Shown here one piece after another: positions 1 through 44,296 of a DNA stretch of 44,296 bases (positions within the stretch are counted from its first letter, which is position 1; every line of letters begins with the position of its first letter). This DNA comes from Clostridiales bacterium (lineage in GTDB: Bacteria; Bacillota; Clostridia; Lachnospirales; Lachnospiraceae): positions 1-44,296 of the forward strand of contig JAJQEU010000083.1 of the NCBI GenBank assembly GCA_021201535.1, in the 5' to 3' direction. The notes beneath the pieces are model-generated. The model was not told the origin of the DNA, did not search any database, and saw only the letters and a list, made by a program, of their open reading frames with translations. Both the position numbers and the translations under genes were made by a program.

Positions 1-56
1 ATCTGGCCATGCAAGCATGTCCATCTGTCTGTCTATTGACGACACTTTCATAGTAA
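1..56 (-). repeat. 3' repeat element, copy A (cut by window edge)
   Basis: Positions 31-56 match 16964-16989 at 25 of 26 bases in the same orientation. In both copies a short inverted repeat centred on TGCAAGCA lies beside the match (here about 5-22). Read on the minus strand, the element begins 56 bases after the stop codon of the small coiled-coil gene. The left side runs off the window, so the far boundary cannot be seen. It could be a structured 3' UTR element or a small dispersed repeat. Confidence 0.6.
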
Positions 57-112
57 TTTGTTGCCAAGTTACTCAAATTTCCCTGTACAATACCTCATGA
101 CTCATGTCCGTA

Positions 113-421
113 TCATACCAGGCCTGCAATCAGTGCTTCCACAGCCGCATCAGCTTTTGCGTATGCCTGTTTGCCGGATGCTTCGAGTTCCCGGTTCACC
201 GAAGATGCATACTTCTCTTTCTCTGCTTCACCGGTCTTCACCACACCCGCAAGATAAGATTTTGCTGCTTCGTCGGCGCTGTTCTCAGCCTCCTTCACAG
301 TCTGCTTTGCTGCTGCCCTGGCCTCGTCCAGCATGGCCGCCGCTTTGCTTTTCGCATCCTGTAAGATGCCAGCCGCCTGCTGCTCTGCGTCCTGAACCCG
401 CTTCATTGTGTCAGCTAACAA
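113..421 (-). CDS. Small coiled-coil protein, V-type ATPase subunit G/H-like
   Basis: A 102-residue, Ala/Glu/Lys-rich protein that is predicted to be nearly all helix, with no membrane segment or cysteine. Composition and length fit the peripheral-stalk G/H subunit (NtpF/AtpH type) that often opens clostridial V-type ATPase operons. No other ATPase gene is visible because the window ends just downstream. I chose the TTG at 421 as start because an AAGGGGG ribosome site lies 9 bases before it; the ATG at 406 (MKRV) is the alternative. The longer frame to 469 would run through that ribosome site. About 110 bases and a repeat element follow the gene, which is loose spacing for the head of an operon, so the ATPase assignment is tentative. 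It could be an unrelated coiled-coil protein. Confidence 0.55.
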   Translation of the reverse strand: MLADTMKRVQDAEQQAAGILQDAKSKAAAMLDEARAAAKQTVKEAENSADEAAKSYLAGVVKTGEAEKEKYASSVNRELEASGKQAYAKADAAVEALIAGLV

Positions 422-624
422 ATATTCTCGCCCCCTTTTCTTAAAATAATAGTATTTACAAAAATACACTTTAAGAATACCACAAATACATTTCCACGCG
501 CAAGGGTTTTTGTATCAAAAAAAATACAATCTATATATTATCATAAATTTTTCCTAACTAAATGTCGTTTTCTGTCATATTTTCACATAACTTTTACCCC
601 ATTTACTAACCGGACAGTAATCAA

Positions 625-2373
625 TCATCCCTCAAACTGACTTCTGTAGAGTTCAAAATAAAAGCCTTTTCGCGCAAGAAGCTCCTGATGGTTTCCCTGC
701 TCGATGATTTGCCCGTCCCGCATGACAAGGATGCGGTCCGCGTTCTGAATCGTGGAAAGCCGATGCGCCACGATAAAGCTCGTCCGTCCTCGCATCAGCT
801 TCTCAAACGCATCCTGAATACGCAGCTCCGTCCGCGTGTCTATGGAGGACGTCGCCTCGTCCAGAATCAGCATGGAGGGATGACAGAGCATCACGCGCGC
901 GATGGAAATCAGCTGCTTCTGCCCCTGGGAGAGACTGCCGCCGTCCTCGCCGATCACCGTGTCGTATCCATCCGGAAGCCTGCGGATAAAACCATGGGCG
1001 TAGGCGGCCTTCGCCACCTCCGCAACCTCCTCGTCCGTCGCATCCGGACGGCCCATACGGATATTCTCCCGGATCGTTCCGGTCCGAAGCCATGTGTCCT
1101 GAAGCACCATGCCGTAATGCTCCCGCAGGCTCCTGCGCGTCATACGCCGGATATCACAATCCTCCACGCGGATACTCCCGCCGTCCACATCATAAAAACG
1201 CATCAGCAGGTTGATCAGCGTCGTCTTCCCGCAGCCGGTCGGTCCGACAATGGCAATCCGCTGCCCCGGTCTGACATTCAGATTCAGATTCTCGATCAGA
1301 GACTGCTCCGGATCATAGGAAAAATCCACCTGCTCCAGCTCTACCCTGCCCTCCGCGTGTTCCAGCACAAGCGCATCCTCATCATCCGGTGTCTGCGGCT
1401 CCTCCTCAATCAGTTCAAAAATCCGCGCCGCACAGGCCAGGGCATTCTGCAGCTCCGTGATCACTCCGGAAATCTCGTTAAAGGGTCGGGTATACTGGTT
1501 CGCATAGCTTAAAAAAGCGGACAGACCGCCCACCGTCATGCCGCCCGAGATGACCGCCAGCGCGCCGGTCAGCGCGACCCCCGCATAGACAATGCTGTTG
1601 ACAAAGCGGGTACAGGGATTTGTCAGCGAGGAGAAAAAGGTCGCCCGCAGGGAACATTTCTCCAGCCGTTCATTGATCTCATCGAACGCCTCCAGCGCCT
1701 CCCGCTCATGGGAAAACGCCTGCACGACCTTCTGGTTTCCGACCATCTCATCGATCAGAGCCGTCTGCTCCGCCCTCGTCTCTGACTGAAGCTTAAACAT
1801 GTCATAGGTGTGCGTCGCGATAAACCGGGCCACCAGCAGTGAAATCGGTGTCAGAACGACGACGACCAGCGTGATTGCCGGATGGATCGTCAGCATGAAG
1901 ATCAGCGTCCCCGCGATCGTCACCACGCCGGTAAACAGCTGGGTAAATCCCATCAGCAGACCGTCCGCGAACTGATCCACATCCGCGATGACACGGCTCA
2001 CAATGCCGCCGTACGCATGTCCGTCCAGAAACTTCAGCGGCAGCTTCTGAATCTTCTCAAATGCCTGATTCCGCACATCCCGGACCACCTGATAGGTCAC
2101 TTTATTGTTAATTGTATTCATAACCCACTGGAGCACCGCCGTCACAGCTGCCGCCGCCCCGATCCGGATCAGGATCCTGGTAATGCTTTCAAAATCCACC
2201 TGACCCGATCCGACAATATAGTCGATGGCCTGTCCGACCAGAACCGGTATATACAGCGTCAGCGCAACCGTCACGACCGCCAGAAGGACAGACAGTGCCA
2301 TCCAGAAACGGTAGGCCGCGATATAATGCAGCACTTTTTTCAGGGTGCCTCCCTGTCCTCTCATTTTCTTCAT
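625..2373 (-). CDS. ABC exporter half-transporter, catalytically complete subunit
   Basis: A 582-residue type IV ABC exporter subunit: an N-terminal membrane domain of about six helices (residues ~20-310) fused to an ATP-binding domain. The ATPase motifs are canonical: Walker A GPTGCGKTT, signature LSQGQKQ, Walker B LILDEATSS with the catalytic Glu, and the switch His in VAHRLST. It overlaps the upstream half-transporter gene by four bases (ATGA), so the two are translationally coupled and should form a heterodimer. The partner lacks the catalytic Glu and His, so this chain supplies most of the hydrolytic capacity. Characterised relatives (BmrCD, LmrCD, TM287/288) export drugs or lipophilic compounds; the substrate here cannot be read from sequence. 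No clear intrinsic terminator follows. Confidence 0.93.
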   Translation of the reverse strand: MKKMRGQGGTLKKVLHYIAAYRFWMALSVLLAVVTVALTLYIPVLVGQAIDYIVGSGQVDFESITRILIRIGAAAAVTAVLQWVMNTINNKVTYQVVRDVRNQAFEKIQKLPLKFLDGHAYGGIVSRVIADVDQFADGLLMGFTQLFTGVVTIAGTLIFMLTIHPAITLVVVVLTPISLLVARFIATHTYDMFKLQSETRAEQTALIDEMVGNQKVVQAFSHEREALEAFDEINERLEKCSLRATFFSSLTNPCTRFVNSIVYAGVALTGALAVISGGMTVGGLSAFLSYANQYTRPFNEISGVITELQNALACAARIFELIEEEPQTPDDEDALVLEHAEGRVELEQVDFSYDPEQSLIENLNLNVRPGQRIAIVGPTGCGKTTLINLLMRFYDVDGGSIRVEDCDIRRMTRRSLREHYGMVLQDTWLRTGTIRENIRMGRPDATDEEVAEVAKAAYAHGFIRRLPDGYDTVIGEDGGSLSQGQKQLISIARVMLCHPSMLILDEATSSIDTRTELRIQDAFEKLMRGRTSFIVAHRLSTIQNADRILVMRDGQIIEQGNHQELLARKGFYFELYRSQFEG

Positions 2374-4232
2374 ACAGCGGACACCTCCCCCTCTGTTCCA
2401 TAGAACTGCGACTGATAGATTTCTCTGTAAACCGCACAGTTCTCCAACAGTTCCCCATGGGAACCGATCCCCGCCACCTGTCCGTCGTCAAGAACCACGA
2501 TCTGATCCGCGTGCCGTATCGATGATGTCCTTTGGGAAACCAGAAACAGCGTCGGGCGGGGCGTCAGAGACGCAATCGCCTTCCGGAGAGCGGCGTCCGT
2601 CGCAAAATCCAGGGCGGATGAGCTGTCATCCAGAATCAGGATCTCTGGCCGGCGGATCAGCGCGCGTGCAATCGTCAGACGCTGTCTCTGACCGCCGGAA
2701 AAATTCCTGCCGCCCTGCTCCACCCGGCTGTCCAGCCCGTTTTCCTTCTTTCCGACAATCTCTGAAATCTGCGCCGTGGAGAGAGCGCGGATCATCTCCT
2801 CCTCGCCCGCGTCCCTTTTCCCCCACTGCAGGTTCTCCCGGATCGTTCCGGAGAAAAGCACTGCTTTCTGAGGAACCACGCCGATGCGGGAGCGAAGCTC
2901 TTCCAGTCCGTACTCCCGCACATCCCGGCCATTGATCAGCACCGCTCCCCGCGAGCAGTCATAAAACCGCGGAATCAGGTTGACCAGAGAGGATTTTCCG
3001 GAACCGGTTCCGCCGATGATGCCGATTGTCTCACCTTGTTTCACGGAAAAACTGATGTCAGTCAGCGCCTCATCGGAGGCCTCCGGATACCGAAGCGAGG
3101 CATGACAAAACTCCACGGCAAAATCTCCGTCCTCCGCATTCGTCCGTCCGGTTCCCGTCTGATGATCCGCATATTCGAAATGCATCCTCGCGGCAGACCC
3201 TGTCCCGGCCATCTCCCGTTCGCCAAAATTCTCAGCATTCCCGACATCCGACATACCCACGTACCCCGCAGGCGCCTCGTCCCTCACGGTCGGCTCCGTC
3301 TCCAGCACCGCCTGAATCCGGTTTCCGCAGGCGATGGAGCGGGTGATCGTGATGATCAGGCCGGCAAACTTGACCAGTTCCGTCAGAATCTGTGCCATAT
3401 AATTATACAGCGCGACGACGGACCCCTGCGTCAGAGCGCCCATATCCACGCGAAGCGCGCCCACCCATATGAGAGCGATGACAGCGGCGTTCACGATCAC
3501 ATATGTCACCGGGTTCAGAAGAGCGGATATCCGGCCGACAAACTTCTGTGTGTCGGTCAGACTCTGGTTCTTCTGCCTGAACTCCCGGATCTGTTCATCC
3601 TCCTTGCAGAAGGCGCGCAGCACACGCACGCCGGTCAGGTTCTCCCTCGTCAGACCCAGGACGCCATCAAGGCGGCTCTGCACCTTGCGGTACAGCGGTA
3701 TGCTGGCAAACATAATGCCGAACACGACAACCGCCAGAGCCGGAATATCAACCGCAAATACCAGCGCGGCCTTTGTGTCGACCGTGAATGCCATCACCAT
3801 CGCGCCGATGACGACAAACGGAGAACGCAAAAGCAGGCGCAGCGTCATATTCACGCCCGTCTGCACCTGATTCATATCGCTGGTCAGCCGTGTGATCAGT
3901 GTGGATGTCCCCTGCATATCCAGCTCCGCATAGGACAGCATCTGAATATGGGAAAACAGCACATGCCGCAGCTTTTTTACAAATCCCACTGCGGCCTTCG
4001 CCGAAAAATACTGCGCAGTAACGGAAAAAGCCAGTCCGACCGCACCGAGCAGAACCAGGATCAGCACCATCCGTATAATATATCCGGAATCACCCCCCGC
4101 TATACCGACGTCGATGATCGCGGCGACCACCAGAGGCACAAACAGCTCCAGCGTGGCTTCCAGCATCTTAAACAGCGGCGCGAGCACCGTCTCTTTTCTG
4201 TAATCCTTCAGATAAATCAATAATTTCCTCAT
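2370..4232 (-). CDS. ABC exporter half-transporter with degenerate ATP site
   Basis: A 620-residue membrane-plus-ATPase half-transporter, first gene of a two-gene operon. The membrane domain (residues ~1-310) leads into a long acidic/glycine linker (~320-370) and then the nucleotide-binding domain. Walker A is GGTGSGKSS and the signature FSGGQRQR. Walker B ends LILDDSSSALD, with Asp in place of the catalytic Glu, and the switch histidine is Gln (VSQRTSS). These two substitutions are the hallmark of the degenerate-site subunit of heterodimeric exporters. The linker is longer than usual. The start (MRKLLIYLKDY) fits the family, but almost no Shine-Dalgarno sequence precedes it. The gene lies downstream of the mgsA-like gene and its probable terminator. 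Confidence 0.92.
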   Translation of the reverse strand: MRKLLIYLKDYRKETVLAPLFKMLEATLELFVPLVVAAIIDVGIAGGDSGYIIRMVLILVLLGAVGLAFSVTAQYFSAKAAVGFVKKLRHVLFSHIQMLSYAELDMQGTSTLITRLTSDMNQVQTGVNMTLRLLLRSPFVVIGAMVMAFTVDTKAALVFAVDIPALAVVVFGIMFASIPLYRKVQSRLDGVLGLTRENLTGVRVLRAFCKEDEQIREFRQKNQSLTDTQKFVGRISALLNPVTYVIVNAAVIALIWVGALRVDMGALTQGSVVALYNYMAQILTELVKFAGLIITITRSIACGNRIQAVLETEPTVRDEAPAGYVGMSDVGNAENFGEREMAGTGSAARMHFEYADHQTGTGRTNAEDGDFAVEFCHASLRYPEASDEALTDISFSVKQGETIGIIGGTGSGKSSLVNLIPRFYDCSRGAVLINGRDVREYGLEELRSRIGVVPQKAVLFSGTIRENLQWGKRDAGEEEMIRALSTAQISEIVGKKENGLDSRVEQGGRNFSGGQRQRLTIARALIRRPEILILDDSSSALDFATDAALRKAIASLTPRPTLFLVSQRTSSIRHADQIVVLDDGQVAGIGSHGELLENCAVYREIYQSQFYGTEGEVSAV

Positions 4233-4304
4233 AGATATCAGTTTAACACACTCTGGTGAATCGGAACAGTATTTTCTTCAATACGAATAAATTTCAATTA
4301 TGAT

Positions 4305-4342
4305 AAAAAAGCCTGCATCACTATCCGTTCTCAGATAATGAT
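4305..4342 (-). terminator. Probable intrinsic terminator after the mgsA-like gene
   Basis: On the minus strand a 9-bp stem (4334-4342 with 4317-4325, one G-T pair, 8-base loop) is followed a few bases later by a run of six T (4305-4310). It lies 27 bases beyond the stop codon of the mgsA-like gene and before the ABC exporter start, so it probably separates the two transcripts. Confidence 0.5.
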
Positions 4343-4369
4343 ACAGACTAAGGAACTGCTCCCCCGGTG

Positions 4370-4765
4370 TCACCGATACATCTCGCGCCAGTCCAGATCT
4401 CCCCGTTCCAGAGCAAGAACCAGTATCTCTGCCGTCGCCAGGTTCGTCGCGATCGGTATATTGTGCAGGTCGCACTGCTTTAAAATATTCGCGATCGATA
4501 TGTCCTTGGCATTGGTAGACATCGGATCGCTCAGAAAAATCATCACATCAATCAGATTACTCTCCACATCGGCGGAAAGCTGCTGCACACCCCCGAGATG
4601 TCCCGGCAGATATTTTTTCACCGATAAGTTCGTAACCTCCTCGATCAGTCTCCCCGTCGTGCCCGTTGCATACAGAGCATTCTTCCCGAGAATGCCGCGG
4701 TATGCAATGCAAAAATTCTGCATAAGCTTCTTTTTAGACTCATGCGCAATCAGTCCAATATTCAT
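4370..4765 (-). CDS. Methylglyoxal synthase homologue lacking catalytic residues
   Basis: A 131-residue protein that aligns without gaps to E. coli MgsA with an offset of 11, as recalled from memory. The phosphate-binding frame is kept: LIAHESKK near the N-terminus, YATGTTG at 32-38, GHLGG at 55-59, SDP at 79-81. The C-terminus (ERGDLDWREM) matches clostridial MgsA proteins. Active enzymes convert dihydroxyacetone phosphate to methylglyoxal using Asp71 as base, assisted by Asp20, Asp91, His98 and Asp101. Here these are Val60, Glu9, Asp80, Lys87 and Ser90, so only Asp91 survives. I read the GTG codon for Val60 directly in the DNA. The protein may bind a phosphorylated ligand as a sensor or regulator rather than make methylglyoxal. 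The start at 4765 has an AAAGGGGC ribosome site. Confidence 0.88.
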   Translation of the reverse strand: MNIGLIAHESKKKLMQNFCIAYRGILGKNALYATGTTGRLIEEVTNLSVKKYLPGHLGGVQQLSADVESNLIDVMIFLSDPMSTNAKDISIANILKQCDLHNIPIATNLATAEILVLALERGDLDWREMYR

Positions 4766-4908
4766 TCTCTGCCCCTTTCAGAACTGCTATACCCTCTCTT
4801 TACGTCCCTCATTTTAAAACAAGTTGACGGATAAAGCAAGAAAAACATATTCTTTTTTGGTAAATTTTTACCAATATTTTACAGCGTTCCGCCTTTTTTC
4901 TATACCGT

Positions 4909-6510
4909 CTATCTGTCCCATTTGTCGCAGAGCGCGTTAATCTGATCCGCAAACTTCGCCAGATCCTTGTTGGCGCCTTCTTTATTTTTCTGTATCACCG
5001 CAATCAGGCGCTGCCCCGCTGCCAGCAGGCGGTCAAATACCGCCGAACCGCCGCGCTTTGTCTTCACCTTCTTCTCCGCGCGCTTTCTGCTGCCGAACAC
5101 CACGCAGGTATTCGCCGCAAGGTCATAAACATCCCCGCTGTACGGCGCGGTGGCCGCCGCGCCGGTCACTTCCGTCAGATGAGCGGCAAACTGATCTGTC
5201 ACCTCATCCTCCCCGTGAACGACAAAGATACGCTTCGGCATCTGTTTCATTCCCTGCACCCAGGCAGTCAGGTGATCCCGGTCCGCATGACCGCTGATAC
5301 CGGGCAGATTCAGAATCTGCGCCCGTACCTGAATCGTCTCGCCGAACAGCTTCACTTCCCCGGCTCCGTTCAGCAGACTGTGCCCCAGCGTGCCCGGCAC
5401 CTGGTATCCGACAAACACGACCGTACATTCCGGCCGCCAGAGATTATGCTTTAAATGATGGCGGATCCGCCCCGCCTCACACATACCGGAGGCAGAGATA
5501 ATCACCTTCGGCTTTTTATCGAAATTGATTGCCTGGGAATCGGCGCTGGTGACGGACTTTCTAAGCCCCGGGAACTGGATGGGATTCACACCCATGCGTA
5601 TCATCTCCAGATCCTCCGCGCGGAAACACTCGCTCACGTTCTCATTGAAAATACCGGTCGCCTCCACAGAGAGCGGGCTGTCCACATATACCTCAAAATC
5701 CGGGAAAGCCGGCAGCATATTTTCCTGTTTGATTTTCCGCAGATAATAAAGCATCTCCTGTGTGCGCCCCACGGAAAAAGCGGGGATCACCACATTGCCG
5801 CCCCGGGAAAACGTGGCGGAGAGAACCCTCCCCAGCTCCGTGGCGTAGTCCGGCGGCACTGTATGAAGACGATCTCCATAGGTGGATTCAATAATCAGAT
5901 AGTCTGCCGACTCCGGTATCTCCGGATCCCGGATCAGGGCGCGGTTTCCGTTCCCCAGATCACCGGAAAAGATCAGCTTGCAGCAGTCTGTGCCCTCCCT
6001 GATCCGCATCTCGATAAAAGAAGAGCCGAGCAGGTGTCCGGCGTCCCGGAAGGAAACACTCAGATCGTCGCAGACCTCCACCTCTGTATCATAAGGGCAG
6101 GGCACAAAATGCGTCAGGACGCGTTCCGCATCCTCAACAGAATACATGGGAACGACCTCCGGCTGCCCGGCACGGCGCGCCTTGCGGTTCTTCCACTCCG
6201 CCTCCGACTCCTGAATATGCGCGCTGTCCTTCAGCATGATGCCGCAGAGCTGGGTCGTCGCGTTCGTCGCATAGACCCTGCCCCTGAAGCCTCTCGCATA
6301 CAACAGCGGCAGCAGACCGGAATGGTCAATATGCGCGTGTGTAACAAACACATAATCAATGGAGGCCGCGTTGACAGGTATCTCCTGATTCTCATAAATA
6401 TCCGCCCCCTGCTCCATGCCGCAGTCAACCAGAATATGTTTCCCTCCGAACTCCAGATAATGACAGCTCCCGGTCACCTCGTGAGCTGCGCCAATAAACT
6501 CTATACGCAT
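4909..6510 (-). CDS. Metallo-beta-lactamase/beta-CASP hydrolase (CPSF/YSH1-like)
   Basis: A 533-residue predicted metal-dependent hydrolase with the full layout of an RNA-processing beta-CASP protein: an N-terminal metallo-beta-lactamase core with THAHIDHSG (HxHxDH metal site) and GHLLGSS, SGDLG as the metal-bridging Asp motif, the inserted beta-CASP domain (IIESTYGDR, VVIPAFSVGRTQEM, IISASGMCEAGRI), and a C-terminal SGHAD histidine before VVHGE. Bacterial members are taken to be exo/endoribonucleases, though few outside RNase J are characterised; this one lacks the RNase J C-terminal domain and ends in a Lys/Arg-rich tail. I start it at the ATG at 6510 because AAGGAGAAGGTG precedes it; the frame is open nine codons further. 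It stands alone with about 110 bases on the upstream side. Confidence 0.9.
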   Translation of the reverse strand: MRIEFIGAAHEVTGSCHYLEFGGKHILVDCGMEQGADIYENQEIPVNAASIDYVFVTHAHIDHSGLLPLLYARGFRGRVYATNATTQLCGIMLKDSAHIQESEAEWKNRKARRAGQPEVVPMYSVEDAERVLTHFVPCPYDTEVEVCDDLSVSFRDAGHLLGSSFIEMRIREGTDCCKLIFSGDLGNGNRALIRDPEIPESADYLIIESTYGDRLHTVPPDYATELGRVLSATFSRGGNVVIPAFSVGRTQEMLYYLRKIKQENMLPAFPDFEVYVDSPLSVEATGIFNENVSECFRAEDLEMIRMGVNPIQFPGLRKSVTSADSQAINFDKKPKVIISASGMCEAGRIRHHLKHNLWRPECTVVFVGYQVPGTLGHSLLNGAGEVKLFGETIQVRAQILNLPGISGHADRDHLTAWVQGMKQMPKRIFVVHGEDEVTDQFAAHLTEVTGAAATAPYSGDVYDLAANTCVVFGSRKRAEKKVKTKRGGSAVFDRLLAAGQRLIAVIQKNKEGANKDLAKFADQINALCDKWDR

Positions 6511-6621
6511 GACTTCACCTTCTCCTTTTAAATGCAAACTCCCATAACCTGCTGACGCAGCCCATCAATATTTTATGAATGCTGATAATCACCACCATCC
6601 GGCCTGATCGCCCTGCCTGTG

Positions 6622-7938
6622 TCACACAGATTCACAGTACGTCCCCTCCAGATAATTGACGAACTGCTGCGCCGTACGCCCGGAGATACCGCCGTGGGAC
6701 AGCTCCCATTTGTTGGCCTCAGCTTTCAGCTCCTCCTCCGGGAGCGTGATACCGGCGCGTCTCGCCAGCTCAATGACAATCTCAAAATATTCCTTCTGGC
6801 TCGGTTTTGAATAGTTAATCGTGACGCCGAAGCGGTTCACCAACGACAGTTTTTCCTGCATCGTATCCGAGCGGTGCAGGCCGTTCTCATTCTCCATGTC
6901 ATTCCGGTCGTTCCACGTCTCCCTGATGAGATGGCGGCGGTTCGACGTCGCGTAGATGAGGATGTTGTCCGGCTTCGTCTCGACGCCGCCCTCGATGACC
7001 GCTTTCAGGAATTTATACTCGATCTCAAACTCCTCAAAAGACAGGTCGTCCATATAGATAATAAATTTATAATTCCTGTTTTTCACCGCCGCGATTACAT
7101 TGGACAGATCCTGAAACTGGTGCTTGTAGATCTCGATCATCCGCAGCCCGTCCCCGTAAAACTCATTTACAATTGCCTTGATGCTGGTGGATTTTCCGGT
7201 ACCGCTGTCGCCGAAGAGCAGTACGTTGTTCGCCTTTCTCCCTTCCACAAACGCCCTGGTGTTGTCCACCAGCTTCTTTTTCTGAATCTCATAGCCGACC
7301 AGATCGTCCAGCATGACCTTCTCCATATTGTTGATCGGGAGGAACTTCAGGCCGTCCGCACTGTCTGTTGTGATACGGAAGGCTTTATTCAAACCGAACA
7401 TGCCGACCCCGTAATCCCGGTAAAAGTCGGTCACGGCATTAAAAAAGTCCTGAGCATCCCCGGCCTCTTCCAGTCTGGCACTCAGCTCCTGCACCTTTTC
7501 GCTGACATTTTTATTGTACATCAGTTCCTTTTTCTCGATCGCCTGATAATGAGAAATCCGGGTGAAGCAGTCAATATCCAGCGCCTTTTCAATCTCTGTA
7601 AAATCATAATCGAACAGAGCTTTCACCGCCCGAAAATCATTGAGGGCAAAGTGATTGACGCTCCCCTCATTCGCCCCCACCTTCTCACAGGTAATGCTGA
7701 ACGGATTCTCATTGGTAATCAGATAATAAGCCAGATAATTGTGCCACAGATTCCTGTCGAACCCGTAATCCGTCGCAACAGTCAGCAGACGCTTAATCTG
7801 CGTGTACACACGCCTCGTCAGCGTCGCACGGCTCTCATTCCCCGACTCAAAATCGCGGAAGATCTCACCAAACCGGCAGAGCAGGCAGTCCTCCTCCATA
7901 TCTCCGTACATAATTAGTTTCGCAATTTCCTGATACAT
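6622..7938 (-). CDS. DUF815-family AAA ATPase
   Basis: A 438-residue P-loop ATPase. The N-terminal ~200 residues are helical and without a recognised domain. The AAA module follows with Walker [10 protein letters not shown] (243-251), Walker [13 protein letters not shown] (292-303) and a sensor-like ATSNRRHLI (330-338), then an arginine-rich lid. This arrangement is that of DUF815 proteins (YggK type, loosely related to DnaC/IstB ATPases), whose function is not established. No partner gene is attached: the beta-CASP hydrolase lies 111 bases downstream and a 60-codon gene upstream. The ATG at 7938 has only a weak ribosome site (GTGAGAT), with GGAG further off. Confidence 0.85.
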
Positions 7939-8071
7939 ATCTCACACTTTCTCTCCGTTTATCTGCAACAGATCTTTTCCCTCCCTGCTTATATGAACAG
8001 TTAAAACAGAGGCCGGACTATACGCCATAAAGGGAAATAACTATTCTTCAGTCATTTCCGGATACCATATG

Positions 8072-8254
8072 TCAGTTGCTTTTTCTTTCCAGATCACTGG
8101 TAATGATGCCAAACGACTCCAGTTTGGCTTTGATAAGCTGAAGCTGATATTCCGCTTCCTGTTTTGCATCATCAGACTTAATGATGCGCTGTAAATTTGC
8201 ATAACTGTCAATCAGATTACTCAACATTTCTTTTTCTGTCACACTGTCACTCAC
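8072..8254 (-). CDS. Small hypothetical protein, 60 residues
   Basis: A 60-residue, highly charged, helix-forming protein (MSDSVTEKEMLSN...), with no cysteine, no signal peptide and no family that I recognise. It begins at a GTG preceded by GGTGGTGAAAG, a modest ribosome site. Codon use resembles its neighbours and the frame ends before the DUF815 gene, 133 bases away. It may be a helical adaptor or a non-conserved ORF; the call rests on coding character and position only. Confidence 0.45.
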   Translation of the reverse strand: MSDSVTEKEMLSNLIDSYANLQRIIKSDDAKQEAEYQLQLIKAKLESFGIITSDLERKSN

Positions 8255-8486
8255 TTTCTTTCACCACCCTGATCATTTTTCAATAATTATAGTGGATTTT
8301 TTTATTTATGTAAAGTCCGGCCTTCTGTTTTATATCGGTATCTCATACAGCAAAATAAAATCAGAAAGATTATTTGAATGTCTCTCTCTTTCTTTGTGCA
8401 TACTCTTATCAAAGCAGTTCCCGCGAAGGGATTCTGTATTTTATAATGAATGACGCTGCTGATCCGGCGGCAGAACGGAGGAAATT

Positions 8487-10025
8487 ATGCATATCATATT
8501 TATTACCCCCGCAAGCGCCCTGCGCCGCTTTCCCGTATATCGTCTGGGGAGCCGTTTTTACGGTCACCCCAACGCCATCACCGGCCCGCTCATTCTCGGC
8601 GGCATTTTAAAAAAAGCCGGACACACCGTGGAAGTGTACGAAGAACTGAACGGAAAACTGCCGCTCTGGAAATGTCTGGAAAAAGCGGATGTTTTCAGTA
8701 TCTACACCATGACTTCGACCGCGCCGAGGGCATACGAACTGGCAGATATCATTCACGCCTGTTCCGACGCGAAAGTGATCATCGGCGGCATCCACGCCTC
8801 CGCGCTTCCGGAGGAAGCGGCAAAATATGCCGACCATGTCATCGTCGGCGAGGGAGAATCCGTCATTCTGGACGTTGTGGAAGGACGGCTGACAGATAAA
8901 ATTATCCGCTCCGTCACTCCGGAAGACCTGGATGCCCTGCCGCTGCCCGATTACAGCATTTTAAAAACGCCCTGTGACAGCGCGAACGTCATGACGACCC
9001 GCGGCTGCACGTACCGCTGTACCTTCTGTACCACCTCGCGGATGTTTGCCCCTTACCGGCAGCGCAGCGTAGACAGTGTGATTGATGAAATACGAACATA
9101 CAAAACCATGGGATTCCGGTATATGAATTTTGAGGATGACAACTTCACCGCGGACAAAGAACGGGCAAAAGAAATATGCCGCAGAATGATCGCGGAAAAT
9201 CTGATTTTCAAAGAAACATTTTTCTTCGGCCGCACCGACATGGCGGAAGACGAAGAGCTGATGAGCCTTCTGGAACAGGCTCATTTAAACCGCGTGCTCA
9301 TCGGCATTGAATCTCTGAACGAAACGGCGCTGGAACAGATACACAAGGGACAGCACAGGGACGACATCGTTCGCGCAGCGAAAGCCTGCCGGGAACATAA
9401 AATCCGTCTGATCGCGAGTATCGTTCTCGGCATCGATGCCGACAGCAGCGAGGACATACGAAAAGTCGTCCGGTTTGCCAGAGATCTCGACGCTTACCAG
9501 CTGCAGCCCGCCATCCTCACACCCTATCCGGGGACGCCGGTCTATCAGCAGTTTCAGGACGAAAATCGTATGCTCGTCCCCGACTGGGAGCAGTATGACA
9601 TGATGAACGTCACCTTTGAGCCCCGGAATATGAGTGCCTGGGAGCTGCAAAATGAATTTTATTATGCAGTCACATTTTTTTATGACATTTTTTCGTCATT
9701 TCGTATCGGAAAAATCTTCGGATGGGGATATATGGTGCGAAGGCTCGGGCTGGCATTTTTTGCCCGCGCCGGAGCCTTCGGTGCCAGGTTCGCCGCGGAC
9801 CACGCCGGACAAACATTCTATTACAAACTGAAACACGAAATCTATGAGACAGAAAAAGCCAGAACTGTTCCTGTCTTATATCTGCTCAAACAGAAACCGG
9901 CGGCAGTCAATGTACACTCCAGTGAAAACATCCCGTCTGACGGTATTCCGGATGAACAGCCGGACAATTACCAGCCTTCGTGGGAAGCCAGACAGCTGGC
10001 CGGACAACTGATTTACCGGCCGTGA
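8487..10025 (+). CDS. B12-binding domain radical SAM protein
   Basis: A 512-residue protein with an N-terminal cobalamin-binding-like Rossmann fold (residues ~1-140, VIIGGIHAS and VIVGEGE) followed by a radical SAM core. The iron-sulfur cysteines are C174, C178 and C181 in TRGCTYRCTFC, and IGIESLNE plus TPYPGTP are typical later core motifs. The N-terminal domain lacks the DxHxxG motif of base-off B12 binding, as in BchE/HpnJ-type proteins. The substrate is unknown. The C-terminal ~70 residues are less conserved in look and end inside a duplicated DNA segment. A strong ribosome site (GGAGG, 5 bases before ATG) fixes the start. The gene is monocistronic on the plus strand between two minus-strand blocks. 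Confidence 0.88.
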   Translation: MHIIFITPASALRRFPVYRLGSRFYGHPNAITGPLILGGILKKAGHTVEVYEELNGKLPLWKCLEKADVFSIYTMTSTAPRAYELADIIHACSDAKVIIGGIHASALPEEAAKYADHVIVGEGESVILDVVEGRLTDKIIRSVTPEDLDALPLPDYSILKTPCDSANVMTTRGCTYRCTFCTTSRMFAPYRQRSVDSVIDEIRTYKTMGFRYMNFEDDNFTADKERAKEICRRMIAENLIFKETFFFGRTDMAEDEELMSLLEQAHLNRVLIGIESLNETALEQIHKGQHRDDIVRAAKACREHKIRLIASIVLGIDADSSEDIRKVVRFARDLDAYQLQPAILTPYPGTPVYQQFQDENRMLVPDWEQYDMMNVTFEPRNMSAWELQNEFYYAVTFFYDIFSSFRIGKIFGWGYMVRRLGLAFFARAGAFGARFAADHAGQTFYYKLKHEIYETEKARTVPVLYLLKQKPAAVNVHSSENIPSDGIPDEQPDNYQPSWEARQLAGQLIYRP

Positions 10026-10089
10026 AAAACCGTCTTCACCGTGAGGCGGTCTCAGACCGACAACTGATTTCCCGGCTGTGAAACCGTCT
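10003..10089 (+). repeat. Tandem duplication spanning the radical SAM stop codon
   Basis: Positions 10003-10035 and 10059-10089 are imperfect direct copies with a 56-base offset; each contains GACAACTGATTT, then CCGG and GTGAAA, then CCGTCT. The first copy encodes the last codons and stop of the radical SAM gene; the second lies wholly in the convergent intergenic space. The linker allows a small hairpin (about 10029-10051) that, on the minus strand, is followed by TTTTT and may terminate telA. Confidence 0.7.
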
Positions 10090-10104
10090 CAGGCCGCGTA
10101 TCCA

Positions 10105-11268
10105 TCATCTCTTCGTCTGAATCTCCAGGAGCTTGTTCTTCAGCTCCGTCTCGATCCGGATCATCTCCTGCTCCGCCGCCCGTCTCTTCTCACGGCCCTC
10201 GCTCTGGATCTGCATCACCTCGTCGAAGGTCGAGATCAGCGACTCGTTCGTATGCTGGAGCGTCTCAATATCGACGATACCTCGCTCAGACTCCTTCGCC
10301 GTCTCGATCGTCGCCGTCTTCAGAATATCCGCATTCTTTCTGAGCAGCTCGTTTGTCATATCCGTCACTTCGCGCTGCGCCTTAGCCGCCTGGTTCGAAT
10401 GCTCGATGCCGAGAGTCAGCACCATCTGGCTCTTCCAGAGCGGAATCGTATTGACGATCGTAGACTGAATCTTCTCCGCCATCAGTGTATCGTTATTCTG
10501 AACAAGGCGAATCTGCGGGGCCGTCTGGATACTGATGATGCGGGTCAGCTCCAGATCATGCAGCTTCTTCTCAAACCGCTCGCATTTATTCTCCAGATCC
10601 TTCGCCGCCTGTGCGTCCTCAGGCAGGTTGGAACGTCTGGCCTTCTCCACCGCCTCCGCGAGCTCACCGGCACGAAACTCCTCGAGCTTCTTTTTGCCGG
10701 CCAGAATGTACATGGATAATTCCTTAAAATACGTCAGGTTCACCTCATACATCTTGTCCATCACCGCAATATCCTTCAGCAGCAGCTGCTGATGATTCTC
10801 CAATGCGGTGCAGACGGCAGTCACATTCGTCTCCGCTTTGGCGTATTTTGCCTTCATAGCCGTCGCTTTGTTCGACGATTTCTTAAAAAATCCTTTAAAT
10901 CCCTTTTCGTTCTCCTCGATCTCAAAGCTTTTTAACTCCGTCACGAGAGATGACAGCATATTGCCCACCTCGCCGAGATCCTTGGTACGGACATTTTTCA
11001 GCGCCGTCTCGGAAAAGTCCGCCATCTTTTTCTGAGTGCCCACGCCGTACTGCAGGATTGCCTGAGAATTATGAATATCTATCTTTTTTGAAAAATCATC
11101 CACCATCTTCAGTTCTTCCGGCGTCAGGTTATTCTCCGAAAAAGCGGCATCCGCCGCCACCTCCGTCCCGGCCATGTCGCCCGCGGCCACCGGAAGCTCC
11201 TGCGCATCCGGCACTGTGTCAAAAGATAACGTCGGTGTTGTGGTATAATCCTTTAAATCTACGCTCAT
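10105..11268 (-). CDS. telA: TelA/YaaN family toxic-anion-resistance-like protein
   Basis: A 387-residue, mostly helical cytoplasmic protein of the TelA family (PF05816): an acidic N-terminal segment, then long helices with the conserved stretch around LVQNNDTLMAEKIQ and TIPLWKSQMVLTLG, where family conservation is strongest. TelA was named for tellurite resistance in other bacteria. In Firmicutes (B. subtilis yaaN) it sits beside xpaC, as it does here 102 bases downstream, and its real role is probably envelope stress or metal/ion tolerance. A strong ribosome site (AAGGAGG, 8 bases before ATG) sets the start. It likely shares the xpaC promoter. Confidence 0.92.
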   Translation of the reverse strand: MSVDLKDYTTTPTLSFDTVPDAQELPVAAGDMAGTEVAADAAFSENNLTPEELKMVDDFSKKIDIHNSQAILQYGVGTQKKMADFSETALKNVRTKDLGEVGNMLSSLVTELKSFEIEENEKGFKGFFKKSSNKATAMKAKYAKAETNVTAVCTALENHQQLLLKDIAVMDKMYEVNLTYFKELSMYILAGKKKLEEFRAGELAEAVEKARRSNLPEDAQAAKDLENKCERFEKKLHDLELTRIISIQTAPQIRLVQNNDTLMAEKIQSTIVNTIPLWKSQMVLTLGIEHSNQAAKAQREVTDMTNELLRKNADILKTATIETAKESERGIVDIETLQHTNESLISTFDEVMQIQSEGREKRRAAEQEMIRIETELKNKLLEIQTKR

Positions 11269-11370
11269 AGTTACGCCCTCCTTTTATATACCAAACCGGA
11301 AACCGGCACACGATTCTGCCTGAATTCCGTCACATCATGATTTAACCATATTAATCTGAATTTTTCTGTG

Positions 11371-12552
11371 TTATTTTTTGAAAGCATCCTCTTTCAGTCC
11401 GTCCTGCGCCAGAACCGTGTGCAGAACGGAAATATCTGAAGAAATATCCCAGGCCTTATCCTCAAACAGGCTGTCCAGAAGCTTCTCAAAAGCAACATTT
11501 AACGTATCGACAGCTTCCTCAATCTCATGCTTGGCAGAGGAAATATTCTCTCCCGCCACAGGCTGACGGTCCATCTCCTGATAAGTGTCCAGCAGCTTCT
11601 TTGTCGTCGGCAGATAATAACTCATCAGCTTATCCAGATCTGACGCCACCTCCGGGTGCGCCCGAACCACGTCAAAAATACGCGCCACTACATGCTCCAT
11701 CTGATCCAGCTTTGCCGAGAACTCTGCCCCCGGGATGCGTTCATTGCTCTCGTGGATATGACGGATGTACTCCTCGCCCTTCTCGATCAGTCTGCGGCAC
11801 TCCGGAGAAAGTCCGTCGTCCTTACGTTTCGCCTCGTCCGCCTGCCGCTGCACCTCGGCAGCCTGCCGTTCACGGGCCGTATAATCACTTTTCGCAGACA
11901 AATAGGACTGATACGCCTCATCCGACAGGATCAGATAATGCTGGTCCTCATCCACATGTGCCTGAAAAAACCAGTGCATCTCAATCATTTTCAGCAGATC
12001 CCGCGTCGTATATTCCAGAGACTTGCCGATACAGTTCGCCAGTTCCCGGATCGGAATATTGAGGCTGTGCTGTATGACCCGGAGATATCTCCTGTAACGG
12101 CTCAGCAGCCCCAGCCTGACGCGGCCGCGAACCGCCGGCACCAGAGCCAGAACCGTCAGAACGGCAAAAAAGATCATTCCGGCCAGCGCCGGAACCCCTC
12201 CTGACAGGACCACGATCAGAAACACGATAAAACAAATCCCGAAAACGACCGTAAGTATCGAACCGAACACGCACATCAGAATACTGGAGACCCTGCCCCG
12301 CGGACGGGTTTCATATAAAGAGGTCACCGGTGATGTTCTCCGGCCGGCATTCTGATCTGTCTGATACACTGAACGCTGCTGAGCCGACTGTCCCTGATGT
12401 CTCCCGCCGGCCGGGCCCCTGACTGTATCAATCGTATCATTAATAATATTCCCGATCGACCGGCTCAGATTCGTAAAATCACCATAGTAAATCGCGTCAT
12501 CCACTGTGTCTTTGATCTGTCGACCGATATTGTCCCAATTATTCTCGCTCAT
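11371..12552 (-). CDS. xpaC: XpaC-family membrane protein
   Basis: A 393-residue protein of the XpaC family (PF10112, historically linked to hydrolysis of 5-bromo-4-chloroindolyl phosphate). Order: a polar, Gln/Arg-rich N-terminal 90 residues, two adjacent membrane helices (~92-140; SILMCVFGSILTVVFGICF and GMIFFAVLTVLALVPAV), a winged-helix-looking segment, and a C-terminal helical region rich in charge. The ATG at 12552 is chosen because TATGGAGT lies just before it; the open frame continues 71 codons upstream, but that stretch contains the probable promoter and no ribosome site. It precedes telA, the usual pairing in Firmicutes. Confidence 0.88.
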   Translation of the reverse strand: MSENNWDNIGRQIKDTVDDAIYYGDFTNLSRSIGNIINDTIDTVRGPAGGRHQGQSAQQRSVYQTDQNAGRRTSPVTSLYETRPRGRVSSILMCVFGSILTVVFGICFIVFLIVVLSGGVPALAGMIFFAVLTVLALVPAVRGRVRLGLLSRYRRYLRVIQHSLNIPIRELANCIGKSLEYTTRDLLKMIEMHWFFQAHVDEDQHYLILSDEAYQSYLSAKSDYTARERQAAEVQRQADEAKRKDDGLSPECRRLIEKGEEYIRHIHESNERIPGAEFSAKLDQMEHVVARIFDVVRAHPEVASDLDKLMSYYLPTTKKLLDTYQEMDRQPVAGENISSAKHEIEEAVDTLNVAFEKLLDSLFEDKAWDISSDISVLHTVLAQDGLKEDAFKK

Positions 12553-12650
12553 ATTTACTCCATACCCTGTAATGACACTGCATTGGCGAATCCGGCACAT
12601 TCTCCCACCCGCCGGGGGAAAATAAGCCTGCCCGTTCTGTTTACGTAGAC

Positions 12651-12679
12651 ATTCTAGCACTTTTCTCAGTAAAAAGGAA
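12651..12679 (-). promoter_or_regulatory. Putative xpaC-telA promoter with extended -10
   Basis: The minus strand carries TGCTAGAAT, an extended -10, at 12651-12659. The -35 position at 17-bp spacing is poor (TTCCTT). A 16-base stretch through this -10 is almost identical to that of the thl promoter, which supports its use. The leader to the xpaC ATG is about 90 bases. Confidence 0.4.
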
Positions 12680-12770
12680 GACTTTCTTATCGAATCACGA
12701 TTCAAACCAGTAAACGGCAAATATTTTTGACGTTTACTATAATCCCGACCAACAGCAGGCTGCACACTAT

Positions 12771-12809
12771 AAAAAACCCCCGTGCCGCATGATTTCGCAA
12801 CACGAGGGT
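12771..12809 (-). terminator. Intrinsic terminator after etfA
   Basis: A GC-rich hairpin on the minus strand (arms about 801-809 and 776-784 of the 12 kb block, one mismatch, with further inner pairs) is followed by six T (12771-12776). It ends the hbd-bcd-etfB-etfA transcript 40 bases after the etfA stop. Confidence 0.8.
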
Positions 12810-12848
12810 CTTCATATAATATTTCTTAAGTCATAAAGTCATGTGATT

Positions 12849-13910
12849 TTATTTATTAGCGATAGCCTTCTGAATCTCCTCCGTCAGCAGCGGCACGATC
12901 TTGTTCAGATCGCCGACGATGCCGTAATCCGCGACATCGAAAATAGGCGCATCTTCATCCTTATTGATCGCGATGATAATGTCTGCCTCCTCCATGCCGG
13001 CCACATGCTGAATGGCGCCGGAGATACCGATGGCAAAGTATACATTCGGGCGGACCGTCTTGCCGGTCTGTCCCACCTGCAGATCCTTCGGCTTCCAGCC
13101 GCTGTCCACAACCGCACGGGAGCAGGACACTGTACCGCCCACAACTGCGGCCAGTTCCTCAAGAATCTTAAAGTTCTCCGGAGAACCGACACCGCGGCCG
13201 CCGGACACGAGGATCTTGGCATCCTGGATATCAACGACATCCGCAACGTTCTTCACGATGTCGAGAATCTCGACATATTTCTTATCGGGTGTGAAGCCGG
13301 GGTTGTACTCGACCACGTCCGCTTTCGCATCTGCGATGGGCTCGTTCTTCTGCATAACACCCGGGCGGACAGTCGCCATCTGCGGACGGTTGTCCGGGCA
13401 GGCGATCGTCGCGATGGTGTTGCCGCCGAATGCGGGACGGGTCATGAGCAGCTGATTGTGTTTCTGCTCCTTGCCCGGCATCGCCACCAGCGGGAAATCA
13501 CCGATATCCAGAGATGTACAGTCTGCGGTCAGACCGGTCTTCACACGAGCGGACACACGGGGGCCGAGATCGCGGCCGATCGCCGTAGCGCCCACCAGCA
13601 TGATCTCCGGCTTAAACTCATTAATTACGGAAGCCAGCGCATGCGTGTAAGGCTCTGTGCGGTATACCTCCAGCTCCTTGTCGTCCACTACAATCACCTT
13701 GTCCGCGCCGTAAACGGCGAGCTGATCCGCGAGATCCTTTACATTGTAGCCGATCAGAACTGCGGCCACCTTCTGGCCCAGATCGTCTGCAAGGTCTTTG
13801 GCTTTGCCCAGCAGCTCAAACGCGATCGGGCTGATTTCATTATCTACCTGCTGAGCGAATACATATACGTCTTTGTACTGCTCGATTAAGGATTGTTCCA
13901 TTGCTGCCAT
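12849..13910 (-). CDS. etfA: Electron transfer flavoprotein alpha subunit
   Basis: A 353-residue EtfA. The C-terminal FAD-binding domain shows the family signature: SGGRGVGSPENF (~215-226), GQTGKTV, then YFAIGISGAIQHVAGM and AINKDEDAPIFDVADYGIVGD. The N-terminal half forms the domain shared with EtfB. In clostridial butyrate formation the EtfAB dimer works with butyryl-CoA dehydrogenase and can bifurcate electrons from NADH to crotonyl-CoA and ferredoxin. Last gene of the operon, 19 bases after etfB. AAGGAG 9 bases before the ATG at 13910 supports that start, and a terminator follows. Confidence 0.97.
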   Translation of the reverse strand: MAAMEQSLIEQYKDVYVFAQQVDNEISPIAFELLGKAKDLADDLGQKVAAVLIGYNVKDLADQLAVYGADKVIVVDDKELEVYRTEPYTHALASVINEFKPEIMLVGATAIGRDLGPRVSARVKTGLTADCTSLDIGDFPLVAMPGKEQKHNQLLMTRPAFGGNTIATIACPDNRPQMATVRPGVMQKNEPIADAKADVVEYNPGFTPDKKYVEILDIVKNVADVVDIQDAKILVSGGRGVGSPENFKILEELAAVVGGTVSCSRAVVDSGWKPKDLQVGQTGKTVRPNVYFAIGISGAIQHVAGMEEADIIIAINKDEDAPIFDVADYGIVGDLNKIVPLLTEEIQKAIANK

Positions 13911-13929
13911 TGTTCATCTCTCCTTTCTC

Positions 13930-14718
13930 TTAAAGACCGCACACATGCTTCTCTGTCATCTTGCCGATCAGATATGCGACAGACTCTTCTGTGTCGAGGT
14001 TTACTTTTTCTCCGGCACCCTTGCGAACCTTATCGGATGCTTTTGCGATCTTCGTCGGAGAACCGGAAAGACCGATATTGGAATCATCCAGACCAACCAG
14101 ATCTGCTCTGCCCCATGTCGTGATCTCTGCCTCGCACGCGTCAAAAATGCCGCCCGGCGTCATATATCTGGGCTCATTCAGCTCGGAAAGGCAGGTGATC
14201 AGGCAGGGCATCTGTGCCTTTACAATGTGGTATCTGTCGTCATACTGACGCTGAACAACTACAGAATCGCCCTCGATCTTAATATCCTGCGCATAAGAGA
14301 TCACCGGAATATCCAGATGCTCGGAGATCTGCGGACCAACCTGCGCGGTGTCGCCGTCGATTGCCTGACGTCCGGTGATGATCAGGTCATAGTCCAGTTT
14401 GCGGATACCGGCAGCGATAGTAGAAGAGGTCGCCCAGGTATCGGCGCCGCCGAGTACGCGGTCTGTGATCAGAATGCCTTTGTCTGCTCCCATGGCTATG
14501 GCCTCTCGAAGCACATCCGCAGCCTTCGGCAGACCCATGGTCACAACGGTCACTTCCGCGCCATACTGGTCTTTTAATCTCAGAGCCGCCTCAACGCCTG
14601 CCTTGTCATCCGGGTTCATAATGGTCAGCATCGCCGCTCTGTTCAGGGTTCCGTCCGGATTGAACTGAACTCCGCCTGCCGTATCAGGTACCTGTTTTAT
14701 ACAAACAATAACTTTCAT
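13930..14718 (-). CDS. etfB: Electron transfer flavoprotein beta subunit
   Basis: A 262-residue EtfB, the normal family length. It starts MKVIVCIKQVPDT and contains ITGRQAIDGDTAQVGPQ, the loop that contacts nucleotide/FAD, and LSELNEPRYMTPGGIFDA near the C-terminus. It is 13 bases after bcd and 19 before etfA, so the three are one transcript. An AGGAGG site 9 bases before the ATG sets the start. The placement directly behind bcd is that of clostridial Bcd-Etf complexes, which makes a bifurcating role likely, though this is inferred from context rather than from a tested residue. Confidence 0.97.
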   Translation of the reverse strand: MKVIVCIKQVPDTAGGVQFNPDGTLNRAAMLTIMNPDDKAGVEAALRLKDQYGAEVTVVTMGLPKAADVLREAIAMGADKGILITDRVLGGADTWATSSTIAAGIRKLDYDLIITGRQAIDGDTAQVGPQISEHLDIPVISYAQDIKIEGDSVVVQRQYDDRYHIVKAQMPCLITCLSELNEPRYMTPGGIFDACEAEITTWGRADLVGLDDSNIGLSGSPTKIAKASDKVRKGAGEKVNLDTEESVAYLIGKMTEKHVCGL

Positions 14719-14731
14719 GAATTCATTCCTC

Positions 14732-15898
14732 CTACTTCAACAGATTTGCAGAAATAACCATACGCTGAACCTCGCTGGTTCCCTCGTAGATCTCTGTAAT
14801 CTTGGCATCACGCATCATGCGCTCCACATCGTACTCTCTGATATAACCGTAGCCGCCATGCAGCTGAACACACTTGGTCGTAACCTCCATGGCAACCTCT
14901 GCCGCCATCAGCTTCGCCTGAGCCGCCTCTACGGAATAAGAAATCTTAGCGCCTGCCTGATATTCATCCTTTTTGAGCGCCGCCTTGTAAACCATCAGCT
15001 GCGCCGCCTCAACCTTCGTTGCGAGGTCGGCCAGCACGAACTGCGTGTTCTGGAACTGAGCGATGCTTCTGCCGAACTGCTTTCTCTCCTTTACATAGGC
15101 GATGGTTGCTTCCAGCGCGCCTTCTGCCAGACCGAGCGCCTGAGCGGCGATTCCGATCCGTCCGCCATCCAGCGTATGCATCGCGATACCGAAGCCCTTG
15201 CCCTTCTGTCCGAGGAGGTTCTCCTTCGGGATACGGCAGTCTGTAAAGATCAGCTCATAGGTGGAAGAACCACGGATACCCATCTTCTTTTCCTTGACAC
15301 CGAAGGTGAATCCCGGCGTGCCCTTCTCAACAATGAAAGCAGAAATCTCTTTCTGTACTCTGCCGCGCTTCTCAACCTTGCCGGTCACGGCGATCACGAT
15401 ATATACGTCCGCCTCTTTACCGTTGGTGATAAAGCACTTGGAACCGTTGATCACCCACTCGTCGCCGTCTAAAACCGCCTTGGTCTGCTGTCCCTGCGCG
15501 TCAGTACCTGCACCCGGCTCGGTCAGACCGAAAGCGCCGAGCTTTTTGCCGGTAGCCAGATCCGGGATATATTTTTCCTTCTGCTCCTTCGTGCCATAGG
15601 TCAGAATCGGGTCAATGCACAGGGAAGTGTGTGCGGAAACAATCACGCCTGTCGTGCCGCAGACCTTGGATAACTCCTCCACACACATCGCATAGGTCAG
15701 GATATCGCAGCCCTGTCCGCCGTACTCCTTCGGAACCGGGATGCCCAGAAAACCGTATTTCGCCATTTTTTCGACGGTCTCTCTCGGGAATCTCTCCTCC
15801 TCATCCACTTCCTGCGCAAGAGGTTTTACTTCATTCTCAGCGAATTCTTTGAAAAGGCTTCTGGCCATTTCATGCTTCTTACTTAATCCGAATTCCAT
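14732..15898 (-). CDS. bcd: Butyryl-CoA dehydrogenase (short-chain acyl-CoA dehydrogenase)
   Basis: A 388-residue FAD-dependent acyl-CoA dehydrogenase that reduces crotonyl-CoA to butyryl-CoA. Visible motifs: the FAD/substrate loop [11 protein letters not shown] (~132-142), [21 protein letters not shown], and IYEGTSEVQ near the C-terminus, whose first Glu is the catalytic base at about residue 372, as in short-chain acyl-CoA dehydrogenases. The frame is open five codons upstream, but GGAGG lies 8 bases before the ATG at 15898, inside that extension, so 15898 is the start. It lies 25 bases after hbd and 13 before etfB. Confidence 0.96.
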
Positions 15899-15923
15899 TA
15901 TTATTTCCTCCATATATTATTGT

Positions 15924-16763
15924 TTACTTGCTGTAATCATAGAAGCCGATACCGGTCTTGCAGCCGAGCTTGCCCGCGCGTACCATCTTCCGGAGCAGCG
16001 GCGCCGGACGGTATTTCGTATCACCTGTCTCCGCATAGATCACTTCCATGATCGCAAGGCAGATATCCAGGCCGATGTAGTCGCCGAGCTGCAGCGGACC
16101 CATCGGATGGTTCGCTCCCAGCTTCATGGCAGCATCTATATCCTCTACACTTGCAACACCCGCTTCAAGCACACATATACCCTCGTTGATCATCGGAACA
16201 AGGATACGGTTTACGACAAAGCCGGCCGCTTCCTTCACCTGAACCGGCGTCTTGCCGATCTCTTTGGAGATCTCAATAATCTGATCACGAAGCTCATCCG
16301 GCGTGTTCTCACCCTGAATCACCTCGATCAGCTTCATGACCGGTGCCGGATTAAAGAAATGCATACCGATCACCGGGCGATCCAGTCCCGCGCCGATTTC
16401 CGTAATAGAAAGAGACGATGTGTTTGATGCAAAAATGCAGCCGTCCGGAACAATGTCCTGCAGCTCCTTAAATGTCTGCTTCTTTACATCCATCACTTCC
16501 AGTGCCGCCTCCACGATCAGGTCCGCCTCTGTGCAGATGTCCTTCGTGCCGGTAGTAATCTTCGCCAGAACAGCATCAGCAGCCGCCTGCTCCATCTTAC
16601 CCTTTGCGATCCGTTTCTCAAAACCCTTCGCGATCTTGTTCTTGCCTTTTGCCGCAAGCTCGTCATTGATATCACACAGATATACCTCATATCCTTCTGT
16701 CTGCGCAAAAGCCTGGGCAATGCCTGAACCCATCGTACCGGCTCCGATAACTCCAACCTTCAT
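15924..16763 (-). CDS. hbd: 3-hydroxybutyryl-CoA dehydrogenase
   Basis: A 279-residue NAD(P)-dependent enzyme that reduces acetoacetyl-CoA to 3-hydroxybutyryl-CoA. The Rossmann motif is GAGTMG at 7-12; SNTSSLSI and the catalytic His135 in [17 protein letters not shown] follow, and the C-terminal domain contains [10 protein letters not shown] and [12 protein letters not shown]. First gene of the hbd-bcd-etfB-etfA operon, with AAGGAGG 9-10 bases before the ATG. The -10-like TATAAT about 28-33 bases upstream has only a weak -35. No crotonase gene stands between thl and hbd, where several relatives carry it. Confidence 0.96.
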
Positions 16764-16825
16764 GAAAATGTACCTCCTTAAAAAATATATGATAATTATA
16801 GAATACCTAAACCCGAAGCGAATCC

Positions 16826-16853
16826 TCGTTATTATTTTATCGTTATTATTTTA
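16826..16853 (+). repeat. 14-bp tandem repeat upstream of hbd
   Basis: TCGTTATTATTTTA occurs twice head to tail with no mismatch (16826-16839, 16840-16853). It lies between the thl terminator and the probable hbd -10 element, in the place of an upstream activator or repressor site. Confidence 0.75.
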
Positions 16854-16868
16854 ACTAATAACCGTTCG

Positions 16869-16897
16869 AAAAAAGCTCCGTCTAGCGGAGCTTTTTT
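16869..16897 (-). terminator. Intrinsic terminator between thl and hbd
   Basis: A perfect 12-bp inverted repeat with a 5-base loop: AAAAAAGCTCCG, TCTAG, then CGGAGCTTTTTT. The flanking A/T tracts make it able to work in both directions. It closes the thl transcript about 150 bases after the stop codon. Confidence 0.9.
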
Positions 16898-16937
16898 CTA
16901 TCTACGAAAGTCTTGGTTGTCTAATATCCTGTCATTC

Positions 16938-16989
16938 GGGTGTGCAAGCACCCCCGCCTGACAGTCTATTGACAACACTTTCATAGTAA
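16938..16989 (-). repeat. 3' repeat element, copy B, downstream of thl
   Basis: Second copy of the element at 1-56. The 26-base block 16964-16989 differs at one base from 31-56. Beside it lies a hairpin around TGCAAGCA (GGGTG at 16938-16942 with CACCC at 16949-16953), enclosed by a wider CTGTCA/TGACAG pairing. On the minus strand it begins 57 bases after the thl stop codon, almost the same distance as copy A from its gene. Confidence 0.65.
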
Positions 16990-17046
16990 GTCACACCGGA
17001 TTCATCATCAGCTATGTATATCCATTGTATAAGTATAAAGAGAGAA

Positions 17047-18234
17047 TTAAGCTTCCTTCTTAACAATAGTCGCGCAGCCCATGCCGCCGCCGATACACAG
17101 AGTAGCCAGTCCGTATGTCACGTCTCTCTTCTGCATCGCATGCAGCAGAGTAACCAGGATACGGCAGCCGGATGCTCCTACCGGATGTCCGAGAGCAACA
17201 GCTCCGCCGTTGACATTCAGGATGTCAGAACTGAAGCCAAGCTCCTTCTGAACCGCTACTGACTGAGCTGCAAACGCCTCATTCGCCTCGATGAGGTCGA
17301 TGTCGCCTATCTCAAGACCGGCGATCTTCAGAGCCTTTTTGGTAGCCGGAACCGGTCCGATACCCATGATCTTCGGATCACATCCGCCGAGTGCGCCGGA
17401 TACGAACGTAGCCATCGGCTTAACGCCGAGCTCTTCTGCCTTCTCTGCGCTCATCACGACCACTGCCGCAGCGCCATCGTTGATACCGGAAGCGTTGCCT
17501 GCGGTAACCAGTCCGCCCTCTTTGCCGGAGCAGCATCTCAGCTTGCCAAGCGTCTCAACGGTGGTACCCGGACGAGGACCCTCATCCTTCGTGATCATAA
17601 CAGTCTCTTTTTTAACCTTAACCGGAACCGGAACAATCTCGTCGTCAAATGCGCCGGACTCCTGAGCAGCTACTGCCTTCTGCTGGGAAGCAGCGGAGAA
17701 AGCATCCAGCTCCTCGCGGGTCAGTCCCCACTGATCGCAGATATTCTCAGCCGTGATCATCATATGATAGTTATTGAACGCATCCCACAGAGCGTCATTC
17801 ACCATCGTATCGATGATCGTGGAGTTGTTCATTCTGTAACCGAAACGTGCTTTCTTTAACGCATACGGAGCCATGGACATGTTCTCCATACCGCCGGCAA
17901 CTACGATGTCAGCCTGTCCGGCCATGATCATATTAGCAGCCTCGTTCACGCACTTCAGACCGGAACCGCATACTACGTTCAGCGTAAATGCCGGAACCTC
18001 GTTCGGAATGCCGGCCTTGATGGAAGCCTGGCGCGCTACGTTCTGTCCCAGGGAAGCCTGGATTACGCAGCCCATCATAACCTCGTCAACCTGCTCCGGC
18101 TGAACTCCGGCTCTGTTCAGAGCCTCTTTGATCACGATCGAACCCAACTCAACAGCCGGTGTGTTGCCAAACTGTCCGCCCATCTTGCCGATTGCTGTCC
18201 GGCAGGCGCCTGCGATTACAACTTTCTTTGCCAT
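17047..18234 (-). CDS. thl: Acetyl-CoA C-acetyltransferase (thiolase)
   Basis: A 395-residue biosynthetic thiolase that condenses two acetyl-CoA to acetoacetyl-CoA, the first step towards butyrate. The catalytic residues are in place: nucleophile Cys89 ([10 protein letters not shown]), His350 in [11 protein letters not shown] and Cys380 in [14 protein letters not shown] 8 bases before the ATG sets the start. It has its own strong promoter, 5' hairpin, 3' repeat and terminator, so it is transcribed apart from hbd-bcd-etf, although the order on the chromosome is the pathway order. Confidence 0.97.
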
Positions 18235-18272
18235 CTTTTTCTCTCCTTTTGACTTTTAGAAATATTATTTGC

Positions 18273-18294
18273 GGTATTCCGGATTAAGAATACC
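18273..18294 (-). promoter_or_regulatory. Palindrome in the thl 5' leader
   Basis: A perfect 7-bp inverted repeat, GGTATTC and GAATACC, with an 8-base spacer, just downstream of the thl -10. It could be an operator or an mRNA hairpin. A single GGTATTC also abuts the probable -10 of hbd (about 16801-16807). Confidence 0.55.
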
Positions 18295-18306
18295 CCAGAT
18301 ATAGCC

Positions 18307-18335
18307 ATTCTAGCACTTTTCATTTCCTTTTGCAA
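18307..18335 (-). promoter_or_regulatory. thl promoter
   Basis: Minus-strand TTGCAA (18330-18335), 17-bp spacer, TAGAAT (18307-18312) with the extended TG at the usual place. The spacing is ideal and the -10 block is shared with the xpaC promoter. Confidence 0.8.
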
Positions 18336-18510
18336 TGGCTCTGAACGTGATTTTGCATAAAAAAACAGAACATATTTCCATCAGTTCTAAAAAGAATACA
18401 ATATATTATGCATTATAATTCCTTCTGCATTTATATAATTCCTGCGTTTCTTCTCTTTGAATCGTATTTACATGGATTTTTCCCATTTTTTACTATTTTT
18501 TATAAAAAGC

Positions 18511-18539
18511 AAGACAAAAAGAGAAAATCCTGTTAAAAT
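18511..18539 (+). promoter_or_regulatory. Promoter of the Na/Pi cotransporter gene
   Basis: AAGACA (18511-18516), 17-bp spacer, TAAAAT (18534-18539) with TGT directly before the -10. It would start a leader of about 150 bases. Confidence 0.6.
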
Positions 18540-18591
18540 AGAACCAGTGTGCATTTATCGTGCGGGTGATTTTACTCCGCGGGATGACAGG

Positions 18592-18618
18592 CTCCGCCAT
18601 GTTCACACTGCGGCGGAG
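18592..18618 (+). other. Leader hairpin upstream of the Na/Pi gene
   Basis: CTCCGCC (18592-18598) pairs with GGCGGAG (18612-18618) across a 13-base loop, within the transcribed leader and about 80 bases before the ATG. I recognise no riboswitch class in it. Confidence 0.4.
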
Positions 18619-18696
18619 GATTCCTGGTACAGCAAAAAAGTCAGACTGCCAGTCACTTCATATTCGCTGTACCAGATACATACGGAGGACAATACC

Positions 18697-20334
18697 ATGT
18701 CTATTACAGGCATATTTGCATTACTTGGAGGCGTCGGACTGTTTTTATTCGGCATGACCATCATGTCCACGGGACTGCGGAATGCCTGCGGTGACAACCT
18801 CCAGACCATTCTGGAACACGCCACCAAGAATAAATTTATCGCTGTTTTCGTCGGACTCGGCATGACCATGCTGATCCAGAGTTCTTCCGCCACGGACGTC
18901 ATGGTCATCGGTTTTGTAAACTCCGGTATGATGAGCCTGTCCCAGGCGATCGGCGTGATCATGGGCGCCAACATCGGTACCACGATCACCGCACAGATCA
19001 CCGCGTTCAACATCAGCGCGGTTACGCCGCTGCTGCTGTTTGTCGGCGCGGCGATGTATCTGTTTATGAAAAAGCGGATCCGCAAGCACATCGGATCCAT
19101 CATCATGGGATTCGGCATGCTGTTTCAGGGTATCGCCATCATGAAAGAAGCCATCGCGCCGCTCTCTGAGAGCCCGGCGTTCGTCGAGTTCCTCACAGCC
19201 CTGAGCAATCCGGCTCTGGCGCTTTTATTCGGCGTCGCCTTTACCGCGCTGCTGCAGAGCTCATCATCAGCCACCGTTATCTTCCAGGCGTTTGCCATCC
19301 AGGGGCTCTTAAGCTACGACATGGCCGTCTACCTGGTGATCGGCGCCGCCATCGGAAGCGTCACGCCGAACCTTCTGGCCAGCCTGACAGCCAACCGGAA
19401 CGGCAAGCGCTCCGCGATCCTGAACCTGCTGTTCAACCTGATCCGCGCGGGCATTATCATTGTACTGATCAACGTGTTCCCGGCCATCCTGACAGGGATC
19501 CAGTCGCTGTCCCCGAACGACATCGGTCGGCAGATCGCGAACACGCATACGATCTTCGCCATCATCGCCGTGGTCATCGAGATCTTCTTCACCAAACAGA
19601 TCATCGCACTGACCTACAAGATCATCCCGCTGAAGCCGGAGGAGACCCGCGCCGAGGAAGCGCGCTCCCTGGTTTATATGACAGAAACCACCAAGATCCC
19701 TACCATCGTCGTGCTGCACCAGGCGCAGCTCGAGATCACGCGCATGGGCCGGATCGCGGCAGCGAACCTGCAGGACGCGATCGACTGCTTCTTTGATTAT
19801 AAGGAAGAGACAGCCGCGCTTGTGCGTGAGCGTGAGGATACGGTAGAGATTTTAAATCAGGCCATCTCTGACCGGATGGTCGCGCTGCGACGGTTTGATC
19901 TCTCCAAAAATCACATGCGCCGCATGTCCATGATGACGATCGCCACCACGGACATCGAGCGACTCTCCGACCACGCCACCAACATTATAGAATATTCTGA
20001 GCATCTGCACGCCCAGAAGATCGTTCTCTCCGATGAGGCGCTGACCGAATTAAAGGAGATGACCGATAAAACCATGGAGGCCGTGAACCTCTCCCTGGAT
20101 ATCTTCTGTTCGGAGAGCTACATACAGATCGACCATCTGGAGGATCTGGAGTCCCGCGTGGACGACCTGCAGAAGATTCTCATCGACAACCATGTGGACC
20201 GGCTGATGCGCTCGGAGTGTGATCCCATGAGCGGCGTCATCTTCTCCGATATCGTGACGGATCTGGAGCGGTGCTCCGACCACGCGATCAATATCGCGTA
20301 TGCGCTGAAGGAGAGAGATAATCAAATCATGTGA
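18697..20334 (+). CDS. Na/Pi cotransporter family protein with PhoU-like domain
   Basis: A 545-residue membrane protein. Two Na/Pi-cotransporter repeats (PF02690) are marked by paired QSSSAT motifs (IQSSSATDVMV and LLQSSSSATVIF), the signature of NptA/YjbB-type sodium-phosphate transporters, in about eight or nine membrane helices. The last ~190 residues form helical PhoU-like repeats (IATTDIERLSDHATNI and DIVTDLERCSDHAINI, the E/D-x-R-x-D-H metal pattern). It probably moves phosphate, inward or outward, at the cell membrane. The ATG at 18697 is chosen because ACGGAGGA lies 8 bases before it; the frame is open 80 codons upstream but covers the promoter and leader. GC-rich codon use contrasts with the AT-rich leader. 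Confidence 0.9.
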   Translation: MSITGIFALLGGVGLFLFGMTIMSTGLRNACGDNLQTILEHATKNKFIAVFVGLGMTMLIQSSSATDVMVIGFVNSGMMSLSQAIGVIMGANIGTTITAQITAFNISAVTPLLLFVGAAMYLFMKKRIRKHIGSIIMGFGMLFQGIAIMKEAIAPLSESPAFVEFLTALSNPALALLFGVAFTALLQSSSSATVIFQAFAIQGLLSYDMAVYLVIGAAIGSVTPNLLASLTANRNGKRSAILNLLFNLIRAGIIIVLINVFPAILTGIQSLSPNDIGRQIANTHTIFAIIAVVIEIFFTKQIIALTYKIIPLKPEETRAEEARSLVYMTETTKIPTIVVLHQAQLEITRMGRIAAANLQDAIDCFFDYKEETAALVREREDTVEILNQAISDRMVALRRFDLSKNHMRRMSMMTIATTDIERLSDHATNIIEYSEHLHAQKIVLSDEALTELKEMTDKTMEAVNLSLDIFCSESYIQIDHLEDLESRVDDLQKILIDNHVDRLMRSECDPMSGVIFSDIVTDLERCSDHAINIAYALKERDNQIM

Positions 20335-20385
20335 CAGTGATTGTGTGACAACAAGAAATTTTCATTGACAAACATTGATTTTTTT

Positions 20386-20610
20386 TTAGAATACAGAAAA
20401 GAGAAATGGGTTTTTTGCCAAGTACAGCTTATTGCTCGAAAGGGTTGCTCGTTTCTTTTTTATATCCAATATGTCGTATAAATACAGTTTTCCATCCGAT
20501 GCATGACGAATCAGCATGGAGGCATGAAACACATTATATCTAAGGAACTCCCCTGCATCGTCATAAACCGGCAACGCAAACCTGGAATCATATCGATACC
20601 ATCCCCTCAT
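20386..20610 (-). pseudogene. Remnant of a phage-type polymorphic-toxin (BECR-like) C-terminal domain
   Basis: A 74-residue frame directly behind the dihydrouridine synthase gene. The stretch NVFHASMLIRHASDGKLYLY followed by DILDIKKK resembles, from memory, the end of the nuclease-like domains attached to phage head-morphogenesis and large polyvalent proteins (barnase/EndoU/colicin E5/RelE superfamily). Nothing upstream could supply the N-terminal part, so this looks like a truncated leftover. The ATG lies 15 bases after the dus stop with only GAGAG as ribosome site. It might alternatively be a small complete protein. Confidence 0.4.
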
Positions 20611-20625
20611 GATATCACTCTCTCA

Positions 20626-21612
20626 TCATCCGTCAAAATCAGATATATGCAGCTCCTCCTCAACGAAAAGCTGATTGACAACCACCCTGTAATCGCTCAG
20701 GCGCATGGCTTTTCTTATTTTCTTTTCATAGCTCTCATGGTTTGTAAATACATGGCTCATGTAAAACCAGATTTCTTTCATTTTATAGAGCAGCGGTTTT
20801 TCACCGGACAACACTTCCGCATAATCCGACAGCAGCCGATCATGGAATGCCCGCAACCGTTCTTTCGTGAGATGGGATTTCTCTGTCCCATGCCTCGACG
20901 GTTCCGAAAAAGCCGCTCTCGCTTCTCCGAACAGCGCCGGGTCACAGAGAGCGCCGCGCCCCAGCATCACCGTGCCGACTTCCGGATAATTCTCAGAAAA
21001 ACGCCGGACATCTGAAACGGAGAACAGGTCGCCGTTGTACACGAGAGGCAGCTTCGTATGCTCCGCCGCGTAAGAAAATATCTCCATATCCGGATGATTT
21101 TTATAATAGTCCGTCTGCAGACGCGGATGGATGATCAGCTCGCTGATCGGATACCGGTTGAAAATCTCCAGCAGTCGCAAGAATTCCTCCGGTTCCTCCA
21201 TGCCGATTCTCGTCTTGACGGAAACAGCGACATCCGTTTTTGCAAAGATGTCATACAGAAACGCATCCAGCTTCTCCGGATACGCAAGAAAACCCGCGCC
21301 GCGCCCCTTCGTAACAACGGTCCTCGACGGGCAGCCCAGGTTTAAATTCACTTCCTCATAACCGAGAGACTGCAACTCATGCGCCGTCCGGAGGAAGCTT
21401 TCCGCGTGATCTGTCATAATCTGCGGCACGAGGTGAATCTTCTCATTATGCTCCGGTGCGATATCCCGGTATTCCCTCGGCGTCAGCCTCTTTCCCGTCC
21501 CCGGCGACAGGAAAGGTGAAAAATATCTGTCCGCTTCCGGAAAAAAATCCGCCTGCGCGTTCCGGTATATATAGCCTCCGATCCCTTCTAACGGGGCAAA
21601 ATACAGATTCAT
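20626..21612 (-). CDS. dus: tRNA-dihydrouridine synthase
   Basis: A 328-residue FMN-dependent TIM-barrel enzyme that reduces uridines in tRNA to dihydrouridine. It begins NLYFAPLEGI, has the catalytic-cysteine motif NLGCPSRTVVTKGRGAGFL (Cys94), then VSVKTRIG, IIHPR and VYNGDLFS. The C-terminal helical domain is of normal length. The region after the catalytic loop is divergent from DusB, so the exact subfamily is unclear. A GGAG site 8 bases before the ATG sets the start. It stands behind an unrelated AAA gene with 33 bases between. Confidence 0.9.
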   Translation of the reverse strand: MNLYFAPLEGIGGYIYRNAQADFFPEADRYFSPFLSPGTGKRLTPREYRDIAPEHNEKIHLVPQIMTDHAESFLRTAHELQSLGYEEVNLNLGCPSRTVVTKGRGAGFLAYPEKLDAFLYDIFAKTDVAVSVKTRIGMEEPEEFLRLLEIFNRYPISELIIHPRLQTDYYKNHPDMEIFSYAAEHTKLPLVYNGDLFSVSDVRRFSENYPEVGTVMLGRGALCDPALFGEARAAFSEPSRHGTEKSHLTKERLRAFHDRLLSDYAEVLSGEKPLLYKMKEIWFYMSHVFTNHESYEKKIRKAMRLSDYRVVVNQLFVEEELHISDFDG

Positions 21613-21645
21613 GGGTGCGTCTCCTCAACATTTCTGAACAGTTCC

Positions 21646-23328
21646 TTATAATGAGATCTTATCCCTCAATACTTCTACCCTGCACTCATGTCGCTTTGCC
21701 GTATCTTTCCTGTGATAAGCAATGCCCACTGCGAGAACGCGCCCTGTATATTCCGGCTTTTGTCCGGGCTTTCCCATAAAACGCAGCACATACTGCCGAT
21801 CTTTAATCTGTTCGATGGCCTCATCTACAGTGTGATCCACCTTGAGCTCTATAATAAGAGCATCATCATCTCTCCGAAACGGATAAAAAATATAGTCCAC
21901 ATAACCGGTACCTGCTCTGTCCTCCCGCTCAATTCGATAAGTTTCAATCGCAGAAAGATAGATCCAACGGAGCATGGAAGCCAGCTCCGCCTCATGAATA
22001 TAACTGTTTAACGGACTTATCGTATGATGCGCAAACTGAAGTATTTCAGCCATCGTCTTCGTGTCTCCGGCTTTTGTCGCACGCAGCATTCTTTCGGATT
22101 CCTTTGCGATCTGATAGACGCTGCCCAGAGATGCCTCTTTTTTCACCATTTCTGAAAACTTACCCATCAGTTCACGGTTCGGTATAGACACGCAGCCATC
22201 TGAATAATTCAGAAAACCATACACTACCATGGCAGAAAAAATCTCATCTCTCGTCCTCAGCTCCATGGATGTCGCAGCATAATCCTGTACTTTAGCCGGA
22301 ACAGGAAGATCGGCCACCATCAGACCAACCGGTTCCTTCACCTCATCTACATTGGCGCCGACATAATAGAACAGTTCGTCATATGGTCCGGAACTGGTCC
22401 AGTAATTATCAATCTGATTATTTGTCAGGGCATATACCACAGAACGCGGGTTGTATACACGTATGCCGCTACGCGTCTGATAGCCATCGTACCAGAACCG
22501 GAGGTCTTCCCTCAAGATACGGGGATTCGAAGAAACATCCTGCATGAGATATCGTGCGTATAGTTCATCCACCTCGGCATCCGTAAAACCAAAATATTCA
22601 GAATATACCGCCTGCGTCGCCATCGTATACTCGCAGAACATATTCAGTTCTGACCCGCTCGAGTACTTCGCAATGGGAAGTATGCCGGTCATGTAAGCCA
22701 TTTCCACATATGCTCTGTCTTTCAGAAGAAGGCTTAAAAATTTTGTAAAAGACTCTTTATCGGAATCGGAGACAAATCTCTGGTGATAAATATAATCCCA
22801 CTCATCCAATACAAAAATAAACTTCTCACGCCCACAATACTCAAATACCATGGTCAGAGCATCCCACACCGCATCGTCACTCTCAATCCCGGCATCCGGA
22901 TATTCCATCTGCAAATCACGGAGAAGCATTTTCTTTATTCTGCCGATATATTGCGCGTATGTCGTCAATTCATCAGGCATGTCATTAAACGAAATATGAA
23001 TAACATTATGCGCGTTCAGATGCCGCTGGTACCATTCACAGGAGGAAGCCTTCATATGGGCAAACTGACTGCTGCTGTCTGCTCCTCTGCCAAAATAGGC
23101 CGATATCATATTCGCCATCATGGTTTTACCAAACCGCCGCGGCCGGGTAATACATGTATATTTGATACTCTTTTTTCCATTGCCGCCGGCTGCCACCGCA
23201 AGGTTTTCCCCCATCTCTACGATTGGCACAAGATCATTCAGTATAGCCGATTTATCAACATAATACGTACCCGCGCAGTCATCGCAGAACATTTCATGCG
23301 CGCCGGCGCTGTTCAGATAAAATCCCAT
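21646..23328 (-). CDS. AAA-ATPase-like / PD-(D/E)XK nuclease family protein
   Basis: A 560-residue two-domain protein. The N-terminal AAA-ATPase-like domain (PF09820 type) has the atypical P-loop TRPRRFGKTMMANM (Lys68) and Walker B FIFVLDEWD. The C-terminal part carries a PD-(D/E)XK nuclease-like core, GTGYVDYIFYPF then ALIIELKVDHTVDEAIEQI (DUF1703 type). Such proteins are multicopy in gut Firmicutes and Bacteroides and have no settled function; defence or mobile-element roles have been suggested. The ATG at 23328 has GGAGG 5 bases upstream and is preferred to the GTG at 23340. A second, frameshifted member lies at 39494-41082. Confidence 0.88.
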   Translation of the reverse strand: MGFYLNSAGAHEMFCDDCAGTYYVDKSAILNDLVPIVEMGENLAVAAGGNGKKSIKYTCITRPRRFGKTMMANMISAYFGRGADSSSQFAHMKASSCEWYQRHLNAHNVIHISFNDMPDELTTYAQYIGRIKKMLLRDLQMEYPDAGIESDDAVWDALTMVFEYCGREKFIFVLDEWDYIYHQRFVSDSDKESFTKFLSLLLKDRAYVEMAYMTGILPIAKYSSGSELNMFCEYTMATQAVYSEYFGFTDAEVDELYARYLMQDVSSNPRILREDLRFWYDGYQTRSGIRVYNPRSVVYALTNNQIDNYWTSSGPYDELFYYVGANVDEVKEPVGLMVADLPVPAKVQDYAATSMELRTRDEIFSAMVVYGFLNYSDGCVSIPNRELMGKFSEMVKKEASLGSVYQIAKESERMLRATKAGDTKTMAEILQFAHHTISPLNSYIHEAELASMLRWIYLSAIETYRIEREDRAGTGYVDYIFYPFRRDDDALIIELKVDHTVDEAIEQIKDRQYVLRFMGKPGQKPEYTGRVLAVGIAYHRKDTAKRHECRVEVLRDKISL

Positions 23329-23471
23329 GTCGGCCTCCACCCCTTTTCTCTGATACTTTCCGAAAAATCATAACACAGGATTTGACACTTGTCATCTGTT
23401 TTTTATGAACGGCAGCAATGAAGTATGAACTCAGCCTCCGGACTGATAAGGAACTGTTTTATCTGACGAAA

Positions 23472-25754
23472 TTACTCTTTATGCATCCTCATGAGATACT
23501 GTTTGGACGCCATAATCAATATAACTGCGATTATGCCATAAGCAGCACCGTATATGAAATTGTTTGTGCTCAGAAATCCATTCAAAATCAGGTTAGCGTT
23601 CAACAATGGTGTCAGCGAAAAATAATTCACTGCATTAATTCCCAACAATCCCAAAAGAGCCGGCAATGCCAGCAGGATGGCAGAAACAATGGCTGCCCTG
23701 AAAGTATCTCTGCACAAAAAAGAGATCACTCTGACCAGACCCAGCATTGTCCATGCACCGAAAAATCGAATCATATACAATAAAATCAGATATTCCCACA
23801 GTCGAATTACCGCAGGGCAGGCGGAAAATGACTCCAGACTTTGAATCCATGAACCACATTTTAAAAGCCCGACTTTGCAGGCAATCAGCAGAAAGTCCAT
23901 TCCATACACAAGAGCAAATAAAACCATCATCGTTCGGAAAGAAACTTTTTCCTTTGCTTTCAACGTAGCCATTCGACCGTTGCAGGCAGTATAAATCAAC
24001 TGATTCATTCCGCCGCCCTTGTCTGCGGAAAATACGGCTGACACACAGATGCACAGCAACAAGCCAAACAGAACGGCATTTACCATATCCCGATTCTCAT
24101 CATCTCCCATCAGCATCCGGTAACCTCCATCATAGATCAGGCTTAACATACGCCCCTGCTCCGCACTTTGAACCAGGATCCGGTCGTATTCCGCGACTAC
24201 CTTTTCCCACGCACTTTCCGGTAAAAGGCTCTGTGCAATCTCGTTGAGCCTGTCCGCATCTGTTTCCGACTCATATTCTTCGTATAATCCAATATATCGT
24301 TCATTTTCTTCGGTTACATATGTCTCCGTCTGCTCATCAGGGACTCCGGACAGATAATCCATATATATTTTATAATAAATATCTTCGGAATCTGTGAGAT
24401 ATTCATAATTCCAGATTCTGAAAATCTGAATGGCGGCAATCATGATCAGCAGCCAGATGATTCCTCTTTTCTTTATTAGTTTCAGATATTCAAAATAAAC
24501 GACTCCTCCTGCATGCATATGTTTACGTTTGCATATAAGCGTTTCCCGGGCGCCCGACATACTCAAAACACACCACCCCTGTGCCGCTCTCGCGCAAAGG
24601 AACGGGAAAAGCCCCACGATCCCGACCAGTATGAGCGCAGAGACGGAAATGATATTGACCGGACGCCCGAAAACATTTACATTCCTGTATTCAGTCAGGA
24701 TATTGTCCGTCTGCATAAAATAATACAGATTTACATATCTTAAAGTTGAGAACACACTGTTATCGCCCGGCAAATAGTACAACGCCGCGCTTATTCCGGA
24801 CAGGATTCCGACAGCAGGAACGATATGAACCGCTCTCTGCAGCAACAGGCAGATCAGGAACAAAATCATTCCCACAGCGGAGAAATACAAAATTTTTTCC
24901 GCAAAAAATAATATCAGATATTGCCCGACTGAAATTTTCAGGATACAAGCCTGATAATCGCCCACTGACTGCACTGCCCGGCTTATGTCGCCAAAACCGT
25001 ATGAAACACCTCCTGCAGTCAGATTCTCCCCATATAAAATAATTACACCCGCCATCAATGCCAGCAACAACGTCAACAGCTTCGAAAGAAACATCCGTTC
25101 TCTTCCTCTGGCCGTTGGCCCTGTCATCAAAAACAAACCTGCCTGTTTTTCCGTCAGGACTAAGAAAACGCAAATCGCTGCCACAAAAAACAACATTATA
25201 AAATCCGTACCCCGCTGGTCGGTTGCCGCAACAATTCCTCTGGATACATCCACAGAGGGAATGATATCGGCCAATTCCGAAAAGTCCTCCGCTGTCTTAT
25301 AAATATTTCTTACCGCATATCCTGTTTTATTTTTAAAAATAGAAACACTCTGCATTACTGCCGCATTCTGCTGTATCTCCTCCAGATAATCCGAATATCC
25401 CGCCACCTTTTCCAGTTCTGTAAGTTCGTCACTCAGCAATTCCCACTCGCTCCAGATGACTCCGGTATAAGGACAAATATCATCAATTATGCTGTCCGAT
25501 TCCATCTCTTCTATCCCATAATAGTAAAGATACAGGCATTGTCTTGCCTCGGAGAGCTGCTCATAAGCCTCATCAGTCGAAAGCCCGGAAATATCAGCCA
25601 TCATCTCCCGATAATTCTCTGCCGTGTACGTAAGATTCCCGCCCGTCATACTGTTCACCAGCATCATCAGGTTAATTGCAGCACAGATTACCAGGATTAT
25701 AATAAAACCTTTCTGATTAAATAATTTCTTCCACTCAAAACACAGTTGTTTCAT
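23472..25754 (-). CDS. ABC-2 type permease, internally duplicated
   Basis: A 760-residue membrane protein that appears to be two permease halves fused. Each half opens alike: FEWKKLFNQKGFIIILVIC at residue ~6 and FEYLKLIKKRGIIWLLIMIA at ~415. Each then has one membrane helix, a large extracytoplasmic segment rich in acidic residues (~40-180 and ~440-545) and about five more helices. This is the layout of ABC-2 permeases of peptide/bacteriocin immunity and envelope transporters, but as a single-chain dimer. It overlaps the ATPase gene by 20 bases, with a weak GGGCAGGG ribosome site, and is the last gene of the four-gene operon. The substrate is unknown. Confidence 0.85.
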   Translation of the reverse strand: MKQLCFEWKKLFNQKGFIIILVICAAINLMMLVNSMTGGNLTYTAENYREMMADISGLSTDEAYEQLSEARQCLYLYYYGIEEMESDSIIDDICPYTGVIWSEWELLSDELTELEKVAGYSDYLEEIQQNAAVMQSVSIFKNKTGYAVRNIYKTAEDFSELADIIPSVDVSRGIVAATDQRGTDFIMLFFVAAICVFLVLTEKQAGLFLMTGPTARGRERMFLSKLLTLLLALMAGVIILYGENLTAGGVSYGFGDISRAVQSVGDYQACILKISVGQYLILFFAEKILYFSAVGMILFLICLLLQRAVHIVPAVGILSGISAALYYLPGDNSVFSTLRYVNLYYFMQTDNILTEYRNVNVFGRPVNIISVSALILVGIVGLFPFLCARAAQGWCVLSMSGARETLICKRKHMHAGGVVYFEYLKLIKKRGIIWLLIMIAAIQIFRIWNYEYLTDSEDIYYKIYMDYLSGVPDEQTETYVTEENERYIGLYEEYESETDADRLNEIAQSLLPESAWEKVVAEYDRILVQSAEQGRMLSLIYDGGYRMLMGDDENRDMVNAVLFGLLLCICVSAVFSADKGGGMNQLIYTACNGRMATLKAKEKVSFRTMMVLFALVYGMDFLLIACKVGLLKCGSWIQSLESFSACPAVIRLWEYLILLYMIRFFGAWTMLGLVRVISFLCRDTFRAAIVSAILLALPALLGLLGINAVNYFSLTPLLNANLILNGFLSTNNFIYGAAYGIIAVILIMASKQYLMRMHKE

Positions 25755-26640
25755 CCCTGCCCGGCCCTCTGTCTTTCATCTGAAAGTGATACAGATATAC
25801 ATCCTCCAACGTCGGTATTGTATGCACATTTTCGTATTCCTGCAAAGGCTGCTCTGCCAGCACTTTCAGTTTTGCCACGCTGCCGTCACTTAAAATATTA
25901 GACACACAATACGCAGATTCTACCCGGGGTATCTGCTCAGCGGGAACCGTAATTTCATATACATAATCCCGAATCTCATGAGTAAGCTCTCCAACCCCGG
26001 CTTTCCGGATTAGTCTTCCGTCCCCAAGAAGGATAATCTCTTTTGAAATATGTTCAATATCGGAAACTACATGTGTAGCGATGAGCACAATTTTATCTTT
26101 TGAAATAGAAGAAACCAGATTTCGAATACGAATCCGTTCCCTCGGATCCAACCCCGCTGTGGGTTCATCCAGTATCAGCAGTTCCGGATCATTGAGGATA
26201 GCTGCCGCCAGCAAAATCCGCTGCCTCATGCCGCCTGAATACGCATGGAGTTTTTTTTTCAGCTCATCCTGAAGGTTGACCTGCCGCGCTGCAGCAGAAA
26301 TCTTCACCCGGATAGTTTCCCTGGGCACCTCTTTCAGCACAGCCATATAAGCCAGGAACTCCCATCCGGTAAAGCCGGGATAGAGATTCTGCTGCTGCGG
26401 CATATACCCCAGCCGCTTCCGATAGTCCCTGCCGTAACCGCGGATATCCCGTCCATCACAAACAACTTTCCCCGCAGTCTGCTGCAGATTTCCAACTAAT
26501 ATATTGATCAGGGTGCTTTTTCCGGCTCCGTTTGGCCCCAGCAATCCGTAAACGCCGCTCCCTAATTCCAGAGTTATGTCCCGCAAAGCATACTTATCCC
26601 CATATTTCCTGCCCAGTGCCTCTGTCTTAATCTGCATCAT
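25735..26640 (-). CDS. ABC transporter ATP-binding protein
   Basis: A 301-residue ATPase with Walker A GPNGAGKST (35-43), Q-loop PQQQ (81-84), signature YSGGMRQR (134-141), Walker B LLILDEPTAGLDP and switch His190. All catalytic residues are intact. The C-terminal ~80 residues form the extra domain typical of ATPases serving ABC-2 exporters. It overlaps the lipoprotein gene before it by 14 bases and the permease gene after it by 20, which implies coupled translation and a complex at the membrane. AGGAG lies 7 bases before the first of two adjacent ATG codons. Confidence 0.93.
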   Translation of the reverse strand: MMQIKTEALGRKYGDKYALRDITLELGSGVYGLLGPNGAGKSTLINILVGNLQQTAGKVVCDGRDIRGYGRDYRKRLGYMPQQQNLYPGFTGWEFLAYMAVLKEVPRETIRVKISAAARQVNLQDELKKKLHAYSGGMRQRILLAAAILNDPELLILDEPTAGLDPRERIRIRNLVSSISKDKIVLIATHVVSDIEHISKEIILLGDGRLIRKAGVGELTHEIRDYVYEITVPAEQIPRVESAYCVSNILSDGSVAKLKVLAEQPLQEYENVHTIPTLEDVYLYHFQMKDRGPGRDETTVF

Positions 26641-28252
26641 CCAGATACTCCTGTATTTGCCGGTTCATTTCCTCCACAACCGCATCAATTCCCGCTTCTT
26701 TCAGCGCATCATTAAAACTGTCATAGTATTCTTCCCAGTCTGATACATCAAACATATTGTCCGAAGGTTCAAACAGGAATATTCCTCTCATTGCATTATT
26801 GTCCAGATACAATTCGGTCACGGCTGCCGCTTCTTCCTCTACAGCGCTGGCATCAAATGTAAAGCCATACAGAGGATTTGATTTTACGGTCGAAAGCGTG
26901 TCCATATTGATCTCCGTTTTCCCGCTGGTCTCAAAGGGGGTAATCACACTGCTGGCAAACACACTTCCGAGGTTTTTATGAAAAACCGTGTACTCACTTT
27001 CAAGCCCTTCCATCTCCACACCTTCATTTGTAACCACATAATCTTCATTTTCTATGCCATAGCGAAGCAGATTTGCGGCATCCTGATCTGTATAAATAAA
27101 ATTCAGAAAAGCAAAGGCTTCATCCTGATGCCCGGAACTCTGCGCAATACAGGACAGTTCATAATTCAATGCTGTCGTATCCTGCTCATAATAAGGAATT
27201 CGCGTCAATATAATCCCATTGACATTGGTCCATGTATCAAGACTGTCGGAACGGCAGATCGGAAATCCATTAAAATCTGCCTGCATCAGGAAATCTTCTT
27301 CTGCTGTTTGATCCCCGCTTTCCCGTATATATCCTTTCTGATAATAGTCATTCATGGTTCCTGCCAGTTTTCTCATCTCTTCCGTATCAAAAAGATTGAC
27401 TACACGGATCTCTTCCTCTTCCTCATCGGTCCAATATCCGATCGGGAAACTAAGGCTGTAAGTCCATACCGGAAGATTACACGTTAGATATACCGGGACA
27501 AAGGAAAATGCCGTAAAGTTCTCATTTTCTTTTTCCCCTTCCGTCACTCTGGCAAATACATCTTCCAGCTCTGTCAGCGGTTTTGCCAGATCATCTGCTG
27601 TCAAGCCATACTTTTCCATCAATTCCGTATTGGCAGCCCAACCGGCCGGCTCCGGCGCGTACAGGTTTCCCACGGCAAATACCCCGTCCTGATACCCTGC
27701 AATCTCATAAACCTGATCCGACAATACATCCTTCAGATCATTTCCGGCCTCCGTTTCCAAATACTCTGTCAGATCAGCCAATTCCCCCGCCGCTGCCGCC
27801 TCCCGGACATACCTGGAATAAGCCGGAATAATATCTACCGCTATATTTTCTTCCCGCATGGCCGCAAGTAATTCCGTCGGCGTTACATCATCAAATAATT
27901 CCGACGGGATTTGCCTCATCTGAACCTGAAAATCATACCCGTTCTCATATAAGAGTTCATTTAACTGCATGACCACGCTGTCGCTGTATACCGTCTCTGT
28001 ATACACGATCAGCGTATCAGGCGGAGTCTCGACTGATTCCAGATTTTTAATATATGCATCCAACGTGTTACCGACCACAGAGATATACAGTTGATTTTCC
28101 GTTTCTGTTGCTTCCTCTGTCTGCTCCGAAAAGACCGAGTCGGCGCTGTCATACTCTTCACTCTGCCCGCAGCCAGCAGCCAGACTCATTCCTGTACACA
28201 AAGCCAGGATAACGGCCAGCATCCTCTTTTTTGCTCTCCGTGCTTTTTTCAT
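26627..28252 (-). CDS. Extracellular solute-binding lipoprotein (LipO/YtcQ-like)
   Basis: A 541-residue lipoprotein: a positively charged start, a hydrophobic segment and the lipobox LAAGC with Cys28. After an acidic linker comes a family-1 solute-binding fold; FLNFIYTDQDAANLLRYGIE is close to the conserved end region of LipO-type binding proteins. Such proteins normally feed MalF/MalG-type importers, yet here the gene is joined to an ABC-2 type transporter: four-base overlap with the lipoprotein before it and 14-base overlap with the ATPase after it. It might present a ligand to the duplicated permease or to the sensor kinase encoded divergently. GGAG 8 bases before the ATG supports the start. 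Confidence 0.85.
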   Translation of the reverse strand: MKKARRAKKRMLAVILALCTGMSLAAGCGQSEEYDSADSVFSEQTEEATETENQLYISVVGNTLDAYIKNLESVETPPDTLIVYTETVYSDSVVMQLNELLYENGYDFQVQMRQIPSELFDDVTPTELLAAMREENIAVDIIPAYSRYVREAAAAGELADLTEYLETEAGNDLKDVLSDQVYEIAGYQDGVFAVGNLYAPEPAGWAANTELMEKYGLTADDLAKPLTELEDVFARVTEGEKENENFTAFSFVPVYLTCNLPVWTYSLSFPIGYWTDEEEEEIRVVNLFDTEEMRKLAGTMNDYYQKGYIRESGDQTAEEDFLMQADFNGFPICRSDSLDTWTNVNGIILTRIPYYEQDTTALNYELSCIAQSSGHQDEAFAFLNFIYTDQDAANLLRYGIENEDYVVTNEGVEMEGLESEYTVFHKNLGSVFASSVITPFETSGKTEINMDTLSTVKSNPLYGFTFDASAVEEEAAAVTELYLDNNAMRGIFLFEPSDNMFDVSDWEEYYDSFNDALKEAGIDAVVEEMNRQIQEYLDDAD

Positions 28253-29472
28253 TGTCCACTCTCCTGATCCAGATAGTAAATTGATACATACTCATTGCTG
28301 CCGCTCATATAACTTTGCAATGACATATACTGATATTCAAAATCCCCGTCATATGCCTCATACATATCAGTCCGATGCACCGCGACACTGTAGACGACAC
28401 CATATTCCGAGATCTCCTTCGGCACCGCATCCACTCCGGCCTGTGACACATAATCCCCTCTGACCTCGGACAATTCACCTGTTTCCATATTGTAAACATA
28501 ATAGGTGCCATCCGCATAATCATAGATAGACTGGTAAGTTGAGAAACAGCTGAATTCTGAATAAGAATCCACACCCGAAAAATAAACTTCCTCCTCTCCC
28601 GTCTCAATATTCATTCGAATCAGTTCCGTATTCTCCCCATTAATCCGAGTTCCGTAACAAAAATCTCCCGCAAAGGCTGCATAGCAATAATCCCCATCAT
28701 TTCCATAAATAACCTGTGTGAAATCTGCAGTACATGCGACATCCCGTTTGGAAACCTCCCCGGATTCCGTATCATAAATATAATAAGAATCCGCTTCCTG
28801 AGAATAATAGTAAAATTTTCCGTCTTCCATCTTATGAACAACAAACACATCTGCCCATATATCCCCCAAAGAAGATGTGTCCAAAAGGCTCGCTTCACCG
28901 GTTTTCAAATCCACACGATAGAGTCTGGTTTCCTGCCCTTCGCTTTCTTTTGTTTTCGCATCAAATGTCTTACTGGTTGCTGTGCTGACCCTTACAATGG
29001 CAATATCCCGGTAAAACCAGGCGGCATTCGAAAAGTTGGCTTCCCCTTCCAGAGTGACTACCTTCTCATCATTATTTCCGTCAGTGTCTCTTTTCCGCAA
29101 ATCCGCCTCATTATACCCGTCGCCATACGCGATATAATAAATGGAGCCTCCATATACCGTGATACCGCTTATCGCGTCAATCTCTGCATTGCATGTGCCG
29201 TCACCACCCTCGTTTGATGAGACATGCGAACACTCCGGTTTGTCACACACGTAAACCGTTTCCTGAGAAGCATAATCAAAGAAATGGAGCATGTTGTTTT
29301 CATCAAGGAAATAATATCCTTCCGAGGTCATATAATTTCTACTGGGATGGTAATGTTCATTTCCGTCGAAATAGGCCGTTTCATCAGATGATTCTGACGC
29401 ACCGCAACCAACAAGGCAGAGAGTCCCCATACAAATTGCCATAAAACTGACAAAAAAAGGCATTCTTCTCAT
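28249..29472 (-). CDS. Lipoprotein with predicted beta-propeller repeats (DUF5050-like)
   Basis: A 407-residue secreted lipoprotein; the lipobox is LVGC with Cys23. The mature part consists of repeated short strand units ending in YY/YIYD and alternating with 'ETGE' turns (for example YYIYDTESGEVSKRD, YYVYNMETGELSEV), as in DUF5050-type propellers. Near the N-terminus a cysteine/histidine cluster, VCDKPECSH then C94, is a recurrent feature of such clostridial proteins and could bind metal or form disulfides. First gene of the four-gene operon. AAGGAG lies 5 bases before the ATG, and a perfect hairpin precedes it in the leader. The ligand is unknown. Confidence 0.8.
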   Translation of the reverse strand: MRRMPFFVSFMAICMGTLCLVGCGASESSDETAYFDGNEHYHPSRNYMTSEGYYFLDENNMLHFFDYASQETVYVCDKPECSHVSSNEGGDGTCNAEIDAISGITVYGGSIYYIAYGDGYNEADLRKRDTDGNNDEKVVTLEGEANFSNAAWFYRDIAIVRVSTATSKTFDAKTKESEGQETRLYRVDLKTGEASLLDTSSLGDIWADVFVVHKMEDGKFYYYSQEADSYYIYDTESGEVSKRDVACTADFTQVIYGNDGDYCYAAFAGDFCYGTRINGENTELIRMNIETGEEEVYFSGVDSYSEFSCFSTYQSIYDYADGTYYVYNMETGELSEVRGDYVSQAGVDAVPKEISEYGVVYSVAVHRTDMYEAYDGDFEYQYMSLQSYMSGSNEYVSIYYLDQESGQ

Positions 29473-29490
29473 ATTAACTCCTTATTTTTT

Positions 29491-29518
29491 CAGGAGACTG
29501 AAAAGATACAGTCTCCTG
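29491..29518 (-). promoter_or_regulatory. Perfect 10-bp leader hairpin of the lipoprotein operon
   Basis: CAGGAGACTG and CAGTCTCCTG pair perfectly across an 8-base loop, 19 bases before the ATG of the first lipoprotein gene. On the minus strand it is followed by A-rich sequence and the AAGGAG site, so it is not an intrinsic terminator. It may affect mRNA stability or ribosome access. Confidence 0.65.
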
Positions 29519-29558
29519 ATAAATTTATTAACCAAAATAACTTCAATGATTACCTATA

Positions 29559-29607
29559 ATTATTCACTTTTCTCTCTCGCAGTCAACATATCTAAGACGA
29601 AACGACA
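29559..29607 (-). promoter_or_regulatory. Promoter and putative LytTR box of the lipoprotein/ABC operon
   Basis: Minus strand: TTGACT (29581-29586), 16-bp spacer, AATAAT (29559-29564). The box TGTCGTTT (29600-29607) stands exactly 13 bp before the -35. The identical box and distance recur at the divergent promoter. Confidence 0.55.
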
Positions 29608-29698
29608 AAAAGTCATCTATTTTGGCACTTATGATAAAATGTAAAAATAATTTCATATGACAGCGATCTTATCAAATTGACCATTTTTTCGCTTTATA

Positions 29699-29748
29699 TG
29701 TCGTTTTATCCTGTTTGTCTTGTAAATAGTTTCCTCTGCCACTATAAT
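29699..29748 (+). promoter_or_regulatory. Promoter and putative LytTR box of the sensor kinase/regulator genes
   Basis: TTGTAA (29720-29725), 17-bp spacer, TATAAT (29743-29748). The box TGTCGTTT (29699-29706) again ends 13 bp before the -35, mirroring the minus-strand promoter, which suggests autoregulation together with control of the operon. Confidence 0.6.
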
Positions 29749-29801
29749 AAAAATACATTATCCCTCAAATTCCGGATGTAATTGAACGAGGTTTTACTAT
29801 T

Positions 29802-31109
29802 ATGGCACTTTGGATTCTTTACTTTTTTATTTTTGCAGCAGAAGGAATTATTTTTCTTCTATATGCTTCTGCTCTCTTTGAAAATAAACATCCAAAATGC
29901 CTCTGTATTCTGCTGGTGATTGCGTTATATGGGGTTCTTTTTCTGCTCTCATTTTTCAATAGCATGGTAATAAATGGCATTGCTTTTATGACATGTAATT
30001 TCCTGTACCTGATTTTGACGTACAATACCAAATGGCAGTCTGCCTTGTTTCATGCAGCTATAGCCACTTCTGTTTCCTTTATTGCAGAATTAATTATTGT
30101 AAGCATTGTACCTTACCAGATCACGTTTCCCTTCTCAGATATGTCATCCTCCCATATCTGGCTGGCAGCAGTACTGACAAAACTTATTTATTTCCTTATT
30201 ATGCTTCTTTTGATCCATCTTTGGAGTGAAACCGGAAAAACAACCATTCGATTTGACAAATCCTGGTTCATGCTCATCACCACACCAGCAGTATCCATAT
30301 TCATCATGTATACCCTGGCTATTTTATGTTGTGAAGTATCTATCCCCAAAACACTTGATCTTATGATCTCTATATGTTCCATCCTCTTATTAGTTCTGAA
30401 TCTGATCATATGGGAGATTTATAACTACGTCCAGATCAAGAGCACCGAAATGACAGACCTGCGTTTATCTCTGCAAAAAGAGTCTGATATCCTTGATTAT
30501 TACAAAATGATTATCAAGCAGGACGAAAACAAGACCCAGCTAATCCATGACATCAAGAATCATTTTCAATCCATCGCTATACTGAATAAAAATGGTGAAC
30601 ATAAAAAGGTAACCGAATATATAGACTGCATTATAAATTCCGCAGCATTCAAAAAGACTGCACAGATCTGCAACCATGAACTCCTCAATACCATTTTATG
30701 CCGTTACCTGAATCTGTGCGAGCAGTCCGGCGTTTCTTTTCATGCAGATATAAGAAATGATTCTATTAGTTTTTTTAAAGAAGACGATATCACTTCCCTG
30801 TTTTGCAACCTGCTGGACAATGCTCTGGAAGCATCTATGCAAATATCGGATGCAGTCATTGAATTATCTGCGTCCCGGAAAGAAAACACTGCTTTTTCCA
30901 TAATCACAATAAAAAATTCCTGCCGAAAAAATCCGTTCTCAGAAAAAAGCAACCGGCTCGTATCTACCAAAAAAGATCCGTTGCTGCACGGGTATGGCAT
31001 CCGGATCATTGAAAGAATTGTAAAAAAATATGGCGGCGAGATAGAATACTATTACTCTCAGGAAGACCATACATTTCATACGATTATCACACTCAAAAAC
31101 CCGGGATAA
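29802..31109 (+). CDS. AgrC-type GHKL sensor histidine kinase
   Basis: A 435-residue membrane kinase. The first ~205 residues hold six or seven hydrophobic helices, as in peptide-sensing AgrC/ComD-like kinases; a helical linker leads to the phosphoacceptor box LIHDIKNHFQSI (His249) and the ATPase boxes FCNLLDNALEAS (N) and HGYGIRIIERIVKKYGG (G). The classical HATPase F-box is short, which is usual for this subfamily. The 48-base gap to the LytTR gene and the shared orientation make them a pair. No peptide precursor or AgrB-type protease is visible nearby, so the signal is unknown; the divergent lipoproteins could take part. The ATG at 29802 follows GAGG by 10 bases. Confidence 0.92.
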   Translation: MALWILYFFIFAAEGIIFLLYASALFENKHPKCLCILLVIALYGVLFLLSFFNSMVINGIAFMTCNFLYLILTYNTKWQSALFHAAIATSVSFIAELIIVSIVPYQITFPFSDMSSSHIWLAAVLTKLIYFLIMLLLIHLWSETGKTTIRFDKSWFMLITTPAVSIFIMYTLAILCCEVSIPKTLDLMISICSILLLVLNLIIWEIYNYVQIKSTEMTDLRLSLQKESDILDYYKMIIKQDENKTQLIHDIKNHFQSIAILNKNGEHKKVTEYIDCIINSAAFKKTAQICNHELLNTILCRYLNLCEQSGVSFHADIRNDSISFFKEDDITSLFCNLLDNALEASMQISDAVIELSASRKENTAFSIITIKNSCRKNPFSEKSNRLVSTKKDPLLHGYGIRIIERIVKKYGGEIEYYYSQEDHTFHTIITLKNPG

Positions 31110-31157
31110 TCTTATAAACAGCCAACCATTCCCGACATTAGAAATGGAGAAACATAT

Positions 31158-31865
31158 ATGCAGATCGCGATTTGTGACGATGACCAGCTTTTCATCGACC
31201 ACTTAACAAAATATATTAAAGAATTTTTCAAACGGAGCCGCCTGAACTGTCCGGACATTCGTACCTTTAACAGCGGGGAAGCGCTTTTACACGACTCCTC
31301 AGTCAAGGATATCGTGTTCCTGGATGTGGAAATGCCCGGTGTCAGCGGTATTTTTACCGGAAACGAATTAAAAAAAGCCAACCGGAATGTCCTCATAATT
31401 ATCATTACCGCGTATTCCGAATATCTCGATGAAGCAATGCGTTTTCAGGTATTCCGGTACCTGTCAAAACCTCTGGAAAAACAACGGCTATTCCTCAACC
31501 TGAAAGACGCTCTACGGGTGTATAGCACCGCCACGTTCAAAGTACCTGTGGAGACAAAGCATAATGTCTATTCTCTACCGGCAAGTGAAATCATTTATAT
31601 AGAGGCGGTACAGAAAAAGGTGTTTGTCCATACCATGAAAAAAGATTACGAATCTATCCAGACACTTTCAAAATGGATGCAGATTCTCCCGTCAAACTCT
31701 TTTTTCCAGCCGCACCGCAGTTTTATTGTAAATTTCGCTCATGTATCAGATTTCGACCATTCCCTGATACATCTTTGCGGTGATCAGTTTACAGCTTATC
31801 TGACCAGGCGGAAATATACAGAGTTTAAATCCGCATACCTTTTTTACCTCGAAAGCATGCGATAA
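31158..31865 (+). CDS. LytTR-family response regulator
   Basis: A 235-residue regulator. The receiver domain (1-~120) has the acidic pocket CDDD (7-9), phosphoacceptor Asp56 in VFLDVEMPG, and the conserved Lys104 in YLSKPL. The C-terminal LytTR DNA-binding domain (~130-235) shows SEIIYIEAVQKKVFVHT and FFQPHRSFIVNF. AgrA/ComE-type proteins of this family bind repeated short boxes upstream of target -35 elements, which fits the TGTCGTTT boxes between this pair and the divergent operon. GGAG lies 8 bases before the ATG. A bidirectional terminator follows. Confidence 0.93.
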   Translation: MQIAICDDDQLFIDHLTKYIKEFFKRSRLNCPDIRTFNSGEALLHDSSVKDIVFLDVEMPGVSGIFTGNELKKANRNVLIIIITAYSEYLDEAMRFQVFRYLSKPLEKQRLFLNLKDALRVYSTATFKVPVETKHNVYSLPASEIIYIEAVQKKVFVHTMKKDYESIQTLSKWMQILPSNSFFQPHRSFIVNFAHVSDFDHSLIHLCGDQFTAYLTRRKYTEFKSAYLFYLESMR

Positions 31866-31904
31866 TCAGTAATCTCAATACGTGCGCTGCCGAGAACACC
31901 CGGC

Positions 31905-31936
31905 AAAAGCGGCAGGACTTAACTTCTGCCGCTTTT
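31905..31936. terminator. Bidirectional intrinsic terminator
   Basis: AAAAGCGGCAG (31905-31915) and CTGCCGCTTTT (31926-31936) form a perfect 11-bp stem with a 10-base loop, between the convergent LytTR gene and the AAA gene, and can serve both. Confidence 0.88.
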
Positions 31937-31958
31937 CAAAAATTATAAGTTGTTTCTT

Positions 31959-33551
31959 TTACACAACCGCTTCCACTAAAACTTTATCGCCCAGTTGAAT
32001 CTCTCTCACGCCGATTTTTTTCTTTCGATTAAAATTAAAACTAAGCATGTATCCCTGATTCAAATGATAATGTTCCAGGTATTCGATCAGCTGTTTTTCA
32101 CCCCTGGTATTATAAGCATTGCCATGCCAGATTTTCATTTCTACCACATACTGTTTTCCACAATAATCTATGATAATATCGGTTCGCTCCTGATTGCGCG
32201 TTCTGGACTCAATATAATAATTCCCGGTTCCGTTTATAATGGGTCTCAAATACAGCAGGAAGTATCGCCTGCCATCCTCCTCCAGAAATCTCTGCGGTTG
32301 ATCGCCATAAAGATCATCAAAACTGATTACAAAACGCTCCAGAATCAATTTCATATCCAGGCTGTCTTTTTTTACAAACTGATATTTATAGCGGTCACCG
32401 AGTGTATACATCTTACTGCCCTGCATTTCAGGAGACGTAAGAAACATATTGTATAATCGCGTTTCAAAAATACGATTTGCAATCACCGCTTTTTTATGAA
32501 CAACTTTAAGGAAACCAAACATTATTGCTATGTCAATAGCTTCATCATCCGGATTATACGAGATTTCTTTTCCGTTCATCAGAAGTGCATACAACAACTC
32601 TCTGAGTTCAGGATAAGAGTCCACTTTGTCCTGTAAAGATTCAAACAGCATACTTTTCTCATTCAGAATACGGCTGACAGCCTCCACCACACCTGCCGCA
32701 GTCCATGCGGACGCTTCATCAGGAAACTCATTCGTTCCTGTTATCTGTTCATCAATCAGATTGCAAATCCTTGAAACCAAAAACGGATACCCTGACGTAT
32801 AATCAAAAATAAGTTCAGATACTGCACGAATATCCATTCCGGTCATATGGTCTTTTTCATATTCCCGAAGCATACCGGCAATATCTCCCGTTGAAAAGCT
32901 CATATCTACCAGATAGTCCGTCGCAATGTTCCACGGACTATTTGTCTTGTGCTGCTCCTCCGTCACAAACTTTCGTTTCAGGTTTTTTATGTCATATACC
33001 CCCGCCAGAATAACCGATTGGAATGTCGGAGTAATATCGCGATCAATATATCCCGCTCGTAATTGAGCCAGAAAATCCAGAAAGACCTGATAATTTGAAG
33101 CAGTATCCACCTCATCTATAATCAAAACCACTGGTTTGGGCGACTGTTCACACCAATCACTCAGATAGAAAAACAACTTTGAGAGATTCATATTCTCAAC
33201 CACTGCAAACGCAAGAGATTTCAATACATCACGCACACTGTCCGAGATACCTGCTTCCTTTTTCACACTGTTATAACACACTCTTGCAAAAGCCTGGGAA
33301 AATCGCTCATTGCAGGAAAAATCTACAGAATCCAATTTCTGAAAATCCAGGCTGACAACAACATATCTCTCTTTCAACCGGGAAGCAAGCGCGCGGAGAG
33401 TCGTAGTTTTTCCATATTGACGGGCGCGATTCATGGTAAAATAATCTCCACGGTCTATCATTGCTTCTATCTCTTTCAGGCGGTCTGTAATATCAACCAT
33501 ATAATGAAGCTCCGGTCGACACACAGCTGTTACGTTAAATCGTTTAGCCAT
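31959..33551 (-). CDS. AAA-like ATPase with C-terminal PD-(D/E)XK domain
   Basis: A 530-residue protein of the 'AAA-like domain' type (PF14516-like), of a different subfamily from the genes at 21646 and 39494. The P-loop is NRARQYGKTTTL (Lys48) and Walker B VVLIIDEVDTAS (~140). A helical middle region with SGYPFLVSRICN matches the STAND-type lid. The C-terminus holds a nuclease-like core, RTDIIIDYCGKQYVVEMKIW (D...ExK), followed by QLIEYLEHY. Function is unknown; defence or mobile-element control is possible. AGGAGG 8 bases before the ATG fixes the start. Confidence 0.85.
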   Translation of the reverse strand: MAKRFNVTAVCRPELHYMVDITDRLKEIEAMIDRGDYFTMNRARQYGKTTTLRALASRLKERYVVVSLDFQKLDSVDFSCNERFSQAFARVCYNSVKKEAGISDSVRDVLKSLAFAVVENMNLSKLFFYLSDWCEQSPKPVVLIIDEVDTASNYQVFLDFLAQLRAGYIDRDITPTFQSVILAGVYDIKNLKRKFVTEEQHKTNSPWNIATDYLVDMSFSTGDIAGMLREYEKDHMTGMDIRAVSELIFDYTSGYPFLVSRICNLIDEQITGTNEFPDEASAWTAAGVVEAVSRILNEKSMLFESLQDKVDSYPELRELLYALLMNGKEISYNPDDEAIDIAIMFGFLKVVHKKAVIANRIFETRLYNMFLTSPEMQGSKMYTLGDRYKYQFVKKDSLDMKLILERFVISFDDLYGDQPQRFLEEDGRRYFLLYLRPIINGTGNYYIESRTRNQERTDIIIDYCGKQYVVEMKIWHGNAYNTRGEKQLIEYLEHYHLNQGYMLSFNFNRKKKIGVREIQLGDKVLVEAVV

Positions 33552-33856
33552 GATTATATCCTCCTTTCTGTCCTGAATAGTTACCTCAATTCATTATAAC
33601 TACTACACTTTCACCGCGCAATATAAAATATTTTTAATCGCTGAAAAGTAACCCGTGCACCACTGAGAAGGAGCAGCCCCCATCCGTCTGTATACCCGAT
33701 GGGGCTGCTCCTTCTAAAGAGGATATATATAAATACGGGCAGTTTTTATAAATCGCGCAACTGTTCCGCATTCTTCACAGTCACGGGGAAATCCATGAAA
33801 AACCGCCTCATATCCGGCTCAACATAATGATCATCCGTCCGCAAAAAACCAGCGCC
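33552..33856. other. Intergenic region with a large hairpin and a 36-codon in-frame tail
   Basis: A 305-base gap. It contains the hairpin 33666-33715 and, on the minus strand, 36 sense codons directly continuing the dehydrogenase frame after its TAA (33749-33856). The left part (33552-33665) holds only AT-rich upstream sequence of the AAA gene. Confidence 0.6.
33666..33715. repeat. Large inverted repeat, 18-bp stem
   Basis: AGAAGGAGCAGCCCC at the left is matched by GGGGCTGCTCCTTCT at the right; the full stem is 18 bp with one bulged C and a 13-base loop. Neither side is followed by a T-run, so it is not a standard intrinsic terminator. It lies downstream of the cyclitol operon and may protect its mRNA 3' end. 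Confidence 0.8.
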
Positions 33857-34885
33857 TTATTTTGTCATATCGATCAGCACCTTGATCGCGGACGCGAACA
33901 GTTCCTTCCGCTCAAAGAGATGCTCGCACTCCGAGAGCGGCACCACCTCCATGATCATCTGCTCCACATAGGGGCTGTAGGTCAGGATCTGCTCCATGGC
34001 CTTCGGAAATCCGCCGGTGCTTCCGTTGCTGGCGTGAATCGTCAGGGATTTCTTTACCACCGTGCCGAAATCAAATTCCATCGGCGCCTGGTGGCCCAGA
34101 CAGACGAGATGGCCGCACGGGTTGATCACCGTGAGAGACTGCTGCAGGCTCTCGCTGTGCCCGGTCGCCTCCACGATCAGGTCAAATGTCCCGATCCGCT
34201 CCTCGCTGATCTCCTGTGTGTTGCAGCACTCTGCCCGCACCTGCGGAAATCCGAATCCCTGCACCCGACTGACCTTGTCAGCCAGGACGTCGACCATCAC
34301 GATCTCCGGAATGCCAGCGTCGAGAAGCGTAAACAGAGACATCAGACCGATGCCGCCGCAGCCCAGGATCAGCGCCCGCCGCGTTCTTTTCAGGACATCA
34401 TCGGGAACCCTGTTTCGTATCCCGTTCACCGCGACCGACATGGGCTCCGTCAGCGTCAGCAGCATGGGGTGATCCGACGACGGACAGGCATTGACGTGCC
34501 TCTCCTTTACGACAATAAAATTCGCCGCGCCTCCGTCCACCGTAATGCCCTTTTTCTCAATCGTCTCACAGTGGTTTTTATTGACGCCGCAGTAATAGCA
34601 GTCGCCGCAGTACAGTGAGCAGTCGCCCACCACCGTCAATCCGACCGGCAAACTCACATCGCTGCCCTTTTCCCGGATGGTTCCCAGCCACTCGTGACCC
34701 ATGACGACGGGATAGCTGTGCGGCGCCGTGTAGGTTCCGGCGTACAGCTTGACGTCGGAACCGCAGACGGCTACATAGTGCACCTCTATGAGAACTTCAT
34801 CCTCCTTCGGAACCGGGATTTTCTGCGGGACAAGCGCCATCCGTCCCGGCTCCATGATTGTCAATGCAAGATTTTTCTTTTCCAT
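33857..34885 (-). CDS. Zinc-dependent dehydrogenase, 2-deoxy-scyllo-inosamine dehydrogenase-like
   Basis: A 342-residue medium-chain dehydrogenase. Catalytic zinc ligands are Cys41, His64 and Glu65 (VCGSD, GHEW); the structural zinc site is Cys93, Cys96, Cys99 and Cys106; the NAD(P) motif is LGCGGIG (~173-179). Overall it resembles sorbitol/threonine dehydrogenases and, from memory, the BtrE/NeoA group that oxidises 2-deoxy-scyllo-inosamine in aminoglycoside pathways. The neighbouring inosose-synthase-like gene makes a cyclitol substrate likely; reduction of an inosose ketone to an inositol is equally possible. It is the last gene of the operon, 4 bases after the isomerase, with AAGGA 8 bases before the ATG. 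Confidence 0.85.
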   Translation of the reverse strand: MEKKNLALTIMEPGRMALVPQKIPVPKEDEVLIEVHYVAVCGSDVKLYAGTYTAPHSYPVVMGHEWLGTIREKGSDVSLPVGLTVVGDCSLYCGDCYYCGVNKNHCETIEKKGITVDGGAANFIVVKERHVNACPSSDHPMLLTLTEPMSVAVNGIRNRVPDDVLKRTRRALILGCGGIGLMSLFTLLDAGIPEIVMVDVLADKVSRVQGFGFPQVRAECCNTQEISEERIGTFDLIVEATGHSESLQQSLTVINPCGHLVCLGHQAPMEFDFGTVVKKSLTIHASNGSTGGFPKAMEQILTYSPYVEQMIMEVVPLSECEHLFERKELFASAIKVLIDMTK

Positions 34886-34889
34886 TCTC

Positions 34890-35723
34890 TCAGTCCTTCG
34901 ACATCTTCCCGATCAGATAGTCCCTGCTCTCTTTCAGAGCACGCTCCCACATCTGATCATGATTGTGCAGCTCCACGCACACATAATGCTGATAACCGGA
35001 GTCCTCGATGATCTTCACGATCCGGCCGAAATCAATATCGCCCTCACCGGGAATCTCGTGGAAATGCACCCGGTTTTTGATATCCTCCACATGGATGTGC
35101 CGGGTGTACGGCAGGGAGAGTGCTACATTATCATAGCATTCCTCCTCCGGCTCACAGCAGAACACATGCCCGATATCCAGATTGAAGCGCAGCTTCGGCG
35201 TGTCAAATTCCTGAATGTATTTCAGGGCTGTTTCTGTGGTTCCCACAAAGAATCCGGGCTCCTGCTCCAGTACCAGCGTGATATCGCCCGCCTCGCGCAG
35301 CAGTTCCTCCATCCCCTCCCGGAAATAGGCATCCGCCTGCGCCGCGGTCACGCCCGGCTTTAAAATACCGGAGTTGATATTCAGGATCGGAGATCCTACC
35401 GTGTGCGCCAGCTCGATCGCACTCTTGTACGCGTCCAGACGCTGTCTGCGTCCGGCGGCATCTGCCCAGATCATGGACGGCTCGTAAGGTGTCTCCGCCA
35501 GGAACGTCGGTCCCCCGGCGGCCACACACGCGATCACAAGTCCGATGTCTTCGCAGTATTTCCGGACATCCCGCAGACGTTCCGGGCTGCTCTTATACGG
35601 ATGAATATGCGTGTCATTCAGGGCGATCTCCACAGCCTCATAGCCCGCGTCTTTGATATGGCTGAGCGCCTCAAAAATATCCATATACCGGAGCGTCGTC
35701 GCGTTAAAACAAAGCTTAAGCAC
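34890..35723 (-). CDS. Sugar phosphate isomerase/epimerase-like TIM-barrel protein
   Basis: A 277-residue xylose-isomerase-like (AP endonuclease 2) TIM barrel. Metal ligands of the family are visible: Glu in VLEQEPG (~144), Asp/His in FNLDIGHVF (~177-180), His in HIHVEDIK and Glu in VCVELHNHDQ. Relatives include IolE/IolI inosose-processing enzymes and hexulose epimerases, so an inosose or ketose substrate fits the operon. The start is uncertain: the GTG at 35723 has GGAAG 8 bases upstream and overlaps the synthase stop by 8 bases; GTG at 35732 and TTG at 35756 are alternatives. It lies between the synthase and dehydrogenase genes. Confidence 0.82.
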   Translation of the reverse strand: MLKLCFNATTLRYMDIFEALSHIKDAGYEAVEIALNDTHIHPYKSSPERLRDVRKYCEDIGLVIACVAAGGPTFLAETPYEPSMIWADAAGRRQRLDAYKSAIELAHTVGSPILNINSGILKPGVTAAQADAYFREGMEELLREAGDITLVLEQEPGFFVGTTETALKYIQEFDTPKLRFNLDIGHVFCCEPEEECYDNVALSLPYTRHIHVEDIKNRVHFHEIPGEGDIDFGRIVKIIEDSGYQHYVCVELHNHDQMWERALKESRDYLIGKMSKD

Positions 35724-36882
35724 AGCATTCACTTCCCTTCCCGAGTTTTTGATCAATGATTGAATTGTGCTCGGCCAGAGCCTTTCTCACCAGGCCTTCA
35801 TCCACACATACCTGGAAGTCTCCGTCCGGATTCAGGCACTCGCCGATCTTCTTCAGGATGACGTATTTCACGCCCTTCACGGTCTTCTTGTTATCCGCCA
35901 GAATCGTGGACATGATGTTCTCCACGGTGATTCCGGCCGGTATCTTCAGATCCAGACCCAGGCATTCGCCGAAGAGACGATAGTGCTTATCAACCTCCTC
36001 CTGCGTCAGATAACCGAGCGTGTGGGAGATCTCCGCCGCAACACACATACCTTTCGCGACCGCGATGCCGTGAGGAATCGAACCGCCGGAGTAGAACTCG
36101 ATGGCATGCCCGAAGGTGTGGCCGTATTCGAGCGCCATGGCAAACAGCTTCTCGGAAGGATCCTGCTCCAGAATCGGAAGCTTCGAGCAGATCACGCTGT
36201 AGGCCAGCTCCGTCACGGTCAGGATATCCATATGGTTGAAATCCTCGCGCGCCAGCACTTCCTCATAATAGGGAAGCAGGCTCTCGTCATTGATAAACGC
36301 GTTCTTGATGCCCTCGGCAATCGCCGATTTCCGACCGGTAATGCTCTCGGTCGCCAGATAAGCCGTATCCCCGAAGATAAACTGCGGCGCGTAGTAGACG
36401 CCGTACTGGTTCTTGCCCTGCTTGCCGTTCACCGCCTGCTTGTTGCTGAGGCAGCTGTCGGTGAGCCCCATGAAGGTCGTCGGCATCTCGACATAACGGA
36501 TGCCCCGGTAGATCATGGCGGCTGACAGTCCCACGATGTTTGTCAGGCAGCCGCCCCCGAAGCTGACGATGATCGATCCCTTCGTCACATTCTTCGAAAC
36601 CAGTGTCTCGCACAGGTATTCCAGCGTCTGGAAGGTCTTGTCATGTTCGGTATCCGGGATCGTCAGCATCTCATTCACGATTCCCGCCGCATCCAGAGAA
36701 TCCGTCACATCTTTTCCGTACAGCTCTTTCAACTGCTCCGTCGTCACCACAAACACCTTATCATTTTCGTACTCTTTCAAAAGCTTCCCGAGCTCCGGCA
36801 TAATGCCGCATCCGAAATAATAGCCGGGATCCGGTTTCAAAAATGTATTAAAATGTATCATTTTACCTTTTTCGAACTTCAT
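35716..36882 (-). CDS. 2-deoxy-scyllo-inosose synthase-like enzyme (dehydroquinate synthase superfamily)
   Basis: A 388-residue sugar-phosphate cyclase. Visible: SFGGGCLTNIVG (NAD loop, ~107-118), MPTTFMGLTDSCLSNKQAVN with GKNQYGVYYAP (catalytic Lys148 region), metal ligands Glu190, His255 and His271 (AIAEGIKN, EYGHTFGHAIE, IPHG; the two His 16 apart, as in BtrC). SNKQAVN and the Glu-Tyr before GHT agree with BtrC/NeoC-type 2-deoxy-scyllo-inosose synthases as I remember them, rather than with AroB. Such enzymes turn glucose 6-phosphate into a deoxy-inosose. AAGGAG 7 bases before the ATG at 36882 sets the start. First gene of the operon; another sugar-phosphate cyclase specificity (for example a valiolone-type) remains possible. 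Confidence 0.82.
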   Translation of the reverse strand: MKFEKGKMIHFNTFLKPDPGYYFGCGIMPELGKLLKEYENDKVFVVTTEQLKELYGKDVTDSLDAAGIVNEMLTIPDTEHDKTFQTLEYLCETLVSKNVTKGSIIVSFGGGCLTNIVGLSAAMIYRGIRYVEMPTTFMGLTDSCLSNKQAVNGKQGKNQYGVYYAPQFIFGDTAYLATESITGRKSAIAEGIKNAFINDESLLPYYEEVLAREDFNHMDILTVTELAYSVICSKLPILEQDPSEKLFAMALEYGHTFGHAIEFYSGGSIPHGIAVAKGMCVAAEISHTLGYLTQEEVDKHYRLFGECLGLDLKIPAGITVENIMSTILADNKKTVKGVKYVILKKIGECLNPDGDFQVCVDEGLVRKALAEHNSIIDQKLGKGSECCA

Positions 36883-37126
36883 AATATCACTCCTTCTTGT
36901 GCTTTCTGCATTGTTTTCAAGTCTTGGCCCAGACATTTTTATTACATTTATACAATATCACAAATAAAGGGTCGGATTTATTCCGAAAAAGATTTTATTT
37001 TTGCGGGGATTTCATCATCGTATTTTAATTGTATAACAAACGGTACATATAGTCGCAGCCCGGGTGTGTGCCTGCGTATATCGTCGAATATGAATGTATT
37101 TCTGAGTATTTTTATTGTGTTATTCC

Positions 37127-37171
37127 GGTATCCGTTTGAATCCTTATCCGGATACCCGGTGTATACCGGGT
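37127..37171 (-). repeat. Two mutually exclusive hairpins
   Basis: GGTATCCG (37127-37134) pairs with CGGATACC (37149-37156). ACCCGGT (37154-37160) pairs with ACCGGGT (37165-37171) across GTAT. The two stems share bases 37154-37156 and cannot fully form together. They lie 240-290 bases upstream of the synthase gene. Confidence 0.6.
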
Positions 37172-37204
37172 GTTTGTTTCTCCTCATTTATTCAAGACAG
37201 AATC

Positions 37205-37224
37205 CGCCTGCCGGATGGCAGGCG
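37205..37224. repeat. 8-bp perfect hairpin
   Basis: CGCCTGCC and GGCAGGCG with a GGAT loop, just beyond the accDA terminator. Possibly a second, weaker terminator stem, though no T-run follows. Confidence 0.6.
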
Positions 37225-37244
37225 CACAGGTAAAATAAACCGGT

Positions 37245-37303
37245 CTGTATAACAAAACAAACGCACAGCATCAGGCGGACACGTCCGCCCGACAGACTGT
37301 GCG
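37245..37303 (-). terminator. Intrinsic terminator after accDA
   Basis: Outer stem CGCACAG/CTGTGCG (37262-37268 with 37297-37303) and inner stem GGCGGAC/GTCCGCC (37274-37289). On the minus strand TTTGTTTTGTTAT follows. It lies about 60 bases after the accDA stop. Confidence 0.75.
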
Positions 37304-37361
37304 CAAAAATTGTAATTCATCGCAGGAAACTGTCATAAAAATACGTAATGACTGTCATTCG

Positions 37362-39209
37362 TCAGCACTTCCGGAACCGGTCATACCGCTGGTTCACCAG
37401 CTCCTCCGGAGACTTCTCCGCGCAGGCCGCGAAGAAGTTCCGCATATGCCGGTCGATGATCTCACTGATCTGCAGCAGGTTCTCCGCCGTCGCCGGCTCA
37501 TCCTCACAGATGATCCGCTCAATCGTGCCGAGTTTATACAGATCCTCCGCCGTAATCTTCATGACCTTCGCCGCCTCATCCGCCTTTTTCGCGTCCTTCC
37601 ACAGAATAGAGGCAAATCCCTCCGGGGAGAGGATGGAATAGGTGGCGTTCTCCATCATCCAGACCTCATTGGATACCGCCAGCGCCAGCGCGCCGCCGCT
37701 GCCGCCCTGACCGATAATAATGCTCAGAACCGGCACCCGCAGGTCCGACATGTCAAACAGATTCCTCGCGATAGCCTCGCCCTGTCCCCGCTCCTCAGCC
37801 TCCATGCCCGGATAAGCGCCCGGCGTATCCACAAAGCACACGATGGGACGGTTGAACTTCTCCGCCTGCTTCATCAGGCGCAGCGCCTTACGGTAGCCCT
37901 CCGGAGACGACATACCGAACTTGCGATTCACGCTGTCCTGCGAATCGCGGCCCCGCTCCTGCCCGATCACCGTCACCGGCATGCCGCCGAAAAACGCAAT
38001 GCCGCCGACCACGGCGCCGTCATCTCCAAAATAGCGGTCTCCGTGAAACTCCTGAAAATCCTCAAACAGTGTCTCTATATAATCCATGGACGTCGGCCGT
38101 CCGCTCTTCCTGGACTGGCGCACCACATCCCACGGCTCCTGATGCCGTCGGTCAATCTTGTCCAGCGTCACCTGACGCATCGTCCCTGAAAACGGTGCTC
38201 GCCGGCTCTTCGGCGGCAGAGCCTCCGGGTCAGCCGCCAGCGCGGACGCCGCTTCTGCGAAAAGATTGACCCGATCCGGCTTCTCGCCGCCCTTCTGGGT
38301 CCACTGCTGCCAGCTGTTCTCACCGCTGTGCGCCTTCAGGATCGTCCCCAGAATCTCCTTCTGGTCTCTCCGCTCCACGATCTGATCGACAAAGCCGTGC
38401 TCCAGCTGAAACTCCGCGCGCTGGAAGCCCTCCGGCAGCTTCTGATTGATCGTCTGCTCGATGACCCGCGGACCGGCAAAACCGATCAGCGCGCCCGGCT
38501 CAGCCAGGATGATGTCTCCGAGCATGGCAAAGCTGGCCGTCACGCCGCCCGTCGTAGGCTCCGTCAAAAAGCTGATGAAGAGAAGTCCCGCCTTTGCATG
38601 GCGTTTCAAAGCCGCTGACGTCTTCGCCATCTGCATCAGAGAGATCATGCCCTCCTGCATCCTCGCGCCGCCGGACGCCGCATAGATGATCACCGGCAGC
38701 CGCTGTGCCGTCGCCCGCTCGACCGCCAGGGCGATCTTCTCGCCCATATTGTGCCCCATACTGCTCATCAGATAGCGGTTGTCACAGACCGCGATCACGG
38801 TATCATATCCGTAAATCTTCCCCCGTCCGGTGACCACCGCCTCGTTCAGATTCGTCTTCTGCCGCGTCTCCTCAACCTTATGCTCATAATCCGGGAAATG
38901 CAGCGGATCCACGATCGGCATCTCCTTATTCCACTCCTCAAAGGTACCTTCGTCAATGATCATCTCGATCCTGCGGTACGCATGGACACGATAATACCCG
39001 CCGCACACCGGGCAGACATAATAATTCGCCTTTACAACGCGTCCCAGAAGGGGCGCCCCGCACTTCGGACAAGGACGTTCCTTATTCTTCTCCTTCGCTG
39101 AGATCTCCCCGCCGTTTTTGCTTTTGATTTCCTTCGTTTCCTTATCCGCGCTTTTCACACGGTCAATGGCATTCCCAATGCCGGTTCTCCTTTTTATCTC
39201 CTCAAACAT
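37362..39209 (-). CDS. accDA: Fused acetyl-CoA carboxylase carboxyltransferase (AccD-AccA)
   Basis: A 615-residue single chain joining both carboxyltransferase halves. The AccD half begins with the zinc ribbon CPKC...CPVC (Cys47, 50, 66, 69) and has [19 protein letters not shown] and [10 protein letters not shown]. The AccA half starts around residue 335 and has [29 protein letters not shown] and [11 protein letters not shown]. Together they move the carboxyl group from biotin to acetyl-CoA, giving malonyl-CoA. The usual AccA N-terminal helix is shortened at the junction. The ATG at 39209 is chosen (GAAGG about 11 bases before); an open frame leads back to a TTG at 39245. accB and accC are not in the window, so the gene is separate from the rest of the complex. 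A terminator follows. Confidence 0.95.
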
Positions 39210-39335
39210 GTCCCGTGCATACCTTCTTTCCTGATTATAAACCAAACCAATGACTGCTACGAAGAGTATACTCGATTTTCCATTATTTTACAATCATTAA
39301 AAATCGCCTCCGTGCGGGCATAATCCGCTTCATTT

Positions 39336-39382
39336 TTGAATTTTAAATTCAAATTGAATTTCCTGACAAAGTATGCTATGCT
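39336..39382 (+). promoter_or_regulatory. Promoter with overlapping TTGAATT repeats
   Basis: TTGAAT (39354-39359), 17-bp spacer, TATGCT (39377-39382) with an extended TG. The -35 is part of a palindrome, AATTCAA-A-TTGAATT (39346-39360), and a third TTGAATT lies at 39336-39342. Such an arrangement suits a repressor. It drives the AAA/nuclease gene that follows. Confidence 0.5.
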
Positions 39383-39493
39383 TCTTTCACAACGCAAACA
39401 ACCGGGATTTGTTTCGTACTTGCACACGCTGCCATCATACACCTCATTTCAGGCGAGCAGTCACAGGATACATAACAGGAAGGAGCCGGTTAT

Positions 39494-39754
39494 ATGGGTA
39501 CCTATTTAAATCCGGGTAATCAGGGTTTCCAGACCATCAGAAATGACATATACGTTGACAAAACGGGACTGATCGATTATATAAACAGTACCATAGACAC
39601 CCCCCGCAAACTGACCTGTTTTTCCCGCCCCCGACGGTTTGGAAAATCCTTTGCGGCAAAAATGCTGTGCGCGTATTACGATAAAAGCTGTGACTCACGT
39701 GCTCTGTTCAGCGGGTTGGAGATAGCGGAGAAAACATCCCCGAAAAAAATATGA
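39494..39754 (+). CDS. N-terminal part of a frameshifted AAA-ATPase-like/nuclease gene
   Basis: An 86-residue frame carrying the start of the AAA-ATPase-like family (PF09820 type): GNQGFQTIRNDIYVDKTGLI and the atypical P-loop SRPRRFGKSFAAKM. AAGGAG 8 bases before the ATG marks a true start. The frame ends at a TGA just after a run of seven A (39743-39749). The rest of the protein continues in the -1 frame, where the junction ...SPKKNMNRYDVIYLD matches the family without a gap. One missing A, or slippage on the run, explains it. Confidence 0.8.
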   Translation: MGTYLNPGNQGFQTIRNDIYVDKTGLIDYINSTIDTPRKLTCFSRPRRFGKSFAAKMLCAYYDKSCDSRALFSGLEIAEKTSPKKI

Positions 39755-41082
39755 ATCGGTACGATGTCATTTATCTGGATATCACGAGATTCATTTCTAC
39801 CGTTTCCGATATGAGCAGGATGATTATCAGCATTCAGTCAGCTGTAATCGAAGAACTGATGCATCAATATCCTCTCTATGTAAGAGACGGCGAGACTATC
39901 CTTGCGAACGCTCTTTTACAGATTTCAGAAAAAACCGGAGATAAATTCATTATCATCATTGACGAATGGGATGCTTTGTTTCGCGAAGCCAAACACGATG
40001 ACGCTCTGCAGAAAGAATATGTGCAGCTGCTGAGAGGTCTTTTTAAGGGAGGTCCTTCCACGGATAAGACCATCGCCGCGGCTTACATGACCGGTATTCT
40101 TCCGATCAAAAAATACGGGACAGAATCCACACTGACAGATTTTCTTGAATTCTCGATGACCCATCCTGCCAAACTCGCAAAATATATCGGCTTTACAGAA
40201 CAGGAGGTCAGACAGCTCTGCGATGATTATCATATGGATTTTGAAAAAATGAGCGCCTGGTATGACGGATATTCCTTCAGCCGTATGCAGCATGTATATA
40301 ATCCGAACTCCGTCATAAAATCTGTCATAAATGAAGAATACGCGAATTACTGGACCGGTTCTGAGACTTATGAATCGCTGAAGAATTATATCAGCATGAA
40401 CTTCGACGGACTGAAGGATGCCATCGTTGCCATGCTCGGCGGAAAAGAAGTCCGGGTTACCGTCAGTACATTCCAGAATGATGTAACTACATTCAAAAGT
40501 AAAGATGACGTTCTGACTCTGTTAATCCATCTTGGCTATCTGGGGTACCATGCCAAAGAACGTCGGGCATTCATTCCGAATCAGGAGGTTGCAGATGCTT
40601 TTTCAGACGCTGTCCGGGGAGATGACTGGAGTGACATCGAAAAGTTGATTCAGGAGTCAGAGGATTTACTGGAATCTACCATCCGCGGCGATTCAGATGC
40701 CGTGGCGGAGGCACTGGAGCGGGTACACAGCTCGAACTCTTCCGTACTCAGATACAACAACGAGGCATCCTTAAGCAGTGCAATCATGATTGCCTACTAC
40801 ACCGCGCGTCGTTTTTACAAGATTGTTCCGGAGTTTCCGCAGGGAAAAGGGTTCGCCGATCTGGTTTTTCTGCCGCGCAAAGACACAGACAAGCCGGTCA
40901 TGATCATCGAGTTAAAATATGATAAGGATGCAGACACCACCATACGGCAAATCCATGAAAACCGATATGACGGCGATTTGAAAAAATATTTCGGGAACCT
41001 GCTTCTGGTCGGAATAAATTACGATAAAGATGCGACCGGATCAAACAGAAAAAATCACTCTTGCATCATCGAAAACGCATAA
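39751..41082 (+). CDS. Main part of a frameshifted AAA-ATPase-like/PD-(D/E)XK nuclease gene
   Basis: A 443-residue frame with no P-loop of its own. It has Walker B FIIIIDEWDALF (~70), the family sequence TGILPIKKYG and WYDGYSFS, and ends with the nuclease-like core GKGFADLVFLP then PVMIIELKYDKDADTTIRQI. The ATG at 39751 overlaps the TGA of the first frame (ATGA) and has no ribosome site of its own, so it depends on re-initiation or frameshifting. With the first frame it would make a protein of about 530 residues, the normal family length and similar to the intact copy at 21646-23328. Confidence 0.82.
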   Translation: MNRYDVIYLDITRFISTVSDMSRMIISIQSAVIEELMHQYPLYVRDGETILANALLQISEKTGDKFIIIIDEWDALFREAKHDDALQKEYVQLLRGLFKGGPSTDKTIAAAYMTGILPIKKYGTESTLTDFLEFSMTHPAKLAKYIGFTEQEVRQLCDDYHMDFEKMSAWYDGYSFSRMQHVYNPNSVIKSVINEEYANYWTGSETYESLKNYISMNFDGLKDAIVAMLGGKEVRVTVSTFQNDVTTFKSKDDVLTLLIHLGYLGYHAKERRAFIPNQEVADAFSDAVRGDDWSDIEKLIQESEDLLESTIRGDSDAVAEALERVHSSNSSVLRYNNEASLSSAIMIAYYTARRFYKIVPEFPQGKGFADLVFLPRKDTDKPVMIIELKYDKDADTTIRQIHENRYDGDLKKYFGNLLLVGINYDKDATGSNRKNHSCIIENA

Positions 41083-41202
41083 AAGCCCGCGAGGCAGAGA
41101 ATATCTGCCCCGCACACATTTTCTCACATTTTCGTTCTGCGCCTGCACAAAACCCGCCCGTACAGCGGCAGATTCGGTTTCCGGCTTCTCCGGCTTTTCA
41201 CC

Positions 41203-42405
41203 CTATGCCTTCACAGAACCTGTCAGCGCGTCGACCAGCCGGTCGATTTCCTCCGTCTGATCCGTACGTAGCGCAGATTTTAAAGAAACACTCTCTTCCA
41301 ACACGGTCATATTTTTCATACTGCCGATGATCTCCCGCATCTGCTTTCCGCTGGTCGCCGCCCAGGAACCGTTCTCAATCAGTGCGACCGTCCGATTCTG
41401 AAGATTATGTGAAGCCAGATCACGCAGCAGCTCGTCCATCGTGATAAAAATCCCGGCATTGTACGTGGTGGATGCAAATACCAGATGGCTGTACACAAAC
41501 GCCGCCGCGACGATCTCAGAAGAAGCGGTCACGGACACGTCAAAGACGGTCGTCCGGATCCCTCTGTCGCGAAGCCTGCAGGCCAGAATATTCGCCGCAT
41601 TCTCCGTATTCCCGTACACGGAAGCGTAGGCGATCATCACACCGTTCACCTCCGGCTCGTAGCGGCTCCACTGCTGATATTTTTCTACATAGGCATTTAT
41701 ATTCTCACGCCATACAAAGCCATGCAGCGGGCAGATCATGCGGATCTCGACCGCGGCCGCCTTTTTCAGAAGCGCCTGCACCTGCGTGCCGTATTTCCCG
41801 ACAATGTTCGTATAATACCGGCGCGCCTCCTTCAGATAATCAGCAAAGAAATCCACTTCATCCGCAAACAGCGCGCCGTTTAAAGCGCCGAATGTACCGA
41901 AAGCGTCCGCGGAGAACAGAATCTGATCCGCCGTGTCATAAGTAACCATGACCTCGGGCCAGTGTACCATCGGCGCCATCAGGAACGTCAGCTTATGAGC
42001 GCCCGTCTCCAGGATATCGCCCTCCTTCACAATCCGAACATTCATCTGCAGATCTGCGCCGAAAAACTGATAGATCATCCCCTCCGTCTTCTTATTGCAG
42101 ACCACTGTCACATCCGGATATCTCAGCAGAATCCCGCCCAGAGTAGCGGAGTGATCCGGTTCCATATGATGAACGACCAGGTAATCCAGCTTCCGTCCGG
42201 CGAGCGCATGTGTGACATTTTCAAAAAACACGGTGTCCACGGCCTTGTCCACCGTATCAAACAAAACCGTCTTCTCATCCAGCAGAAGGTAGGAGTTGTA
42301 GGAAACACCGTCCGGAACCGAATAGACGCCCTCGAACATGGCGAGCCTGCGGTCGTCGCCTCCCACCCATACCAAATCATTCGTAACATTTCTGGTACAA
42401 TACAT
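41203..42405 (-). CDS. FprA-type A-type flavoprotein (flavodiiron)
   Basis: A 400-residue soluble flavodiiron protein. The N-terminal metallo-beta-lactamase-like domain has the di-iron motif HHMEPDHSATLGG (His80, Glu82, Asp84, His85) and further ligands in APMVHWPEVMV, FSADAFGTFG and CPLHGFVW. The C-terminal flavodoxin domain starts near 255 with IAYASVYGNTENAA, which binds FMN. These enzymes reduce oxygen to water or nitric oxide to nitrous oxide in anaerobes. No rubredoxin gene is adjacent. GAGG 7 bases before the ATG supports the start. Confidence 0.94.
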   Translation of the reverse strand: MYCTRNVTNDLVWVGGDDRRLAMFEGVYSVPDGVSYNSYLLLDEKTVLFDTVDKAVDTVFFENVTHALAGRKLDYLVVHHMEPDHSATLGGILLRYPDVTVVCNKKTEGMIYQFFGADLQMNVRIVKEGDILETGAHKLTFLMAPMVHWPEVMVTYDTADQILFSADAFGTFGALNGALFADEVDFFADYLKEARRYYTNIVGKYGTQVQALLKKAAAVEIRMICPLHGFVWRENINAYVEKYQQWSRYEPEVNGVMIAYASVYGNTENAANILACRLRDRGIRTTVFDVSVTASSEIVAAAFVYSHLVFASTTYNAGIFITMDELLRDLASHNLQNRTVALIENGSWAATSGKQMREIIGSMKNMTVLEESVSLKSALRTDQTEEIDRLVDALTGSVKA

Positions 42406-42474
42406 AGCATTACCTCATTTCCTTTTTTCTGGAGTACATTCTAATACAATATACTGTCCGGGTCAAAGGGTTTT

Positions 42475-42582
42475 TCACTGACAGTCAGGTATGCACAGAC
42501 AATCAGGTACGCTCCTTACTTCATCCGGAAACAATGTACCGACTATTTCATCCATCGATCCCGCGAAATCAATATCCATCAT
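42475..42582 (-). CDS. Possible 35-residue protein coupled to the thioesterase gene
   Basis: A short frame, MMDIDFAGSMDEIVGTLF then PDEVRSVPDCLCIPDCQ, whose ATG overlaps the thioesterase stop by four bases (ATGA), with AGGAAAG about 7-10 bases before. It is acidic with three cysteines clustered at the C-terminus (C28, C30, C34). I know no family for it. The tight overlap speaks for translation; the small size speaks against certainty. Confidence 0.35.
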   Translation of the reverse strand: MMDIDFAGSMDEIVGTLFPDEVRSVPDCLCIPDCQ

Positions 42583-43022
42583 AAATCGTCTTTCCTGTTT
42601 GTTTCAGACAATGACTCCTCTATCAGTGGCATATTCTGCAGATAATAGTAAGTCATCGTCGCCTTTGCGATCTCTTTCCCTGTTTCATTTGTAATCACCA
42701 CATCATAGACACACATATTTTTACCGATTTTAATCTCCACGCTCTCACCAATCAGCTTTTCGCAGTTCATCGCCGGGCGCAGATAATGAATATTGCCCGA
42801 CACGGTCGTCACAAACCTTCCCCGACTTGTAGCCGCCGTGCCGCCCACGGTATCGGCGATTGTAAAGATCAGACCGCCGTGAATCGAACCGATCGGATTG
42901 CCATGCATGGGGCACAGCACAAGCTCCCCCTTTGCATAGCCTTCCCGGATCTGTGTGATCCGCAATCCGATCTCCTTTGCAAATCCTTTATTTCTCATCT
43001 CTATTAACCGTTCAAAATCCAT
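42579..43022 (-). CDS. PaaI-family hot-dog thioesterase
   Basis: A 147-residue single hot-dog domain protein. NPIGSIHGGLIFTIADTVGG carries the HGG turn and the catalytic Asp of PaaI/YdiI-like thioesterases, followed by VSGNIHYLRPA. It would hydrolyse an acyl-CoA thioester; the acyl group cannot be told from sequence. GGAG 7 bases before the ATG at 43022 sets the start. It lies 131 bases after the thiF-like gene and overlaps a 35-codon frame. Confidence 0.9.
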   Translation of the reverse strand: MDFERLIEMRNKGFAKEIGLRITQIREGYAKGELVLCPMHGNPIGSIHGGLIFTIADTVGGTAATSRGRFVTTVSGNIHYLRPAMNCEKLIGESVEIKIGKNMCVYDVVITNETGKEIAKATMTYYYLQNMPLIEESLSETNRKDDL

Positions 43023-43153
43023 ACCCTGTCTCCATATCTTTATTCATCATAGTATAGCTTCTCATGTTTCAAGTCACATCCTTAGGCGCTTAGAAACGAT
43101 TTTTTGCGCAAAATGGCAAAATTTCTATTCCGGTTCATCCGGGTTAGGAACTG

Positions 43154-43963
43154 TCACGAAAGAGCACCCGCCGGATATACAGATGAATTCTTAAGATCCG
43201 TGATCGTCGGATGTGTCCCGCACACCGGGCAGTCCGAGGTATCCTCAGGCAGCGGCACACGCCGAAACCGCATGTCCAACGCATCGCAGGTCAGCAGCGT
43301 CCCTGTCAACAGATGACCGGCACCTGTGATATATTTGATCGCCTCCATTGCCTGCAGACTCCCGATGACACCGCACATGGCGCCGACCACACCCACCTGT
43401 TTGCAGGTCGGCACCGCGTTTTTCGGCGGCGGATCCCGGAATACACATCGGTAACAGGGTCCCTCCCCCGGGACATAGGTCATCAGCTGCCCCTGAAAAC
43501 GAATGACACCGGCGTGTGAAAACGGCTTTTCTGCCATCACACAGGCATCGTTGATCAGAAACTTTGACGGAATATTGTCCGTCGCATCAATGATAAAATC
43601 ATAATCCCGAATCAGATCCATGATATGATCCGCATTCACAAGCATGCGGTACGCATGTACCGTGACATCCGGATTCATCCGGTTCATCGTCTCCTTCGCG
43701 GACAGCACCTTCGCCCTGCCGGCATCCTGTGTTCCATGAAGAATCTGACGCTGCAGATTGGACAAATCCACCTCATCCGCGTCGGCAATTCCGATCATGC
43801 CAACCCCTGCTGCCGCCAGATACATGGCCGCCGGGGAACCCAGTCCCCCGGCTCCGATAACCAGAACCTTTGCATTCAGGAGCTTCCGCTGTCCCTGAAA
43901 ACCGATTTCATCCAATACAAAATGCCTGGAGTAACGCTCCATCTGTTCATCGGTAAAACTCAT
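43154..43963 (-). CDS. ThiF/MoeB/HesA-family adenylyltransferase
   Basis: A 269-residue E1-like enzyme that adenylates the C-terminal glycine of a ThiS/MoaD-type sulfur carrier. It begins YSRHFVLDEIGFQGQRKLL, has the ATP loop GAGGLGS (37-43), DEVDLSNLQRQILH, DATDNIPSKFLINDAC, the zinc cysteines CYRC and CPVC, and the PTCKQVGV loop with the acceptor cysteine. No carrier or molybdopterin/thiamine gene is visible here, so ThiF and MoeB cannot be told apart. GGAGG 9 bases before the ATG supports the start. Confidence 0.92.
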   Translation of the reverse strand: MSFTDEQMERYSRHFVLDEIGFQGQRKLLNAKVLVIGAGGLGSPAAMYLAAAGVGMIGIADADEVDLSNLQRQILHGTQDAGRAKVLSAKETMNRMNPDVTVHAYRMLVNADHIMDLIRDYDFIIDATDNIPSKFLINDACVMAEKPFSHAGVIRFQGQLMTYVPGEGPCYRCVFRDPPPKNAVPTCKQVGVVGAMCGVIGSLQAMEAIKYITGAGHLLTGTLLTCDALDMRFRRVPLPEDTSDCPVCGTHPTITDLKNSSVYPAGALS

Positions 43964-44070
43964 TATCTTTTGCCTCCCATAAAACAGAATCTGATGAAAC
44001 GGCTTAAGTCACTTCCTATTCATTATGATTCAGGCGGCAAAGAAATGCAACAAAAAATTCAAAATTTCAC

Positions 44071-44099
44071 TTGACTTTTATATTGGATAATGATAATAT
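44071..44099 (+). promoter_or_regulatory. Promoter of the tRNA genes
   Basis: TTGACT (44071-44076), 17-bp spacer, TAATAT (44094-44099), 44 bases before the first tRNA. The spacer ends in GATAATGATAAT (44086-44097), which resembles two Fur-type hexamers. Confidence 0.6.
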
Positions 44100-44142
44100 A
44101 AACAAGCTGTCGCAGATAAGCGCAATGTGATATGGACATGAA

Positions 44143-44217
44143 CGGGGTGTGGCTCAGTTTGGCTAGAGCGTCTGGTTAGGGACCAGGAGGTCGCAGGTTC
44201 AAATCCTGTCACTCCGA
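44143..44217 (+). tRNA. tRNA-Pro (anticodon AGG)
   Basis: A 75-base cloverleaf: acceptor CGGGGTG/CACTCCG (one G-T), D stem GCTC/GAGC, anticodon stem TCTGG/CCAGG with loop TTAGGGA, variable AGGTC, T arm GCAGG-TTCAAAT-CCTGT. Loop positions 34-36 read AGG; G37 and the whole body are proline-like. CCA is not encoded. Confidence 0.92.
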
Positions 44218-44224
44218 TTTATAT

Positions 44225-44296
44225 AGGGCTATCGCCAAACGGTAAGGCAACGGACTCTGACTCCGTCATTTCCAGGTTCGAATCCTGGTAGCCCTG
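44225..44296 (+). tRNA. tRNA-Gln (anticodon CTG)
   Basis: A 72-base cloverleaf ending with the discriminator G at the window edge: acceptor AGGGCTA/TAGCCCT, D stem GCC/GGC, anticodon stem ACGGA/TCCGT with loop CTCTGAC (anticodon CTG), T arm CCAGG-TTCGAAT-CCTGG. Seven bases separate it from the proline tRNA, so both belong to one transcript that continues to the right. Confidence 0.93.

Follow-up and report, generated by a model that had tools for sequence, protein, structure and literature searches.

The three-gene operon described here raises the question of what a sugar-phosphate cyclase resembling 2-deoxy-scyllo-inosose synthase (DOIS) could make in the company of a TIM barrel and a dehydrogenase. 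In the window, i.e. the whole 44,296-nucleotide stretch of DNA that was analysed, the three genes all lie on the minus strand, and both the ORF coordinates and the Pfam domains confirm the anatomy proposed by the first-pass annotation. The cyclase gene (388 aa, 35716..36882, minus strand; Pfam DHQ_synthase/DHQS_C) starts with an ATG at 36882, preceded by an AGGAGTG which, from its sequence, is ribosome-binding-site-like (36888..36894, minus strand), and stops with a TAA at 35718-35716. The xylose-isomerase-like TIM barrel gene (277 aa, 34890..35723, minus strand; Pfam AP_endonuc_2) starts with a GTG at 35723, so that its first 8 bases overlap with the end of the cyclase gene, as expected from the translational coupling that had been claimed, and stops with a TGA at 34892-34890. 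The third gene encodes a medium-chain zinc-dependent, IolM/RspB-like alcohol dehydrogenase (342 aa, 33857..34885, minus strand; Pfam ADH_N and C-terminal ADH domains); its ATG is at 34885, 4 bases past the TIM-barrel stop, and it ends at 33857. A perfect 15-nt inverted repeat with 20 nt between its arms (33666..33715, without strand) sits between the operon and the next same-strand gene (31959-33551), and is a possible terminator. Terminator-like sites numbered 9 in the scan vs. 3.1 expected, and promoter sites were near chance (4 vs. 3.2 expected). The dN/dS values against genome G589 are low (0.087, 0.043 and 0.080 for the three genes) and the gene order is preserved in distant genomes, which argues that these are real genes and not chance ORFs.

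Several results place the cyclase with DOIS and away from AroB. Its top PDB match is the DOIS 2d2x (E 1.3e-42), with the DHQS 5eks close behind (E 8.5e-41). With 236.5 bits, it falls below the equivalog cut-off of 305 of the NCBIfam AroB model TIGR01357, whereas the other cyclase of the window genome is above it with 351.9 bits. At five alignment columns (S146, N194, A/G248, E252 and Y253, in window numbering), a set derived from our own alignment and not a published fingerprint, the cyclase agrees with DOIS and not with DHQS; in particular, the A248 and E252 columns hold Arg and Asn in 16/16 DHQS rows, and Ala/Gly and Glu in all nine cassette-type cyclases. In a midpoint-rooted tree built without EEVS, aminoDHQS or DDGS sequences, and to be read with a long-branch warning, the 9 cassette-type cyclases are held in a single clade (100/99), and a 100/99 branch splits this clade and 5 DOIS-type rows from 16 DHQS rows. 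The DHQS side of the tree consists of two PDB fragments and 14 AroB-like rows, 16 AroB-like loci having been taken for the alignment from 36 (L002, L005-L032, L035-L041), and L015 and L039, whose extraction had used a wrong frame, having been left out of the tree. The predicted structure (pLDDT 65.8) matches DHQS and DOIS about equally, and does not discriminate between them. An AroB paralogue is thus rejected on the sub-cut-off score, the absence of the DHQS-specific residues, the tree placement with DOIS and the existence of another cyclase that passes the AroB model in the same genome. The DOIS-like character given to this cyclase by the first-pass annotation is upheld by the same score, columns and tree, a phylogeny against DOIS and DHQS in which no grouping with AroB is seen.

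By its sequence, the cyclase therefore probably belongs to the DOIS type. The DOIS BtrC (PDB 2d2x/2gru) is its nearest solved relative by sequence, has the same five columns and falls on the same side of the tree with the other DOIS-type rows. The cassette cyclases nevertheless differ from these rows, to which they are 28-37% identical, in forming a separate clade, and the K333 column has Lys in place of Arg compared to DOIS. Unlike BtrC-type DOIS, the cassette cyclase adjoins a TIM barrel and a dehydrogenase, with no aminotransferase found.

The TIM barrel belongs to the xylose-isomerase-like superfamily, by both PF01261 and fold, and is below the cut-off of every NCBIfam model that it matches (at best 60.4 bits vs. 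300). Its membership of IolE or IolO is rejected, as the scores are below the NCBIfam cut-offs (for the IolE model TIGR04379, 21.2 bits, and 36.6 bits for the G902 copy, vs. a cut-off of 290), and its identity to IolE/IolI/IolO and to L-ketulose 3-epimerases is 15-22% among the top eight rows. We propose that it could act as a keto-cyclitol dehydratase/isomerase. The dehydrogenase resembles IolM and RspB-like zinc dehydrogenases, with IolM (NF041097) as its top NCBIfam model, RspB (4ilk) as its top PDB chain and conserved cysteines in the zinc-binding region. Its score of 140.6 bits is, however, far under the IolM cut-off of 450, so that it is rejected as a scyllo-inosose 3-dehydrogenase IolM, and its gene neighbours are also different, namely the cyclase and another type of TIM barrel. 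It is best regarded as a putative cyclitol dehydrogenase.

The order cyclase-TIM-dehydrogenase is identical in the window, in genomes G585 and G589, in Eubacterium oxidoreducens and in G902, a Holophagae-class genome. In RUI314, cyclase and TIM barrel are present as far as the contig end, and in the Desulfobulbaceae genome G603 they are accompanied by a divergent dehydrogenase. The gene neighbourhoods, in which several neighbours were named by eye, differ among the window, G589 and E. oxidoreducens, and the three genes thus seem to travel as a unit. As the contigs were scanned with two peptide patterns, more distant cassettes may have been missed. Among named genomes, those closest to the window genome are Lachnospiraceae/Clostridiales MAGs. 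In some genomes, the cyclase is fused to an IclR-type regulator, of a kind controlling aromatic catabolism, for which BhcR and PcaR/PcaU/PobR are the best models.

Anaerobic gallate and tannin breakdown runs via pyrogallol and phloroglucinol, and the transhydroxylase AthLS that converts the former into the latter requires 1,2,3,5-tetrahydroxybenzene (THB) as co-substrate, as stated in PMC13039779. The window genome encodes this enzyme: its large subunit, AthL, scores 1620 bits against chain A of the solved pyrogallol hydroxytransferase 4v4c (1626 bits for that of E. oxidoreducens) and its small subunit 337 bits against chain B, the two genes are adjacent on contig C61, and PF21423 is matched. 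The phloroglucinol cluster (PGR, HAD, DPGCH and TAL homologues) is present in the window genome, G585, G589 and E. oxidoreducens, and in G589 it shares a contig with the cassette, about 9 kb apart. In G601 and in G602, which has a second full-length BKACE, the top-scoring BKACE loci resemble by eye lysine-fermentation genes and not this cluster, and G603 has no BKACE match. The window genome is thereby similar to the AthLS and phloroglucinol system of Clostridium scatologenes and E. oxidoreducens, whose gene cluster, also found in the latter, is described in PMC10470551; in contrast to what is found here, the accessible part of that description names neither the source of THB nor the three-gene cassette. 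A cassette beside athLS was seen in none of the loci examined.

The association with AthL also holds across genomes. AthL is 78-100% identical in seven of the eight cyclase-carrying genomes, and the 46% homologue of the eighth, G603, could have a different function, for instance that of a resorcinol-hydroxylase type. In samples centred on known cassette carriers, the cyclase occurs in 3/20 genomes of the genus, all inside the 8/20 with AthL, and its orthologues in 2/200 of the family, both inside the 4/200 with AthL; in the class of the Holophagaceae genome, cyclase and AthL are each found in 2/93, the same two genomes. A cyclase without AthL was not detected in the 20-, 200-, 391- and 93-genome sets over which co-occurrence was assessed, the 242-genome sample around G603 being left out. 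Conversely, AthL is found without a detected cassette cyclase in 5/8 cases in the genus sample, in 2/4 in the family sample and in G423 (56% AthL) in a class sample, so that these genomes would either obtain THB or perform priming in another way.

The company kept by the cassette, i.e. AthL, the phloroglucinol cluster and the IclR fusion, suggests that the product is an aromatic polyol, THB being the simplest candidate. We consider it rather probable that the operon is a small biosynthetic cassette which uses glucose 6-phosphate to make a polyhydroxybenzene co-substrate, and that this is most likely THB. The cyclase would convert glucose 6-phosphate into 2-deoxy-scyllo-inosose (DOI) and phosphate, the dehydrogenase would oxidise one hydroxyl of the cyclitol, the TIM barrel would remove water and/or shift the ketone via enediol chemistry, and the ring would then tautomerise to an aromatic C6H6O4. 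The atom count fits THB, as glucose 6-phosphate minus phosphate gives DOI, and DOI minus 2H and H2O gives C6H6O4. THB would then prime the molybdenum enzyme AthLS for the conversion of pyrogallol, derived from gallate and tannins, to phloroglucinol. As THB is regenerated at each AthLS turnover, catalytic amounts would suffice. Haddock and Ferry (1993, J Bacteriol) reportedly described a mutant accumulating pyrogallol despite having the pathway enzymes, and a dependence on THB or DMSO. Taken as a whole, the idea that a benzene ring is made here independently of shikimate, with glucose 6-phosphate cyclised to DOI and DOI oxidised and dehydrated to THB, which would be a dedicated catalytic co-substrate of AthLS in anaerobic tannin degradation, and with the first enzyme fused in some lineages to an IclR-type regulator, has in our view an even chance of being correct.

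The regiochemistry sets a limit to this proposal, since DOI can give THB only if the carbon adjoining the carbonyl is oxidised or the ketone moves there; if the dehydrogenase acted where its counterpart in 2-deoxystreptamine pathways does, the 1,2,4,5 isomer would result. The product could alternatively be another hydroxybenzene (1,2,4,5- or 1,2,3,4-tetrahydroxybenzene, or hydroxyhydroquinone), used as a redox shuttle or as a different co-substrate. The co-occurrence with AthL applies equally to these compounds, plain dehydration or oxidation of DOI would, by chemical reasoning, more directly yield the 1,2,4,5 or 1,2,3,4 pattern, and, according to PMC11467972, myo-inosose is dehydrated by acid to the 1,2,3,4 isomer. 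We nevertheless hold such a product to be unlikely, as the transhydroxylase co-substrate is given as the 1,2,3,5 isomer in PMC13039779, and as hydroxyhydroquinone (C6H10O5 minus two H2O) would make the dehydrogenase superfluous.

The first-pass annotation had instead proposed a non-aminated deoxy-inositol, which the operon would make or recycle; as an end product, this compound could be an osmolyte, a glycan part or a signal. Such a product would agree with a DOIS-type cyclase, a cyclitol-type dehydrogenase with IolM as top model and no linked aminotransferase, but it leaves unexplained both the detection of the cyclase solely in genomes with AthL or a homologue and the fusion to an IclR-type regulator in some genomes. 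Moreover, inspection of the ORF lists by eye revealed no exporter or transferase common to the cassette neighbourhoods. A deoxy-inositol end product thus appears improbable, the aromatic polyol indicated by AthL, the phloroglucinol cluster and the IclR fusion being preferred. We also give little credence to a merely shared habitat, in which polyphenol degraders would carry a cyclitol module (e.g., for plant cyclitols) unlinked to AthL. Kinship does inflate the co-occurrence, as three carriers belong to one genus, E. oxidoreducens is close to RUI314 and G602 and G902 carry IclR-fused cyclases that are 92% alike, and the centring of the samples on known carriers acts in the same direction. However, the cyclase is undetected in the AthL-less genomes of the four sets, is present in distant lineages, and would catalyse a DOIS-type reaction, i.e. 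a phosphate elimination, which is biosynthetic rather than catabolic.

The absence of a linked aminotransferase, already claimed from the first reading of the locus, is borne out, as Pfam found no aminotransferase domain in the 30 window ORFs scanned and tblastn with three DegT-type proteins gave zero matches in 178,496 bases around cassettes and cyclase copies, a result that also disfavours an aminoglycoside cluster. With a DOIS-like cyclase in coupled genes and no aminotransferase found at the locus, an aminoglycoside route is unlikely, a softer wording than the initial one that it cannot be complete. An aminocyclitol antibiotic pathway with its aminotransferase elsewhere in the genome is highly improbable, for although the cyclase and the dehydrogenase come from families similar to those at work in 2-deoxystreptamine pathways, a DegT aminotransferase lies within about 8 kb of three of the four yardstick DOIS-type genes (Sodalis, SAT1 and NBC_00853; not NBC_00015) and none was found near the cassettes.

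Among the matches listed in the mainly open-access literature searched, no title or abstract dealt with THB biosynthesis, and an earlier publication is possible. The operon may answer the old question of the origin of THB. If it does make THB, this gap would close, a DOIS-type cyclase would have a function beyond aminoglycosides, and there would be a new way to convert a sugar enzymatically into a benzenoid. The cassette would finally be a marker of those anaerobes that start pyrogallol degradation alone, as opposed to those that perhaps depend on others.

The first-pass annotation had placed three open reading frames in the cassette, and all of them were found, on the minus strand: the cyclase (36882-35716), the TIM barrel (35723-34890), whose GTG start lies inside the cyclase gene, giving an 8-base overlap, and the dehydrogenase (34885-33857), which starts 4 bases past the TIM-barrel stop. 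They are under strong codon-level constraint, the dN/dS between the window and genome G589 being 0.087, 0.043 and 0.080, respectively. Downstream, at 33666-33715, the arms of an inverted repeat match perfectly over 15 nt. The window also encodes three AAA-ATPase proteins (21646-23340, 31959-33551 and 39751-41082), of which two match a PDDEXK_9 nuclease-like domain and the third matches PDDEXK_3 weakly; that at 31959-33551 adjoins the cassette, and also follows it in genome G585.

The cyclase was rejected as a 3-dehydroquinate synthase (DHQS, AroB), as it scores 236.5 bits with the NCBIfam AroB model, whose cut-off is 305; the second cyclase of this genome, on contig C107, reaches 351.9 bits, above the cut-off, and presumably serves the shikimate pathway. 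The closest solved relative of the cassette cyclase is BtrC, a 2-deoxy-scyllo-inosose (DOI) synthase (DOIS), with DHQS narrowly behind. The cassette cyclases were aligned with DHQS rows and five DOIS-type rows (one fragment of BtrC, two plasmid-borne genes with a DOIS annotation, and two relatives that lack it but lie beside aminotransferases), two mis-framed rows being left out. They have the DOIS-type residue at S146, N194, A/G248, E252 and Y253, where Gly, Tyr/His/Thr, Arg, Asn and Leu/Phe/Met, respectively, are found in the DHQS rows. In a midpoint-rooted tree restricted to cassette-type, DOIS-type and DHQS sequences, which drew a long-branch warning from the program, nine cassette-type cyclases (100/99), five DOIS-type rows (99/96) and 16 DHQS (100/99) are cleanly separated, the first two groups sharing one side and DHQS the other. 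Score, residues and tree thus uphold the DOIS-like character initially proposed. DOI synthase is described as using glucose 6-phosphate (PMC6170601), and we infer the same substrate for the cassette cyclase. As a separate observation, the AroB of the window genome (L002:1378-2490) has Thr and Arg at columns K157 and H259 (cyclase numbering), a pair common to the genus loci L002, L036 and L041; the remaining correctly extracted rows have Lys and His.

The cyclase query, with two peptide patterns, matched six loci in the genome-contig collection: two MAG contigs, probably those of G585 and G589, Eubacterium sp. RUI314 (G601), Eubacterium oxidoreducens DSM 3217, and one MAG each from the Holophagaceae (G602) and the Desulfobulbaceae (G603). 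Orthologues, all at least 58% identical, are present in 3/20 genomes of the genus, 2/200 of the family sample (in the 147 further genomes that gave a match, only AroB-type proteins appeared, at most 33% identical among the matches listed), 1/391 of the class sample (the window's own genome), 2/93 of the class of the Holophagaceae genome (G602 and G902) and 1/242 of that of the Desulfobulbaceae genome (G603 itself). Five loci have all three genes in order: those of the window genome, G585, G589 and E. oxidoreducens, and G902's second cyclase locus, whose cyclase is 58% identical. In RUI314, cyclase and TIM barrel are followed by the contig end; the 4.5 kb G603 contig carries both together with a divergent dehydrogenase; G602 has the cyclase alone, as does G902 at its first locus. 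The neighbours are accDA in the window; G589 has carAB there and E. oxidoreducens a trpB-like gene, both named by eye. As neighbourhoods differ, the cassette behaves as a movable module. By domain scan, the G602 cyclase (L049:4197-6116) is fused at its C-terminus to an IclR-type regulator, with BhcR and PcaR/PcaU/PobR as best models. The first G902 cyclase (L139:7864-9783) and that of G603 (L050:1876-3795) have a similar length (640 and 639 aa), and the G603 C-terminal sequence is visibly the same; judged by length and sequence, both are likely enzyme-regulator fusions too.

Seven of the eight cyclase carriers also encode the large subunit (AthL) of another enzyme, pyrogallol:phloroglucinol transhydroxylase (AthLS), which is described as requiring 1,2,3,5-tetrahydroxybenzene (THB) (PMC13039779). 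A search for molybdopterin-family proteins in seven genomes carrying the cassette or the cyclase located, in the window genome, an 865-aa protein scoring 1620 bits to the solved large subunit, with an adjoining small subunit (337 bits). E. oxidoreducens, a studied gallate and phloroglucinol degrader (PMC10470551), has an AthL scoring 1626 bits. Identity to the window genome's AthL is 99.9% in G585, 98.6% in G589, 88% in E. oxidoreducens and G601, 80% in G602, 78% in G902 and only 46% in G603. The window genome has a second AthL-type large subunit (L081:16873-19458, minus strand; 63% to the first), accompanied on its contig by a separate small-subunit homologue; this large subunit also occurs in several relatives. 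AthL is present in 8/20 genus genomes, including all three cyclase carriers, 4/200 of the family sample, including both carriers, 2/391 of the class sample, the window's genome among them, and 2/93 of the Holophagaceae class, exactly the two carriers; in these four sets, the cyclase was never detected in a genome lacking AthL. The probability of chance overlap is 0.049 in the genus, 0.0002 in the Holophagaceae class and 3/198 = 0.015 in the family sample (E. oxidoreducens), figures that are only indicative because relatedness is ignored and samples are centred on carriers.

The best reading is that the cassette supplies THB to AthLS. Three observations do not fit it: AthL genomes in which the cassette cyclase was not detected (five from the genus, two from the family sample, and G423 from the class sample), the fact that G603 has only a 46% AthL homologue, and the absence of a cassette adjoining athLS among the loci examined. 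One conjecture is that, if the transhydroxylase regenerates THB, occasional priming from another source could serve cassette-less AthL genomes. In G423, of another family, AthL and AthS homologues lie directly downstream of a phloroglucinol-type cluster (L126:5784-15884).

The four enzyme kinds described for phloroglucinol degradation are encoded on contig C121 of the window genome (short-chain dehydrogenase, 3-hydroxyacyl-CoA-dehydrogenase-like protein, PF04199 'cyclase' and BKACE protein), and also in G585, G589, where cassette and cluster lie about 9 kb apart on one contig, and E. oxidoreducens. Among cyclase-less AthL genomes, where examined, G584 has all four and G588 the portion that lies on its contig. 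For G601 and G602, the top BKACE loci resemble, by eye, lysine fermentation, and G603 gave no BKACE match. The window carries butyrate genes (12849-18234, minus strand: thiolase, 3-hydroxyacyl-CoA dehydrogenase, acyl-CoA dehydrogenase and two ETF subunits), fitting acetate and butyrate formation from phloroglucinol; no crotonase was found among the 30 window ORFs scanned.

By our own arithmetic, the cyclase would convert glucose 6-phosphate (C6H13O9P) to DOI (C6H10O5) with loss of H3PO4; removal of 2 H would give C6H8O5, and loss of H2O would give C6H6O4, a tetrahydroxybenzene. On paper, a cyclase, a dehydrogenase and a dehydratase or isomerase suffice, which matches the cassette content. The 1,2,3,5 pattern would need the second oxygen-free carbon meta to the CH2 of DOI, and hence either prior oxidation of the hydroxyl beside the carbonyl or a one-carbon ketone shift before elimination. 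Such a shift is a reaction type of the TIM-barrel superfamily. By chemical synthesis, 1,2,3,5-THB can be prepared from a protected inosose through elimination of two of its alkoxy groups, acid treatment of free myo-inosose yielding the 1,2,3,4 isomer (PMC11467972). A cassette route to tetrahydroxybenzene is therefore feasible, the sequence not settling which isomer would be made.

Each enzyme family of the cassette is already known. The gene combination, a DOIS-type clade outside aminoglycoside clusters and the tie to AthL appeared in none of the open-access titles and abstracts searched, and there is about an even chance that the cassette represents a new sugar-to-benzenoid pathway.
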